Assembly: GCA_021792135.1 (NCBI GenBank) | Contig: JAJYVF010000015.1 | Span: 1 to 64,000, forward strand | Source of the DNA: Acidobacteriota bacterium | Lineage (GTDB): Bacteria; Acidobacteriota; Terriglobia; Terriglobales; Acidobacteriaceae | Direction of reading: 5' to 3' | Length of the DNA stretch: 64,000 nucleotides | In this document: positions 1 through 64,000 of the stretch, one piece after another | Numbering within the stretch: position 1 is the stretch's first letter | Layout: every line of letters begins with the position of its first letter | The notes under the pieces: model-generated | What the model saw: the letters and a program-made list of their open reading frames with translations, nothing else | Database searches by the model: none | Told to the model about the DNA's origin: nothing | Translations under genes and position numbers: made by a program

Positions 1-2
1 AC

Positions 3-122
3 GGCATGACGGAGGCGTGGGAGTGGTTCAATCCGGATACCGGGCAGACCGCGAACCCGCTCTATGTGGCTACCGTCGGGCTGCCTTATGGGGCGCTGCG
101 CGCGGCAGGGTTGCTGGAGTGA
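3..122 (+). CDS. C-terminal fragment of a probable glycoside hydrolase
   Basis: The window opens inside a reading frame that runs 39 codons to a TGA at 120-122. The tail reads like the end of an (alpha/alpha)6-barrel glycosidase: an aromatic EAWEWFNPDTGQ stretch, then ANPLYVATVGLPYGALRAAG. Similar endings are known to me from GH37/GH63-type and amylo-alpha-1,6-glucosidase-like proteins, but the fragment is too short to assign a family. It lies 88 bp upstream of a secreted alpha-L-fucosidase on the same strand, which fits a carbohydrate-degradation locus. The 5' end is outside the window. Confidence 0.55.
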   Translation, partial: GMTEAWEWFNPDTGQTANPLYVATVGLPYGALRAAGLLE

Positions 123-210
123 TCAGGGTGAAAATCGGGTCAGCAAGGATCACCCCTCAAAAACAGCAGACCAGGTCTCCTGTCCTGGCTGCGGGGGCCG
201 GGGACGGGGA

Positions 211-4187
<3,977 letters not shown>

Positions 4188-4276
4188 CCAGCAGGACAGG
4201 CCGGAAGAAGCCTCGATGTGAAGTTCCGGCAGGACCGCCAGAGCTGCGATTGCTGCCGGGACCGCTCTGAACACGA

Positions 4277-4304
4277 CAGGGTGAGGAACTCAAACCTCAC
4301 CCTG
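4277..4304. terminator. stem-loop between convergent katG and pgk
   Basis: A perfect 10-bp inverted repeat (CAGGGTGAGG and its complement) around an 8-nt loop lies in the 149-bp gap between the ends of katG and pgk. It has no T tract on either side, so it is terminator-like by position and symmetry rather than by a full intrinsic-terminator signature. Confidence 0.55.
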
Positions 4305-4335
4305 CTGTGCGAAGTCGCGTCGGCTGAAGATCCGA

Positions 4336-5550
<1,215 letters not shown>

Positions 5551-5943
5551 AGTGCCTCCGTCATTTTCCGGCGCGGCGCCGATCACGGCATCCGCCTCGA
5601 TCTCCACACGCCAGGAAGGATTGAGCAGCTGAGCAACGACCACCATCGTGGCCGCGGGGCGGATCCTGCCGAAGAACTCGCCATGGGCGCGGCCTGCCGC
5701 TTCCCAGTCTTCGACATGGGTGAGATACATGCGCGTGCGGACGACATCCTCGAGGCGCGCTCCGGCTTGCTCGAGGGCCGTGCGGATGATCTCCAGCGCA
5801 TGGCGGGTCTGGGCAGCCGCGTCGGCTTGCTCCGCGCCGACCGGGCCGGTTCCGGAAACATGCACCGACTGCCTCACACGCACCGCGCGCGAGAAGCCGA
5901 TCACGGGCTCATAGGGAGACGTGCCTGGAATATTGCGCCGCAT
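5551..5943 (-). CDS. RidA/YjgF-family domain reading in frame into Pgk
   Basis: 131 codons encode a full RidA-like fold. It runs from MRRNIPGT, through VSGTGPVG and a helix with [14 protein letters not shown], to [14 protein letters not shown] and [10 protein letters not shown]. RidA proteins hydrolyse reactive 2-aminoacrylate and related enamines/imines. The start at 5943 has GGAGGT 4 nt upstream. There is no stop codon: after VEIEADAV comes an eight- to ten-residue linker ([10 protein letters not shown]) and then the Met of Pgk. A TGA lies one frame away at 5561-5563, where a one-base indel would give a normal RidA end. The product is therefore either a RidA-Pgk fusion or a frame affected by an indel. 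It lies 56 bp downstream of gap. Confidence 0.8.
5555..5559 (-). promoter_or_regulatory. ribosome binding site inside the RidA-Pgk frame
   Basis: GGAGG sits 4-5 nt before the pgk ATG even though the upstream RidA frame reads straight through it. It shows that pgk can be initiated on its own, whatever happens to the fused frame. Confidence 0.7.
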
Positions 5944-5999
5944 GGGACCTCCGAGCTGCGGGCCCGGAGGTGCCGGGCCCGGCGTGCGGCAGGAGTGGT

Positions 6000-7004
6000 C
6001 TAGAGACCCTTCTTCTCCAGGAAGAGGACCAGGTCGCGAACGCGGTTCGAGTAGCCCCACTCGTTGTCGTACCAGCTGATGACCTTCACCGACTGGCCAA
6101 CAACCTTGGTGAGGGGCGCGTCGACGATCGAGGAACGAGCATCGCCCTTGAAGTCGCTCGAAACCAGCTCGTTGGTGTCGTAGCCGAGGAGGCCCTTCAG
6201 CTCGCCCTCGGAAGCAGCCTTCAGCGCGGCGTTGACGGAGTCCTTCGTGACCGGCTTTTCGGCGATGAAGGTGAGGTCGACGACCGAGACGTTGGGGGTG
6301 GGAACGCGGATGGCAAAGCCGTCCAGTTTGCCTTCGACCTCGGGGATGACCAGCTTCAGCGCCTTGGCCGCGCCGGTCGAAGTGGGAATCATGGAGAGGG
6401 CCGCGGCGCGCGCCCGGCGCAGATCCTTGTGGGGGAAGTCGAGGATGACCTGGTCGTTGGTGTAGCTGTGGATGGTGGTCATGATGCCGGAGACGATGCC
6501 GAAGCTCTCGACCATGACCTTGACCACCGGCGCGAGGCAGTTGGTGGTGCACGAAGCGTTGGAGATAATGTTGTGCTTCGCGGGATCGTACTTGTTGTCG
6601 TTGACGCCGAGGACGACGGTCAGATCCTCATTGGTGGCGGGAGCGGAAATGATGACCTTCTTCACCGGCCCGCGCAGATGCGCCTTCGCCTTGGTGGCAT
6701 CGGTGAAGCGGCCGGTCGACTCGACGACGATCTGCGCGCCCACCGAATCCCAGGGCAGCAGAGCGGGATCCTTCTCCGCGAAGACCTTGATCTTCTTTCC
6801 GTCGATGGAAATGAAATCCTCGCCAGCCTTGATATCGTTCTTCAGATTTCCAAGGATGGAGTCGTACTTGAGCAGGTGAGCGAGAGTTGCGGGGCTGGTG
6901 AGGTCGTTGACAGCGACGAAGTCGATTTCCGGATTCCCGAGCGATGCGCGCAGCACGTTGCGTCCGATGCGCCCGAACCCATTGATTCCAACCTTGACGG
7001 ACAT
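6000..7004 (-). CDS. gap: glyceraldehyde-3-phosphate dehydrogenase, type I
   Basis: A 334-residue phosphorylating GAPDH. It has the N-terminal [10 protein letters not shown] Rossmann loop, an acidic residue after the second strand (VAVNDL, Asp34) that favours NAD over NADP, and the catalytic NASCTTNC segment with Cys152. The matching His lies in [11 protein letters not shown], and [11 protein letters not shown] is near the C-terminus. It catalyses oxidation and phosphorylation of glyceraldehyde 3-phosphate. AGGAGA precedes the ATG. It is the first gene of a gap-ridA-pgk transcription unit and is preceded by a long, highly structured leader and a promoter-like sequence around 7217-7244. Confidence 0.98.
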
Positions 7005-7216
7005 TAGATCGTCTCCTTGCGATAAATGAATCTTGTCAGAGCTGGTCTCATAAGTGGTCCAGCGGCTCCGGCAGAGCGCATGAGCCCGCTTCGGGGGCGG
7101 GTCTCACACGGGGTCTCACCAGGCGCAGAGGATTTATGAGACCAGTTCCAGCGTCCCTGGTATGTGCGGGGCCCGGATCCCTGGAATCGTGACAGTCCAA
7201 AACGCCCGGAACCACC
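7005..7216 (-). promoter_or_regulatory. long structured 5' leader of gap
   Basis: About 200 bases separate the predicted promoter from gap with no gene on that strand. They hold a perfect 12-bp inverted repeat (7042-7053 with 7134-7145), which places a large stem with about 80 bases inside. A smaller CCCGC/GCGGG hairpin lies near 7085-7100, and the heptamer TGAGACC occurs three times in direct orientation on the minus strand plus once inverted. No known riboswitch class is recognised. It could be an RNA switch, a protein operator or a processing site. Confidence 0.45.
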
Positions 7217-7244
7217 CAATTACCGATGCTAGCACCATAGTCAA
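7217..7244 (-). promoter_or_regulatory. sigma70-like promoter of gap-ridA-pgk
   Basis: On the minus strand TTGACT (7239-7244) is followed after 16 bases by TAATTG (7217-7222). It is the best -35/-10 pair in the gap upstream region. Transcription would start near 7210, giving a leader of about 205 bases. Confidence 0.5.
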
Positions 7245-7391
7245 GGCAAAAGTAGTTGGCTCCCTTTTTCCAGCAACTTTTTTCCGTACCAATGTCACCC
7301 AGAAGAAACCTTCCCGCAACGGTGCCCAGTCTGGTTCGGGCGCAGGGCGCTGCGTTTGGCGGCAGCCCCCCGACTGTGTTACACCCTCGAT

Positions 7392-8303
7392 ATGCGCGAA
7401 TGGATGCGCGAACGCATGAGAAGACGTTCGAAGCGTGGGCCCAACATCTCCGAGTCCACTGGAAAAATCGGCCAGGAGCTGCCGCAGAACCAGCCTGCGC
7501 CGCTGCAGCCCTCCTATCACCACGACGCTGCCGCAGGCGCGCCCGCCGGACACGAGCCGCAGCCCCCGGAAGAGCCGGCAGCCGCACCAGCCGCGCAGCA
7601 GGCCGGGGAGACCGAAGCGCAGGCGCCCCCGGCTGAGGCGGAAGCTTTGCCCGAAACGGAAGTTGCGGCGGAGCCTGTCGGCACGCTGGCGGCGAGCGAG
7701 CAGCCTGTGGGTAAAGTTGTGATGGAGACGCAGCCGGAATCCGTTTCCACGCCGCCGCCCGAGCCTGCTCCCGGTGCAGCCAGGGGCGCGCGGGGCTATG
7801 TGGTGCTGACGATCGGATTACCGGGATCGGGCAAGACGACATGGTTCAAGCGGCGCGGGGTTACCCCTTTGTCGAGCGACCTGCTGCGCTCGCTGCTCTT
7901 CGATGACATTACCGAGCAGCGCTGGCAGGGGCTGGTGTTTTCGACGCTGCGTTCGCTGCTGCGCGCGCGCCTGATCGCCAAAATGCCGTGGAATTACGTC
8001 GACGCCACGAACCTGTCACCGCACGAGCGCCGGCAGTGGATCAAGATGGCGAAGAGCTTCGGCTACGAAGTGCACGCGGTGTTTTTCGATGTACCGCTTG
8101 AAGTGTGCATAGAGCGCAACAGGCGCCGCGAGCGCGTGGTCAGCGACGAGGTGATGAAGAAGATGGCCGAGCGTCTCCGCGCCCCCGACTTCAAGGAAGG
8201 CTTCTCGAAGATCACCGTAGTGCGGGTGAAGGGCGCACCACCATCGAAATTCCCGCCAGCGCCGGGGCCGGAGACCGAGCAGGAACCGGCGGAAGAGGGA
8301 TAA
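7392..8303 (+). CDS. P-loop kinase/ATPase with a Pro/Ala/Glu-rich N-terminus
   Basis: A 303-residue protein in two parts. Residues 1-18 are strongly basic (MREWMRERMRRRSKRG), and about 25-130 are low-complexity Pro, Ala and Glu with no predicted fold. From residue 136 a compact P-loop domain follows: VVLTIGLPGSGKTT is a Walker A (142-150), then TPLSSDLLRSLLFDD, DATNLSPHERRQW and a lid-like VCIERNRRRERVVSDEVMKK. This order resembles the T4 polynucleotide-kinase/AAA_33 family, which phosphorylates nucleic-acid ends or small molecules; the substrate here is unknown. It is transcribed divergently from gap. The start is uncertain because no ribosome site is visible. Confidence 0.75.
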   Translation: MREWMRERMRRRSKRGPNISESTGKIGQELPQNQPAPLQPSYHHDAAAGAPAGHEPQPPEEPAAAPAAQQAGETEAQAPPAEAEALPETEVAAEPVGTLAASEQPVGKVVMETQPESVSTPPPEPAPGAARGARGYVVLTIGLPGSGKTTWFKRRGVTPLSSDLLRSLLFDDITEQRWQGLVFSTLRSLLRARLIAKMPWNYVDATNLSPHERRQWIKMAKSFGYEVHAVFFDVPLEVCIERNRRRERVVSDEVMKKMAERLRAPDFKEGFSKITVVRVKGAPPSKFPPAPGPETEQEPAEEG

Positions 8304-8342
8304 TTCCGCCGGTCTCAGAGGCTCGGCCCTTCGTTCCGTGAC

Positions 8343-9419
8343 TTACAGCGAGTCGTAGACCAGCGCCACAAAGGTGTTCGGCTGGATGCTTCCTTTCCCC
8401 CAGGTGGCATCCAGATCCGCGGTGGGCTTCGCGGTGATGGCCTGCTGGACGGTGTTGCCCTGGGCCTTCAGCTTCTCCACGCGGTCGGCCACCGTTACCA
8501 GCATCTCGCGGTAAGCCTGCAGATCGTCCTTGTCGCCTTCGGCGCCATGTCCGGGAACGATCTGCGTATGATCGTCCGCCAGGGCCAGCACCTGGTCCAC
8601 GCCGCGGATCATGCCGTTGATGGTGCCTCCGCTGCTGAGGTCGATGAGCGGATACATGCCGTTGAACCACAGATCGCCGGTGTGGATAACATTCCCCTTC
8701 ACGAAGTGAACGAAGATATCGGAATCGGTGTGCGCATCGGGCGTGTACACCAGGTCGACCTGGTCGTTGTTGACCCACAGCGTTTCCGTATCCGGAAAAG
8801 TGTCCTGAGGCAGCGCCGCATCGGAGGCCGCCGTGAAGTGCACGTCGTAGACCTGCATGTACTGCGGCGAGGAGAGGCGGATGCGGGTGTTGGTCTGGGC
8901 CACGACCATGGCCCCCTGCAGATGCAGGGCAGCGTTGCCGCTGGTGTGATCGAAATGCCAGTGTGTGTTGACCAGCAGCTTCAGAGGATGCATATCCAGT
9001 TTGCCGAGGGCATTCAGCAGGTGGCGGGTGCCGGTGTCGATTCCGGAGTCGACGAGCAGCTTTCCGTCCGGCCCGATCTGGCAGACGATATTGCCGCCCA
9101 CTCCCTGGAGGAGGAAGATGGTGTCGATCAGCTTCGTGGTTTTGATGGTCTCGGCGGCGGCAGCAGCGCGCAGCTGCTGGATGAGATCCGGGTTGGGCTG
9201 AACCGCCGGATTGGTGCTGGCCGGAGCAGGCGCCTGCGGCGCGGGAGTTTGCCCCTCGGAAGCAGGCGCGAGTACCGGCTGACCTGCCGGCGGATGCTGC
9301 GAGGAAGCTGGTCCCTCAGCCGCGGGGAGGGACTCCTGCGCCAGCCCGTTGTACCGCGCCAGCAGCAGGGCCGCCGTCGACAGCCCCGACTGCACCAGGA
9401 AATCGCGGCGTGTCCTCAT
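8343..9419 (-). CDS. exported metallo-beta-lactamase-fold hydrolase
   Basis: A 358-residue protein starting with a twin-arginine-type leader (MRTRRDFLVQSG plus a hydrophobic run), then a Pro/Ala-rich linker to about residue 75, then an MBL-fold domain. The zinc motif is NTHWHFDHTSG (His153, His155, Asp157, His158), with later ligands in DAHTDSD and the VPGHG segment. MBL-fold enzymes of this type hydrolyse varied substrates (lactams, lactones, thioesters, phosphodiesters), and nothing here fixes which. It lies 16 bp downstream of ybaB and is probably cotranscribed with dnaX-ybaB, in the place where recR is often found. The start at 9419 is chosen from the Tat leader; the frame continues upstream without a good site. 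Confidence 0.85.
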   Translation of the reverse strand: MRTRRDFLVQSGLSTAALLLARYNGLAQESLPAAEGPASSQHPPAGQPVLAPASEGQTPAPQAPAPASTNPAVQPNPDLIQQLRAAAAAETIKTTKLIDTIFLLQGVGGNIVCQIGPDGKLLVDSGIDTGTRHLLNALGKLDMHPLKLLVNTHWHFDHTSGNAALHLQGAMVVAQTNTRIRLSSPQYMQVYDVHFTAASDAALPQDTFPDTETLWVNNDQVDLVYTPDAHTDSDIFVHFVKGNVIHTGDLWFNGMYPLIDLSSGGTINGMIRGVDQVLALADDHTQIVPGHGAEGDKDDLQAYREMLVTVADRVEKLKAQGNTVQQAITAKPTADLDATWGKGSIQPNTFVALVYDSL

Positions 9420-9435
9420 AGAGTCGATTCGATGC

Positions 9436-9765
9436 CTAGAACAGCCCGGGCGGCAAATTGAGGCCACCCAGCATACCCTGCACACTGGACTTCAGAATCT
9501 CCTCCGCGCGCCGGCCAGCTTCGTTCACCGCCGCTGTTATCAGGTCCTCCAGCATCTCCACGTCCGGGTTCGGCCCGGCCAGGCTGGCGACCGCCGCGGG
9601 ATCGATCGTCAGCTTCAGGACCTCTTTCTTCCCATTCATCGTTACGGTCACGGCGCCTCCGCCCGCAGAGGCCTCCACGACCGTCGAGGCCAGCTTCTGC
9701 TGCATCTGCTCCTGCATCTGCTTCGCCTGGCCCAGCATCTCCTGGAGTTTCAGAGGGTTTACCAT
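9436..9765 (-). CDS. ybaB: YbaB/EbfC nucleoid-associated protein
   Basis: A 109-residue protein of standard YbaB length. It has an N-terminal helix rich in Gln and Met (NPLKLQEMLGQAKQMQEQMQ), a central three-stranded sheet with TVVEASAGGGAVTVTMNG, and a C-terminal helix. YbaB forms a tweezer-like dimer that binds DNA and is commonly encoded between dnaX and recR. Here it directly follows dnaX. The ATG at 9765 with AGGA upstream is preferred; an ATG at 9780 would add five residues. Confidence 0.92.
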   Translation of the reverse strand: MVNPLKLQEMLGQAKQMQEQMQQKLASTVVEASAGGGAVTVTMNGKKEVLKLTIDPAAVASLAGPNPDVEMLEDLITAAVNEAGRRAEEILKSSVQGMLGGLNLPPGLF

Positions 9766-9786
9766 CGGGTCCTCAATCATTGAGAT

Positions 9787-11664
9787 TCAGTTGTTGTCCC
9801 TGAGGTCCAGCACGCTGCGGATCTCGGCCCGGAAAAGCTCCTGCGCCCGGCGCACCAGCGGATTTTCGAGCGCCTCCGCCTGCACACTGCCGGGGAGCGT
9901 CGCCGCCTTTGGAGTCGCGGCCTTCGCGGCCGATGCCCTGCCATTTTCCCCGGGCACAAAAGCGATCTTCCGCGTGGCGCCCACAGTGCGCATCGCTTTG
10001 CGGCAAATCGCCTCCGCTTCGGGAGAGACGATCAGTCCCAGCATGGTTTTGCGGACGGCCAGTTCCACCTGGATGGTGTCACCCTGCTGGCTCCATGCGC
10101 CCTGCAGGAGGAGGCTGGCTGCCGTTTCATGGCCTTCCTGAGCGAGCGCGGCGCACACCGCCTCGCGAACGCGGTCCAGATCCGGCGCATCCTCCTCAGC
10201 CAGAGCTACGGCTGCTGCCGCGACTGGAGAAAGAGGCTCGGCCAGGACCACAGCCTCGGCGGTGCTCGCCGGAAGCTCCGCCACAGCACGCCCCACGGAT
10301 TCCGCCGGGGACAGAGCGCGAGGACCCGGACTGGCACTGCTCTCGCCCACCGTCTTCCTCTCGTGATCGGCCTCAAACGGCGATCGCCTGGGGGTGGCCG
10401 TTGGCGGCTCGGCCGAGGCGAGGGACCGAGCGGCCGGTTTCGCCGCAGCAGGACCGCGCTGCGCTCCCCCTGCACTACCGGACGCGGCACCCGCACTTCC
10501 GGGAGACGACATCTGGCTCAGCAGCTCCTCGACGGGCAGCAGGCGCTGCAGGTGGACCAGCTTCACGAGACCCAGCTCCAGATGAAAGCGCTGCTCCTGG
10601 CGGTAATTCAGATCGTCGAAGGTGCGCAGTATGACCTGCAGAAAACGCGTCAGGTCTTCTTCGGAGAAGAGCATGGCCGAGCGGGCTGCGCGCGCCCGCT
10701 CGTCGGCGGAGATCTGCAGCAGGTCGGAATGTTCGCCACCGATGCGGGCCATCAGCGTGTTGCGCAGATAGCGGACAAACTGCCGCGCCAGCGCCGCCGG
10801 GCTGTTGCCGGCATTGAGCAGCGTATTCAGCTCCGCAAGGACGGTGGCCGTCTGGCCCGCACTGATGGCTTCCATGAGCCGTTCGAAGACGGCATTGGGC
10901 ACCGTGCCCATCAGCTCGCGAATCTGCTCGGCGACCAGATGGGGTTTGCCGCCAGCCAGGGGAGCCGAGGCGGTGGCCTGGTCCATAATCGACAACGCAT
11001 CCCGCATGGAGCCATCGCCCGCTTCGGCCAGCAGAGAAAGCGCCGCGTCCTCGGCGTCGATCTCCTCCTGGACAGCGATGGAGCGGAGCTGCGCGAGGAT
11101 GTCGTCGAACTTCACCGCGTGGAAGCTGAAGTGCTGGCAGCGGGAGCGGATGGTCTGGGGAACATCCTCGGGCTGCGTGGTCGCCATCATGAAGACGACG
11201 TGCTCCGGCGGCTCTTCGAGGGTTTTCAGCAGCGCGTTGAAGGCGGCATCGGTGATCTGATGCGCCTCGTCGAGGATCCAGATCTTGTACCTGTCCCGCG
11301 CCGGCCGGTAGCGCGCGGCCTCGCGCAGCTCGCGAATTTCGTCGATGCCGCGGTTGGTGGCGGCATCGATCTCCAGCACATCGACGGCGTTGCCGGCGCG
11401 GATTTCCTGGCAGGAGTCACACACCCCACAAGGCTCCGGGGTCGGGCGTTCCGGCTTGCCGACAGCCGTCCGGCAGTTGAGCGACATGGCCAGGATGCGG
11501 GCGATGGTCGTCTTGCCGATGCCGCGGTGGCCGGAAAAGATGTAGCCGTGGGCGATCCGCCCCTGCTCGAGCGCGTTGAGCAGCGTGCGCGTGACGTGCT
11601 CCTGCCCGGCAACGTCGGCAAAGCGCTGCGGGCGGTACTTCCGAGCCAGAACCTGATAAACCAT
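9787..11664 (-). CDS. dnaX: DNA polymerase III subunits gamma/tau
   Basis: A 625-residue clamp-loader ATPase. The N-terminal AAA+ module carries Walker A GHRGIGKTT (45-53), a zinc-binding set Cys64, Cys79, Cys82 and Cys85, Walker B/DExx in WILDEAHQ, and a sensor region with SRCQHF. Domain III follows, then a Pro/Ala/Ser-rich linker (about 400-520) and a C-terminal tau-like domain. The ATG at 11664 fits the conserved MVYQVLARKYRP start; there is no ribosome site, and TACAAT stands 9 nt upstream, suggesting a leaderless mRNA. I saw no obvious slippery A/T run for a programmed gamma frameshift. It heads dnaX-ybaB-metallohydrolase. Confidence 0.97.
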   Translation of the reverse strand: MVYQVLARKYRPQRFADVAGQEHVTRTLLNALEQGRIAHGYIFSGHRGIGKTTIARILAMSLNCRTAVGKPERPTPEPCGVCDSCQEIRAGNAVDVLEIDAATNRGIDEIRELREAARYRPARDRYKIWILDEAHQITDAAFNALLKTLEEPPEHVVFMMATTQPEDVPQTIRSRCQHFSFHAVKFDDILAQLRSIAVQEEIDAEDAALSLLAEAGDGSMRDALSIMDQATASAPLAGGKPHLVAEQIRELMGTVPNAVFERLMEAISAGQTATVLAELNTLLNAGNSPAALARQFVRYLRNTLMARIGGEHSDLLQISADERARAARSAMLFSEEDLTRFLQVILRTFDDLNYRQEQRFHLELGLVKLVHLQRLLPVEELLSQMSSPGSAGAASGSAGGAQRGPAAAKPAARSLASAEPPTATPRRSPFEADHERKTVGESSASPGPRALSPAESVGRAVAELPASTAEAVVLAEPLSPVAAAAVALAEEDAPDLDRVREAVCAALAQEGHETAASLLLQGAWSQQGDTIQVELAVRKTMLGLIVSPEAEAICRKAMRTVGATRKIAFVPGENGRASAAKAATPKAATLPGSVQAEALENPLVRRAQELFRAEIRSVLDLRDNN

Positions 11665-11673
11665 CGAATGCTG

Positions 11674-11679
11674 ATTGTA
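11674..11679 (-). promoter_or_regulatory. TACAAT, candidate leaderless -10 of dnaX
   Basis: TACAAT on the minus strand ends 9 nt before the dnaX ATG and no Shine-Dalgarno sequence intervenes. Transcription would start almost at the start codon. Confidence 0.45.
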
Positions 11680-11800
11680 TCCGCACAGGAGCGGCCGGCG
11701 CATCCGGCATCTCCCGGGGCAGAAGGTATCTGTGGGTAAGGTCGACCAGACGGCCGGAGAGGCGGCCATCGGGCGGAGGTTGCCCTCTCCGGCGGCCGGG

Positions 11801-11806
11801 TATCCT
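11801..11806 (+). promoter_or_regulatory. TATCCT, candidate leaderless -10 of the thioesterase gene
   Basis: TATCCT ends 9 nt before the ATG at 11816; no Shine-Dalgarno sequence is present. A TTGCCC at 11780-11785 could be a -35 with a short 15-base spacer. Confidence 0.45.
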
Positions 11807-11815
11807 GAGACTACC

Positions 11816-12928
11816 ATGCCCGATCCGCAAGAGCTTCTGCGTCCTGTGCAGACGTCGGTCGTGCGCCGTCTGCGTTTCAGTACCGATCGCGTGCTGCGCC
11901 GCCGGTTCCAGCTTACCGACGAGCCGGTGCGCTCCAATCTTCGCGCCGGTCTGCTGCTGGAAGTGCTCGACAAACTGGCCGAGGAGACGGCGCTGCGCTA
12001 TGTGCGGCACTGGCATCCGGAGGCGCGGGTGGTGACCGCCGCGATGGATTCCATGCGCGTCCGCAGCGTGCCCGACGAGACACGGGACATGATCCTGCGC
12101 GCACGCGTGAACCTGGTCGGCCGGACCTCGATGGAGGTGGGCGTTCGGATCGAGCAGCCGGAGAGCGCCGAGGCTTCCGCGGGCAACGCTGTTTCCCACA
12201 TTGCCTCCTGCTATTTCACGATGGTGGGCCGCATGCGGGAGGCGAACGGCGAGGAGCACAGCGTCCCTCTGCCGCCGCTCGACTGCCGCGGCAAGCTGGA
12301 CTGCGACCGGGCCGGACGCGCCCGGGCCCGGCGCGAGGCGTACCGCCAGCACCTGAGCGCCGCCGAAGAGCCGCCCTCGCGCGAGGAGTACGATCTGCTG
12401 CGCCGCCTGCACGAGGCCCAGGAGCAGTCCGGCTTTTCCGGCCAGCTTGCCGGCCGCCTGGTCGCCGAGGGATGGGAGCGCACTTATCCCGAGCAGGAAA
12501 ACGTGCCGCAGACGATCTTCGGCGGATATGTGGCGCACCGCGCTCTGATGTACGCGCATATCTGCTCGGAGATGGTGGCGAGCGACCGCGCGCTGCTGGT
12601 TTCCGTCGACCGCATCAACTTCTATCACCCGGTGCGGATGGGCGATAAGTTGCACTTCGTGAGCCGCGTGACCTATACCGGCAACACATCGATCGCCGTC
12701 GAGACGTCGATTACGCGCATCAGCCGGGACCGCACCAGCACCGCGCTGAGCAATGTCTGCACCTTCACTTTCGCCAATGTGGATGCGAACCTGTGCCGGC
12801 TGCCCGTCCCGCAGATCTACCCCACCACCTATGCCGAAGACGCGCGCTATCTGGCCGCGTATCGGCGCCGTAAGGCGCACCTGGCGATCAGGGCGCCGGC
12901 AGGCGCGCGGCAGAGTGAGTCACGGTAA
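11816..12928 (+). CDS. double-hotdog acyl-CoA thioesterase
   Basis: A 370-residue protein with two hotdog domains in tandem. The first spans about 25-150 and includes RAGLLLEVLDKLAEETALRY. The second spans about 215-330 and includes FGGYVAHRALMYAHICSEM and DRINFYHPVRMGDKLHF. This arrangement matches cytosolic acyl-CoA hydrolases of the ACOT9/ACOT7-like type, which cleave acyl-CoA to fatty acid and CoA; chain-length preference cannot be read from sequence. A charged Arg-rich linker joins the domains. The gene is divergent from dnaX with 151 bp between the two starts. The start at 11816 is chosen because the homologous region begins soon after and TATCCT stands 9 nt upstream. Confidence 0.85.
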   Translation: MPDPQELLRPVQTSVVRRLRFSTDRVLRRRFQLTDEPVRSNLRAGLLLEVLDKLAEETALRYVRHWHPEARVVTAAMDSMRVRSVPDETRDMILRARVNLVGRTSMEVGVRIEQPESAEASAGNAVSHIASCYFTMVGRMREANGEEHSVPLPPLDCRGKLDCDRAGRARARREAYRQHLSAAEEPPSREEYDLLRRLHEAQEQSGFSGQLAGRLVAEGWERTYPEQENVPQTIFGGYVAHRALMYAHICSEMVASDRALLVSVDRINFYHPVRMGDKLHFVSRVTYTGNTSIAVETSITRISRDRTSTALSNVCTFTFANVDANLCRLPVPQIYPTTYAEDARYLAAYRRRKAHLAIRAPAGARQSESR

Positions 12929-12939
12929 ACACCCCATAT

Positions 12940-12945
12940 TATGAT
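12940..12945 (+). promoter_or_regulatory. TATGAT, candidate leaderless -10
   Basis: TATGAT (overlapping a TATTAT at 12937-12942) ends 8 nt before the oxidoreductase ATG at 12954, leaving no room for a normal leader. Confidence 0.45.
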
Positions 12946-12953
12946 GGTTCGCC

Positions 12954-13964
12954 ATGAGCAAAAAAGTTCGCTGGGGAGTTCTGTCTACCGCCAACATTGG
13001 CCTGAAAAAAGTCATTCCCGGAATGCAGCGGGGCGAGCTGACTACTGTCGCCGCCATCGCCTCGCGCGATCTGTCCAGAGCAAAAGAGGCCTCAGCCGCG
13101 CTGAAGATCCCCACGGCCTACGGCTCCTATGAAGAGATTCTTGCCGACCCGAATATCGATGCGATCTACAATCCACTGCCGAATCAGCTGCACGTGCCAT
13201 GGACGAAACGCGCCGCCGAAGCGGGCAAGCACGTGCTGTGCGAAAAGCCGCTCAGCCTCACCGTCGCCGAAGCCGAATCGCTCCTCGAAGTGCGCGCCCG
13301 CACCGGAGTGCTGATCGGCGAGGCGTTCATGATCCGCACCCATCCCCAGTGGCTGCGGATGCGCGAACTGATCCGTGAAGGGCGCATCGGCGAGCTGCGG
13401 TCGGTCTTCGCCTTCTTCAGCTACTTCAACGACGACCCGGCGAATATCCGCAACCAGCCGGAGTGCGGCGGCGGAGCGCTCTACGACATCGGGTGCTACT
13501 GTATCCAGGCAGCCCGCTATGCTTTCGGGCAGGAGCCGGCGCGGGTGGCCGGGCTGGTCGACCGCGATCCGCAGATGCGCACGGACCGCCTCACCTCCGC
13601 GCTGATGGATTTCCCGGCGGGTCAGGCGATTTTCACCTGCAGCACCCAGCTTGTGCCCTGCCAGCGCGTGCAGTTCTTCGGAACGAAGGGCCGGATCGAA
13701 ATCGAGATTCCCTTCAACGCGCCGCCCGACAGGCCGACGCGGCTCTTTGTGGATGACGGAAGCGATCTCTTCGGCGGCAGCATCGCCACCGAGACCTTTC
13801 CGGTCGTGGACCAGTACACGCTGCAGGGCGATGCCTTCTCGCGGGCCATTCTCGAAGGCACGCCGGTGCCCGTCTCTCTCGAAGAAGGAATTGCCAATAT
13901 GCGGGTGATTGAGGCGATCTTCGCCTCTGCCGACTCAGGGCAGTGGGTGAGCCTGCGCCGCTGA
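12954..13964 (+). CDS. Gfo/Idh/MocA-family oxidoreductase
   Basis: A 336-residue NAD(P)-dependent dehydrogenase. The N-terminal Rossmann domain has RWGVLSTANIG and AAIASRD. The conserved AGKHVLCEKPLSLT segment follows at about residues 89-102; its Lys is the usual catalytic residue. The C-terminal alpha/beta sheet domain contains GGGALYDIGCYCIQAARY, a form of the DxGxH-type region. Relatives oxidise sugars, inositols or trans-dihydrodiol-like substrates; the closest pattern is the glucose-fructose oxidoreductase/dimeric dihydrodiol dehydrogenase group, but the substrate is not known. The stop codon lies inside a perfect 10-bp hairpin. Confidence 0.9.
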   Translation: MSKKVRWGVLSTANIGLKKVIPGMQRGELTTVAAIASRDLSRAKEASAALKIPTAYGSYEEILADPNIDAIYNPLPNQLHVPWTKRAAEAGKHVLCEKPLSLTVAEAESLLEVRARTGVLIGEAFMIRTHPQWLRMRELIREGRIGELRSVFAFFSYFNDDPANIRNQPECGGGALYDIGCYCIQAARYAFGQEPARVAGLVDRDPQMRTDRLTSALMDFPAGQAIFTCSTQLVPCQRVQFFGTKGRIEIEIPFNAPPDRPTRLFVDDGSDLFGGSIATETFPVVDQYTLQGDAFSRAILEGTPVPVSLEEGIANMRVIEAIFASADSGQWVSLRR

Positions 13965-13979
13965 ACGGCTTCAGCGGCG
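13956..13979. terminator. perfect hairpin embracing the oxidoreductase stop codon
   Basis: CGCCGCTGAA and its exact complement flank a CGGC tetraloop; the TGA stop of the oxidoreductase is inside the left arm. It has no following T tract. It sits between convergent genes and probably ends transcription or protects the 3' end. Confidence 0.55.
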
Positions 13980-14089
13980 GTCAGGATGCGCGCGCGCATG
14001 CCTGTCATGCGTTGCAACGAAGCTCCGCAATGATTGCGGCGGCCCGGCGCTGCCGGCCTGTACCGGGGCAGCCGTTGGATCGCCGCGCG

Positions 14090-15091
14090 TTATACGGTGA
14101 TGACCACTTTCCCCACCTGGGCATTCGATTCGAGGTAGCGGTAGGCCTCTACGGCCTGCGTCAGAGGGAAAGCCTTCGCGATCTTCGGGCGGAAGCGGCC
14201 ATCCGCCAGGCGTTCGCAAATATAGTTCCTTGCCTCATCGAGCACGGACGGGTTGTTGCGGAACTCCATCAGCGAGTACCCGCGCATGCTGAGGCCCCTG
14301 CGCATGGCGGCGAGCATGGGAAAGGGCGTGGGCTGCATGGAGAGGCCCCCGTATTCGAAGAGAATGCCGCCGGCAGCGGCGGCTTCGGCCAGCTTCTCCA
14401 CGTACGGGCCGGCAACCGGATCGAAGATGAGCCGCGCTCCGTTGCCCCCGGTTATTTCGCTCACCCGGGCAGGCAGGTCCTCTTCCTCGGTGGCAATGAC
14501 GTGGCTGGCGCCCAGATCGAGCAGATCTTTGCGCTTTTTGCTGGTGCGCGTCGCGGCAATGGCGATGGCACCGGCATCCTTTACGATCTGGATCGCGGCC
14601 AGACCAACGCTGCTGGAAGCCGCGGGAATCACGACCGCGTCGCCAGCCGCGACATGACCGTAGTGAACCAGCGCGCCCCAGGCCGTCATGTACTGCATCC
14701 AGATGGCCGCGCCTTCCTCGGGCGAAAGGCCGGGCGGATACTCGCCCAGCGCCGAGGCCGGCACCACCGCCTGCTCGCCGAGCGCACCGTACTGGTTCAT
14801 GGAATATCCCGGAACCGTGGCGACCTGTTTGCCAACCCAGCTCTTGTCCACGCCGGGACCGACCGCCTCGACTACCCCGGCGGCCTCATAGCCGATGCGG
14901 GACGGCAGCTTCGGCTGTTCGAAGTAGAAGCCGCGCATATACAGCGCCTCCGCGCGATTCAGGCCCACGGCCTGCACGCGCAGCCGGACTTCGTTCGCGC
15001 CCGGCTGCTCTGCCGGCGCATCTTCGAGCTTCAGAACCTCAGGCCCGCCCTTCTCATAGAACCGTACAATCTTCGGCATCTTCGCCTCCAT
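14090..15091 (-). CDS. zinc-independent quinone oxidoreductase (MDR superfamily)
   Basis: A 333-residue medium-chain dehydrogenase/reductase. The GroES-like N-terminal half has VGLNRAEALYMRGFY and GYEAAGVVEAVGPGV. The Rossmann half has the ASSSVGLAAIQIVKDAGA nucleotide loop, AATRTSKKRKDLLDLGASHVI and FDPVAGPYVEKL. The catalytic-zinc Cys and structural-zinc cysteines of alcohol dehydrogenases are absent, matching NADPH:quinone reductases that reduce quinones or enones. GGAGG precedes the ATG at 15091; a second in-frame ATG four codons later is also possible. It converges on the Gfo/Idh/MocA gene and is divergent from the FG-GAP protein. Confidence 0.9.
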   Translation of the reverse strand: MEAKMPKIVRFYEKGGPEVLKLEDAPAEQPGANEVRLRVQAVGLNRAEALYMRGFYFEQPKLPSRIGYEAAGVVEAVGPGVDKSWVGKQVATVPGYSMNQYGALGEQAVVPASALGEYPPGLSPEEGAAIWMQYMTAWGALVHYGHVAAGDAVVIPAASSSVGLAAIQIVKDAGAIAIAATRTSKKRKDLLDLGASHVIATEEEDLPARVSEITGGNGARLIFDPVAGPYVEKLAEAAAAGGILFEYGGLSMQPTPFPMLAAMRRGLSMRGYSLMEFRNNPSVLDEARNYICERLADGRFRPKIAKAFPLTQAVEAYRYLESNAQVGKVVITV

Positions 15092-15189
15092 TGCCTCCTT
15101 TCGATGATCCGGCGCCGGAAAGGACTCGGGGGAAGACTTGGCGGTGCGGCGCGGTTTATCATGGGCATCCTCGCGATCCGAGTCGACCT

Positions 15190-17493
15190 ATGTCCAGGCA
15201 GCACCCGCTTTCCGTCCGACGCCAGGGCCGCCGCGATTTTCTGAAGGCCGGCAGCGTGCTGGCTGCGGGGCTGGCCGCCGGTGGCGCTTTCCCGCTCCGC
15301 GCGGATGCCCCGGCAATCGGCCAGTCGCCCGGCACCAGGAAAATGGCTGCTCTCCTGCGCCAGATCTGGGAGCAGAGCGACTGGAAGGCCGATCCGAATA
15401 AACCGGCGGAGCGCGTGGGTTATTACCGCACGCTGCTCAGGGGAACCCTCAGCCCGGAGCAGGAGTTCGCCGTTCGACTCGAGCTGGGCAAGGAACTGCT
15501 GCGCTCCGGCGAGAGCGACCAGGCGCTCCAGACCTTCGAATCGCTGGCGCAGAGCTGCCGCGAGCGAGGCATCCGGCTGCCGCCCGCGGTGGACCGCGAC
15601 CTGCAGCACTCGATCGCCATTGCCTATCTCCGGCTTGGCGAGCAGGAGAACTGCGCCAGCATGCACGGGCAGAAATCCTGCATCTTTCCCATTCACGGAT
15701 CCGGCATCCACTCCCGCACGCGCGGCGCCGAGGGTGCGCGAAGGGCCTTTACCGCCCTGCTGGAGCAGGACCCGCACGACGAGACCTCGCGCTGGCTGCT
15801 GAACATCGCCTGCATGCAGCTCGGCCAGTATCCGCAGGGCGTTCCGGCACGGTGGCTGATCACAGAGGAGCGATTCCAGTCCGAGTACGACATTGGAGAT
15901 TTCCTCGATGTTGCGCCACAGGCCGGCGTCGCCTCCGTGGGTCATGCCGGCGGAGTGATTCTTGAGGACTTTGACCGCGACGGCTATCTCGATCTGATGA
16001 TTTCTTCGTCGTTCCCAACAGAACAGCTCCGCTACTTTCACAACAACGCCGATGGCACTTTTACGGAACGCACCCGTGAGGCCGGGCTCATTGGCGAAAC
16101 CGGCGGGCTGAACATCGTGCAGGGGGACTACAACAACGACGGCTATCCCGATGTGCTGGTGCTGCGCGGCGGCTGGCTGGGCAGGTTCGGCAACTATCCC
16201 ATGTCGCTGCTCCGCAACAACGGCAACGGCACCTTTGACGATGTGACGGAAGCAGCGGGCCTGCTCTCGATGCATCCCACGCAAACTGCCGCATGGGCTG
16301 ACTATGACAACGATGGCTGGCTGGATCTGTTTGTTGGCGTCGAATCGACGCCGGGCAATCCGCATCGCTCGCAGCTCTTCCACAATAATGGCGACGGCAC
16401 GTTCACGGAAGTCGCGGTGCCCAACGGCATGGACGATCTGGGATTCGTAAAGGGAGTGGCCTGGGGCGACTTCAACAACGACGGCCTGCCGGATCTGTAC
16501 GTCTCGGTGATGGACGGATCGAACCGGCTTTTTCGCAACGACGGCCCGCGCGATGCGAAGAATCCGCGGCTGGATCAGTGGAAGTTCACCGAGATCGGCC
16601 GCGAGGCCGGAGTGACGGAGCCGCTCAGCAGCTTCGCCACATGGTTTTTCGATTACGACAACGACGGGTGGCCGGATATCTTTGTCGCCGGCTACTCCGC
16701 CGATTCGATGGATGACGTGGCCGACTTCGAAATCGGCTATCCCTCGCACTGCGAGCAGCCCCGGCTCTACCACAACAACCGCGACGGCACCTTCACCGAC
16801 GTGACGAAGGAGGTCCGCCTCAACCGGGCCGTGCTGCCGATGGGGGCCGGCTTCGGCGACCTGAACAATGATGGCTGGCTCGACATCTATCTCGGCACCG
16901 GCGAGCCTCCTTATGAGTGTCTGATTCCCAACAGGATGTTTCTCAACCACGAGGGCCGCGCGTTTCTGGACGTGACCACTTCGGGCGGATTCGGACACCT
17001 CCAGAAAGGTCACGGCATCGCCTTCGGCGACATCGAGAACAACGGCAATGAGGACGTCTTCGAGGTGATGGGCGGCCAACTTCCCGGCGATACGTATCAA
17101 TGCGTCCTCTACCGCAACCCCGGGCACGGCAATCACTGGATCACGCTGGACCTGGAGGGCGTCCGCACCAACCGCGCCGCCTTTGGCGCCCGCATTGCTG
17201 TGACGTTCCGGGACCAGGACGTGCAGCGCCACGTTTACCGCACCGTTGGCTACGGCTCCAGCTTCGGAGGCAATCCCCTGCGCCAGCACATCGGGATCGG
17301 CAGGGCGGAACGAGTAGAAAGGGTCGAGATTTTCTGGCCGGTTTCCAGGACCACGCAGGTCTTCACGGACCTGCCGATCGGCCGCATATTTCGTATCAGG
17401 GAAGGGGCCTCGAAAGCGGCCGCGGTCAGCCTCCGCACCTTCGCCTTCGATACCATCCCCATGGAGAAGGACAGTATGGGGATGCAGCATTAA
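15190..17493 (+). CDS. exported FG-GAP/VCBS repeat protein with ASPIC/UnbV domain
   Basis: A 767-residue protein. A twin-arginine leader (RRDFLKAGSVLAAGLAAGG) is followed by a helical, TPR-like stretch to about 200. At least seven FG-GAP/VCBS repeats then follow, each with a Ca-binding-type loop such as DYNNDGYPD, DYDNDGWLD, DFNNDGLPD or DLNNDGWLD. An ASPIC/UnbV domain closes the protein (GNHWITLDLEG, RIAVTFRD, YGSSFGGNP, VEIFWP). Such proteins fold as integrin-like beta-propellers outside the cytoplasm; their ligands are generally unknown. Single TPR-FG-GAP-ASPIC proteins are common in Acidobacteria and Planctomycetes. The start is chosen at the Tat leader. It precedes the Att-like ABC operon by about 125 bp. 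Confidence 0.9.
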   Translation: MSRQHPLSVRRQGRRDFLKAGSVLAAGLAAGGAFPLRADAPAIGQSPGTRKMAALLRQIWEQSDWKADPNKPAERVGYYRTLLRGTLSPEQEFAVRLELGKELLRSGESDQALQTFESLAQSCRERGIRLPPAVDRDLQHSIAIAYLRLGEQENCASMHGQKSCIFPIHGSGIHSRTRGAEGARRAFTALLEQDPHDETSRWLLNIACMQLGQYPQGVPARWLITEERFQSEYDIGDFLDVAPQAGVASVGHAGGVILEDFDRDGYLDLMISSSFPTEQLRYFHNNADGTFTERTREAGLIGETGGLNIVQGDYNNDGYPDVLVLRGGWLGRFGNYPMSLLRNNGNGTFDDVTEAAGLLSMHPTQTAAWADYDNDGWLDLFVGVESTPGNPHRSQLFHNNGDGTFTEVAVPNGMDDLGFVKGVAWGDFNNDGLPDLYVSVMDGSNRLFRNDGPRDAKNPRLDQWKFTEIGREAGVTEPLSSFATWFFDYDNDGWPDIFVAGYSADSMDDVADFEIGYPSHCEQPRLYHNNRDGTFTDVTKEVRLNRAVLPMGAGFGDLNNDGWLDIYLGTGEPPYECLIPNRMFLNHEGRAFLDVTTSGGFGHLQKGHGIAFGDIENNGNEDVFEVMGGQLPGDTYQCVLYRNPGHGNHWITLDLEGVRTNRAAFGARIAVTFRDQDVQRHVYRTVGYGSSFGGNPLRQHIGIGRAERVERVEIFWPVSRTTQVFTDLPIGRIFRIREGASKAAAVSLRTFAFDTIPMEKDSMGMQH

Positions 17494-17618
17494 CACGGCT
17501 ATTCGCTGCGATCTGTAATCTCATGATTGAGGCGTCTGCGCCCGGCGGGATCGCGCCTCACGTCCGCCCGCAAATCGAGTCCAATCCTTACCGTGGTACG
17601 GCATCTAATAGCTATTCG

Positions 17619-18350
17619 ATGAAAACTCTGGAATCCGGCGCCCGCATCCCTCCAGCCGCAGGAGACGCGGCTGCTCCCATCCTGTCGCTCCAGTCCGTGA
17701 CAAAGGACCACAACACCGAAACCGAGCCGGTTCGCGCTCTGAGCAACGTCTCGCTCGCGGTCGAAGCGGGCAGATTCGTCGCGCTGGTCGGGCGCAGCGG
17801 ATGCGGCAAGTCCACGCTGCTGCACCTGGCAGGAGCCATGGACTTTCCCACCAGCGGCCACGTGATCCTGGACGGCATTGCCACCGACAGTCTGAATGAA
17901 ACCGGCCTTACGCATCTGCGCCGCGAGAAGGTCGGCTTCATCTTTCAGTCCTTTCAGCTGCTGCACACGCTGAGCGTCGCGGAAAATGTGGAGCTTCCCC
18001 TGCTGCTGGCAGGCAATGCGCGTCCACGAAGGCAGGCACTGGAAAGGCTCGCGGCTGTCGGGCTGGCGGACCTCTCGGATCGCATGCCGCATCAGCTCTC
18101 CGGCGGGCAGATGCAGCGGGTCGCCATTGCCCGCGCACTGGTCCATTCGCCGCGCATCCTGCTTGCCGATGAGCCTACCGGGAATCTGGACAGCACCACC
18201 GGCAACGCGATCCTCGAACTGCTGCGGCGGATTTCCCTGGAGCAGCAGACGACGATCCTGATGGCAACCCACAGCGCCGAATTCAGCTCGTTCGTCGATG
18301 CGGTGGTGCGCATGCGCGACGGCCGTATCGAGGGGGTCCTTCGTTGCTGA
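17619..18350 (+). CDS. ABC transporter ATPase, LolD/MacB/Att type
   Basis: A 243-residue nucleotide-binding subunit. Walker A is GRSGCGKST, the Q-loop lies in FIFQSFQLLHTL, the signature is LSGGQMQR, Walker B is ILLADEPTGNLD, and the switch His is in ATHSAEF. These features place it in the class whose partners are FtsX-type permeases and which drive periplasmic mechanotransmission or lipoprotein extraction rather than bulk import. The start at 17619 is preferred; an ATG at 17523 would add 32 residues of unlikely composition. The stop overlaps the start of the permease gene. Confidence 0.95.
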   Translation: MKTLESGARIPPAAGDAAAPILSLQSVTKDHNTETEPVRALSNVSLAVEAGRFVALVGRSGCGKSTLLHLAGAMDFPTSGHVILDGIATDSLNETGLTHLRREKVGFIFQSFQLLHTLSVAENVELPLLLAGNARPRRQALERLAAVGLADLSDRMPHQLSGGQMQRVAIARALVHSPRILLADEPTGNLDSTTGNAILELLRRISLEQQTTILMATHSAEFSSFVDAVVRMRDGRIEGVLRC

Positions 18351-20884
18351 TAGCCTGGACTGCCCTGTTCTTCCGGCTGATTGTCCGGCCCATGCTGCGG
18401 GAGAAGGGCAGGTCACTGCTCGTCCTCTTTGCGGTCGCGCTGGGGGTCGCGGTGGTGCTGGCCATCGATCTCTCCGGCAATGCGGCGGCCGGGTCGTTTC
18501 ACTCTTCGATGCAGACGCTGACCGGCGATAACGACCTCGAAGTCACAGCGGCGGGAGGCGTTCCGGAGAGCATCGTCGGCCAGCTGGACCGGCTCCCCTG
18601 GCCGCTGCGCGTGGCCCCGCGCATCGAGGACCACGCCACCGTGCTGCCCAGCGGAAAAACCGTGCCCCTGATCGGCATCGACTTCGTTGCGGAAGCGAAC
18701 AGCCACAGCGGACAGCGGCAGATGGCCGAAGATCCCGGCACCTTCAACTTCATTAACGATCCGGACGCCATCTGGACTACGCGTTCGCTCTGCCCTCACG
18801 TCGGATGCAGGATCACGCTGCTCATCAACGACCAGAATCGCGACTACACCGTGCGCGGCCTGATCCCCGCCGCGGCGCAGGTGAGCGGTGACGCAGTGGT
18901 AATGGACATCGGGGCCGCGCAGCAGGCCACCGGCAAAACGGGCCGTGTCGACAGGATTCTCATCAAAGTGCCGGAGAAGCCCGGCTTCGACTATTGGCAG
19001 CAGAAGCTGCGCGCAGTGCTGCCGAGCGGGGTGCAGCTCAATCCGCAGGGCAGCGAAACCGCGGCCAATCGCCGCATGCTGGCCGCCTTCCGCTGGAATC
19101 TTCGCGTGCTGAGTTACATTGCGCTGCTGGTTGGGGCCTTCCTCATCTACAACGCCGTCTCGGTTTCGGTGGTCCGCCGCCGCGCCGATATCGGGACGGT
19201 GCGGGCACTCGGCGCCAGCCGCCGCGCGGTGCTGCTTGCCTTTGTCGCGGAGGCGGCGATCTTCGGCGTCGCCGGCTCGCTGCTGGCGTTGCCCCTGGGC
19301 CGCGTGCTCGCCGACGGAGCCGTTCGCCTGCTCTCGACCACGGTGAACGCCCTCTACATCACCAGCCGCCCCGGCGCTCTGGCGTTCTCAGCCGGGAGCG
19401 TGGTGCTGGCGTTCATTGTTGGGATTGGTGTTGCGGTCGCCTCTGCGCTGGCGCCTGCGCGCGAAGCGGCTCTGGTGCCGCCCACGGAGGCCATGGCTCG
19501 CGGGCGCCGCGAGTACGAGATTCGTGTCGCGCGCTGGCGCGATCTGCTTCTCGCCGCCTTCCTGACGGTTGCCGCGGGCTTCGCGTCGCGCGTTCCCGCG
19601 ATCGACGGCAAGCCCGTCTTTGGCTATGTGTCGGCCCTGCTGCTGGTAGCAGCATCCGCGCTGGCGATTCCCGCACTGGTTTCGGCGCTCACCAGGATTG
19701 CTTCGGCGCTACTGGAAAAGCTACTCGGCGTGGAAGCGCTGCTGGCTTCCCGCAGCCTCGCGGGATCGCTGCGGCGAACCTCGGTGCTGGTGGCGGCCCT
19801 TTCCACGGCCATTGCCATGATGACTTCGGTCGGCATCATGGTGGGCAGCTTTCGCCAGACGGTGCTGACCTGGATGGAGACGCAGCTTCCCGCCGATCTG
19901 TATCTGCGGCCGGCCGGAGCGCCGGGCGGCGACCGGCATCCGACCATCGAGGCCGGGCTGGCGGATCGCATCGCCCAACTGCCGGGCGTGGCAGAGGTGA
20001 CCCGTCTGCGCGATTATCCCATCGAGTACCAGGGCTTGCCCGCCACTCTGGCCTCGGTGGATGCGGATCCTGCCCGTGAGCACGAGACCTCGGAATTCTT
20101 CTCCGGCCGGCCGCTCTCCGAAGTCATGAAGGAACTGGCTGCCGGCAATAATGCCGTCGTCAGCGAGCCCTTTGCCAACAAGCACCACGTCCGCGCGGGC
20201 GATGTGCTCACGCTGCCGCTGGGGACCGGAAGCGTAAAGTTCCGCATTGTGGATATCTTTTACGATTACGGTAACGAGGGCGGTTACATTCTGCTCGCCC
20301 GCCCCGTGATGCTGCGCTATCTGCCCGACAAAGCGGCTTCGAATCTGGCCGTCTATCTGGCTCCGGGAGCGGACCTCGAAACGGTCCGCAATGAGATCGG
20401 GAAAGCCGCGGCCAACAGCGATGTGCTGATCTTCTCGAATGGCGAGATTCGCCGCCAGGGCATGCGCACCTTCGACCAGACCTTCGCCATTACCTATGCG
20501 CTGGAAGCCGTGGCCATCATGGTGGCCGTCCTCGGCATCGCCGGCGCGCTGATTTCCATCGTCATCGACCGGCGCCGCGAATTTGGACTGCTGCGCTTTC
20601 TGGGCGCTGCCGGAGCGCAGATCCGGAAACTCATCCTTGTGGAAGCCGGCCTGATCGGAATCCTCGCCAATATCGCCGGTCTGACGCTCGGATATTTTCT
20701 CTCGCTGCTTCTCATCTACGTGATCAACAAGCAGTCGTTCGGCTGGACGATCCAGTTCCACTGGCCGGTCGCAATCCTGATTGGTGCTCTGAGCCTCGTC
20801 TATCTGTCCACCGTGCTTGCGGGGCTCTATCCTGCCTCCATCGCGAGGCACCTCAACCCCATCGAGGTGGTGCATGAAGAGTAG
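18344..20884 (+). CDS. FtsX-family ABC permease (two FtsX modules)
   Basis: An 846-residue inner-membrane permease. It has an N-terminal transmembrane helix (LLVLFAVALGVAVVLAIDLSG), a large periplasmic region, a first FtsX block of three helices near 250-370, then a second periplasmic region and a C-terminal FtsX block near 715-835. It ends with the usual ASIARHLNPIEVVHEE. Translation starts at a TTG at 18344, seven bases inside the end of the ATPase gene, with GAGGGGG upstream, so the two proteins are translationally coupled. Fused two-block permeases of this kind pair with AttH-like proteins, as here. Confidence 0.93.
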   Translation: MLIAWTALFFRLIVRPMLREKGRSLLVLFAVALGVAVVLAIDLSGNAAAGSFHSSMQTLTGDNDLEVTAAGGVPESIVGQLDRLPWPLRVAPRIEDHATVLPSGKTVPLIGIDFVAEANSHSGQRQMAEDPGTFNFINDPDAIWTTRSLCPHVGCRITLLINDQNRDYTVRGLIPAAAQVSGDAVVMDIGAAQQATGKTGRVDRILIKVPEKPGFDYWQQKLRAVLPSGVQLNPQGSETAANRRMLAAFRWNLRVLSYIALLVGAFLIYNAVSVSVVRRRADIGTVRALGASRRAVLLAFVAEAAIFGVAGSLLALPLGRVLADGAVRLLSTTVNALYITSRPGALAFSAGSVVLAFIVGIGVAVASALAPAREAALVPPTEAMARGRREYEIRVARWRDLLLAAFLTVAAGFASRVPAIDGKPVFGYVSALLLVAASALAIPALVSALTRIASALLEKLLGVEALLASRSLAGSLRRTSVLVAALSTAIAMMTSVGIMVGSFRQTVLTWMETQLPADLYLRPAGAPGGDRHPTIEAGLADRIAQLPGVAEVTRLRDYPIEYQGLPATLASVDADPAREHETSEFFSGRPLSEVMKELAAGNNAVVSEPFANKHHVRAGDVLTLPLGTGSVKFRIVDIFYDYGNEGGYILLARPVMLRYLPDKAASNLAVYLAPGADLETVRNEIGKAAANSDVLIFSNGEIRRQGMRTFDQTFAITYALEAVAIMVAVLGIAGALISIVIDRRREFGLLRFLGAAGAQIRKLILVEAGLIGILANIAGLTLGYFLSLLLIYVINKQSFGWTIQFHWPVAILIGALSLVYLSTVLAGLYPASIARHLNPIEVVHEE

Positions 20885-21959
20885 ACTGGCCTTTCTGCTC
20901 ATCCTGCTGCTGGCCGCCACCGGCGGGGCAGCCGACTACCAGCCGGCGCTGCCCGGCTACCACTACGATTTTCCGCGCGGCTACTTCAGTCATCCGAATT
21001 ATCAGACCGAGTGGTGGTACTACACCGGGAATGTCCAGTCGGCGGATGGGCACCGCTTCGGCTTTGAGCTGACCTTCTTCCGGCAGGGAGTTTCGCGCAC
21101 GCCAGCTTCCTCTCCCTGGTATGTGCATGACCTCTATATGGCGCACCTCGCGCTGAGCGATCTCAGTGGCCAGCACTACTACCACACCGAACGCATCAAC
21201 CGCGCGGGACCGGGGATCGCCGGCATCGATGCAGCGCGCGGCCTCATCTGGAACGGCAACTGGAGCCTGCATATCGGCGATCACGGCCAGCAGATCACCG
21301 GAGTTGCGGGGGACTTCGGCATCGGTTTCAGCCTGACGCCCCAAAAACCCGTGGTCATCCAGGGACAGAACGGAATCAGCCAGAAAGCCGAAGGCGCCGG
21401 GCACGCTTCCCACTACTTCTCTCTCACGCGGCTGCTTACCTCCGGAGCCATCGAGATCGGCGGCACGAAGTATCAGGTGGAAGGGACCTCGTGGATGGAT
21501 CACGAATTCTTCACGGGATCCATGGCCGGTGATGAAAGTGGGTGGGACTGGATCGGCGTCCAGTTCAGCGACAACACCGAACTCATGCTGTATCGCATGC
21601 GGCACAAGGACGGCAGCGTCGATCCCTTCTCATCCGGCAGCTATGTCGATGCGCTGGGCAAATCCCGGTTTCTCACCGAGCGCGATTTCACCATGTCTCC
21701 GGCGGGTGACGCCTGGACCAGCCCTCAGACGCACGGAGAATACCCGCTGCGATGGCAGGTCTCCATTCCCTCGCTCGGGATGCGGTTCGAAATCACCACT
21801 CCGCTTCGCGACCAGGAACTGACGAGCACCCTCGGCCCCAGTTACTGGGAAGGGGCCGTTGATGTCAGAGGCCAGGAGGGCAGCCATGCTCTGCGCGGCG
21901 TCGGCTATCTGGAGATGACCGGCTATGCCCAAGCCAATGGGAGCGACAGGCTGCCGTAA
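20874..21959 (+). CDS. AttH/CrtC-like lipocalin-fold secreted protein
   Basis: A 361-residue protein with a short signal peptide (MKSRLAFLLILLLAATGGAA) and the hallmark of the AttH/hydroxyneurosporene-synthase-like family: FPRGYFSHPNYQTEWWYYTGNV near the N-terminus, FGFELTFFRQG, YFSLTRL, and GTSWMDHEFFTG with DWIGVQF. The fold is two lipocalin-like barrels. In Agrobacterium-type att loci the family is encoded with an ABC ATPase and permease, exactly the arrangement here, but its biochemical role is not established. The ATG overlaps the permease stop by 11 bases and has AGGTGG upstream, so the three genes form one coupled operon. Confidence 0.88.
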   Translation: MKSRLAFLLILLLAATGGAADYQPALPGYHYDFPRGYFSHPNYQTEWWYYTGNVQSADGHRFGFELTFFRQGVSRTPASSPWYVHDLYMAHLALSDLSGQHYYHTERINRAGPGIAGIDAARGLIWNGNWSLHIGDHGQQITGVAGDFGIGFSLTPQKPVVIQGQNGISQKAEGAGHASHYFSLTRLLTSGAIEIGGTKYQVEGTSWMDHEFFTGSMAGDESGWDWIGVQFSDNTELMLYRMRHKDGSVDPFSSGSYVDALGKSRFLTERDFTMSPAGDAWTSPQTHGEYPLRWQVSIPSLGMRFEITTPLRDQELTSTLGPSYWEGAVDVRGQEGSHALRGVGYLEMTGYAQANGSDRLP

Positions 21960-22105
21960 CACGCGCATGAACGCGCGGAGTTTCGGATTATCATCTTCGC
22001 AGGTGCAACGATTCGCGCCGCGCAGCAGTCTAAGCGGTGAGCAATCAACAGCAGTGGTGCGACTCGCGGTAAATCGCGATTCACCCTGAGTACGAAGTGG
22101 GTCAC

Positions 22106-22585
22106 ATGGAAATCATTCGAGCACGATCGATAACGCCGCGCACTGTCGCCGCGGCTGTGGTCCTTCTCATGTCCTGCCTGCCCGCGTTTGCTTCGCTGGG
22201 CGGCAATGTGGCATCCATCGATGCCGATCGGGCACACATGCGAGCCAGCCTCGAGGTGGCGCACAGCGGCACCTGCGACATCCATCGGATCCAGTCCCCC
22301 ATCGGCACGGTGGTGAAAGAGTTCGTCTCCTCGGCAGGACGAGTTTTTGCCGTGACGTGGCATGGCCCCTTCGTGCCCGATCTGCAGCAGATCCTCGGCC
22401 CATCCTATTTTCAGCAGTACTCCGAAGCGCTCCAGGCTCGGGAGCATCACTACGGGCACCGGTCGCTGAACCTCCAGCTGCCCGGGCTGGTGGTGCAGAC
22501 CGGAGGACATATGCGGGATTATTTTGGCCGAGCCTACATCCCTGACATGGTGCCTCAGGGTGTCAGGGCGAATGAGATCCAGTAA
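22106..22585 (+). CDS. DUF2844-family secreted protein
   Basis: A 159-residue protein with a signal peptide (ending near LPAFASLGG), followed by a compact domain: SIDADRAHMRA, SGTCDIHRIQSPIGTVVKEFVS and VFAVTWHGPFVPDLQQILG. This is the pattern of the uncharacterised DUF2844 family. Members are usually encoded next to DUF3443 genes, as is the case here with a 16-bp gap. A GTG at 22097 could add three residues. Function unknown; export to the periplasm is likely. Confidence 0.8.
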   Translation: MEIIRARSITPRTVAAAVVLLMSCLPAFASLGGNVASIDADRAHMRASLEVAHSGTCDIHRIQSPIGTVVKEFVSSAGRVFAVTWHGPFVPDLQQILGPSYFQQYSEALQAREHHYGHRSLNLQLPGLVVQTGGHMRDYFGRAYIPDMVPQGVRANEIQ

Positions 22586-22601
22586 TTACATGGAGCGACC
22601 T

Positions 22602-23915
22602 GTGCGCAAGCTTTTTCTCTCGATTCTGCTGACGAGTCTGGGGCTCGCTGCCGGTTGCGGCGGCAGCAGCAGCAGCACTTCCAAAACCACCGGCACGGGG
22701 ACGAGCCCGACCGACTCGAACGTGATGAGCATTACCGTCGACGGCGGCCCCACAGCCAATCTGCAGGGCGGTTCGCTGTACGCCAACGCGGCCTTCGCCT
22801 CGGCAACCATCTGCGCGCCCGGGAGCACCTCCAACTGCGTCACGGTGGATCACCTACTGGTCGACACCGGCTCCTATGGTCTGCGCGTGCTCGAGTCCGC
22901 GGTGGGGTCGTTGGGCCTTCCCGCCGTGAACGCGTCGAACGGCTCCCCGGCCTATAACTGCGTTTCCTTTGTGGATGGCTCCTACCTCTGGGGTCCGGTG
23001 GAGCAGGCCGACGTCACGCTGGGAGGAGAGACCGCAAGTAAAGTTCCGATTCAGGTCATCAGCAGCTCGACCACCGGTATCCCCACAAGCTGCTCCAACG
23101 GCAGCACCAGCAACCAGAACACGCAGGCGAGCCTCGGAGCGAACGGCGTTCTCGGCGTCGGGTTCGAACCCACGGACTGCACCTTTGCAGGCACGAACTA
23201 CTGCATTCCTTCCCCGGGCAGCACTACTCCTCCTCCCATTTACTACACATGCTCCGGCAGCTCGTGCAGCGCCGAGTTTATCGCCGCAACAAACCAGGTA
23301 ACCAACCCGGTGGTCATGCTGCCCAGCGACAACAATGGCGTTATCGTTGAGTTGCCGGCTGTCTCGGGCGGTGGCGCGGCTACCCTGACCGGCTCTCTCA
23401 TTTTCGGCATCGGAACCGAGTCGAACAATCAGCTGGCCAGCAGCACCACCGTCTTTACCGTGACCTGCGACGACTTCACGACCATCTTCCAGGGGCAAAC
23501 TTACGGGATCACGGATCCGACCACCTGCTCGGGCCCTGGCAGCTTTATCGACAGCGGCTCCAACGGGCTCTTCTTTCCCAATGCCGCCAATATCCCCGTC
23601 TGTCCGACCAGTACTTCGGTTGGGGATCTCTCCTCTTTCTACTGCCCCAGCTCGACCCAGAACTTCACGGCCACGAACCAGGGCGCAGGCGGGACATCGA
23701 AGACCACCAGCTTCAGCGTCGGGAACGCCGAGAGCATCTTTACCAGTCCGGCTACCGGCTCGGATGCCGCCCTCAGCACCCTCGCGGGGCCGAATCCTTC
23801 CGGTGTGGGATTCGACTGGGGACTTCCCTTTTTCTACGGCGTGAATGTCTACAACGCGATCGATGGGCGGACGATGCCCTCGGGCGCGCCGCCGGGCCCG
23901 TGGTGGGCCTACTGA
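22602..23915 (+). CDS. DUF3443 lipoprotein with pepsin-like DTGS/DSGS motifs
   Basis: A 437-residue Ser/Thr/Gly-rich lipoprotein: the leader VRKLFLSILLTSLGLAAGC has a good lipobox with Cys19. Two features recall bilobal aspartic peptidases: VDTGSYGLRV (Asp88) and FIDSGSNGLFF (Asp317), roughly 230 residues apart, and NGVLGVGF between them, like the hydrophobic psi-loop of pepsins. DUF3443 is annotated as uncharacterised; the peptidase idea is my inference from motifs. The GTG at 22602 with GGAG upstream is preferred over the ATG at 22590. Many cysteines suggest disulfides outside the cytoplasm. Confidence 0.85.
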   Translation: MRKLFLSILLTSLGLAAGCGGSSSSTSKTTGTGTSPTDSNVMSITVDGGPTANLQGGSLYANAAFASATICAPGSTSNCVTVDHLLVDTGSYGLRVLESAVGSLGLPAVNASNGSPAYNCVSFVDGSYLWGPVEQADVTLGGETASKVPIQVISSSTTGIPTSCSNGSTSNQNTQASLGANGVLGVGFEPTDCTFAGTNYCIPSPGSTTPPPIYYTCSGSSCSAEFIAATNQVTNPVVMLPSDNNGVIVELPAVSGGGAATLTGSLIFGIGTESNNQLASSTTVFTVTCDDFTTIFQGQTYGITDPTTCSGPGSFIDSGSNGLFFPNAANIPVCPTSTSVGDLSSFYCPSSTQNFTATNQGAGGTSKTTSFSVGNAESIFTSPATGSDAALSTLAGPNPSGVGFDWGLPFFYGVNVYNAIDGRTMPSGAPPGPWWAY

Positions 23916-23954
23916 GGGCGCCCTGTCTTTCGGAGGCTCTCGGGAAGGAGCCGG

Positions 23955-24197
23955 TTATTCGAGCCGGAAGCTGTATTCCTCAATCACCGGATTGGTGAGC
24001 ACTTCGCGGGCAATGCGTTCCACCTCCGCCTGGGCATCGGCCTGGGGCATGCCGTCTTCCAGCGTCAGCTCGAAATGTTTGCCCTGCCGAACGTCCGTCA
24101 CACCCTGATAGCGCATCTTACGCAGCGCATTGTGAATGGCCTGGCCCTGCGGATCGAGGACGGTTTTCTTCAGCGTGACGTAGACATGAGCCTTCAT
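23955..24197 (-). CDS. purS: phosphoribosylformylglycinamidine synthase subunit PurS
   Basis: An 80-residue protein of standard PurS size. It starts MKAHVYVTLKKTVLDPQG, then has the RYQGVTDVRQGKHFELTL strand-turn-strand and a C-terminal VLTNPVIEEYSFRL. PurS dimers couple PurL and PurQ so that ammonia passes between them in step 4 of purine synthesis. In many genomes purS adjoins purQ and purL; here it stands alone, divergent from pyrophosphatase. A consensus TATAAT 8 nt upstream of the ATG and no ribosome site suggest a leaderless message. Confidence 0.95.
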   Translation of the reverse strand: MKAHVYVTLKKTVLDPQGQAIHNALRKMRYQGVTDVRQGKHFELTLEDGMPQADAQAEVERIAREVLTNPVIEEYSFRLE

Positions 24198-24205
24198 TGT
24201 GACCG

Positions 24206-24211
24206 ATTATA
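24206..24211 (-). promoter_or_regulatory. TATAAT, candidate leaderless -10 of purS
   Basis: A consensus TATAAT ends 8 nt upstream of the purS ATG on the minus strand, with no Shine-Dalgarno between. Confidence 0.55.
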
Positions 24212-24279
24212 AATCCAGGTCCTTCCCGCACCGGTGCGAGGCAGTCCCCACTACCGGTTGATGAGGCACTGATTCCATT

Positions 24280-24840
24280 ATGATTAATTATCTTGAATTG
24301 CCTGTCGGCGACAAGGCTCCCGAAGTCTTCAACGTCGTAATCGAGATCCCGGCCGAGGGTATCAACAAATACGAGTACGACAAGCAGCTCCACGTCTTCC
24401 GGCTGGACCGGAATCTCTACTCGCCCGTTCATTATCCCGGCGACTATGGCTTTGTTCCCTCCACGCTCAGCGACGACGGCGACCCCCTCGATGTGCTGGT
24501 GCTGGTGGATGCGCCCAGCTTTCCGGGCTGCGTGATGCAGGTGCGCCCCATCGGACTGCTGGAGATGCTCGACCAGGGCGTTCTCGACGAAAAGGTGCTG
24601 GCGGTGGGACGTAAGAATCCCCGCTATACCGATGTGTGGAACTACTCGGAAATCTACCCGCACATGCTGAAGGAGATCACGCACTTCTTCTCCATCTACA
24701 AGGACCTCGAAGGCAAGCGCGTGGAGATCAAGGGATGGCATGACGCCGCCGTCGCCCGCGACCGGGTGATGTATGCGGCACGCAACTTCATCGCGGCCCG
24801 CGACAGGAAGCTTATCGAGGCGGCGGGCGTCCAGGAGTAA
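24280..24840 (+). CDS. ppa: inorganic pyrophosphatase, family I
   Basis: A 186-residue cytoplasmic enzyme that hydrolyses pyrophosphate and so drives biosynthetic reactions. Family I motifs are intact: VVIEIPAEGINKYEYDK, YPGDYGFVPSTLSDDGDPLDVLVL (the metal-binding acidic cluster) and KVLAVGRKNPRY. Length is typical. The start at 24280 has no strong ribosome site. It is divergent from purS with an 82-bp gap. Confidence 0.97.
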   Translation: MINYLELPVGDKAPEVFNVVIEIPAEGINKYEYDKQLHVFRLDRNLYSPVHYPGDYGFVPSTLSDDGDPLDVLVLVDAPSFPGCVMQVRPIGLLEMLDQGVLDEKVLAVGRKNPRYTDVWNYSEIYPHMLKEITHFFSIYKDLEGKRVEIKGWHDAAVARDRVMYAARNFIAARDRKLIEAAGVQE

Positions 24841-24848
24841 ATCGATCC

Positions 24849-25802
24849 TCAGCCGCCGGTGCCGGATGCGCTGCCCGGCGGCTTGTGCGTGGACTTTTTC
24901 TCTCGCGCGAAGCGCTCGTGGACGATGCGGACCGTGGGCTCCACTCCGCCGAAGACCGTCGCCTGGTCGCCCGCGATCTTTCCGGCCTCGCAATGCAGCA
25001 GCAGGCCGGCACTGCTCTTCGTGCAGGCCTGCTGCGTGAGCAGCACCACGCTGGCCTGGCTGCGCTCCGCGGCGGCGCGGTAGCGGAACCACGTCGCCAG
25101 CGGCACGCGCAGCGCGTATTTGGGCGCAATGCTGCCCATGTCCAGCACCACCGCGCTGAAGCCTCCGCCCTGCAGCAGCAGATCCGCGGCGCGCAGCGCC
25201 TGATCGAGCCGCTGCCACGGCTTTCGGGCGCGAATCGGGCGGCCAGGCCTGGGCAGCGGCACTTCGACGGCGATGACTTCCCTTCTCTGTTCCCGCACGC
25301 GAGGCTGCGGCTCCGCACAGCGCGGAGCAAAGGGACGCTGCGTCTCTTCGTGCGGCTGTGGGTGTGGCTGTGGCCCGGCGCCCCTTGCGCTTTTCGCCGG
25401 CTCTGCAGGGATCTGGCCTGTTTCCTGAGCGAAACCTGGAAGCGGGAGCTGCTGCGGCTCGACACCGCAGCGCACCCACAGCAGCCGGTCGAGATCCACA
25501 CCCAGGCCCGCGGCCGATTCGGGGTCGAGAGCATCGGAAGCGTCGATCCAGGCGCAGACGCGGCCGGCACGGGTAAGGCCCGCAACAAAGGAGAGCGCCA
25601 CCGAGGTGCGCCCGGAGCATTCCGGCCCGCTCAGTTCGCTGATGGCCCCCAGGGGAAGCCCGCCGCCGAGCAGATCATCCACCGCCGCAATGCCGGTCGG
25701 CGCTGTGGAACGGATCACCCGGGGCGCAGGGGTCAGCGCCGAAGGGATGCGACCCGCAAGAGCAGCTTCGATCTGGAGACGCAGCAGGTGGGCCGAGGAC
25801 AT
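24849..25802 (-). CDS. RecA-like ImuA-family protein
   Basis: A 317-residue protein resembling the truncated RecA homologues (ImuA/SulA-like) that accompany mutagenic translesion polymerases. TAPTGIAAVDDLLGGGLPLGAISELSG matches the entry to the RecA core. The P-loop reads GPECSGRT (59-66), with Arg65 where RecA has the catalytic Lys. A Pro/Gln/Arg-rich insert covers about 120-190. The strand VVLDMGSIAP and later VVLLTQQAC follow. ImuA is usually encoded with ImuB and DnaE2; neither is adjacent here, so the role is inferred from the family only. The C-terminus is basic and probably flexible. Confidence 0.7.
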   Translation of the reverse strand: MSSAHLLRLQIEAALAGRIPSALTPAPRVIRSTAPTGIAAVDDLLGGGLPLGAISELSGPECSGRTSVALSFVAGLTRAGRVCAWIDASDALDPESAAGLGVDLDRLLWVRCGVEPQQLPLPGFAQETGQIPAEPAKSARGAGPQPHPQPHEETQRPFAPRCAEPQPRVREQRREVIAVEVPLPRPGRPIRARKPWQRLDQALRAADLLLQGGGFSAVVLDMGSIAPKYALRVPLATWFRYRAAAERSQASVVLLTQQACTKSSAGLLLHCEAGKIAGDQATVFGGVEPTVRIVHERFAREKKSTHKPPGSASGTGG

Positions 25803-25953
25803 ACCGCTACCACTTTCGCTTTATTTTCGCCCTTCCGGGGAGCCGGCGCAACCCGCTTCCGGCGCCTGGAACAGCAGCCGTGGAGAGGCCGGATTCCCAT
25901 TGACTTGCGCGCCAGGACTGCCCGCCCCGGCGCGATTCCGGCGGCAAATGCTA

Positions 25954-25959
25954 TAGCAT
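25954..25959 (+). promoter_or_regulatory. TAGCAT, candidate leaderless -10 of recG
   Basis: TAGCAT, embedded in GCTATAGCAT, ends 7 nt before the recG GTG; no ribosome site is visible. Confidence 0.4.
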
Positions 25960-25966
25960 CGCTCCA

Positions 25967-28210
25967 GTGCTCACCCTCGAAACTCCGGTCCAGTTCGCCA
26001 AAGGCATCGGCCCCGCCATCGCCAAAACCCTTGCAGAAAAGAACATCGCCACCGTCGAGGATCTGCTGCTGCACCTGCCTTTCCGCTATGAAGACCGCCT
26101 GAATCCACGCGCCCTCAGCGAACTCAAGCCCGGCGAGATGGCCAGCGTCATCGCCGAAGTGCGCGGCGCGGCCCTGCTCCGCACCCGCAAAATGCCCATC
26201 TTTGAGATGACCGTCGGCCAGGGAATCTCTTCCATGAAGTGCCTCTGGTTCCACGGCACCTGGCTCAGGGACAAGTTCCAGCCAGGCCAGATGGTGGCCC
26301 TCTTCGGCAAGATCGAACCGTCGCGTTCGGGCCGTGGATTCAAGATGATGCAGCCGCAGATTGAAGTTCTGCCTGATGGTCACGATGACGCCATGGACCG
26401 GCTGCTGGAGGTGGGCCGCATCACCCCTGTCTACGAATCGCTGAGCGGCAGCCGCCTGGCTTCGCGCTGGATCCGGCGCATCCTCTGGAACCTCCTCGAA
26501 GAGATGAAGGGCACCATCCCGGAAACCCTGCCGGCCGCACTCCTTGCCCGGCTGAACCTTCCCGGCCGCGAACAAGCCCTGCGGACCGTACACTTCCCTG
26601 CCGCCGGCACCCCCATGTCGCAGTTGCAGGCTGCAGCCACCGCTGCCCACCGCCGCCTCATCTTCGAGGAGCTGTTCTACCTGGAACTCGGCCTCGAGGT
26701 GAAGCGCAGAAAATTCCAGGAGAAAACCGGCGTCGCCTTCACAACCAGCGAAAAGGTCCGGGCCGCATTGCGGGAGATCCTGCCCTTTCATCCGACCTCG
26801 GCGCAGAAGCGAGCGCTGGGCGAAATCGCTGCCGATATGCGCCGTCCCGTCCCCATGCGCCGTCTGCTGCAGGGCGATGTCGGCTCCGGCAAAACCATCG
26901 TTGCGCTCCAGGCCATGCTCATCGCCATTGAGAACGGCTACCAGGCCGCCCTAATGGCGCCCACCGAAATCCTCGCCACCCAGCATTACCTCTCGGCACG
27001 GCGCGTGCTGGAGAAATCGTCGCGGCACTACCGCATCACCCTGCTCACCGGCTCGCTGGAAGAAGATGTGAAGCGGCTCCGCCGGCGGCAGATCGACGAC
27101 GGCGAGACGGACCTGGTGATCGGCACCCATGCGCTGATCGAAGAGAAGGTCGAGTTCGCCAGGCTCGGGCTGGTCGTGGTTGACGAACAGCATCGCTTCG
27201 GTGTGCTGCAGCGCTTCCGGCTGATGAAGAAGGATGGCGCCGAGCCGGACGTGCTGGTGATGACGGCTACGCCCATCCCCCGCACTCTGGCGCTCTCGCT
27301 TTATGGCGATCTCGACCTCAGCGTGCTCGACGAGCTGCCCCCTGGGCGCACGCCCATCGTCACGCGCCAGGTGCCCGACCAGCGCTCGGATGAGGTGTGG
27401 GGCTTTGTCCGCGGCCAGGTCGCGCGAGGCCATCAGGCGTACGTGGTCTATCCCGTGATCGAAGGCCCGAAGGACGATCAGCCGGAGCTGGATTTTGCCG
27501 AGCCGGAGACGGAGGATGAATCCGCCAAAACGGCGAAGAAGTCCGCCAGGAAGAGCAAGACCGATTCGCTCTTCGCGAAGGTCTCCTCCCGGCTGCAGCT
27601 CAAGTCCGCCACCGACATGTACGAACGCCTGCGCGCGCAGGAACTCTCCGGCCTGCGCGTGGGACTGCTGCATGGCCGGCTCAGCGCCGATGACAAGGAA
27701 GTGGTGATGCGCCGCTTCCAGCGCGGCGAAATCGATGTGCTGATCGCAACGACCGTAATCGAAGTCGGCGTCGATGTGCCGAACGCGACGGTGATGGTCA
27801 TCGAGCACGCGGAGCGCTTCGGCCTGGCTCAGCTCCACCAGCTGCGCGGGCGCGTCGGGCGAGGCGCGGCAAAGTCGTATTGCATCCTGATGCCCGGCGG
27901 CAAGCTTTCTCCGCTTGCCGAGGAGCGGCTGGTGGCCATGGTGCGCACCCAGGATGGCTTCGAACTGGCCGAACTGGATCTCCAGTTGCGCGGCCCCGGC
28001 GAGTTCTTCGGAACCCGCCAGGCGGGCCTGCCGGATTTCCGCGTCGCGAATCTGGTGCGCGACGGGGCGCTGCTGGAGCTGGCAAAAGAGGAGTCCGCTC
28101 GCTTCGTGAAGAAGGCCGGCGAGGAAGCTACGCCCGAAGAGAAGGCGCGGGTCTGGTCGAGGCTGAAGGAAGCCTGGCAACGGCGCTACGGCCTGGCCGA
28201 GGCTGGCTGA
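25967..28210 (+). CDS. recG: ATP-dependent DNA helicase RecG
   Basis: A 747-residue helicase that regresses stalled forks and processes branched DNA. The N-terminal wedge/OB domain begins TPVQFAKGIGPAIAKTLAEK and includes LLLHLPFRYEDR. Motor 1 has Walker A GDVGSGKT (303-310) and the DEQHRFG box. Motor 2 has TTVIEVGVDVPNATVMVIE and QLHQLRGRVGRG, followed by the TRG-type C-terminal hairpin. A charged insert of about 45 residues (near 510-545, Asp/Glu then Lys-rich) separates the motor 2 strands and accounts for the extra length. It starts at a GTG with no ribosome site. Confidence 0.97.
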   Translation: MLTLETPVQFAKGIGPAIAKTLAEKNIATVEDLLLHLPFRYEDRLNPRALSELKPGEMASVIAEVRGAALLRTRKMPIFEMTVGQGISSMKCLWFHGTWLRDKFQPGQMVALFGKIEPSRSGRGFKMMQPQIEVLPDGHDDAMDRLLEVGRITPVYESLSGSRLASRWIRRILWNLLEEMKGTIPETLPAALLARLNLPGREQALRTVHFPAAGTPMSQLQAAATAAHRRLIFEELFYLELGLEVKRRKFQEKTGVAFTTSEKVRAALREILPFHPTSAQKRALGEIAADMRRPVPMRRLLQGDVGSGKTIVALQAMLIAIENGYQAALMAPTEILATQHYLSARRVLEKSSRHYRITLLTGSLEEDVKRLRRRQIDDGETDLVIGTHALIEEKVEFARLGLVVVDEQHRFGVLQRFRLMKKDGAEPDVLVMTATPIPRTLALSLYGDLDLSVLDELPPGRTPIVTRQVPDQRSDEVWGFVRGQVARGHQAYVVYPVIEGPKDDQPELDFAEPETEDESAKTAKKSARKSKTDSLFAKVSSRLQLKSATDMYERLRAQELSGLRVGLLHGRLSADDKEVVMRRFQRGEIDVLIATTVIEVGVDVPNATVMVIEHAERFGLAQLHQLRGRVGRGAAKSYCILMPGGKLSPLAEERLVAMVRTQDGFELAELDLQLRGPGEFFGTRQAGLPDFRVANLVRDGALLELAKEESARFVKKAGEEATPEEKARVWSRLKEAWQRRYGLAEAG

Positions 28211-28351
28211 AACTTCCCGCGCCGTATCCGCGTTCCACCCCGGAATCGCGCACTCGGTCGCAGACTGCATTTCGAAAGGCGCTTTGCTCCTGCGAGACGC
28301 TGCGGATTACCATTGGCGTGCCTCAGAGCCCCGAGTTCCCCAGGAGAGAAG

Positions 28352-29767
28352 ATGACGAGGATCCTTCAGCAGATTGAGCATATCGTCGTGGTCATGATGG
28401 AAAACAGGTCGTTCGACAACATGGCCGGATGGCTGTACGGGCCAGGGACGCAACCCCCTGCGCAGTTCCTTCCCGCCTCCAGTGCAAAGACCTTTAACGG
28501 CCTGCATGCGGGGCTGTTCAATCCGGCCAGCGAATTGTATTTCACAGGCCAGTCGCAGGAGACGTATCCGGTGTTTGACAAGGCAGCGGCATTCAATATG
28601 CCCGACCCGAATCCCAATGAGGATTTCCCGAACGTCAACCTGCAGCTCTACGGCCCGGAAGCGCCGAACCAGAATCCCATGTGGCCGAATCTCGGATTCG
28701 CGACGAATTACAAGCTGGTGACGGGCAGCAACATCCCCGTCGAGATCATGGAGCCCTTCAGCCCCGCTCAGGTCCCGGTGCTTTCGGCGCTGGCGCGGAA
28801 TTTCGCCGTCTCCGATGCCTGGTTCAGCTCGGTTCCCAGCGAAACCTGGCCCAACCGCTGCTTCTTCCACAGCGGAACGTCGAACGGCAACGTGGTGAAC
28901 GGCGCCTATCCCAATCCTTTCGACTGGGATGTACGCACAATCTTTAATGTGCTCGAAGACCTCGGCATCAGCTGGCGGGTGTACAGCGATACGCTGGTTG
29001 CGCCCGCCCTCACCTGGGTGATGTTCCCGCAGCTGTGGGGTTTTGGCCTCGACCGCTTCGGGCATTTCAGCGACTTCAGGGAAGCCTGCGCCAAAGGAAC
29101 ACTGCCCCGCTACACCTTCCTCGAACCCAGTTTCCTCGACAACCCTAACGACGATCACCCGCCGCATGATATTCGCGCCGGGGAGCAGTTTCTGCTCGAT
29201 ATCTGGCAGGCCGTGAGCCGCTCGCCGCTCTGGGAGAAGACCCTGCTCTTTATCACCTACGACGAGCACGGCGGTACCTACGACCACGTGATGCCGCCCT
29301 GGAATGCCGCCTGCCCGGATGCAAAGAGCAATCCCGGACAGCAGGGCTTCACCTTCAATCGCTTCGGCGTTCGCGTTCCAGCGATCGCTGTCTCGCCGTG
29401 GATTCAGGCCGGAACAGTGTTTCGCTCGCCCATCGGCGTCCCCTGCGATCACACCTCGATGCTGGCCACTCTGCGCGACTGGCTTGAGATTCCCGCCGAC
29501 AAGATGCTGTCGAGCGCCCGGATCGCGGCGGCGCCCACACTCGCTCAGGTTGTCACGCTCGAAGAGCCGAGAACCGATCTGCCCGATATCCCTCCTCCGC
29601 CGGGCCAGGCGGAACCGACGCCGACCAGTCGCCCTCTCAATGACCTGCAAAAGAGCCTGGTCTCCGCATCTGCCGTGCAGAAGGGCGCCGATCCGGTGCA
29701 GGCGGTCAATGCGCACAGGACACGGCAGGACGCGATCAACGCCTTCGCGGCATCGCGAACTCCATAG
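28352..29767 (+). CDS. phosphoesterase of the phospholipase C/acid phosphatase family
   Basis: A 471-residue member of the bacterial phosphoesterase family (phospholipase C and AcpA type). The metal-binding start IEHIVVVMMENRSFDNMAGWLYG places Glu-Asn near residue 16, and later conserved pieces are VSDAWFSSVPSETWPNR, FITYDEHGGTYDHV, FGVRVPAIAVSPW and DHTSMLATL. These enzymes cleave phospholipid headgroups or phosphomonoesters. No signal peptide or Tat motif is visible: the protein begins four residues before the fold, unlike most secreted relatives. AGGAG precedes the ATG. A 751-residue protein follows after 15 bp, and the two are probably made together. Confidence 0.88.
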   Translation: MTRILQQIEHIVVVMMENRSFDNMAGWLYGPGTQPPAQFLPASSAKTFNGLHAGLFNPASELYFTGQSQETYPVFDKAAAFNMPDPNPNEDFPNVNLQLYGPEAPNQNPMWPNLGFATNYKLVTGSNIPVEIMEPFSPAQVPVLSALARNFAVSDAWFSSVPSETWPNRCFFHSGTSNGNVVNGAYPNPFDWDVRTIFNVLEDLGISWRVYSDTLVAPALTWVMFPQLWGFGLDRFGHFSDFREACAKGTLPRYTFLEPSFLDNPNDDHPPHDIRAGEQFLLDIWQAVSRSPLWEKTLLFITYDEHGGTYDHVMPPWNAACPDAKSNPGQQGFTFNRFGVRVPAIAVSPWIQAGTVFRSPIGVPCDHTSMLATLRDWLEIPADKMLSSARIAAAPTLAQVVTLEEPRTDLPDIPPPPGQAEPTPTSRPLNDLQKSLVSASAVQKGADPVQAVNAHRTRQDAINAFAASRTP

Positions 29768-29782
29768 CGAGGAGAAGACCCC

Positions 29783-32038
29783 ATGGCGACCCTTCAGATC
29801 ACCGACCAGTTCGCGCTGAGCTACAACATCGAACTTGCGGACGACTCGCCGCTGGCAAAGGCCGGGATCTTCCACCTGGCCTGCCTGGACCATGCGCTGA
29901 AGGACGAGTTCACGAAGCCCCTTGATCAGAGGTCGCTCAGGGAATTCTCTTTCGGAGTGCAGGCCTCCACGCCCAGCGTGAGCCTCGGCTCGGCCACACT
30001 GAATGCCGGCGGCGGCGCCTGCGGCAAGGTCCGCATTATCCGGTCGTCCGAGACAAATCTGTTTCCGGGGGATAACTTTGCGCCGAAGATTCCGATTTCT
30101 TCTGACCAGTGCTGGATCGGCCTGAGCCTGGAGCTTTCCGTCAATGCCGGCGCTCAGGCCGGCGCCGATGGTTTCGGCATAAGTTTCGAAGAATCGAATA
30201 TGCTGGGGCTGACCACTTATAAGCTGATCGAAGCGCAGGCCGGCAGGTTCCCGACACTGCTCGATGGGCTCAGAACCACCCTGGATGGAATCTATCTCGC
30301 TTCCACACCCGGCGCGCTGCGTGGGCTGCCGCCGGGCACCGTCTGCGCCAATGAACTCAGCGGGGCGGTGACCTTCACCGGCTATTATCAAATTCCCGTA
30401 TCGGTGAATCCTCTGGCCTCGGCAGACCTTCCGTTCAACTACACAATTGCTGTGCAGCCGCAAGCCACGGTCGAGTTATCGGGCTCGATTGCTTTGTGCG
30501 GTGATCTCATCCTGCGCGCCTATAAGGTGGATGCGTCAACGCTCAAACTTGGGATTTATAAGAAGAAGGGTTCGACGCTCACAGCGGGCTTCACCGCAGG
30601 CGGCGGCATGGAAGTGGAACACGGGACGAGCGATCTCGCCGCGGCGCTGCTTTCGGTCGCGTTCCCGCGTGTGAACGTCGAGGCTTCCGGGATCACCGGG
30701 GGAAACGCCGAGGCGCTCAATGCCGCGCTGAAGGGCTGCATCGATCGCAGTCTGGCGATTTCAATGAATATCTCCTGCTCGGCAGCCGTCACGAACGAGG
30801 CGGCGGTCGTCTACCGCATCGCGCTCGACTCCGGAGATGCGGCACAGACCAGCGCTGCCCTGAGATCCGCGCTGGGCGGCGACTGGACTTTACTTTCGCA
30901 GCTTCCCAACGCGCAGCGGTTCCGGAACATTGTGACCGATTCGAAGGAGTACCAGCACAGCCTGGCTCTGAACCTCTTCGGCATTCTCAACGCAGCCTCG
31001 ATCGATGGGTATCTTCAGTCCTCGACAATTCTGTGCGATGAATTCGGTCACATATCCGTTATCAACCAATCGGACTCGGGCCGGATCCGCGTCGCGGCTG
31101 TTCCCTATGCCGCCGATCCCAACAAACTGCGTGCCGCTCTCGCGCAGGATTTTCTGGTAACTGCCACGTATGCGGTGGTTGGTTCAGAGGTAAGTCCGGC
31201 CTTCACGGCAAAGCAGACTTATCTCTTCTACGACGTGAAGGCCTCGCGTCAGGAAATGCGGGACCAGGTCCTGCTGGGCGAGGCGCTGGGGCTCATCGGC
31301 GCCTCCGACAAGTCATTCTGGGATACGCTGCTGGCCGCGTCATCCACCTTCCCGCACGCGTACGTCAGCGCCGCCGCGCAATACGGCAACCGCGACCTCC
31401 TGTCTCTTTTCCTTGGCTCCGGCGGCCAGCCGCGCAGCCCGATCGAACTCGAGCAGGCGGGACGAACCGCGATGATTGCCCTCCTCGATCCCGACGATCC
31501 CTATGCGCAGGAGCGCCTGGCGGTCCTCAGGGACGATGCCGCGTGGAACGCCATGGATTCCACAGGCAACGTGGGCGCGTTTCGAACCATTCCAGCGCTC
31601 CGGCAACTGCCAGCCAACGCGCTCGCCGATGTGGCTGCGGACTGGACTGCGGTCCGCTGGTGGGCGGACACCATGCTGCGGGTCGCGCCGCAGCTCGCGT
31701 CTCTGCTGGCGTTCGTAAGAACCGTTTCAGCAGACGGCTTCAGCACCAACCCGGAATTCCTGAAGCGAACGCGCCAGTTCCAGAACATACTCGGGGCGCT
31801 GGTGAAGAAGACCCATGCGGCGTTCGTGGGTGGCTGGGGGATGGCGCTGGTATCTTCGCTGGCGGGTCCGGATGCGGTGAGGTCGATGAGCATCAGCTGG
31901 GGCAGCAGCAGGAAACACTATGGATCGGGCAGCGGAAGCGATGCAGGCGCCGCAGGACAATCCGCTCCTCCGCTCGTCCTGACGGCCAGCCAGCCGGTTT
32001 CCGGCGCAATAATGGAAGAAGGTCCGGCGGTCAGCTGA
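29783..32038 (+). CDS. unrecognised 751-residue protein paired with the phosphoesterase
   Basis: I do not recognise this protein. It has no signal peptide and no transmembrane helix. Residues about 50-270 are rich in beta-prone segments (FSFGVQAS, VTFTGYYQIPVSV, YTIAVQPQATVELSGSIALCGDLIL). Residues about 275-500 mix helices and strands, and the C-terminal third is mostly helical with LRQLPANALADVAADWTAVRWWADTM. The tail from about 705 is Gly/Ser/Ala-rich and looks disordered. GAGGAGA precedes the ATG, and the gene starts 15 bp after a phospholipase-C-like gene. Composition and codon use look like the neighbours. It could be a carrier, a regulator or a partner protein of the phosphoesterase; none of these is shown. 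Confidence 0.8.
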   Translation: MATLQITDQFALSYNIELADDSPLAKAGIFHLACLDHALKDEFTKPLDQRSLREFSFGVQASTPSVSLGSATLNAGGGACGKVRIIRSSETNLFPGDNFAPKIPISSDQCWIGLSLELSVNAGAQAGADGFGISFEESNMLGLTTYKLIEAQAGRFPTLLDGLRTTLDGIYLASTPGALRGLPPGTVCANELSGAVTFTGYYQIPVSVNPLASADLPFNYTIAVQPQATVELSGSIALCGDLILRAYKVDASTLKLGIYKKKGSTLTAGFTAGGGMEVEHGTSDLAAALLSVAFPRVNVEASGITGGNAEALNAALKGCIDRSLAISMNISCSAAVTNEAAVVYRIALDSGDAAQTSAALRSALGGDWTLLSQLPNAQRFRNIVTDSKEYQHSLALNLFGILNAASIDGYLQSSTILCDEFGHISVINQSDSGRIRVAAVPYAADPNKLRAALAQDFLVTATYAVVGSEVSPAFTAKQTYLFYDVKASRQEMRDQVLLGEALGLIGASDKSFWDTLLAASSTFPHAYVSAAAQYGNRDLLSLFLGSGGQPRSPIELEQAGRTAMIALLDPDDPYAQERLAVLRDDAAWNAMDSTGNVGAFRTIPALRQLPANALADVAADWTAVRWWADTMLRVAPQLASLLAFVRTVSADGFSTNPEFLKRTRQFQNILGALVKKTHAAFVGGWGMALVSSLAGPDAVRSMSISWGSSRKHYGSGSGSDAGAAGQSAPPLVLTASQPVSGAIMEEGPAVS

Positions 32039-32073
32039 CAATCGCACGGACGGCAGATCTCCGAGGGTCAACA

Positions 32074-34521
32074 ATGTCGATTTCGAGAAGAGCCTTCCTG
32101 AGAAGCTCAGCGTGCGCGGGGCTGGGCATGATTGGCGTGGAGCGAGCCACTCCCGCGGCGCTCCTGGCAGCGCTCGAAGATCTGCAGCTGGGCCCGTATC
32201 TCAGCGGGATGCGCATGGCGGCGACGCCGGCCACCGACTACCGCGCTTACCGTTCCAGGACGGTTACCGATCCCGGCCTTCCCACCTGGGTGCAGATCGA
32301 TCTGGGCCGGACGCAGGTCATTGACACTGTCCTGCTCTACCCCGCCGCGGAGCGCATGTATCCGGGACGCGATCAGTATTACGGCGGCGAGGGTTTTCCT
32401 CTGCGCTTCAGAATCGAAGCTTCCGACGACGCTGACTTCGGCCATCCAGAGAAGATCGCGGACTTCACGGCCGCCGATTTTCCCGACCCTGAAGACCACA
32501 TCACGCGCTACCCGGCGTCCTACATCAGCGCCCGATACATCCGGCTGACGGCGACACGGCTGCGCCCGGTCAGGCAGGGAGCGCCCGGCGGTCACCTGCT
32601 GGAGGACAGCCCGAATTTCAGCCTGACCATCGCAAAGATCGGCGTTCTCTCCAACGGAGAGGATATTGCGCAGGGCTGCGCCGCCACAGCGGATCTCGCC
32701 CACGGCAACCCCGGTGACCTCGGACAGCTGACTCGCCCCGCACGCCAGGACGGAGAAGGCATCCACCGCGACCTGCCCCACAACGTGACCGCGCCGGAAA
32801 CCTGGCATCCGGTGCAATACAGGGCGGAAGCCCCGAGGACCGGCGTCACGCTGGGCGACGGCCTGTTCCGCACCGCGATGCAGAACAACATCCGCTATCT
32901 TCTCGATTCCTATACGACCGCCGATCTGCTGCGGCAGTTCTACGAGCGCACCGGGAAAATCCGCAACTATAAGGCCACTGGTACAGCCGTGTTCTGGGAG
33001 GAAGATCTGGCCGGCTCCAACGCCGGCCGCTTCCTGATGGGCGCAGGCAACACGCTGCGCTGGATTGACGATGCGGAACTGCACAGGAAGATGACCGCAG
33101 TGATGGACGGCATCGCCGCATGCCGGCAGTCGAACGGCTACATCATGGCCTATCCCGAAGATACGATCTTCTACTCCGAGCGCGGAGCTTACACCCGCGC
33201 CTGGCTCACGCACGGAATCCTGGAAGCGGCCTACGCCGGGGATACCCGCGGATTCGAGCTGCTGCGCGGCTACTATGACTGGTTCAATCGCCAGTCGCAG
33301 TATCTGCCCGAGTTACTGCGCGGCGCGGTGCAGGGCGGCCAGGGCATGATCGCCAATACGCGCGTCAGCCTCAGCCCCGTGGGTAAACCCGCCGATGTAC
33401 AGGTTATTCAGAGATACTTCCAGGAAGACGCCTGGCTCAACGGACTGGCTCGGCGCGATCTTCTCCAGGTCTGGCAATATCCCTACGACCGTCCCCATTG
33501 CTATCTGCTCACCGATCTTGAAGCCTATCTCGATCTCTACCGGGCCACCGGAGAGCGGAAGTATTACGAGGCAGTCATGGGCGCATGGGAGATGTACCGC
33601 GAGCACTGGGAGCAGCCGGGCGGGAGTATCTCGATCATCGAGTTCCGCCGCGACCCGCCCGGCAGCAATTACCTGCACGAGAAACTCGGCGAACTCTGCG
33701 GAAGCAGCTTCTGGGTCTTTCTCAGCCAGCGCTTCCAGCTGCTGCATCCCGACGATGAACGCTTTGCGGCGGAGATCGAGAAATCGATCTATAACGTGGG
33801 GCTGGCCAACCAGGACGGCAGTTACGGCCTTCGTTATCACACCGTCCTTGACGGGCAGAAGGAGAAGGGCACACGATACAACACCTGCTGCGAAGGCCAG
33901 GGAACAAGGCTGATCGGCTCACTGCCCGAACATATCTACTCGATCGCGGACGACGGGCTGTATCTGCACCTCTACGAGCCCTCGTCCATCGAGTGGAAGC
34001 ACAGTGGCGCTCCTGTCCGGCTCTCGATGCAGACGCGCTTCCCCTTTTCGCCGGAGGTCGCCGCCACAATGCACGCCGCCGAACCTCTGCGGATGAACCT
34101 GCGCGTCCGCACCCCGTCCTGGGCCACGAAAGCTATGCCGATTGCGGTCAACGGCAGTGTCGTCGCGACCGGTCAGCCGGGAAGCTATGCCACCATCGAC
34201 CGCACCTGGTCTGACGGAGACAAAGTCCAATTCACTCTCCCCATCGCGTTTCGTGCCACCCGCTACACCGGGGCCGACCAGATTCCCGGCCAGACCCGCT
34301 TCTCTTTGGAATATGGGCCGCTTCTCTATGCCGCCGTCGGGGCGGACCACGCCGAACTGCCGCCCGGCTTCGATCCTGAAACCGTGAACCAGCAGATGGA
34401 GCCGGTGGCGGGTTCCCCCCTGCACTATCGCCTTCGCGGCCTCGATGCCATCACCTTTCTGCCCTACTGGCAGGTTTCCACCGAGACCTTTACCTGCTTC
34501 CCGGCGGTCAGGAGCGTTTGA
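32074..34521 (+). CDS. Tat-exported GH127-like beta-L-arabinofuranosidase with discoidin-like domain
   Basis: An 815-residue protein. A twin-arginine leader (SRRAFLRSSACAGLGM) is followed by an F5/8 type C (discoidin-like) domain at about 40-190, with PTWVQIDLGRTQVIDTVLLYP and YISARYIRLTATRL. Then comes an (alpha/alpha)6 catalytic module of the DUF1680/GH127 type: RNYKATGTAVFWEEDLAG, GYYDWFNRQ, and the Cys-rich YNTCCEGQGTRLIGSLPE. Family knowledge makes a cysteine of this pair (Cys605/Cys606), held by zinc, the nucleophile, with a Glu as acid/base. A beta-sandwich completes the fold. The gene starts 35 bp after the unrecognised protein with GAGGG upstream, so it may be the third member of that operon. 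Confidence 0.85.
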   Translation: MSISRRAFLRSSACAGLGMIGVERATPAALLAALEDLQLGPYLSGMRMAATPATDYRAYRSRTVTDPGLPTWVQIDLGRTQVIDTVLLYPAAERMYPGRDQYYGGEGFPLRFRIEASDDADFGHPEKIADFTAADFPDPEDHITRYPASYISARYIRLTATRLRPVRQGAPGGHLLEDSPNFSLTIAKIGVLSNGEDIAQGCAATADLAHGNPGDLGQLTRPARQDGEGIHRDLPHNVTAPETWHPVQYRAEAPRTGVTLGDGLFRTAMQNNIRYLLDSYTTADLLRQFYERTGKIRNYKATGTAVFWEEDLAGSNAGRFLMGAGNTLRWIDDAELHRKMTAVMDGIAACRQSNGYIMAYPEDTIFYSERGAYTRAWLTHGILEAAYAGDTRGFELLRGYYDWFNRQSQYLPELLRGAVQGGQGMIANTRVSLSPVGKPADVQVIQRYFQEDAWLNGLARRDLLQVWQYPYDRPHCYLLTDLEAYLDLYRATGERKYYEAVMGAWEMYREHWEQPGGSISIIEFRRDPPGSNYLHEKLGELCGSSFWVFLSQRFQLLHPDDERFAAEIEKSIYNVGLANQDGSYGLRYHTVLDGQKEKGTRYNTCCEGQGTRLIGSLPEHIYSIADDGLYLHLYEPSSIEWKHSGAPVRLSMQTRFPFSPEVAATMHAAEPLRMNLRVRTPSWATKAMPIAVNGSVVATGQPGSYATIDRTWSDGDKVQFTLPIAFRATRYTGADQIPGQTRFSLEYGPLLYAAVGADHAELPPGFDPETVNQQMEPVAGSPLHYRLRGLDAITFLPYWQVSTETFTCFPAVRSV

Positions 34522-34572
34522 ACAAAGCGAGCCGGGCAGCAAAGATCACACAGATAGGCACGTCCTCTGCAG

Positions 34573-35559
34573 TTATTCCGTGCGATAGACGAGGATGCGT
34601 GCCGGCTCCGCGCCGTGAAGCGGAGCGGCCACGAAGAGGCGCCGCAGCGCACTCACATAAAGCCCAGTACGCGCGCCAGGACTCGTCGGTACCCGGGCGA
34701 TGCTTTCATAGTGATCCGGGTCCCGCTGCTGAAATACATCGACCCAGCCTTCGCCACCCGTCATGTAAATCCGGTGCAGCGTGGAATCGTAGAACAGATC
34801 ATCCGTATCACCCACGGCTGGAAGACTGGCTACAACCTTTCCGCTGCCCGTATCGAAGACCATGAGACGAGCCGGAGCCCGGAATCCGACGAAGAGCCGA
34901 TGGTTCGCCTCATCCAGAGCCATAGGGAAGTTCGACTGCGCCGGGAAATCATGCCATTGCTGAAGCACTCGATTTTGGGTGCGATCCACCACGGCAATTT
35001 CCCGGCTGTCGGGCAGGTTCACGAAAGTCTTCGGGCCATGCTGCTCGATCTGGAACGATTCCGGATGCGCGGGCACCCTGAGCTTCGAAATTTCGCGCAG
35101 GCTGGCATCGAAAGTAGCCAGACCACCGCTGCCATAGCCCACCACGATATCGTCATTCCGCGAATCGTAACGGACGTTATCCGCGTCGTCGCCGAGATCC
35201 ACCGTTTTGAGCGGCGCGAATGTGGCCGCGTCATAGCTGCGAACCGTCCCATCTCCACCGCAGGCCACGAAGAGACGCTTGCTCTCCGGATCGATCAGCA
35301 CTCCCTGCGGCTCGCGCAGATGCTCCAACTCGCGCTCGCGCCGTCCGCTGCCCAGGTCCACGATCTCTACGGTGCCGTTGCCGAGTGCCGAGACAACAAG
35401 CAGTTGCCGCGGCGGGTCGGCGGAAAGATGATCGATGCGCCCGTGCACTCCGGGAAGAGCAATCTGCCCGGCAGGAACCAGGGGTGGACGCGGCTGGCCG
35501 GAACAAATCGTCACGATGGCAGCAAATGCCGGCAGAAGAGCGCCGAATTGGTATCTCAT
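34573..35559 (-). CDS. secreted YncE-like beta-propeller protein
   Basis: A 328-residue protein with a signal peptide (FGALLPAFAAIVTICSGQP). Repeated propeller blades follow, each with patterns such as LGNGTVEIVDLGSG, GGDGTVRSYDAATF, PDSREIAVVDRTQNRVL and APARLMVFDTGSGKVV. This resembles YncE/surface-antigen-type propellers that bind ligands in the periplasm. No catalytic residues are evident. The ATG at 35559 with GTGAGGCAC upstream is chosen because the signal peptide starts there. It is divergent from the GH36-like gene and convergent with the GH127-like gene. Confidence 0.8.
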   Translation of the reverse strand: MRYQFGALLPAFAAIVTICSGQPRPPLVPAGQIALPGVHGRIDHLSADPPRQLLVVSALGNGTVEIVDLGSGRRERELEHLREPQGVLIDPESKRLFVACGGDGTVRSYDAATFAPLKTVDLGDDADNVRYDSRNDDIVVGYGSGGLATFDASLREISKLRVPAHPESFQIEQHGPKTFVNLPDSREIAVVDRTQNRVLQQWHDFPAQSNFPMALDEANHRLFVGFRAPARLMVFDTGSGKVVASLPAVGDTDDLFYDSTLHRIYMTGGEGWVDVFQQRDPDHYESIARVPTSPGARTGLYVSALRRLFVAAPLHGAEPARILVYRTE

Positions 35560-35729
35560 GATGTGCCTCACCGGGGTTCTCGAAAAATCTCTGCTAACGT
35601 CAGACGACTCACCGCCGAAACCCGGCCGCATCGACTCTACACTGAAGTAGACCTCAGCTGATCTGCACGCAGCAAATCCCTTGCTGAACACCGGGCCAGC
35701 CAGCGGGCAGCTTGTCGAAGGGAAGGTCC

Positions 35730-37433
35730 ATGCAACGAATAAGCCGCAGAGGGTTCATCGCAGGACTCGCTGGTACGGGGATCATCGGCCCCGCCGGAGC
35801 CGCTTTCGCTCAGACTGCCGCCGGATCCGGCCGTAAGGCCGCAGGTTTCCTCAACATCCTGCGCCCTCCCGATTCGGTCACCGGATTCCTGAGCCTTACC
35901 GAGCCGATCCCGATGCAGCGCTCCGGAAACGACTGGAGCGGCGGCGGACTGAGGGTTCGCGCAACGCCCGAGCAGGATAGGCTGCCCATCCAGCTCGCTG
36001 CCCACGGCGTGGCTCCTGCGCATATTCACCTGCGCTGGCAGACCGCCGTGTCCGGCGAGCCGCTCATTCTCGGCGATGCGTGGGAACGAAGCTACGGCGA
36101 CCTGCACTGGGCCTCCATCGTCCCGGAGCGGGTGATGCCCTGGTACTTCCTCGCCACGGATGGCGACTCGCTGCACGGCTACGGTGTGCAGACCGGCGCG
36201 GCCGCTCTGTGCTTCTGGCAGCTGGATCCCATGGGACTCTCGCTCTGGATCGATGTGCGCAACGGCGGATCGGGCGTGGAACTCGGCGATCGTGAAATGC
36301 TCGCCGCCACCGTGGTCTCGCGCCAGGGCCGCGGCGGCGAAGATCCTCTCTCCGCGGCTCGAGCCTTCTGCCGCACGATGTGCCCGGCTCCTCGTCCCCC
36401 GCTGATGGTCTATGGCAGCAACGACTGGTATTACGCCTACGGCCACAACACGGCGGAACAGATCGCGCGCGATGCGGAGCTGATGGCGTCGCTGGCCCCG
36501 GGCGCAGGTCCGCGCCCCTTCACGGTCGTGGACGATGGCTGGAAAAACAAGCAGGCCTTTCCGGATATGGCCGCGCTGGCCAGCGCCATCCGCAGTCACC
36601 ATGTCCGGCCTGGTCTCTGGATTCGGCCTCTGCAGGCCATGCCAGGCACGCCTGCCCATCTGCTGCTGCCCGATGCCCGCTTCGGCCGGCACACGGATCG
36701 CAGTGCTGAACTGGCCTACGACCCCACGGTTCCGGAAGCGATGGAAGCGGTGCTTGCGAAAGTGACGCAGGCCACAGGCTGGGGCTTTGAACTGGTCAAG
36801 CATGATTACTCGACCTACGACCTTCTCGGGCAATGGGGATTCGAGATGGGCGCCGAGCCGACCCTCCCGGGCTGGAGCCTGCAGGACCGGACCAGGACCA
36901 ACGCCGAGATCATCCGGGATCTCTACGCGTCGATCCGGCGCGCCGCCGGCGTCCGGACACTGCTCATCGGATGCAACACCGTCGGCCATCTGGGGGCAGG
37001 CATTTTCGACGCGCAGCGAACTGGCGACGATGTGAGCGGCAGGCTCTGGGAGAGGACGCGGCGCATGGGCGTGAACACCCTGGCCTTTCGGCTGCCCCAG
37101 CATGGCGCCTTCTTTGCCCTCGATGCCGACTGCGTACCCATTACCACCGAGACGCCGTGGTCCTGCAACCGGCAGTGGCTCGACGTCCTGGCAAGAAGCG
37201 GGACCACCCTGCTGGTTTCGCCGGAACCGGCAGCCATGGGGAAGGACCAGCGCGATGCCTTGAGGGAAGCCTTTGCCATCGCCGCATCGGCAGCAAGCGC
37301 AGCAGTTTCAACAGACTGGCATCGCAACACCACGCCGGATGAGTGGAAGTTCAATGACAGCTCTGCCCGGAGGACCACCGGGAAAAATTACGACTGGTAC
37401 CAGAACACCGGGGCCTGGCCCTTTGGGCTGTAA
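35730..37433 (+). CDS. Tat-exported GH36-like glycosidase (alpha-galactosidase type)
   Basis: A 567-residue protein with a Tat leader (ISRRGFIAGLAGTG, cleavage near AFAQ), a beta-sandwich N-terminal domain to about 215, and a TIM barrel. The barrel carries MVYGSNDWYYAYG, FTVVDDGW, and ELVKHDYSTYD with Asp359 in the K-x-D nucleophile position of clan GH-D. A TGDD sequence near 431-434 fits the acid/base site. Family members remove alpha-galactose or related sugars; the exact substrate is uncertain. The start at 35730 is supported by GGAAGG and by the leader. Confidence 0.82.
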   Translation: MQRISRRGFIAGLAGTGIIGPAGAAFAQTAAGSGRKAAGFLNILRPPDSVTGFLSLTEPIPMQRSGNDWSGGGLRVRATPEQDRLPIQLAAHGVAPAHIHLRWQTAVSGEPLILGDAWERSYGDLHWASIVPERVMPWYFLATDGDSLHGYGVQTGAAALCFWQLDPMGLSLWIDVRNGGSGVELGDREMLAATVVSRQGRGGEDPLSAARAFCRTMCPAPRPPLMVYGSNDWYYAYGHNTAEQIARDAELMASLAPGAGPRPFTVVDDGWKNKQAFPDMAALASAIRSHHVRPGLWIRPLQAMPGTPAHLLLPDARFGRHTDRSAELAYDPTVPEAMEAVLAKVTQATGWGFELVKHDYSTYDLLGQWGFEMGAEPTLPGWSLQDRTRTNAEIIRDLYASIRRAAGVRTLLIGCNTVGHLGAGIFDAQRTGDDVSGRLWERTRRMGVNTLAFRLPQHGAFFALDADCVPITTETPWSCNRQWLDVLARSGTTLLVSPEPAAMGKDQRDALREAFAIAASAASAAVSTDWHRNTTPDEWKFNDSSARRTTGKNYDWYQNTGAWPFGL

Positions 37434-37982
37434 GCGGCAACCAACGTCGTAAACGGGCAGGACGATCCGCGGCGGACAATCCGCGCAGATCATGCCACGG
37501 AAGGGCCATACCTTTAGCTGGCGAAATCGTGCTTAATGTGAAGATACTTCGTCCTGCGGAACCGACGGAGCATTCTGCTCGTTCAGGATGGCACGGTGCA
37601 CTTCGGTTATGCAGCGAGAGAGCAGGATCTGCCTTCCGGCGCCAACGATCTGGCCGGCCGGGCAGCGGAGCTGGAGCGGCAGGCGGAGGAGCAGCTGATC
37701 CTGTTTGAGCTGACCGCCAACGGCTATATGCAGAGACTGCACCGCCAGCTGGCGGATTCCCTGCGGGTGGAAGCGGCCATTCTGAGGCAGCAGCACAGCG
37801 CCAGGCGCCTCCGATAGTCCGCTGACTCGTACCCACAACAGAAGTCGGCTGAACCTGCGGGGCCATCTGATGCCCGGAGCATGAGACCTGCAAGTTTTCT
37901 GATGACCGGACTCCATCGCTTGTGCGATTCTGATGGATCGTTCACTGTCTAACTTCAGGTCCCGGAGGTCAGCTCCGATCCG
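37434..37982. other. 549-bp region before the GGDEF gene
   Basis: Between the GH36-like gene and the GGDEF gene only one plausible small reading frame is seen (37596-37817, listed separately). A TCCGCGG/CGGACAATCCGCG imperfect repeat lies near 37468-37488. No RNA gene or convincing promoter is evident. Confidence 0.4.
37596..37817 (+). CDS. possible 73-residue helical protein
   Basis: A GTG-initiated frame encodes a helix-rich, charged product (DLAGRAAELERQAEEQLILFELTANGYMQRLHRQL) with high-GC third positions like real genes in this window. AGGATG lies 9 bases before the GTG. It has no signal peptide or known motif. The frame remains open a further 19 codons upstream, so a non-standard earlier start is conceivable. 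It may be chance. Confidence 0.35.
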   Translation: MHFGYAAREQDLPSGANDLAGRAAELERQAEEQLILFELTANGYMQRLHRQLADSLRVEAAILRQQHSARRLR

Positions 37983-39152
37983 ATGTATTTGCCCTTCGTG
38001 ATGTGGGGGTACGCCGCTGCTCTGGCACTCCTGCTGGTGGCATGCAATGTCATCCCACGCAGCATCCCCGGTCTGCGCGGAATTCGTGAACTCAGCTGGG
38101 CCCTCGCCCTGGCCATTCTCTCGGTGGTTTTGCTGGGGCTGCGGCCATGGGCGCCTGCGCTTCTGACGATTCTGGTCGCCAACGCTGCCCTGTACGCTTC
38201 CTTTCTCCTGATCTACCGCACCACCGCCGTGGTACTCCGGCAGGATGCTCCCTTCCTGGGCTGGGGAGTGGGGCTGTGCATCGCGGTCCTGCCGGCGTTT
38301 GGCTATTACACGTGGGTCCGGCCGGACATCGTGCCGCGGATTCTGCTCAGCAGCGGAGTGCTCGCCGTCGTCGCGTTCTGGACGGGGCTCCTGCTGTTCC
38401 GGCATCGTTCGGCGGACCTCGGTTATTCGGCTCGCACGGTGGCCGGCTTTCAGGTATCCGCCGTCGCGCTGCATGTCGTCCGCTGCATCCTCACGGTGCT
38501 GTACCCGCCTCGGGATTTTGTCCACCTCGGCTGGATTCAGACGGGATTCTCGTACGGGCAGCTCATCCTGGGCATCGCGATGTGCTGTGGAATCATCTGG
38601 CTTTCGGTCTGCGAGCACCGGAGCGAGCTCGAAAGAATGGCCCTGACCGATCCTCTCACGCGGCTGCTGAACCGGCGTGCATTCGAGGAGGTGCTCGGCC
38701 GTCAGATGGAGCGATGCCGCAGGTCCGGCGCAACCCTTGGCCTGATCCTGGTCGACCTGGACCACTTCAAGGAGATCAACGATCGCCACGGACACTTTGT
38801 CGGTGACGAGGTGATTCGGCGCGTGAGCGGCGTTCTGATACGGATAACGCGCCCTCTGGATGCGCTGGCGCGGTATGGCGGCGAAGAGTTCGCGGTGCTG
38901 CTGCCCGATGTCGGCGAGGAGCAGGCAGAGCAGATCGCCGAGCGGCTGCGAGCCGAAATCGAACAGCTTTCCCAGGATGCCCCTGACATGAAAGTGACCG
39001 CCAGCATCGGCGCAGCGATCCGTCGCTCGGCGGAAACGCCCAGCGAGTTCCTTGAACGCTGCGATGAGGCCCTGTATCGCTCCAAAAGAGCCGGTCGCAA
39101 TCTGGTCACGATCTCTTCCTCGGCGTCGGACCGTCCGAGCCTGGCGGTCTAG
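37983..39152 (+). CDS. membrane-bound diguanylate cyclase
   Basis: A 389-residue protein. The N-terminal half has about six transmembrane helices (for example AAALALLLVACNVI, LALAILSVVLLGL, ILLSSGVLAVVAFWTGLLL) and no recognised sensor domain. The C-terminal GGDEF domain runs from about 215: DPLTRLLNRRAFEEVL, LILVDLDHFKEINDRHGH and the active-site loop RYGGEEF. An RxxD inhibitory site (RPLD) stands five residues before GGEEF, so product inhibition by c-di-GMP is expected. It should make c-di-GMP from GTP at the inner membrane. A GGAGGT 13 nt upstream is slightly far for the ATG. Confidence 0.93.
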   Translation: MYLPFVMWGYAAALALLLVACNVIPRSIPGLRGIRELSWALALAILSVVLLGLRPWAPALLTILVANAALYASFLLIYRTTAVVLRQDAPFLGWGVGLCIAVLPAFGYYTWVRPDIVPRILLSSGVLAVVAFWTGLLLFRHRSADLGYSARTVAGFQVSAVALHVVRCILTVLYPPRDFVHLGWIQTGFSYGQLILGIAMCCGIIWLSVCEHRSELERMALTDPLTRLLNRRAFEEVLGRQMERCRRSGATLGLILVDLDHFKEINDRHGHFVGDEVIRRVSGVLIRITRPLDALARYGGEEFAVLLPDVGEEQAEQIAERLRAEIEQLSQDAPDMKVTASIGAAIRRSAETPSEFLERCDEALYRSKRAGRNLVTISSSASDRPSLAV

Positions 39153-39377
39153 CATCCGGCTGTGTCCAGGATTTAAGACACTTCTGTCGCAAAATGCTGA
39201 CGGTCCGCTGGGAGATCCTCCGGCGTGGCCAGCAATCCCTTTTCCTAACGGAAGCAACTTGCGGCGTGCCGCCAGGATTGTGCACCGTCCGGGCTCCTCC
39301 GCCGCAGACAGACAGCCTCTTTGGCAAATGCCTTGCAGGTGTCCATCTGCTGCCCGGCATACGGAAAGGATGATCGC

Positions 39378-40673
39378 GTGCACCTCCGTTACTCTGCCCT
39401 TCGCCCTCTGCACCGTGCGCGTTACTTCATGCTGCTTCTCCTGCTTCCCCTGCTCCTGCCCGCACATGCGGGAATTCTGCACCGCCGGCACCGTCCACAG
39501 GTGGTGGGCTATTTTGGCCAATGGGGACTCTACGACGACCCGCCTTATTATCTGAGAGATCTGGCCAGAAACGGCGGAGCGCGCCTGCTGGATCAGATGA
39601 ACTACGCGCAGGCATCGGTGAAGGGCGGCCGCTGCTCGATTGCCGATCCGAAAGCCGATCTGGAGACGAATTACGCCGGCGAGAACAGCGTGAACGGTGT
39701 GGCGGATGATCCCGCTTCCCCGTTTCGTGGATATTTCCATCAGCTGAGGGAGCTGAAGGAGCGCTACCCGAAGCTGAGGATCCTGATCTCGCTCGAGGGC
39801 GCGGCGGCAAGTTTCCGGGAAGGTGCGCGGCCGGAAAACCGCCAGGCGTTCGTGGAATCGTGCGTCAGCATGTTCCTTCGTGGACGGTTCGCGCCGGGCA
39901 TCTCGGAGCCGGGAGTCTTCGACGGCATTGACGTGGACTGGGAATATCCGCAGCAGGAGGACGCGGCGAATTTTCGGGCGCTCCTTGTGGAGTTCCGGCG
40001 GCAGATGGATGCGGTTCGTCATGGAATGCGCCTCGCGATTGCGGTGGGCGACCAGCCGGAGATGCAGCCAGGAACCGACTTCCGGGACATTGCACGGCTG
40101 GTCGATCAGATCGGCGTGATGAATTACGACTACGCCGGACCCTGGAATTCCACGACGGGCTTCCTGGCGCCGTTGTTTCCCCAGGCCAACTCCCACAACG
40201 GCAGCATTGTCGAGAGCATGGCGGCCTATGAAAAGGCCGGGGTGCCGCGGCGAAAGATGCTGATGGGCCTGCCGTTTTACGGCTATCAGTGGAGCGGCGT
40301 CAGTCCGGTCAACAATGGCCTGTTTCAGCGGGGCAAGGGCGTTGCCGAGGATAAGCCCTACCGCTTCATCCGCAGACTGAAGGCCAGATACGCCGCATTC
40401 CGCGATCCGGAGACGCTCGCTCCGTGGCTCTTCGACGGAGCGAACTTCTGGACCTTCGAAGATCCTGTTTCGATTCGCTACAAGGCGGCGTGGGCCGCCC
40501 GCCAGCACTGGGGCGGCATCATGATCTGGGAGCTTGGCCAGGACACGGCTGAGGCAACGCTGCTCAGCGTCGCCTGGCATTCGCTCCAGCACCCTGAGGA
40601 GTTCCTGACGGGAGAGGAGGGCGCGTTCGCCCCGCCCGGGGAACTGGAATCCGAACCCGTGCTGTCACGGTGA
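39378..40673 (+). CDS. secreted GH18 chitinase-like hydrolase
   Basis: A 431-residue protein starting at GTG with GGAAAGGATG upstream. A signal peptide (FMLLLLLPLLLPAHA) leads into a GH18 barrel: VVGYFGQWG on the first strand, ILISLEGAA, then FDGIDVDWEYP with catalytic Glu189 and the supporting Asp182, Asp185 and Asp187, IGVMNYDYAG, GLPFYGYQW and GGIMIWELGQD. Retaining GH18 enzymes cleave chitin or related N-acetylglucosamine polymers by substrate-assisted catalysis. No carbohydrate-binding module is attached. Confidence 0.93.
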   Translation: MHLRYSALRPLHRARYFMLLLLLPLLLPAHAGILHRRHRPQVVGYFGQWGLYDDPPYYLRDLARNGGARLLDQMNYAQASVKGGRCSIADPKADLETNYAGENSVNGVADDPASPFRGYFHQLRELKERYPKLRILISLEGAAASFREGARPENRQAFVESCVSMFLRGRFAPGISEPGVFDGIDVDWEYPQQEDAANFRALLVEFRRQMDAVRHGMRLAIAVGDQPEMQPGTDFRDIARLVDQIGVMNYDYAGPWNSTTGFLAPLFPQANSHNGSIVESMAAYEKAGVPRRKMLMGLPFYGYQWSGVSPVNNGLFQRGKGVAEDKPYRFIRRLKARYAAFRDPETLAPWLFDGANFWTFEDPVSIRYKAAWAARQHWGGIMIWELGQDTAEATLLSVAWHSLQHPEEFLTGEEGAFAPPGELESEPVLSR

Positions 40674-40740
40674 AGATCCGAATCCGGGATTCCATGGGTC
40701 TGCCCAGCGGGTCAGATCCGGCGCCTCTGCATGTCCTCGC

Positions 40741-40759
40741 CAGCGCTGCTAAGGCGCTG
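40741..40759. terminator. hairpin between convergent GH18 and LolA-like genes
   Basis: CAGCGC and GCGCTG pair around a 7-nt loop; the hairpin contains the stop codon of the minus-strand gene at 40749. There is no T tract. Confidence 0.35.
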
Positions 40760-41558
40760 AGTCAGGCTCGGTATGCGCCGCCGGATGATATCCGTAGTAG
40801 GACTCGTCCTCTTCGTCTCGCTTCGTGAACAGGAACAGGATCCTGGCGCGGGCGCTCATGCTGAAGTGTTGGGGCAGCCACAGGTTTTCCCTTACCGGCA
40901 TCTGGGTAAGTTCGAAACGTGTCCCCTTCTCCACCCGGGCAAGGAAGCCTTCGATCGAAACCGGGCGGATCACCTGGGCTTCGACTTTCACCCACTGAAA
41001 AGTATTCTTCTCAATCCAGAGAGTACCCTCCATGCCGGTCAGCACTTTAGCCCGTGTGTTCGGGGGTTTGTATCCGCGGCGAGGCTTCGCTTTCAGGACG
41101 TACACATCCCAGGGGCCGAGCCGCTCATCTTCGGCCAGCTTGAAATCAAAGGCGTTTGCCATTTCATTCAACATCAACTGGTCGCGCTCGCGCTCGGATT
41201 TGTAGGTGGCAACACGCTTTTTGCGCTCCGCGGGCGACTCGTTCATGCGCGCCTGTATGGCTTTGCTCAGCTTTGTCCGCTCATCCCTCTGCCGCTCCGG
41301 CGACAGCGGCTGCCCATCGATGGCGAGCAGGCGTGAGTACCTGGATCCGAACAGCATGAGCTCTTCGAAGGTCCGGGTTCGCCCGTCCTCGCCACGCTCT
41401 ACCTTGAAATAGTCGAGCTGAGGGAGCGACTTGTAATTGATGGCGTTGGCCTCAACAGAACGGCGAACAATGGTTTCGGCGTCGTATGGCGAAGGAGATG
41501 TCTGCGCCCACAAGCCGGAGCCCAGAAATCCCACGCCAACGAGGATGAGCAGCCTCAT
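40749..41558 (-). CDS. secreted LolA-like protein of unknown function
   Basis: A 269-residue protein with a signal peptide (LLILVGVGFLGSGLWAQ). After a helical start (ETIVRRSVEANA) come strands and charged helices, then WDVYVLKAKPRRGYKPP, MEGTLWIEKNTFQWVKVEAQVIRPVSIEGF and LARVEKGTRFELTQMP. The alternating strand pattern with a lysine/tryptophan-rich half-barrel resembles the LolA/LolB-like outer-membrane lipoprotein-carrier superfamily as it appears in many acidobacterial hypothetical proteins. The role is unknown. The start is set at the signal peptide; the frame is open further upstream. Confidence 0.7.
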   Translation of the reverse strand: MRLLILVGVGFLGSGLWAQTSPSPYDAETIVRRSVEANAINYKSLPQLDYFKVERGEDGRTRTFEELMLFGSRYSRLLAIDGQPLSPERQRDERTKLSKAIQARMNESPAERKKRVATYKSERERDQLMLNEMANAFDFKLAEDERLGPWDVYVLKAKPRRGYKPPNTRAKVLTGMEGTLWIEKNTFQWVKVEAQVIRPVSIEGFLARVEKGTRFELTQMPVRENLWLPQHFSMSARARILFLFTKRDEEDESYYGYHPAAHTEPDSAP

Positions 41559-41726
41559 GCAGTACCGTGCCTGCAGGTTTTCTGCCGAAATGGAACCGGG
41601 CGCGATTTTCAACGGCACAGAAAACGGGCCGGGCCGGGGGCCGCCATCATAAAGGCGGCCAGGGCGCATCCGGGCCGCGCGGGCGCCCCGGACTGATTTC
41701 GTGTTTTGCGCGGGAAGATCCGCGGG

Positions 41727-42608
41727 CTACCAGCGCCCCATACCCAGTTCGGGATGAACAGCCGGAGGCAGCATCGGGATCTGTCCGGAGAGATTCAGCG
41801 GCTGATCCGGACCGGTCGCCTCAGAGGCGTCGGGGAGGCGAAACTCCGCCACCAGAGGGAGGTGATCGGAGGCCACCAGAGCCGTGCGGCTCCGGTGGAT
41901 GAGGACACCGTCGAGCCGGAGGTCGCGGTCGAAGTAGATGCCATCCAGCGGCAGCAAGGGCAGAAAGCCCGGAAAAGTATGGCCGCGGCCCATGTCGCTG
42001 TACGCACGAACGCTGTCGAAATGGGCGTGGAAGAGGCGCGAGGCCAGTCCCCGCGTCCACTCGTTGAAATCCCCAAGAATGATCCTTCTCCCGGCCAGAT
42101 CGGAGCCCGTAAATAACTGCCGCCGAAAGAGTTCGCTGGCCTGAATCCGCCGCTCGTAGATGGCGGTTCCCAGGTGCAGGTTAAAGAGGTGCAGATGCGC
42201 CCCGTCGCCCAGCGAGATATCGGCGCGCAGAACGCCGCGCCGTTCCCGCCCCGGTATGGAGATGTCGTGATTGCTTGCCTGGCGGATGGGAAAGCGGGAA
42301 AGCAGCAGGTTTCCGTAAGCACCTCCCCGGTACCGGCGGGTTTCGCCAAGCTCGGCATGGAGTCCCAGCTCTTCGGCAATGTATCGCGCCTGGTGATGAT
42401 CTTTTCTCCGCCCTTCCCGGGAAACCACTTCCTGGAGCGCGACGATGTCCGCGTCGATTTCCCTCAGGACCCGAACAATGCGATCGGGGCGAACGCGCCC
42501 GTCCAGCCCGCGACACTTGTGGACGTTATAGGTAGCCACACGAAGATGGCTGATTTTCAGGGGATGATTCGTGCTGGAGTGCGATGCCCGGATACTCGAC
42601 CGCCTCAC
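41727..42608 (-). CDS. endonuclease/exonuclease/phosphatase-family protein
   Basis: A 293-residue protein with the EEP fold: ATYNVHKCRGLDG (metal-binding Asn), IVALQEVVSREG (Glu), LHLFNLHLGTA, IILGDFNEW (catalytic Asp-Asn) and SDHLPLVAEF (Asp-His pair). Family members are Mg-dependent DNases or phosphodiesterases, including ones acting on phosphoinositides or lipids; there is no signal peptide. It starts with GTG only 3 bp after the end of the cardiolipin-synthase-like gene, so the two are cotranscribed. That pairing of an EEP protein and a PLD-type synthase is common in bacteria and suggests membrane-lipid metabolism. Confidence 0.88.
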   Translation of the reverse strand: MRRSSIRASHSSTNHPLKISHLRVATYNVHKCRGLDGRVRPDRIVRVLREIDADIVALQEVVSREGRRKDHHQARYIAEELGLHAELGETRRYRGGAYGNLLLSRFPIRQASNHDISIPGRERRGVLRADISLGDGAHLHLFNLHLGTAIYERRIQASELFRRQLFTGSDLAGRRIILGDFNEWTRGLASRLFHAHFDSVRAYSDMGRGHTFPGFLPLLPLDGIYFDRDLRLDGVLIHRSRTALVASDHLPLVAEFRLPDASEATGPDQPLNLSGQIPMLPPAVHPELGMGRW

Positions 42609-42611
42609 CCA

Positions 42612-44081
42612 TTATATCCCGGTTGCCCGATTGCCATGATTGCGGGCGGAGCGCAGCCGCCAGGCCTTGAGCAGCAGAACCACCCCCAGCCAGCCACAGC
42701 CGATGCCGCCGCCGATGGCCACGATGCGGGGAAGGAGGAACATCACCGCGCAGAGGCAAAGAAAGGCGAGAGCCACCGTGATCATAATCGGCGCCTCGGC
42801 CGGTCCCAGCAGCCGGGGCCTGGTAATGGCGGCGCCCGCCGTACTGCCTAAGGCCAGCACGCCGGTGGCCGCTCGTCCGGCGTTTCGGCGCGCCACACCC
42901 CGAGGACGCCGCTGCCGCTGCCGCAACTCTCGCGGCCCGACCCGCATTCGCTCGCTCAGCACGATCTCCGTCGCATTCTTCAGATCCTCGACGTACATCT
43001 GTCGCATGGTCTGAGCGAACTGCGCGTTCTCGACCACCACGTCGAGCTCGTAGTTGCTCATCCAGCTGGCGATGTTCAGGTTCGTCGAGCCGACGCGCGA
43101 CCATCGCCCATCGACGACGGCCGTTTTGGCGTGCAGCATGGAACCGTTCCACTCGAAAATCCGGATGCCGGCCTCCAGCAGGGCCCGGTAGCCGACGCGC
43201 GACAGAGCGCGGACGACCGGAACATCGCTGGTGCGCGGAACCAGCAGCCGGACGTCGATGCCGTCGAGGGCGGCCGCGCGCAGCGACTGAACATAGGCCG
43301 GCGTCGCCAGAAAATAGGCGTCCGTCAGCCACATCGACCTGCGCGCAAGGGCTGTAACCAGCAGATCGAGCCGGTACAGGCTGCTCATCCCCGGCTCCCC
43401 CGAGACAATGCGCAGTGCCACGCTGCCTGCGGGCTGCGCAGCGGCTTCCGCGTTCTCCAAGGGGTCGATGGTATCCCGTACTCCCAGCGAGTTCCACATC
43501 CGCGCAAAGGCACGGTTCAGGGAGAGCACGGCCGGACCCTCGATCCTGACACCCGTATCCCGCCATGGGGCGATGCCGCGCGCCGGATCCCCGACCCAGG
43601 CTTTCCCCACGCACAGTCCGGATACGAATCCGACCCGGCCATCGACCACAACGATTTTGCGATGATCGCGACGGAACCATTCGACCGGATCGTCGGGACG
43701 GGGCGGGTGGAAACACCTCACCTGCACCCCCGCCTCCCGCATCCTGCGCCAGAAGAAAAACGACGTGGCCCCCAGCGCTCCCAGCCAGTCGTAAATCAAC
43801 CGGACCCGGACACCTTCGCGCGCCTTCATCTCCAGCAGCTCGGCAAATTCCCAGCCCACCGGATCGCCATGCAGAACATAGGTCTCAAAGTGGATCGTGC
43901 GCCTGGCCGCCCGTATGGCCTCGATCCAGGCGGGATAGTTTTCGGCAGCGTCCCTGAGGAGCCGGACACTGTTCCCCGTACTCAGCGGGGCCCCGGCCAT
44001 CCTCGAGAAAGCCCGGTCAGCGGACAGACCGGCAGAGCTGCCCGCGCCTGTCACCGTTCGCACTGAGGTGGTACCGCCCAT
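42612..44081 (-). CDS. cardiolipin-synthase-like phospholipase D protein
   Basis: A 489-residue protein with two HKD motifs: HRKIVVVDG (His140, Lys142, Asp147) and HAKTAVVDG (His317, Lys319, Asp324). FETYVLHGDPVGWEFAELL and IRIFEWNGSMLHAKT are typical of ClsB-type cardiolipin synthases, which join two phosphatidyl units. Two hydrophobic helices lie at the C-terminus rather than the N-terminus as in ClsA. An Arg-rich stretch (about 390-415) precedes them. The ATG at 44081 is used; a TTG two codons earlier is possible. The EEP-family gene follows directly. Confidence 0.9.
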   Translation of the reverse strand: MGGTTSVRTVTGAGSSAGLSADRAFSRMAGAPLSTGNSVRLLRDAAENYPAWIEAIRAARRTIHFETYVLHGDPVGWEFAELLEMKAREGVRVRLIYDWLGALGATSFFFWRRMREAGVQVRCFHPPRPDDPVEWFRRDHRKIVVVDGRVGFVSGLCVGKAWVGDPARGIAPWRDTGVRIEGPAVLSLNRAFARMWNSLGVRDTIDPLENAEAAAQPAGSVALRIVSGEPGMSSLYRLDLLVTALARRSMWLTDAYFLATPAYVQSLRAAALDGIDVRLLVPRTSDVPVVRALSRVGYRALLEAGIRIFEWNGSMLHAKTAVVDGRWSRVGSTNLNIASWMSNYELDVVVENAQFAQTMRQMYVEDLKNATEIVLSERMRVGPRELRQRQRRPRGVARRNAGRAATGVLALGSTAGAAITRPRLLGPAEAPIMITVALAFLCLCAVMFLLPRIVAIGGGIGCGWLGVVLLLKAWRLRSARNHGNRATGI

Positions 44082-44210
44082 AGGCAACCCCGGCTCCCTG
44101 GCCCGTCAGTTTATGCCAGGCGTCCTTCACCGTTCACCTCCGGGCGCAACCGTCATGAGGACGGCCCCCTGCGATGACCGAATCGCTGCCGAGGCGCCGG
44201 AGACCCGTCT

Positions 44211-45686
44211 TCAGGGTAATTGTGCTGCTTCCAGGGTTACCGGAGCACTCGAGCAGAGCTGCTCAATCGGCTGTCCCGGCTTGTATTCGATCTTTTTGGG
44301 AGGCTCGCACCCCTGCTCACGCCCCATGAGCAGACTGGGTTTGCCCGCTTCTTCCTTTTCCGCCGCCACCGTAATGGGCACCAGCTCCTTCTTCATATTC
44401 AGAAAGGCCGACGTCTGAACCACCTGCTCCGTCTGCTTTGGCAGAAACATGATTTCGCGCTGCGCCTGAACCATCCTTTGATAGAAGGGCGGATGCGTGC
44501 GGAACCAGCTGACTCCGTTCACGTAGCCCACGCGGGTCGCCATCTTGTCGAAGAAGCGATTGAAACCGGAAGTGTCATACCCCGAATTCCACGCATACTG
44601 AACCCCGAGCTGATCCGCTTCCAGTTCGTAGTCCCGGCTGACGCCGAGAAGTTTCAGGTCGAGGACCAGTCCCAGGCCGTAGAAACCATATTGCAGCGCG
44701 TAGTACATCCCGATTCCGGCCACTCCGCCGGTCAGGACCATGGCGGCGACCTGCGCAGCCTGATAAAAGATGCTGGCAATGGTCGCCCGCTTCATCATCT
44801 TCGCGCTGTGGCGCGCCGTGTCGTGGGCGATTTCATGAGCGATCACGCCCGCCAGTTCGGATTCGTCGTCGGCAGCCTCGAGCAGCCCGCGCTCGATGAA
44901 CAGATAGCCGCCGGGCAGGGCAAAGCCATTGATCTCCCGCGAATCGAGGACGGTGACATGGAGCGGAACTTTCAGATCCGAGTGCTGGGCCACACGCTGG
45001 GCAACGGAGTTGACATAGCTCTGAATCTCCTTGTTCTCCACGGCGGGCGGTAGCAGACCGGTCCGGCGCATCTCCTCCACCGCCTGCTGTCCCCGCCGGA
45101 TGTCATCCTGCTGCCCGGGGGCAATCTCGCGGAAGCCGATGTCCTTCACGTCTCCCCAGCGCCGTGTCGCATAGGCCCCGCTGGAGATCTCGCTCTGTGC
45201 CGCCTGGTATTGCTGCGGCCATTGCTGGATCAGGTCCAGTTTGGCGTTGAGATTATCGTAGGCGTTCGGAATCGCCTGTCCTGCAAGGACCTCAGCTTCA
45301 CTCTTCAGAAGGTCAAAATTCTGGATCGTGCAGTGCAGATTGTGGCGCTCGCTCAGGGAAAGGTTGTTTCCTCCCTGCTTCAGCCTCTTCCGCGCCGATT
45401 CGACCTGCTTCTTATAGAAATCCGCATGGCCGCGGAAGGTGCGGCGGCATGCATTTTCTCCACTCTTGAGATCAGTCCGCTCCCTCTGGATCTCCTCGGG
45501 ATCGAAATGGAGAGCAGGCGCACTCTCGAACAGCTCTGTGTAGCTCTTGTGCAGAGTCTCATGCAACGCCGTCGTGGTCTGGGCGACCGCCGCGGACTGG
45601 GATTCCGCCTGCAGCTGCGATGCAGGCAGCAGAGTAAGGGCAGCGATCATGCTGATCGCCGTCGGACGGCGCAACACATCTTTCAT
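44211..45686 (-). CDS. secreted M48-family zinc metalloprotease
   Basis: A 491-residue protein with a signal peptide (ISMIAALTLLPASQLQAE), a long helical region from about 35 to 170 with several cysteines, then an M48 domain. VIAHEIAHDTARH provides the HExxH zinc site (284-288), and YELEADQLG supplies the third ligand (about Glu356). FALPGGYLFIERGLLEAA is the usual edge-strand region. M48 proteases of the BepA/LoiP type act on misfolded outer-membrane proteins in the periplasm. Hydrophobic stretches near 305-345 may contact the membrane. AAGGAG precedes the ATG. Confidence 0.92.
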   Translation of the reverse strand: MKDVLRRPTAISMIAALTLLPASQLQAESQSAAVAQTTTALHETLHKSYTELFESAPALHFDPEEIQRERTDLKSGENACRRTFRGHADFYKKQVESARKRLKQGGNNLSLSERHNLHCTIQNFDLLKSEAEVLAGQAIPNAYDNLNAKLDLIQQWPQQYQAAQSEISSGAYATRRWGDVKDIGFREIAPGQQDDIRRGQQAVEEMRRTGLLPPAVENKEIQSYVNSVAQRVAQHSDLKVPLHVTVLDSREINGFALPGGYLFIERGLLEAADDESELAGVIAHEIAHDTARHSAKMMKRATIASIFYQAAQVAAMVLTGGVAGIGMYYALQYGFYGLGLVLDLKLLGVSRDYELEADQLGVQYAWNSGYDTSGFNRFFDKMATRVGYVNGVSWFRTHPPFYQRMVQAQREIMFLPKQTEQVVQTSAFLNMKKELVPITVAAEKEEAGKPSLLMGREQGCEPPKKIEYKPGQPIEQLCSSAPVTLEAAQLP

Positions 45687-45993
45687 GGCAGACTCCTTGT
45701 ACGGCCCAGATCTGTCTGACACCGGATTGCAGGCCCGGACGGCTGCCTCCAGCCTGCAGGACCGGCCCGGCAACCCTCCCTGCAATTACCCGCCCAAGTT
45801 ACCGGGATCCGCCGCCGGCTGTGGCGAAAAGGCGTTGAGCGGGGTCTCCGGATCCGGCGTCGGCGCCGCGGAAGCCATACGTCAGGGCACAGGGGTGCCC
45901 TCGCGCTCCGATTCGGCCGTCTGCGTCTGCACCTGGGCAGCAGGCCCCGCTGTATCGACTCCGAATTGATGCACCAGCCTTGTACCTGCCTGC
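45687..45993. other. 307-bp region without a recognised gene
   Basis: This lies between the M48 gene start and the end of the small membrane-protein gene, both on the minus strand. It must hold the M48 promoter, but I see no clear -35/-10 pair, RNA or convincing small gene. Confidence 0.4.
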
Positions 45994-46021
45994 GCGGTAT
46001 TCACCAGGCGGTATTCACCAG
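45994..46021. repeat. perfect 14-bp tandem duplication over a stop codon
   Basis: GCGGTATTCACCAG occurs twice head to tail. On the minus strand the duplication spans the last codons and the stop of the DUF2231-like gene, so the second copy supplies a shifted frame and the TGA. Confidence 0.75.
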
Positions 46022-46429
46022 AAGGATCGCCCCGGCGGAATAGAGAATAAGGAAAGCCAGCGGCAGCGCGGTGGAGAACAGCCGGTTCTCGGGGCGGCGC
46101 GGCAGCGGCGCAATCAAAATCATCCCCAGATCGATCGCCAGTAATCCCGCAAAGACGATCTTCGTTTCCCGGGCGAGACTTTCATGCAGGCGCAGGACGG
46201 AACCTGCTGCGCTGCAGTGGCAGACTGCCCGTGCTGCCTCTCCGCCTGGAACTGCTATGAACAGGCCCGCGGTACCGAGAGAGAGCAGCAGGAACGCTGC
46301 AATCGTATACGGGCGTCCTCTGAGAGGAGGAAGTACAGCGCCAACAAGAATGAAAAGAGGAACCACCAGCAGCAGGGCGATGGGAAAGAGAATCAACATC
46401 GGGTGCATCGAGTACCAGCTGGTAATCAT
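46001..46429 (-). CDS. small DUF2231-like membrane protein
   Basis: A 142-residue protein with about four transmembrane helices: MHPMLILFPIALLLVVPLF, TIAAFLLLSLGTAGLFIA, TKIVFAGLLAIDLGMILIA and LPLAFLILYSAGAILLV. The HPM-x4-PIALL start, a GGEAA turn and LHESLARET before the third helix follow the DUF2231 pattern, a family of unknown role that includes proteins with putative haem-binding histidines. Four cysteine/histidine residues lie in the loop (AVCHCSAAG). The ATG at 46429 with a purine-rich AAGGGGGAAG upstream is used. Confidence 0.68.
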   Translation of the reverse strand: MITSWYSMHPMLILFPIALLLVVPLFILVGAVLPPLRGRPYTIAAFLLLSLGTAGLFIAVPGGEAARAVCHCSAAGSVLRLHESLARETKIVFAGLLAIDLGMILIAPLPRRPENRLFSTALPLAFLILYSAGAILLVNTAW

Positions 46430-46832
46430 CGACTTCCCCCTTCCACCTGCAGCATGCCCTGCGCCGGGTTCACAGCTTTCCGGCATTGCTCTCGACATCC
46501 TTATCGGCATCTGAAGAGCCATTTCCTCTGTTCGCAAAAGCCCCCTGTCCTGCGTCGGGCGGTTGCCAGAACAAATCTCCGTCCAAACGTCTGAACATAT
46601 CTGTCACAATCCCTGGATTGCGCCCCTTTCAGGGCGGCTCACTGGGCTGCACCTGACAAGGCACATATCGCCTGAGATAAGTTCCGGAAATGCTAACGCA
46701 TAAGGAGCATGGGGGCTGAACGCACTGCCGCGCAGGCAGGCGATTGACTTCTCTGGCAATGCAGGTGCAGAGCATAGTCATACGCGCGTGAATCGCAATT
46801 CCCGCGGCGAATCCAGAAAAAGGGGAAAGCCT
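46430..46832. other. 403-bp region between divergent genes
   Basis: This is the upstream region of the DUF2231-like gene and of the secreted 185-residue protein. A perfect AAGGAGC-ATG near 46702-46711 opens only a 12-codon frame (MGAERTAAQAGD). A TTGACT near 46744 has no well-spaced -10. Nothing else is recognised. Confidence 0.35.
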
Positions 46833-47390
46833 ATGTCTCTCGGAAGATTTGACCGGACAGGATGGGCGACTCTGGCAGCGCTGCTGCTCACAGGAGCATC
46901 GTTCGCAGGAGCGCAGACGATGGACTCAGAAAAAATCTCGCAACTGCTGGTTCAGGCTGAGCGGAACGCCGCGCTGGTCGATAAGGCTGCCGACACTCTC
47001 AGCTCTTACACCAGGTCCCGGCTCTCGTGGCAATCCCATGCGGGGCAACTGGAAGTTATAAAGCAACACGTTAACGACCTTGCCAAGAACGGTAGTGACC
47101 TGGCAGACATAAAGGCTGAGGGCTCTGAATGGCAGCAGGAGGCAATCGACCGTATCATCCCTCTGATGAACTCGATGGCCAACCACCTCACGGCCACCAT
47201 TCAGCACCTGAACGACAACCAAAGCCGGATCCATATGCAGCCTTATCGCGATTACGCCCGAGGCAATGTGGAACTCTCCCACAAGACTCTGACGCTGATT
47301 CGCGACTATGTGGATTACGACCAGGCCAGAGCGAAGGCTGATGCGCTCGAGAAGAAGCTTGCGGGCTCACAGGAAAGCAGTGGCGAGTGA
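46833..47390 (+). CDS. secreted helical protein of unknown function
   Basis: A 185-residue protein with a signal peptide (ATLAALLLTGASFAGAQ). The rest is almost wholly helical: SEKISQLLVQAERNAALVDK, QLEVIKQHVNDLAKNGSDL, AIDRIIPLMNSMANHLTATI and LTLIRDYVDYDQARAKADAL. This looks like a four-helix bundle or coiled coil in the periplasm. I do not recognise a family with a known role; similar short secreted helical proteins are frequent in Acidobacteria. GGGGAAAG precedes the ATG at 46833. The VWFA gene follows 53 bp later. Confidence 0.75.
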   Translation: MSLGRFDRTGWATLAALLLTGASFAGAQTMDSEKISQLLVQAERNAALVDKAADTLSSYTRSRLSWQSHAGQLEVIKQHVNDLAKNGSDLADIKAEGSEWQQEAIDRIIPLMNSMANHLTATIQHLNDNQSRIHMQPYRDYARGNVELSHKTLTLIRDYVDYDQARAKADALEKKLAGSQESSGE

Positions 47391-47443
47391 AGGATCGCCT
47401 TCTCTGAATACCCGATACTCTTTCGTCGGGACAGGAGACCCTT

Positions 47444-48487
47444 ATGAGAGTCTCACCGTTCATCATCGCCATACTGCTGGGCTCGGCGCTGGTTCCCGTC
47501 CGCGCGGCGGCGGCAACACCGGGCCCGGCAGGATCGGCTTCGGCTGACCGGCTGGCGCCGGCCCAGGAGCAGCCGGGCACGCCTGCGGCCGAGTTTTCGG
47601 TCGAAGCGAGCCTGGTCAGCGTCAATGCTGTGGTGACCGACGAAGATGGCCGGGTGATCTCCGGACTGAAGAAAGAGAATTTTCGCGTGCTGGATAATGG
47701 CACGCCGCAGCAAATCCTGCATTTCTCGCCTTCCACAGCTCCCATCACCATCGTCATGCTGCTTGAGTACAGTTCCTCGGCGTATCAGTACTACGCGCAG
47801 AAGGCCGCATCGTGGGGCGCAGGATTCCTGGATCACGTCGAGCCGCGCGACTGGGTCGCCCTGGTCACCTATGACATGAATTCCACAGTGCGGGTGGACT
47901 TTACTCACAACCTGGCCAGCGTGCGGGACGCCATCGCCTCGCTGAGCCACCCGACATTTCGAGAGGCGAACATGTTCGATGCCCTGCAGCAGACGCTCGA
48001 TAAGCTCGAACCTGTCCGCGGGAGGAAGTCGATCCTGTTGTTCGCCACCGGCGCCAACAGCTTCAGCGCCTCAACCTTCGATGAGGTGGAGAAGCGTCTG
48101 AAGGCCAGCGACGTGACATTGTTCGCGGTGGGACTTGCCGAAGAGGAAGAGATACGCAGCCGCTCCACCAGCATCGGTTATATGCACGCCCGAGCCGCTC
48201 TTAACTCCTTTGCCGGGCAGACGGGAGGGATCGCCTTTTTCCCGCGGTTTCCGGCCGAGCTTCCGGACATCTTTCGCAGCATTACCGGGTATCTGCGCAG
48301 CGAATACACGTTCAGCTTCTCTCCCCCGAAGACCATGCGCGATGGAAAGTATCACCGGCTGGAGGTGCAGGTGGTTGGGCCGGATGGTAAAAGGCTGACG
48401 GTGAAAGATAACAAGGGCCGCGAACGGAAGCTGACGATCCTGGCGCGCCCCGGATACACGGCTCCGCCGGCAAACCCCGCTCCCTGA
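47444..48487 (+). CDS. secreted VWFA-related protein, acidobacterial type
   Basis: A 347-residue protein with a signal peptide (FIIAILLGSALVPVRAAAA) and a VWFA-like domain. VTDEDGRVISGLKKENFRVLDNG is the typical N-terminal strand block, followed by PITIVMLLEYSSSA (a degenerate MIDAS, with Glu instead of the usual Asp-x-Ser-x-Ser), GRKSILLFATGAN and VTLFAVGLAEEEE. YTFSFSPPKTMRDGKYHRLEVQV near the end is characteristic of the 'VWFA-related Acidobacterial domain' proteins. The function is unknown; a binding role outside the cytoplasm is likely. AGGAGA precedes the ATG. Confidence 0.9.
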   Translation: MRVSPFIIAILLGSALVPVRAAAATPGPAGSASADRLAPAQEQPGTPAAEFSVEASLVSVNAVVTDEDGRVISGLKKENFRVLDNGTPQQILHFSPSTAPITIVMLLEYSSSAYQYYAQKAASWGAGFLDHVEPRDWVALVTYDMNSTVRVDFTHNLASVRDAIASLSHPTFREANMFDALQQTLDKLEPVRGRKSILLFATGANSFSASTFDEVEKRLKASDVTLFAVGLAEEEEIRSRSTSIGYMHARAALNSFAGQTGGIAFFPRFPAELPDIFRSITGYLRSEYTFSFSPPKTMRDGKYHRLEVQVVGPDGKRLTVKDNKGRERKLTILARPGYTAPPANPAP

Positions 48488-48560
48488 GGCTTGCGGAGAT
48501 CAATCGCCGCGGGAAGCGAGCCCGGGCCGCCTGGCCGGGAGGCGGCGGCCAGACACTGAC

Positions 48561-48598
48561 CTTGTCAAAATTCCTGAACGATCTTGTCAAATTTCCTG
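48561..48598. repeat. two near-identical 16-bp direct repeats
   Basis: CTTGTCAAAATTCCTG (48561-48576) and CTTGTCAAATTTCCTG (48583-48598) differ at one base and are spaced by 22 bp, two helical turns. Read on the other strand each contains TTTGACAAG. The unusual AT content in a GC-rich gap suggests a protein-binding site upstream of the Usp gene. Confidence 0.6.
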
Positions 48599-48764
48599 GG
48601 CGGGGCGGGGAGAAGACAGCGATCAGCATCCCGGCAAGTGCCGATTTCCGGGGCGCGCCGGCCCTGCGTGTGGCTGATGGAATGCACGAGGCGAATACCG
48701 GCACAAGCCGGAAGAGTCCATTGCGGATCGGGACGAGAGAGGATCTGGCGATGCGAGGTGATGT

Positions 48765-49754
48765 ATGAGCACGGACGCTCTTCAACACTGGTGTGCTCCA
48801 CGTGTCATCCTGGTCGCCACGAATCTGGCCGACACGCCCGCACTGGTGGTGCAGGCCATTTCTCAGGCGCGAAGCTGTGGAGCCAGGATTCTGCTGGTCC
48901 ACGTCATCCGGCGTGGGTCGCTGCGGGCGAGCCTCGATCCCAAACCGGCCGCATTGATCACGAGCTCCCGTTTTGCCACCGCCTGGGAGGTGCTGGATCG
49001 TACCTCCACGATGATCGAGTGGCAGGGCGTCACCTGCGAGCCGCTGGTTCTCGAGGGAGACCCGATCACCGAGATCCCGGCGCTGGCGAAGGCGCGCGAG
49101 GTCGACCGGGTCCTGGTGGCAACACGGAGTACCCGCGGGCTGGGAAGACTGATGGAAGGTTCGGTCGCCGAAGCCCTGATGACTGCGGCCGATGTTCCGG
49201 TGTGCGTCATTGGCCCGGGCGTGACCGCGAGGCCATTTTTCGGCCTGTGCGGAGGCTGGGTCGTGCTGCCGCTGTCCCTGCACCACAACCAGCTCTTTTA
49301 TGTGCAGTTTGCCTGTGAGCTTGCGCGCCGCCGGGATTCCGGCGTGGTGCTGCTCCACGTGCTGGAGACATCGGCGATGGATGAGGCCGGCAGAACAGCG
49401 GCCCGCATGCGAGCGCGGATCCAGCTGGAATCCCTGCTCGCCACTCCCCTCGACTGCAGGGCTGAGATCTCGGTGCGCGAAGGTGAAATCGCGCATGCCA
49501 TCCGCGCGGAGGGCGTATGCCCGGACCGGGATCTGATCGTGATGGGAGCCCCGTCTGCACCCCTTTTCTCTCGACTGCTGGGCATCAGCCTGATCCAGCG
49601 GGTGATTGCCACAGCTCGATGCCCCGTCCTTCTGGTGCGGCCTCCCCTGGCTGCGGAGAGCCGCGCCGCCGATGCGGAGTCGGAATCTGTCGAGCCCGCA
49701 GGCCATTCCTCTGAGGGGCTGGCGGCAATGGAAGGATCGGAGTCGATAACGTGA
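48765..49754 (+). CDS. tandem universal stress protein
   Basis: A 329-residue protein with two UspA domains. The first (about 12-148) has an ATP-binding-type end, TRSTRGLGRLMEGSVAEALM. In the second (about 165-300) the matching segment, MGAPSAPLFSRLLGISLIQRV, lacks the GxxG-x9-GS pattern, so probably only one site binds nucleotide. Usp proteins are cytoplasmic stress-response factors. GAGGTGAT precedes the ATG. Its stop overlaps the start of the site-2 protease gene (GTGA), so the two are coupled. Confidence 0.9.
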   Translation: MSTDALQHWCAPRVILVATNLADTPALVVQAISQARSCGARILLVHVIRRGSLRASLDPKPAALITSSRFATAWEVLDRTSTMIEWQGVTCEPLVLEGDPITEIPALAKAREVDRVLVATRSTRGLGRLMEGSVAEALMTAADVPVCVIGPGVTARPFFGLCGGWVVLPLSLHHNQLFYVQFACELARRRDSGVVLLHVLETSAMDEAGRTAARMRARIQLESLLATPLDCRAEISVREGEIAHAIRAEGVCPDRDLIVMGAPSAPLFSRLLGISLIQRVIATARCPVLLVRPPLAAESRAADAESESVEPAGHSSEGLAAMEGSESIT

Positions 49755-50872
49755 GATCCCATATCAAACTCGGCCGGGTATTCGGCATCCGGGTGGGCCT
49801 GCACTACAGCTGGTTCCTGATTGCGCTCCTGCTCCTGCTCTCGTTCTCGGCCAGCTTCCATCGCCAATATCCAGCCTGGAACTCAGCCGCGGTGGGAGCC
49901 TGGGCACTGCTCACCACGCTGCTCTTCTTCGCTTCGCTCCTGCTGCATGAGCTTTCGCATTCGGTTCTGGCGCTGCGGTACGGGATGCGGGTCCACGAAA
50001 TCACGCTCTTCGCACTCGGCGGAGTCTCGCAGATCGAGGGTGAGCTGCCCAGTGCAGCCTCGGAATTCAGGATTGCCATTGCGGGCCCGCTGACCAGCGC
50101 AGCCATCGGCGTGGTTTGCCTCGCGTTTTCCCGCACGCACGCGATCACCCTTGCCGGGCCGGCCGCCACGATGCTCACCTGGCTCGGCTATATCAACCTG
50201 AGCCTGGCCGCCTTCAACATGCTGCCGGGCTATCCCATGGATGGCGGGCGCGTTCTGCGCGCGTTCCTGTGGTGGCGGACGGGAAACCTGGATCGGGCAA
50301 CGCGGAGCGCAGCCACCAGCGGCACCGTTGTGGCCGTGATGTTTATCGCGATCGGGATTTTGGACTATTTCCGGGGCGGCGGACTGGGCGGGCTCTGGAT
50401 CGCCTTCATCGGATGGTTCCTGCTCCAGGCTTCACGGGAAAGCTATCTGGAATTCAGCCTCAGGGAAGAACTGAAGGGCGTGCAGGTGAGCGATCTGATG
50501 GTCACAGCCCCCTGCGCGGTCGACGGAAGCCTCACCGTGCAGGACTTTGTCGATCGCGAACTGCTGCGTACCGGACGGCGGTGCTTCATGGTCCAGGAAC
50601 ACGGCGCCATCGTGGGAATGATCACGCCGCACGAGATCCGAAGAGTGGATCGCGCTGCATGGCCCGCCACCCGTCTCAGCCTGATCATGCTTCCCCTGCG
50701 GAACATACGTTCCGTCGAGCCGGAAAGCTCTCTCGTGGACGCCCTGCAGGCCATGGCCCGCGGCGATCTCAATCAGGTGCCGGTGATGAGAAACGGCCAC
50801 TTTGCAGGTCTTCTCTCGCGGGCAGAGGTTCTCGCCTGGCTGCAGACGCGGACCGAGCTCCGGCAATCCTGA
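49751..50872 (+). CDS. site-2 protease (M50) with CBS domains
   Basis: A 373-residue polytopic membrane metalloprotease. Zinc ligands are in HELSH (66-70) and in NMLPGYPMDGGRVLRAF (about 155-171), within the usual transmembrane core. After about residue 230 two CBS domains follow (VSDLMVTAPCAVDGSLTVQDFV and IRSVEPESSLVDALQAMARG), which sense nucleotides in relatives. S2P enzymes cut transmembrane segments of anti-sigma factors and other regulators. The GTG start overlaps the Usp stop by four bases. No anti-sigma or sigma gene is next to it, so the target is unknown. Confidence 0.93.
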   Translation: MRSHIKLGRVFGIRVGLHYSWFLIALLLLLSFSASFHRQYPAWNSAAVGAWALLTTLLFFASLLLHELSHSVLALRYGMRVHEITLFALGGVSQIEGELPSAASEFRIAIAGPLTSAAIGVVCLAFSRTHAITLAGPAATMLTWLGYINLSLAAFNMLPGYPMDGGRVLRAFLWWRTGNLDRATRSAATSGTVVAVMFIAIGILDYFRGGGLGGLWIAFIGWFLLQASRESYLEFSLREELKGVQVSDLMVTAPCAVDGSLTVQDFVDRELLRTGRRCFMVQEHGAIVGMITPHEIRRVDRAAWPATRLSLIMLPLRNIRSVEPESSLVDALQAMARGDLNQVPVMRNGHFAGLLSRAEVLAWLQTRTELRQS

Positions 50873-51043
50873 GGGCTGCTTCGGCCGCCCGGACGGTTAA
50901 TCCTGTCCTCGCCCCTGCAGGCGGCATCCGGAACGCGGCTCTCTGATGATCCGCGGACGATCTCCTGGCAACCGGCGGCGGTAATCGGATCCACGGAGAC
51001 TGTTGGGCTCCGGCCGCCCTTCCTGTGTTTCACTGGAAGCGCG

Positions 51044-52135
51044 ATGAACAGACGCAGCTTCCTTTCCGGAATGACCACAGTGGCCGGCGCCGCGGCGGCA
51101 CCGCGAAGCTTCTTCCCGAGCCTCCTCGGCAACAGTGCCGGAGCACAGAAGCCCGATCTCGACCCCGGGCGTCACCGCTTCGGTGCCAACTACACTCCCT
51201 CGCGGAACTGGTGGTTCTGCTGGAACGACTGGGATGCGGGCTCGATCCAGCGGGACCTCGATGCCATTGCCTCTCTGGGGGCCGACCATCTGCGTCTGCT
51301 GCTGATCTGGCCTTACTTCCAGCCCAACCTCACCTGGGTCAGCCCGGTCCACCTCGACCGGCTGGATCAGTTGCTGGCCATGATGGGCGAGCGCAATCTC
51401 GATGCTTTGATCACCGTTTTCACCGGCCAGCTGAGCGGCTGGTTTTTCCTGCCGCCTTTTATCCGTGAAGACGGTGGCTTTTTCCAGAACAGGAAGATCC
51501 GGGCCGCTCAGGAGCTGTTCCTTCACCAGCTCAGCGCCGTCGTGCGGCAGCACAGCAACGTGATCGGCTTCGACCTCGGAAACGAGATCAATACCTGCTG
51601 GACGGCGCCGACGGAAGCGGGCGACGCATGGATGAAGCAGATGTTTGCCGTCATCGACGCCGCCGCCCCGGGACACCTGAACGTCAACGGCGTCGATGAA
51701 CAGCCGTGGTTCGAGACCACGACCTTTTCGCCCGCCGCCCTGATTCGAGATCAGCCGATGCCGGTGATGCACTGCTATCCCTTCTGGACGGGCGCGCTGA
51801 AGTACGGTGGCCCCATGGATCCTCCCAGCGTCCGCCTGCTGGCCGGAATGGCGGCGCTGATTCGCTCGTATGCGGGGTCGCAGCAGAAGCCGGTCTGGGC
51901 GGGCGAATTCAACACCTGCATCGAGGCGCTGGACGAAAAACAGCAGGCCGAGTGGCTGCAGCGGGCGGTTCTGGCGGCGATCGACGAGGGAGTGAGCTGG
52001 TTCACCTACTGGGACAGCCACGATGTGGCCCCCCGGTTCACCTTCAACTCCGTGGAGTACAGCCTCGGCTTGCTAACCAACGACGGCCGCGTCAAGGAAC
52101 AGGGTCACATGTTCCGGCAGCTGGCGGAGACCTAG
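51044..52135 (+). CDS. Tat-exported GH5-like glycoside hydrolase
   Basis: A 363-residue protein with a twin-arginine-type leader (NRRSFLSGMTTVAGAAA). A clan GH-A barrel follows: FGANYTPSRNWWFCWNDWD, GADHLRLLLIWPYF, NVIGFDLGNEIN with acid/base Glu181, and PVWAGEFNT with nucleophile Glu287; WFTYWDSHD is the final strand. It fits the broad cellulase/mannanase-type GH5 superfamily, but the subfamily and substrate are not clear. GGAAG precedes the ATG. It is one of several Tat-leader hydrolases in the window. Confidence 0.83.
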   Translation: MNRRSFLSGMTTVAGAAAAPRSFFPSLLGNSAGAQKPDLDPGRHRFGANYTPSRNWWFCWNDWDAGSIQRDLDAIASLGADHLRLLLIWPYFQPNLTWVSPVHLDRLDQLLAMMGERNLDALITVFTGQLSGWFFLPPFIREDGGFFQNRKIRAAQELFLHQLSAVVRQHSNVIGFDLGNEINTCWTAPTEAGDAWMKQMFAVIDAAAPGHLNVNGVDEQPWFETTTFSPAALIRDQPMPVMHCYPFWTGALKYGGPMDPPSVRLLAGMAALIRSYAGSQQKPVWAGEFNTCIEALDEKQQAEWLQRAVLAAIDEGVSWFTYWDSHDVAPRFTFNSVEYSLGLLTNDGRVKEQGHMFRQLAET

Positions 52136-52439
52136 CGCGGCAAGCCGGTCCGTTTTCCCACGCCTGCTTTGCCGCCGCCGCCCGCGAATCCGACGCATGA
52201 GAGGACCTGGGCATGGCTCCTCGACTGGATGGGATGGCGAGCTCCGGGAAAAACCGCCTCCTGATGGACCGTCGCAAACGCGATCGGAGGCAGGCTTGCG
52301 CGGGTGCCGGGGAGGCACCCGCTGCCAATGTTTCGGGGCAAGAGGCGTGCAGCTTCCCTAGGGCTGGCACACCCGGGCAACCCAGCCCCGCGCGAACTGG
52401 AGAGCGTGCGAGCTGGGGTGCGCGTGCGACGCGCAAACC
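52136..52439. other. 304-bp region with three perfect hairpins
   Basis: No gene is seen. The second half holds three perfect stems: 52300-52322 (9 bp around GGGGA), 52361-52388 (7 bp, GGGCTGG/CCAGCCC) and 52420-52434 (6 bp around GCG). None has a T tract. CCAGC at 52382-52386 could alternatively pair with GCTGG near 52411-52416. It may be a structured RNA or a pair of GC-rich terminators for the two genes that end here. Confidence 0.4.
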
Positions 52440-52724
52440 TTACATCAGGTGTTCCAGGGCATCCCAGACGTAAACGCCGAGAATGCCGACGGTAAGAACA
52501 CAGGTCGCGCCCGTCACCCAGTAGATGTAGGGCTGGATCTTCCTGACCTTCACCAGAATCTCGTCCTGTTCTTTCTTCAGGTGATTTCCGGCGTCGTCCA
52601 GGAAAATCTGGTCTTCCTCATAGCGGGTGAGGTTGGAGCGATAGACGAGAAGGATCAGCAGGAGGGTTATGACTCCGGCCCAAACGACCCAGACCACAGG
52701 CATGTAACTCATGAGGGAGCTCAT
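52440..52724 (-). CDS. small two-helix membrane protein
   Basis: A 94-residue protein with transmembrane helices at about 8-27 (VVWVVWAGVITLLLILLVYR) and 70-90 (IYWVTGATCVLTVGILGVYV). Between them lies a charged helix (YEEDQIFLDDAGNHLKKEQDEILVKV split by a short turn). The family is not recognised. The ATG at 52724 with GAGGCGAAC upstream is used; further ATGs lie four and seven codons downstream. Confidence 0.75.
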   Translation of the reverse strand: MSSLMSYMPVVWVVWAGVITLLLILLVYRSNLTRYEEDQIFLDDAGNHLKKEQDEILVKVRKIQPYIYWVTGATCVLTVGILGVYVWDALEHLM

Positions 52725-53077
52725 AGTTCGCCTCGAAGACTGCGAAGTTCCGTTGCTGCGGCGGAGCGTATGCCGGGGCCTCCGTGGTGGCAGCCACAGG
52801 TCGTACTGACCGGCTGCAACCCGAAGCTGGCCGGAATGCACCGAGCCGAGGCAGCGGCTGGGCCGGCTCCTGGTGCCGGGCGGGTCCGGTGAACCCTTGA
52901 ATGCCGGGCTCGGAGGGCAGGAGGGGCCGTCCGGAACAGCATGTTAACGCTGTTCGGGGAGGTTTGAACAGCGGTTTTTTGGGGAACGGCCGTTACTCTC
53001 TGGCAACTCCGTGGCAAATCAGGCGTTCCATGCAGGTGCCCGGCGGGCGCAGGAAGGCTGCGGAGGAGGACTTCGGG
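52725..53077. other. 353-bp region without a clear gene
   Basis: This region lies upstream of the membrane-protein gene and of the small lipoprotein frame. It contains no RNA or repeat I can support. A TTTTTT run near 52975-52980 is not preceded by a stem. Confidence 0.35.
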
Positions 53078-53105
53078 ATGTCTGGCGGCCCAGGTCATCC
53101 TGGCC

Positions 53106-53300
53106 GTGGGGTTCTGCATGGCGGTGCTGTGGGTGGCGTCGTGCTCGAAGAACGAGTCGGATCGGCAGATTCAGCAGCAGGCCCGGAAGGCGGCCGGGAA
53201 AGCCAGGGTTGCCGCCAGAAAAGCCTCGGAGGGGGTGCGGAAGCATGTCGTCTCGCAGGACGGGTACAGCAGGATCGCCAGCCGTGTGGCCGCCCCGTAA
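53106..53300 (+). CDS. small lipoprotein with a doubtful 5' end
   Basis: The frame ending at 53300 encodes a lipoprotein-like sequence: hydrophobic CLAAQVILAVGFCMAVLWVASC upstream and across the GTG at 53106, then a charged helix SKNESDRQIQQQARKAAGKA and KASEGVRKH. No ATG, GTG or TTG exists in frame before 53106, which would cut the signal peptide in half. A GGAGGA plus ATG at 53078 sits in the neighbouring frame, and removing one base just after it would give an intact lipoprotein of about 74 residues. A frameshift or a CTG start is therefore likely. Confidence 0.5.
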   Translation: MGFCMAVLWVASCSKNESDRQIQQQARKAAGKARVAARKASEGVRKHVVSQDGYSRIASRVAAP

Positions 53301-53359
53301 GCACCGGATTTTGCCGGGCGGCGGCAGGGTTGCCCCAGCCTGGCTGCTGTCGGCTCCGG

Positions 53360-53365
53360 TAGACT
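53360..53365 (+). promoter_or_regulatory. TAGACT, candidate leaderless -10 of the LOG gene
   Basis: TAGACT ends 8 nt before the ATG at 53374. A weak AAGG immediately before the ATG is too close to act as a normal ribosome site. Confidence 0.4.
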
Positions 53366-53373
53366 CGACAAGG

Positions 53374-53982
53374 ATGGAATTGCGAAAGAAGCGCGTCTGC
53401 GTGTTCTGCGCCTCCGCGGCGGGCATCTCCCCCCAATATCTGCAAGCGGCTGCGGAACTGGGCCGGCTGATTGCCGAACGCGGATACGGGCTGGTTTACG
53501 GCGGCGCGGTCGTCGGCGCCATGGGAGCCCTTGCCGACGGGTCGCTGACCGCCTGCGGCGAGGTGGTCGGCGTCATTCCCGACGTAATCAGGGATCTGGA
53601 GATCGAGCATCGTGGCCTGACCGAGCTGCACGTGGTCCCGACAATGCATGAGCGCAAGGCGCTGATGGCTTCGCTGGCCGACGCCTTTGTGGCCCTGCCG
53701 GGCGGCTACGGAACCCTCGACGAGTTCATCGAAATTGTGACCTGGGCCCAGCTGCGCATCCATGCCAAACCCTGCGTTCTGGTCAATCTGGGCGGCTTCT
53801 ACAACGGACTGCTGCGCTTCCTCGACCATGTGGTGGCGGAGGGCCTGATCCAGCCGGGGGCTCGGGGGCTGATCCAGGTGGCGGCGCATCCCGCCGAGGC
53901 CCTGGCGGTCATCGAGCAGACCTGGGCGGAACGGGCCGAAATCCCGCCTCATGATGCCCGGCTGGATTCGGTGATGCGTTGA
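53374..53982 (+). CDS. LOG-family nucleoside 5'-monophosphate phosphoribohydrolase
   Basis: A 202-residue protein of the LONELY GUY family. VCVFCASAAGISP begins the Rossmann-like fold, GLVYGGAVVGAMGALADG binds nucleotide, MHERKALMASLADAFVALPGGYGTLDE contains the PGGxGTxxE motif (109-117), and PCVLVNLGGFYNGLL follows. Bacterial members release ribose 5-phosphate from AMP or cytokinin nucleotides; which one applies here is unknown. Length is standard. The frame continues upstream, but the start at 53374 fits the fold. Confidence 0.93.
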   Translation: MELRKKRVCVFCASAAGISPQYLQAAAELGRLIAERGYGLVYGGAVVGAMGALADGSLTACGEVVGVIPDVIRDLEIEHRGLTELHVVPTMHERKALMASLADAFVALPGGYGTLDEFIEIVTWAQLRIHAKPCVLVNLGGFYNGLLRFLDHVVAEGLIQPGARGLIQVAAHPAEALAVIEQTWAERAEIPPHDARLDSVMR

Positions 53983-54283
53983 GCAAGGCCGCAAAGTTGA
54001 CCCCGGATTTGCCGGCTCCGTCAACGCATGCCCCCTGGCGGCAAGGGTGGACGAAGCGTGTCCTGCTCGGTTGTCTCAGCCGAAGGATCCACATCAAATC
54101 GTCTGCGCTCGCCGACACTTCGGGCCCTGCTCTCTCCGGGACCACGCGCCATGTTGCTGCCCCGGCGATAAGCCTGTTGCCGCTTCGAGGGCGAGAAGGT
54201 GCGCGTCCCTTCCATGCCTTTTCTGGGGTGTATAGTGGCGGCGTGCAGGACCGTATAAGAACAAAAGAGGAACTCCGAATTAA
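53983..54283. other. 301-bp upstream region of the porin gene
   Basis: No gene is recognised. A TGTATAGT at 54229-54236 could be the -10 of the porin promoter, with a leader of about 41 bases containing GAGGAAC; the -35 region is poor. Confidence 0.35.
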
Positions 54284-55621
54284 ATGAGCGAGAGGAGATT
54301 TCGGGTAACCCGGACACTGCTCGCAGTTTCGCTTGCGCTGCTCGCAGGCATGAACTCACGCGCACAGGTCCCCGGTCAGGGTCCCGCTCTCCCCACGGCT
54401 CCCCGACCCACGCATTCCCTGGAGAACCTGAACTACGTCGGGGGAGATGCACAGGTGCCCTCCCTGGCAGACAGCATCATTGACGTCAATTCGGAGTATC
54501 GGCAGGCGCTGCTGAGGAAGGGGATGGCGTTTCGCATCGTTGTGCAAACGCAGTACATCCAGAACCTGCTGAACGCCCCCGTACCCGCGCACCAGCAGGT
54601 TTACGTGGGCCAGCGGCCGTTTGAAGGCGCAATGGTGCAACCCATCTTCTCGGCGGACCTTCAACAACTGCATCTGAGGAAGGCGCAGCTTTACATGGGC
54701 GGGGTTTGGAACTGGGTCAGCTGGAATCCCAATGGACCAAAGACGCTGCAGTTATGGGATCTCTATTTCTACAAAGCATTCGGCGAGAACCGCATTCAGA
54801 TGAAGGCGGGCTATATCTCCATGAACCTCGACTTCGTCGGTCTGTTTGTTGGCGGTTCGACGGCGACTGGAGCGCCCGGCGTTTATGCTGTTTTGCCGTA
54901 CGAGGTGGGAATGTCCTATTTTCCGCTGACGGCGCCCGCTGTCACCTTCCGGGTCCGGGGCCCGAAGAACCTCTATTTGAAGTCTGCGGCGCAGAGGAGT
55001 CTCGATCCCGCAGGAGGACCGGCTGAGGTTGCGCGGAACCATACCGGATTTCGCTTCATTCCGCACGGCGACAAACTGCTGCTCATCAACGAGGGAGGGT
55101 ACCTGCGCAATGCGCGCGCGCATGCCCATGAAGCATGGTTTCGCGCCGGCTACATGTACAACATGACGGGATACACAAGCGCTGTTACCGGTCGCAAGGA
55201 GTCCGGCAACTATTGCGGGTATGCACTGATGGACAACCAACTGCGGCGCTCCAGCCAGGAACATCCGAGTCAGGGTCTCTATGCCGGGGGGTCCTTTATG
55301 ACGGTCTCGAATGCGCTGAATCCCTACTCCCGATACTACGAGGCGAGACTCTACGAGGAAGCGCCGTTTCGTGGCCGCCCAAACGACATTCTTTCCGTTG
55401 TCGCGTCGCGTACGGGCTACAGCAGGTACTTCGCAAATAATCTGGTTGCCCAGGGGAAGACCGTCTGGCGCGCTTCAACGACGCTCACCGGTACCTACGC
55501 GATGCGCGTTTCACCGGGCAACTACTTCAGCCTCGGGCTGAGTTACGATTATGGACCGGCTATCTCCCCGCGGGTTCCGAATGCCCTCAACATCGTGGCC
55601 TCATGGACTGGATACTTTTAG
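54284..55621 (+). CDS. OprB-like outer-membrane carbohydrate porin
   Basis: A 445-residue protein with a signal peptide (LLAVSLALLAGMNSRAQ) and an alternating-strand barrel ending in WTGYF, with the C-terminal Phe favoured for outer-membrane insertion. FGENRIQMKAGYISMNLDFVGLFVGGS and FFRAGYMY-type strands, with PHGDKLLLINEGGY, match the OprB/carbohydrate-selective porin pattern. OprB porins carry sugars across the outer membrane, which suits a genome rich in secreted glycosidases. An intrinsic terminator lies about 120 bp downstream. Confidence 0.82.
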   Translation: MSERRFRVTRTLLAVSLALLAGMNSRAQVPGQGPALPTAPRPTHSLENLNYVGGDAQVPSLADSIIDVNSEYRQALLRKGMAFRIVVQTQYIQNLLNAPVPAHQQVYVGQRPFEGAMVQPIFSADLQQLHLRKAQLYMGGVWNWVSWNPNGPKTLQLWDLYFYKAFGENRIQMKAGYISMNLDFVGLFVGGSTATGAPGVYAVLPYEVGMSYFPLTAPAVTFRVRGPKNLYLKSAAQRSLDPAGGPAEVARNHTGFRFIPHGDKLLLINEGGYLRNARAHAHEAWFRAGYMYNMTGYTSAVTGRKESGNYCGYALMDNQLRRSSQEHPSQGLYAGGSFMTVSNALNPYSRYYEARLYEEAPFRGRPNDILSVVASRTGYSRYFANNLVAQGKTVWRASTTLTGTYAMRVSPGNYFSLGLSYDYGPAISPRVPNALNIVASWTGYF

Positions 55622-55720
55622 AGTTGATTGAAAATGAGATTCGCAACCGGGGGCGGAGACTCCCCTTACCTCCGAACCTCCCCGATCGCCGATTCCTGTT
55701 GCCTTCCGCTCCTCCGTCCG

Positions 55721-55773
55721 CCTGTCCTGAAAGACAGGAAAGCTCTGTCCTCGCCGCAGAGCTTTTTCCTTTT
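55721..55773 (+). terminator. intrinsic terminator after the porin gene
   Basis: Two hairpins stand in tandem: CCTGTC/GACAGG (55721-55738), then AGCTCTG/CAGAGCT (55741-55763) with a 9-nt loop, followed at once by TTTTCCTTTT. The second has a complete stem-plus-T-tract signature. Confidence 0.75.
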
Positions 55774-55950
55774 GGCAGGGGCTATCGGAACGCTGAATCC
55801 TGCACCCCGCCCCCTGCTTTTCGACCCCGGCTCAGACCGGCTCGTCGCTGCTCTTTGAGAACGGGGACCAGCCCGGCTAAGAAAGTCTGGTAGTGACTGA
55901 TCGTGGACGGGGGTCGAAAACAGCCGGCCCTTTGGAATCATCAACTTCGC

Positions 55951-55995
55951 GAGGGGTCGAGGGCCTGAAAAAACAGACTTTTGGCCCTGACCCTC
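55951..55995. other. long imperfect hairpin in the 450-bp porin-dus gap
   Basis: GAGGGGTCGAGGGCC pairs with GGCCCTGACCCTC through two short bulges. The loop holds a nested CTG-AAAAAA-CAG. It lies between convergent genes, past the porin terminator. There is no gene on either strand across 55622-56071. It could end the dus transcript or be an independent structured RNA. Confidence 0.4.
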
Positions 55996-56071
55996 TCTCG
56001 GGAAGGGATAATCCATCGATCACGACCCTGCTGGCTGACACCAGCTCCACGAGTCCCGCCGCCGACTGCAT

Positions 56072-57286
56072 TCAGGCACAGGAGACAGAGCAGAGGTCCG
56101 GATCGGCTTCGGAATCGGCCCGGAGCGTATCGCGCTCTTCCCTGCTGAAGAAGCGCTCCACCGCCTCGAGAATCGCCGTGCCGGATTTGGCTTCGTAGAT
56201 GGCCTTGCGCAGGGCCGCGCCGCCGGCCACTCCGTGAGTGAACCAGGAGGCGAACTGCTTCATTTTCCCTGCGACCTCCGCCGCAGTCGCTCCGGGGGCC
56301 TCGGGATTCGCCTCGGCGATCAGCATCTCGAAGTAGGTGCGGATCATAAGGGAGCGGTCCTGCTCGGTGGGCTGGTCGTAGCGTCCGGTGGCCGTGTACT
56401 GCGCGATCTGGCGGAAGATCCAGGGATTCGCCGGGGCAGCGCGGCCGATCATCACCCCGTCGCAGCCGGTGTTGGCGACCAGGGCACAGGCGTCCTCGGG
56501 GGTGCGGACGTCGCCGTTGCCGATGACGGGGATGCGGACGGCATCTTTGACCTCGGCAATGTGGTGCCAGCGGGCCTGGCCGGAGTAGCCCTGCTCGCGG
56601 GTGCGGGCGTGGAGAGCGACGGCGTTCAGGCCGCAGTCTTCGGCGAGCCTGGCCAGGGGTACGCAGATGATGTGGCTGTCGTTCCAGCCGAGGCGGAACT
56701 TCACGGTGAATGGAATGTGGACCGCGGCGCGGACGGCCCTGAAAATCTGCTCGATGAGGGGCAGGTCGCGCAGCAGGCCGCTGCCTCCATTGCAGGAGAC
56801 GACGCGCCTGGCGGGGCAGCCGAGGTTAAGGTCGACCATGTCGAAGCCCGTCTCCTCGACAATGCGGGCAGCGCCGGCCAGCGTGGCCGGGTTGGAGCCG
56901 AAGAGCTGGGCGGAGATAGGATGCTCATCGTCGTAGAAGGTGAGATAGCGCTTCCGCTTTGACTCGCGCATGCGGGCGAGGCCGTCGGCCGACGTGAACT
57001 CGGTCATGATGAGGCCGCAGCCGGACTGCTGGTTGGTGATCTGCCGGTCGACAGGTGCCGGTCGCCCGGGCGGACGCGCTTCGCGTCCATCGGGGTCCTC
57101 GGCCTCCGTCGCTGAGAAGAGGCTGGCATGGCGGATGAAGCGGCGAAACACCGTGTCCGTTACGCCAGCCATGGGAGCGAGGACGGTGGCGGGAGCGACC
57201 GTGACGCTGCCGATCCCCACCGAAGCGGGCACACGTACCCCGCTGGGCATGGCGTGCTCGATCGGATTGTCCCAGTGCTTCTTCAT
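56072..57286 (-). CDS. dusB: tRNA-dihydrouridine synthase (DusB type)
   Basis: A 404-residue flavoenzyme that reduces uridines in tRNA with NADPH. VLAPMAGVTDTVFRR opens the TIM barrel, MVDLNLGCPARRVVSCNGGSGLL carries catalytic Cys157, FTVKFRLGWND and VALHARTREQGYSG follow, and IPVIGNGDV and DGVMIGRAAPANPWIF bind FMN. The C-terminal four-helix domain is present. An extra charged, Pro-rich stretch (about 59-88) sits after the first strand; without it the protein would be of usual size. It starts just after an intrinsic-terminator-like hairpin that follows rpmE. Confidence 0.93.
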   Translation of the reverse strand: MKKHWDNPIEHAMPSGVRVPASVGIGSVTVAPATVLAPMAGVTDTVFRRFIRHASLFSATEAEDPDGREARPPGRPAPVDRQITNQQSGCGLIMTEFTSADGLARMRESKRKRYLTFYDDEHPISAQLFGSNPATLAGAARIVEETGFDMVDLNLGCPARRVVSCNGGSGLLRDLPLIEQIFRAVRAAVHIPFTVKFRLGWNDSHIICVPLARLAEDCGLNAVALHARTREQGYSGQARWHHIAEVKDAVRIPVIGNGDVRTPEDACALVANTGCDGVMIGRAAPANPWIFRQIAQYTATGRYDQPTEQDRSLMIRTYFEMLIAEANPEAPGATAAEVAGKMKQFASWFTHGVAGGAALRKAIYEAKSGTAILEAVERFFSREERDTLRADSEADPDLCSVSCA

Positions 57287-57290
57287 AAGA

Positions 57291-57314
57291 AAGCCCCCGC
57301 CGCGGCGGAGGCTT
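57291..57314 (-). terminator. terminator-like hairpin between rpmE and dus
   Basis: On the minus strand AAGCCTCCGC pairs with GCGGGGGCTT (two T-G pairs) around a CGCG loop and is followed by TCTT and the dus ATG. It ends rpmE transcription or attenuates dus. Confidence 0.6.
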
Positions 57315-57335
57315 CATGTTCACGACCGCTGGTGG

Positions 57336-57557
57336 TTACTTCGTGGCGGTCACCGCTTTCGCGTACTTGCGGCGGAAGCGCTCGACCCGGCCCGCCGTAT
57401 CGATCAGCTTCTGCTTGCCGGTGAAGAACGGGTGGCAGTTCGAACAGATTTCCGCGTGGATGTCGCCCCTGTGCGTCGAGCGCGTGGTGAAAGTATTGCC
57501 GCACGCGCAGACGACGCGAACTTCGTGGTAATTGGGATGAATACCCTGCTTCGGCAT
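57336..57557 (-). CDS. rpmE: 50S ribosomal protein L31 (zinc type)
   Basis: A 73-residue ribosomal protein. The zinc site is complete: CAC at 17-19 and CSNC at 38-41, with [20 protein letters not shown] after it. This is the zinc-binding C+ form rather than the YkgM-like form without cysteines. The start is set at [12 protein letters not shown] good promoter (TTGGCG-17-TAAAAT) lies 35 bp upstream, and a hairpin terminator stands between it and dus. Confidence 0.97.
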
Positions 57558-57591
57558 GTGATTCTCTTCGGACCTTTCCTGCGATCTCTCT

Positions 57592-57620
57592 ATTTTAGCC
57601 TGAACGGGGGGTCGCGCCAA
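57592..57620 (-). promoter_or_regulatory. promoter of rpmE
   Basis: On the minus strand TTGGCG (57615-57620) and TAAAAT (57592-57597) are 17 bases apart. The start of transcription would be about 27 bases before the rpmE ATG. Confidence 0.65.
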
Positions 57621-57710
57621 ACGGGAAGGCAGCAGCGGATGCGCGATGGGGGACGTGCGGTCGCACAGCACCGCACTTCCCTCGGTTGCATGGAGTCTCC
57701 GGTTTCGGGA

Positions 57711-59054
57711 TTAGAAAACGAACCGGGTCAGCAGATACAACGTGTTGTTTCCACTGGCATCGCGTCCTGAGCCGTCGTAGTTCGTCGATCCTCCGTTGAA
57801 GCTGGTGTAGGCGGTGTACTGCGCCGCCAGTTCCAGGTTCTGCGCGGGCCAGTAGGAGAGATAGGTAATCAGCCCCCGGCTTTTGGGACTTCCGTTGGCG
57901 CTGCCGGTCACCGAGGCCGGAGCGTACAGCACCGCATCGGTCGTGCCGGTTGTCGAGAACCACCCGAGCGCACCTGCGAAGCGATTCCCCAGGTGATATT
58001 CGACGTTTGCGTTCGCCTCATTCAGGTGGTGAGTCGCCTGAGCGACATCGTGAGTGGCGAAGCTGGCTACCAGGTCCGAGTTCTCGCGCAGATAACTCCC
58101 GCGCACGGACAGCACATCGCGCCCGATGGTGCGGTTGTACTGGAGATCGGGACCGAAGTCGGTATAGTCGTCCGTGGGTCCTGTCACGGTATTGGGCATC
58201 GACGCCATATGCATGCCGTAGGCGCCCACCTCGAGGTCGTTCAGCCGGTTCGTCTCCTGCCAGGCAACACGCCAATAGGGAGCCACGCCGCTGATGTTTA
58301 TGGCCGCACCGGTTCCCGCATTGGGCTGCGGGCTGCCGAGGTGATCGGAGCGGTAGATGGAGCCCACCGCATAGAGGTGCTGGTTATACATCGCATAGCC
58401 ACCGACTCCGGCTACGTCCTGGCCCAGGCCCCCGTTCAGAAAGGGATTCGCGGTTGGCGTCGGCGCGGAATCGCTGAGGATGAAGGGGAAGCCCCAGGCT
58501 GGAGTGTCGTTCCACAGATCCTCGACGGTGGGGTTGTTGTTGAGGGTGATGCCCCAGTCCAGTTCCTTCTGCCCAATCATCTTACTGTTGGCATAGCGGA
58601 TATCGGTGTTGTCCATGGACAGGTTATCGGCCTGGGCGTCATAGGTTACCTGGAAGAAGCTCCCCACATGCGAGGTCCACGCACCGGAGAGGAAGAGCGA
58701 GAAATCCTGCGGGAACTCCGCAGTGCCGTTCTGGGTGCCGGGCTCCGCCGAATTGAGGTTGGTCACCGAGGCCTCAAACCACGCGCCGAGCGGCAGGGAC
58801 TTCAGCATGTCGAGAGGAGCGCGGCGGTTGTCGCCGCTGGTTGTGATACTGTCGTTCTTTACCCGGTCGATATAGCCCATCAGCTTGAAGAGCCGGCCGG
58901 CCGGGTTCAGTTCCGGAGGGGTGTAGTGGCAGCCGCTGCACGGCAAGCCGGTCTGCCGCGCATAGCTCGGCAGAGCCATGGCGCTGGGCGTACTTCCTGC
59001 AGCAAGAAATAAGCAAAGAACAAGAACGAATAAGTAGTAGTAGTGGCGTCTCAT
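57711..59054 (-). CDS. outer-membrane-type barrel with N-terminal c-type haem motif
   Basis: A 447-residue protein with a signal peptide (YLFVLVLCLFLAAGSTPSAMA), followed at once by YARQTGLPCSGCHYTPPELNPAGRLFKLMGY, a single CxxCH haem site close to the mature N-terminus (shown here with a break after Cys-His: PCSGCH, then YTPPELN). The remaining 380 residues are alternating polar/hydrophobic strands with Asn, Gly and aromatic girdles, ending LLTRFVF, the pattern of an outer-membrane beta-barrel. Relatives with one CxxCH on a porin-like barrel are known in Acidobacteria and Deltaproteobacteria, but their role is unproven. It is last in the gene order of the Rieske/cytochrome b cluster, 49 bp after a lipoprotein cytochrome c. 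Confidence 0.8.
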   Translation of the reverse strand: MRRHYYYLFVLVLCLFLAAGSTPSAMALPSYARQTGLPCSGCHYTPPELNPAGRLFKLMGYIDRVKNDSITTSGDNRRAPLDMLKSLPLGAWFEASVTNLNSAEPGTQNGTAEFPQDFSLFLSGAWTSHVGSFFQVTYDAQADNLSMDNTDIRYANSKMIGQKELDWGITLNNNPTVEDLWNDTPAWGFPFILSDSAPTPTANPFLNGGLGQDVAGVGGYAMYNQHLYAVGSIYRSDHLGSPQPNAGTGAAINISGVAPYWRVAWQETNRLNDLEVGAYGMHMASMPNTVTGPTDDYTDFGPDLQYNRTIGRDVLSVRGSYLRENSDLVASFATHDVAQATHHLNEANANVEYHLGNRFAGALGWFSTTGTTDAVLYAPASVTGSANGSPKSRGLITYLSYWPAQNLELAAQYTAYTSFNGGSTNYDGSGRDASGNNTLYLLTRFVF

Positions 59055-59103
59055 GGTTCTCCTTTGACCAAATCCCTTCTTTCGCGCCAGCCGTAGCCCA
59101 CCG

Positions 59104-59850
59104 CTACTGCTTCGCGTACACCAGCCCGGGCGCCTGATAGGGCGGATCCGAAACCAGCCGGATATACGCGATGACTGCCTGAATATCCGCCTTTGTCAGC
59201 GTCGAGCCGTACGGCGGCATCAGTGCCGACAGGTTGAGCGCCGGTCCTCCGTGGCCGATGATGGCCGTCAGGTCCGCATCGCTCAGCTTGTTGTAGGTAG
59301 CTCCCTGATCGAAGCTGTGCGGCGGAACCGCCAGGTTGTCGTGGTTCGAGACCTGCTCCGGCGTCGACTCCGGATCGTGGCAGCGCGAACAGTACTTCCG
59401 CTGCACCTGATACCCGAGCTCCTCCTGATAGCCGGCAGCGAGTTCGGGTACCTGGACCGAGATCGGATGGCCGGCCTTGTTCCAGGCCATGGCGGTCAGG
59501 ACATAACGCCCCGAAGTATTCCCCAGGGTCACGTTGGCAGTCACCTCACCGTTCGAATCGGACAATGCCTCGGCCGGATCGATCTTCACGCCGGCGGGAA
59601 CGCTGAATTTCACCAGAGCGCCGGTCACGCCGTTGCCCTGGTTATCGTTCACCTGCATGATCAGCGGCTGCGGCAGCGGCGATCCCGACGGCGCCAGCTG
59701 CCGATCTCCGCTCGAGACCACGAGCGCCGACCCGGCAGCCGTCGCGTGCAGCACGGGCGCCTTCTTATGGACCCGGGAGCATCCGCACACGGCCACCACC
59801 GCCAGCGTGCCAACGACCAACGAACTTCTGAACCATGCGCGCCGCTTCAT
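59104..59850 (-). CDS. lipoprotein with Ig-like domain and c-type haem
   Basis: A 248-residue protein. The leader has a lipobox-like VCGC (Cys24), and residues about 45-135 form an Ig-like/Big1-type strand domain (QVNDNQGNGVTGALVKFSVP, GEVTANVTLGNTSGRYVLTA). A class I cytochrome module follows with CSRCH at 154-158 and a distal Met candidate in ALMPPYG (Met211). It is likely tethered in the periplasm or at the outer membrane and could pass electrons between the multiheme subunit and a partner. Its ATG overlaps the octaheme gene stop (ATGA). Confidence 0.85.
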   Translation of the reverse strand: MKRRAWFRSSLVVGTLAVVAVCGCSRVHKKAPVLHATAAGSALVVSSGDRQLAPSGSPLPQPLIMQVNDNQGNGVTGALVKFSVPAGVKIDPAEALSDSNGEVTANVTLGNTSGRYVLTAMAWNKAGHPISVQVPELAAGYQEELGYQVQRKYCSRCHDPESTPEQVSNHDNLAVPPHSFDQGATYNKLSDADLTAIIGHGGPALNLSALMPPYGSTLTKADIQAVIAYIRLVSDPPYQAPGLVYAKQ

Positions 59851-61949
59851 TCTCCCGCTCCCTTCGTGCCCGATGCGCTCACGCTCGCTGTTCTTGTGCC
59901 CGTCTTCTGCGAACCAGCCCCCTTCTGTGCCATGAGAAAGGCCGTCAGCGCACGGGCATCGTCGTCGCTCATGTCGTGATTCGGCTCAATCGTGCCTGGC
60001 CGCAGCTTCTGCGGATTTTTGAGCCACAGATAGATCCACTCCGCATTGAGCCGCGAACCCACCTCCGTCAGGGGCGGACCGATGTAGCCCTTGTCTTTCG
60101 CGGGATCGACCATATGGCACGACTGGCAGGCGTATTTTCCGTAGAAGAGTTCCCGCCCGTGCTCCACCTGGTCCGGCGAGTACCCGCTGAGAGGCATCGC
60201 GTCGCGATCGATGTCGGGATTCTGATAAGCCGTCATGATGTAATCGGTCAGTTCGGCCCGCTCTTCGTCCGTCAGGTTGAACTTCGGCATGCGCCGAATC
60301 AGCGTCGGCCTGAGCGTGTTCGGGTTCTTCAGGAAGGCATCCAGCCACTGCTTCTGCACGGAGCTGCCTTCCCAGCTAAGGTCGGGAGCCATCGTGCCGC
60401 CGTGTCCGTTGATCCGGTGGCACGCCATGCAGTTCAGGTCCGCCATCAGCTGGCCGGCCTTGCCGGCGGGCTCATAATCGGTCTGCTGCGGCGTGGGAAT
60501 CTGCAGCTTCGCCGGCAGCGTGACGCTGCGATCGGTCAGCGAGAGCAGCGCCGTGGTCAGCGCATCCACCTGCTCCGGTGTAAACGAGAACTGCGGCATG
60601 TGCAGCCCGGGTCCGAAGATCCGCGGGTGTTTGATCTTTGTGGAGAGATACGCCGGGAGGGTCTCCGGCATGCCTTTCACGAAGACCAGTTGAGCAACCG
60701 GCTTACTGCCGATCTGGCTCAGCTCCGGACCATAGTTATCCGGTTTCGCCACGCCGCGAATTTCGTGGCACGACGCGCAGCCATACTCCTCGACCAGCTT
60801 CTTCCCGTGCGCGATCTGCGCCGGAGTTGCCGGATCGAGGTGAACATTGGCCAGCAGATCGGTATTGGTTTTGCTTTCCAGGAAGCCGGTCAGCAGCGCC
60901 AGTTGCTGATCCGTGAACCGGTAGTGCGGCATCGGCGTCCCGGCATCGTAATTCCTTGGATCGCGCAGCCAGGCGGTGAGCCACTCCGGTTTCACCTTGG
61001 TGCCGATGGCGGTCAGCTCCGGCCCGAGATCGCCGCCCACCACATTGCCCGCGGCATTCTGCATGGCGTGGCAGGAGGCACAGAACGACTCGCCGTAAAG
61101 GCTGGCTCCGGCCGTCGGGTCGACGCTGCCGCCGGCCTTCGGGGGCTTCAGCGTCGCGGTGTCTCCCGGTTCAGGAACGCTGTTTGCGATCAGGAACCCG
61201 GAGATGTCGCGGGCGTCATTGTCGCTCAGCAGGAAGTTGGGCATCGTGGCCGTCGCCGCATAGCTCTTCGGATCCCTGAGCCAGGCATAGATCCACTCCC
61301 GCGTCGTCTTATCCGCGATATGGGAGAGAGGCGGTGGGGTGTCCGCCGGCTGCATGGAGGTGCCGTCGGGCAGTTTGATGGTGTGGCAGCGTACGCACCC
61401 GTAGCGCGCCAGCAGGAAGCGCCCCTGGTTCAGGGTAGGCGTACCTTCAAGCGGGGCATGATGGCATTGTCCGCAGGAGGCCTCGCTGTACTGCGCCGGC
61501 AGGATGGGCCCGTCGGATGAGAGGGCGCTCTCGTGCGCGCCGGCTACCGTCGTGGCCACGCCCTGGCCGCGATGACACATCACGCAGCCGAACTGCTGCA
61601 TCGAGTGAGGAATCACCGGATGCCGCGAGTAGGGCTCCATTTTGATGTCGCCCAGGCTGGTTTCCGTCAGTCCCAGATGGCAGGTTTCGCAGCGATCCAC
61701 CACGCCCAGGTCGGGCAGCCAGATCTGGTGAATGCCGGGCTCGAAGTGCCGTTGCAGGACAGCCGCGTCGCGGCGGTTCTTTATCAGCCTCAGATATCCG
61801 TGCTGATAGTAGTGCCACTCGCTGAAGTGATCCTTTGCCGGCGCGATCGCCAGCGCGACCAGCAGCAGCACGCTGGCTATGCCGAACGGCTGAATCGGAT
61901 CCCGAAACAGGCCGCGCCAGGAGTTCCACAATTTATTCAAGGCTCGCAC
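59847..61949 (-). CDS. membrane-anchored octaheme cytochrome c
   Basis: A 700-residue protein with one N-terminal transmembrane anchor (FGIASVLLLVALAIAPA) and eight CxxCH sites, at Cys87, 122, 159, 185, 290, 391, 507 and 608. Hemes 4 to 8 lie in repeated class I-like modules with methionine candidates in MPNF, MPHY, MPQF and MPKF. The first three sites are closely spaced and His-rich, like a multiheme domain. In this operon it takes the position of cytochrome c1/f after the Rieske and cytochrome b subunits. The GTG start directly follows the stop of the upstream gene and has GGAGGAG before it. Confidence 0.92.
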   Translation of the reverse strand: MRALNKLWNSWRGLFRDPIQPFGIASVLLLVALAIAPAKDHFSEWHYYQHGYLRLIKNRRDAAVLQRHFEPGIHQIWLPDLGVVDRCETCHLGLTETSLGDIKMEPYSRHPVIPHSMQQFGCVMCHRGQGVATTVAGAHESALSSDGPILPAQYSEASCGQCHHAPLEGTPTLNQGRFLLARYGCVRCHTIKLPDGTSMQPADTPPPLSHIADKTTREWIYAWLRDPKSYAATATMPNFLLSDNDARDISGFLIANSVPEPGDTATLKPPKAGGSVDPTAGASLYGESFCASCHAMQNAAGNVVGGDLGPELTAIGTKVKPEWLTAWLRDPRNYDAGTPMPHYRFTDQQLALLTGFLESKTNTDLLANVHLDPATPAQIAHGKKLVEEYGCASCHEIRGVAKPDNYGPELSQIGSKPVAQLVFVKGMPETLPAYLSTKIKHPRIFGPGLHMPQFSFTPEQVDALTTALLSLTDRSVTLPAKLQIPTPQQTDYEPAGKAGQLMADLNCMACHRINGHGGTMAPDLSWEGSSVQKQWLDAFLKNPNTLRPTLIRRMPKFNLTDEERAELTDYIMTAYQNPDIDRDAMPLSGYSPDQVEHGRELFYGKYACQSCHMVDPAKDKGYIGPPLTEVGSRLNAEWIYLWLKNPQKLRPGTIEPNHDMSDDDARALTAFLMAQKGAGSQKTGTRTASVSASGTKGAGE

Positions 61950-62650
<701 letters not shown>

Positions 62651-62654
<4 letters not shown>

Positions 62655-63457
62655 TGCTTCACCACCACTTGCTGCGTATTTTCATCTGCTCTTGCTTCTT
62701 CCGCCGTCTCCCTCGCAGGCTCGCTCTGCTGCACGTACAGGCCGCCGTCCTTGCGGATCCTCCAGAAATGGACGGCGATAAAGAGAACCGCCGCGAGCGG
62801 CAGGATGACGGTGTGCAGCACGTAGAAGCGCAGCAGGGCATTCGCGTTGACGAGGTTGCCGCCCAGCAGAAGGAAGTGGATCTTGTGTCCCACAACGGGC
62901 ACGGCCGACGAAATATTCGAGCCGACGGTGATCGCCCAGAAGGCCAGCTGATCCCACGGCAGCAGATAGCCCGTGTAGCTCAGCAGCAGGGTGACCAGCA
63001 GCAGAATCACGCCCACCACCCAGTTGAATTCCCGCGGCGGCCGGTAGGCGCCGCGATAAAAGACGCGGAACATGTGGGCAAATGCCAGCAACACCATCGC
63101 ATGCGCGGACCAGCGATGCAGGTTGCGCAGGAAGAGCCCCGACGAGACCACGTAGCGCAGATCTTTCATATCCGCGTAGGCCTGCGGCACCGAGGGGTGG
63201 TAATAGAACATGAGCAGAATGCCGGTGATGACCAGCAGCAGAAAGGTGCCGAGCGTCAGCGTCCCCAGGTACCACGTGGCGTCGAAGTTGAGCATCCGCC
63301 GCCGTACTTTGGTCGGCAGGATGTGCAGAAAGACATTCTGCTGAATGGCCATCGAGCGGTGCAGCGTGCTCGCACCCCTGCCGCTGCGGAAGATCGATTT
63401 CCACAGGCGGCTGGCCATCAGCTTGTCCAGGCGGCTGGCTTGCTTTTGTAGCTGCAT
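62651..63457 (-). CDS. cytochrome b6-like protein
   Basis: A 268-residue protein with the four haem-binding helices of cytochrome b. [42 protein letters not shown] with two His ligands, [23 protein letters not shown] with the quinol-site Gly, and [26 protein letters not shown] with the partner histidines are all present. Together with the Rieske protein and the subunit IV-like protein it forms a split cytochrome bc complex that oxidises quinol, probably menaquinol. A charged tail follows the last helix. The start at 63457 follows the Rieske stop by 2 bp. Confidence 0.94.
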
Positions 63458-63459
63458 CG

Positions 63460-63951
63460 TCAAACCCTCAGGAACTCAAGTGGAGGAATGACGGTGGAGC
63501 GGTCCACCATCACGTCGCGGTCATCGGAGAGCCAGGTTCTGAACCACGGCAGCGGTCTCGGCGCAGGCCCGGCCACCTTCACGCCCTCATCGGTGAAGCG
63601 GCTTCCGTGGCAGGGGCATGCGATGAGGTTCAGTTCCGGCTTCCATGCCGTCATGCAGCCCAGGTGCGTGCAGATCGCGCTCAGAGAGAAGATCCCTTCC
63701 TGCAGACGCACGATATAGATTGCCAACGCCGGATGCAGCGTCACCGAATCCGTGGTGTACTCCTCCACATTCCCAGCGTTCACGATCGGCGAGGGCTCGT
63801 AGAGCACGTTTGGCGACATGTACTGATAAGCGAAGCTCAGCGTTCCCGCGGTTGCCAGCCCCAGAGAGCCGATCCCGAGTTTGGTGAAAAAAGCCCGGCG
63901 GCTGATCTCCTGCTGCAGTTCGCCCGGCTTCTGCTTCCTGTCCTGCTCCAT
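63460..63951 (-). CDS. Rieske iron-sulfur protein
   Basis: A 163-residue Tat substrate ([21 protein letters not shown]) with a Rieske domain. AICTHLGC (Cys94, His96, plus disulfide Cys99) and CPCHGSRF (Cys112, disulfide Cys114, His115) bind the 2Fe-2S cluster. The short size matches bc-type rather than oxygenase Rieske proteins. It should accept one electron from quinol at cytochrome b and pass it to a c-type haem. The ATG at 63951 has GAGG six bases upstream; a GTG four codons earlier is possible. Confidence 0.93.
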
Positions 63952-63959
63952 CGCTCCCC

Positions 63960-64000
63960 TCACTTCCTGTTCTCGGCTGCCTGGAAAGGCGCATTGAGCG
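63960..64000 (-). CDS. possible C-terminal end of an upstream gene
   Basis: On the minus strand a frame from the window edge reads LNAPFQAAENRK and stops at TGA 63960-63962, overlapping the Rieske ribosome-site region. Twelve codons are too few to identify, but the position fits another gene of the same operon. Confidence 0.3.
   Translation of the reverse strand, partial: LNAPFQAAENRK

Follow-up and report, generated by a model that had tools for sequence, protein, structure and literature searches.

The adjacent genes for a leaderless phospholipase C and a 751-residue protein in the genome of a soil acidobacterium are best explained, with a probability of roughly 0.68 for the account as a whole, as encoding two independent leaderless proteins that share a local operon (phospholipase, 751-residue protein and a GH127 enzyme). 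The phospholipase, of the plant NPC4 type, would most likely stay in the cell and may cut head groups off the cell's own membrane phospholipids from the cytoplasmic side, presumably via a phospho-threonine intermediate at T165. The 751-residue protein appears to be a soluble accessory member of a superfamily, with no obvious catalytic motif, that would work without the phospholipase; our best guess is that it is aimed at the envelope or membrane when the cell is in conflict with phages or competitors. An intracellular location of both proteins is plausible. This account draws on the unconserved pairing of the two genes, the NPC4-like residues and alignment of the enzyme, the leaderless nature of the superfamily members and the types of neighbouring genes in 6 of 23 superfamily loci.

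Locus organization and genomic context

The window, that is, the whole stretch of 64,000 nucleotides that was analysed (G000:C2:1-64000), belongs to a 5.1-Mb genome and contains the following features at the locus:

25967..28210, + strand: recG (context), with RecG wedge and helicase domains; its end lies 141 bp 5' of the phospholipase gene
28340..28351, + strand: putative RBS-like sequence with AGGAG, 5' of the phospholipase gene (direct sequence reading)
28352..29767, + strand: 471-aa leaderless phospholipase C of the NPC type (Pfam PF04185, E 5.5e-68; PDB 8hav)
29768..29782, + strand: 15-bp spacer with a putative GAGGAG-type RBS-like sequence (direct sequence reading)
29783..32038, + strand: 751-aa member of a leaderless superfamily undescribed in the searched libraries, with homologues in Acidobacteriota
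32074..34521, + strand: GH127 beta-L-arabinofuranosidase-like gene (PF07944 E 3.7e-24; PF20736 E 3.1e-21)

Both central open reading frames are confirmed as real, correctly placed genes; for the 751-residue frame, this follows from its full-length homologues (22-40% identity) and its fitting codon usage. From 28 to 33 kb, GC content stays evenly within 0.61-0.64, and the codon usage of the two genes correlates with that of the window (r 0.94 for the phospholipase and 0.91 for the 751-residue frame), so neither shows a sign of very recent arrival. The GH127 gene, which the initial annotation had overlooked, encodes a product whose N-terminus looks Tat-like by eye. It begins only 35 bp past the end of the 751-residue frame, which is nearly as near to it as to the phospholipase gene, and therefore probably shares an operon with the 751-residue gene. 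Scans of the window for Rfam families, tRNAs, promoters, terminators and repeats returned nothing useful.

The phospholipase and its leaderless relatives

The enzyme matches PF04185 far above the cut-off, over profile positions 1-353 of 356, and on sequence grounds is placed as a new addition to this known family, with plant NPC4 as its apparent nearest counterpart. Arabidopsis NPC4 (PDB 8hav) is the top solved structure by sequence (E 9.6e-60; residues 8-445 aligned). According to the excerpted text of the NPC4 study, E23, N24, H79, T158, H264, D299 and E300 are required for activity and residues 430-496 form the C-terminal domain (PMC9837106). In the printed alignment, E17, N18, T165, H269, D304 and E305 of the window enzyme correspond to NPC4 E23, N24, T158, H264, D299 and E300, whereas the position of H79 is taken by E90, so that six of the seven catalytic residues are kept; these six are invariant across the relatives compared, one truncated row being set aside.

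That the phosphoesterase lacks an export leader, as initially annotated, is borne out by a Kyte-Doolittle scan, in which no N-terminal hydrophobic stretch appears (19-residue means peak at 0.49 within the first 40 positions and at 1.30 overall). In 12 of the 17 relatives of the phospholipase, the ENRSFD-type motif lies no more than 26 residues from the first possible start; the remaining five offer later start codons close to the motif. The missing leader thus appears to be the norm of the subfamily and nothing special to this locus. In the same genome, the five other long PF04185 frames covered by the comparison, which set aside a short match on contig C50, start with leader-like sequences by eye. 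Relatives of the enzyme at E<=1e-40 occur in 61 of 300 genomes of the family.

A superfamily of leaderless acidobacterial proteins

The description of the second gene as encoding a large leaderless protein of unrecognised family, 15 bp further on in the same direction, agrees with the frame coordinates and with an empty Pfam and NCBIfam search, and the profile and structure-based searches proposed for it yielded no clear match to a known family. PHROGs gave one insignificant match (E 0.17), PDB gave only chance-level matches (best E 1.7), PADLOC gave none for four superfamily members tested, and a nine-member superfamily profile found nothing in PDB. When the nine members were compared with Pfam, eight scattered families matched weakly (best E 0.0035, to Peptidase_M35 in one member) and were set down to chance. 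The superfamily is accordingly absent from the reference libraries searched, "undescribed" being a judgement by these libraries rather than by the literature.

The searches, those with profiles covering samples of a single phylum, Acidobacteriota, yielded 23 superfamily loci in all, every one acidobacterial, with members mostly of 715-780 residues. With the own genome counted, matches were found in 7 of 298 genomes in the order search (one being a DnaK false match), 7 of 396 in the phylum search (one dropped) and 14 of 398 in the family search (two dropped); in two other orders, two genomes out of 18 and one out of 10 matched, and the profile of a second subfamily matched 11 of 298 order genomes, again including the own genome. 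Rejected candidates comprise G040 (L021), whose sequence reads as DnaK, as well as G012 and G276, whose matches span 49 profile positions, the G012 stretch being without a frame match. A peptide-pattern scan of 84,980 species, using two patterns from four members, returned two relatives, both acidobacterial; since the patterns are narrow, this says little about other phyla. No superfamily member was found in the viral contigs, phages and plasmids searched.

Profile A2, built from six members including the window protein, matches that protein at positions 1-718 of 723; its closest relative outside the window, in G687, is 40% identical over its length. Profile comparison links the second subfamily, A6, at 99.2% probability over 383 columns, and the outliers G352, G125 and G438 at 95.3%, 94.0% and 95.9%, respectively; G352 and G438 are weak members, retained on this comparison. 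The superfamily gene of G702 is split into two frames. Hydrophobicity scans, which took in 21 of the 23 proteins, detected a leader or strong transmembrane segment in none (top 19-residue mean 1.81); for the window protein, the means peak at 0.66 in the first 40 positions and at 1.16 overall. All nine aligned members agree at D8, L93, D97, G194, R245, Y259, D284, A341, G366, G400, G422, L449, T460, Y463, F543, W588, W627 and M631; by eye, these positions are unlike a catalytic set. The 751-residue protein gave no significant self-alignment, so no internal repeats were detected.

Structure prediction, limited by the small number of usable relatives, adds little, the models being too poor to bear on function. 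AlphaFold2 with three sequences reached a mean pLDDT of 42.5 for the whole protein, and the N-terminal 385 residues modelled alone reached a pLDDT of 51.7 and a pTM of 0.48. At low confidence, the first half would be beta-rich and the region near the end helical. Foldseek searches of PDB and BFVD found nothing at E<=0.001; likenesses to pore formers, whose TM-scores are around 0.1 and whose E values all exceed that threshold, are meaningless.

Conservation of the pairing

The adjacency of the two genes was examined from both sides. A PF04185 gene lies next to the superfamily gene in one of the 22 superfamily loci compared, namely the window itself; G036 carries one about 6.7 kb upstream, and the remaining 20 have none. 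The comparison left out G438, whose gene listing shows no phospholipase by eye. Conversely, a profile search of frames of at least 80 residues found a superfamily member in none of 16 phospholipase loci, 14 of which are intact, the downstream side being lost at a contig end in G226 and G707:C129. The nearest relatives of either gene occur without the other beside them: G688, whose phospholipase is 71% identical, has its superfamily gene on another contig and none near the phospholipase, and in G687 the 40% identical superfamily gene is flanked by genes that look like coaE and NAD(P) transhydrogenase, with no phospholipase near. The recG gene is present in all 12 genus genomes (own genome counted); its flank holds any of the phospholipase, 751-residue and GH127 genes in none of the nine relatives compared (of 11 with recG; G198 and G703 were left out). 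At the genome level, 54 of the 61 phospholipase-bearing genomes have no superfamily match listed, given that the superfamily samples may not include all 61, and G207 has a superfamily member and no phospholipase at E<=1e-40. Because adjacency is lacking in the other loci compared from both sides, the pairing appears local to this genome, as sampled. The absence of adjacency elsewhere, which the initial annotation had named as a ground for refutation, largely holds.

Neighbourhoods of the superfamily genes

An envelope hydrolase or conflict-type gene is a neighbour in 6 of the 23 superfamily loci; in the other 17, no neighbour was classed as envelope-directed or conflict-type, the classing being by eye and the neighbours partly scanned. 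One of the six is the phospholipase C of the window. In G087, the gene directly upstream on the same strand (202 bp) encodes a Tle1-like catalytic domain fused to a di-heme cytochrome c peroxidase module, and in G125 a phage lysozyme gene starts right after the stop codon. G452 has two mutually related C25-like protease genes, one next to the superfamily gene and the other separated from it by a single gene, with scores of 20.7 and 16.4 below the Pfam cut-off of 23. In G352, the genes for a CHAT/DUF7379 protein and for an alpha/beta hydrolase are found, each on the opposite strand, and G036 has a DUF4231/SLATT protein gene together with one for a TIR protein, which lies further upstream, about 2 kb away. 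Caspase-like peptidases and TIR and SLATT domains are named as conflict-system parts in the excerpted text of PMC7159879. The genes listed were picked by a simple GC-position score that got some wrong or missed them, as with the L019 SLATT gene, which was recovered from the full list of frames.

Since it was spotted after looking, this neighbour pattern is only suggestive, a lead and no result. None of the non-phospholipase neighbour types is present in 27 background loci; because the queries were drawn from the superfamily loci, this comparison is circular and was not used as a test. If the hydrolase and protease neighbours do reflect function, the superfamily would represent a new component of biological conflict systems.

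Alternative explanations

The initial annotation had proposed, as one possibility, an enzyme with a dedicated partner; the 751-residue protein would then serve the phospholipase as chaperone, inhibitor or carrier. The 15-bp gap, the shared strand and the lack of leaders in both proteins speak for such a pair, as does the Tle1-like lipase-domain gene found directly upstream of the superfamily gene in G087; with the two genes adjacent in one of 22 superfamily loci and in none of the 16 phospholipase loci, and with the nearest relatives of each gene living apart, this explanation is nevertheless very unlikely. Adjacency in one genome does not make a system, and the finding of a dedicated pair dissolves. 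Equally doubtful is the proposal that both proteins are cargo of a contractile injection system (a T6SS or phage-tail-like particle) directed against bacteria, with the phospholipase damaging membranes and the 751-residue protein serving as second effector, carrier or immunity factor. Tle1-like lipases, phage lysozyme and phospholipase C are enzyme types known as injected effectors, and all three occur among the superfamily neighbours. A T6SS sheath gene (VipB) is present in the genome of the window on another contig (G000:C42:62049-62948), which the initial annotation overlooked, and seven of the 11 genomes with a superfamily member that were tested have a VipB match. Against this, four of the 11 have no VipB match, three of them (G125, G036 and G687) also lacking a Phage_sheath_1 match, the fusion of the G087 Tle1-like protein to a peroxidase module is unlike a simple effector, and no injection or secretion gene was recognised by eye in the frame lists near the window genes, a point on which the earlier statement that no secretion-system gene is nearby stands.

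A role of the superfamily in cell suicide or immunity, in which neighbouring proteases would release it as a target or pore-type effector, is likewise improbable, if slightly less so. The C25-like genes in G452, CHAT/DUF7379 in G352 and SLATT with TIR in G036 would fit it, caspase-like peptidases, TIR and SLATT being listed as parts of conflict systems (PMC7159879), whereas protease-type neighbours occur in just 2 of 23 loci, the C25 scores fall short of the Pfam cut-off, the four members tested have no PADLOC match and the Foldseek pore-former matches carry no meaning. A wider formulation, unlikely in our estimation though less remote than those above, holds that the superfamily consists of soluble leaderless proteins plugged into varied conflict modules, each time beside an envelope- or host-attacking enzyme (phospholipase C, Tle1-like lipase, lysozyme or caspase-like proteases), and that they would be a shared carrier, a trigger or a partner acting on membranes. 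The preferred account, two independent leaderless proteins in a local operon, has its own counterweights: a spacing of 15 bp points to co-expression, and even an operon of recent origin can be functional; E90 occupies the position of NPC4 H79, the C25 matches are below cut-off and the structure models are poor; and the profile searches were confined to Acidobacteriota samples, while the conflict-type neighbours were noticed afterwards.

Comparison with known systems

Among known families, the 751-residue protein has no counterpart in Pfam, NCBIfam or PADLOC, and its PHROGs and PDB matches are insignificant. With the T6SS Tle effectors, the locus shares two traits, in that the window enzyme is also a leaderless predicted membrane-lipid hydrolase and a superfamily gene, that of G087, has a Tle1-like catalytic-domain gene upstream; it differs in that the enzyme belongs to PF04185 rather than PF09994 and that no injection gene was recognised alongside. 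The phosphocholine-specific phospholipases C of TIGR03396 share the superfamily of the window enzyme, which matches their profile partially (E 4.8e-34), but its 117.8 bits lie so far below the curated cut-off of 580.25 that identity as a TIGR03396 equivalog is ruled out. The closest likeness is to NPC4: the phosphoesterase domain aligns whole, the alignment ending at NPC4 residue 444, just inside the C-terminal domain, whereas H79 is replaced by E90 and the bulk of the C-terminal domain falls outside the alignment. Acidobacteria hold leaderless kin of the plant NPC phospholipases that are open to direct assay.

Genes downstream of other leaderless phospholipases

A leaderless phospholipase followed by a homologous larger protein was observed in 4 of 17 loci from relatives:
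L093:630-3484, phospholipase and larger protein
L094:5308-8198, phospholipase and larger protein
L095:6521-9663, phospholipase and larger protein
L019:672-3886, phospholipase and larger protein

The larger protein comprises 454-479 aa in three of these loci (L093-L095), where its start looks leader-like by eye, while in L019 the match sits within a 664-aa ORF. Pairwise identity across the four larger proteins is 24-51%, and a small related ORF intervenes between the two genes in two of the four loci. A Pfam search of the larger proteins returned no match; one showed a weak Omp85-type match (E 0.0016) that scored 18 bits, where the cut-off is 200. In this other branch of the phospholipases, enzyme and partner thus arranged appear to be a genuine conserved pairing.

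Genomic surroundings

The content downstream of recG (window 28210-34521, compared with L133-L141) differs across the nine genus relatives fetched, as if this stretch were a variable site, notwithstanding one small gene that, by eye, is apparently common to L133, L136, and L138. In G207, a genome of the same genus (region L016:4000-9570), a superfamily gene (23-25% identity) and a gene read by eye as inorganic pyrophosphatase are separated by approximately 2.7 kb, and the pyrophosphatase counterpart in the window is approximately 5 kb from the superfamily member there; either a shared site or chance could account for this proximity.

Other arrangements

In L118, a locus carrying a superfamily gene, a phage-lysozyme ORF with no evident leader (L118:4223-4771) begins immediately past that gene's stop codon. 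Locus L020 contains a single 979-aa fusion ORF (L020:10714-13653):
residues 3-255, Tle1-like catalytic domain
residues 446-978, di-heme cytochrome c peroxidase module, whole

Cytochromes c mature outside the cytoplasm; despite its cytochrome module, no leader was seen by eye on this ORF.
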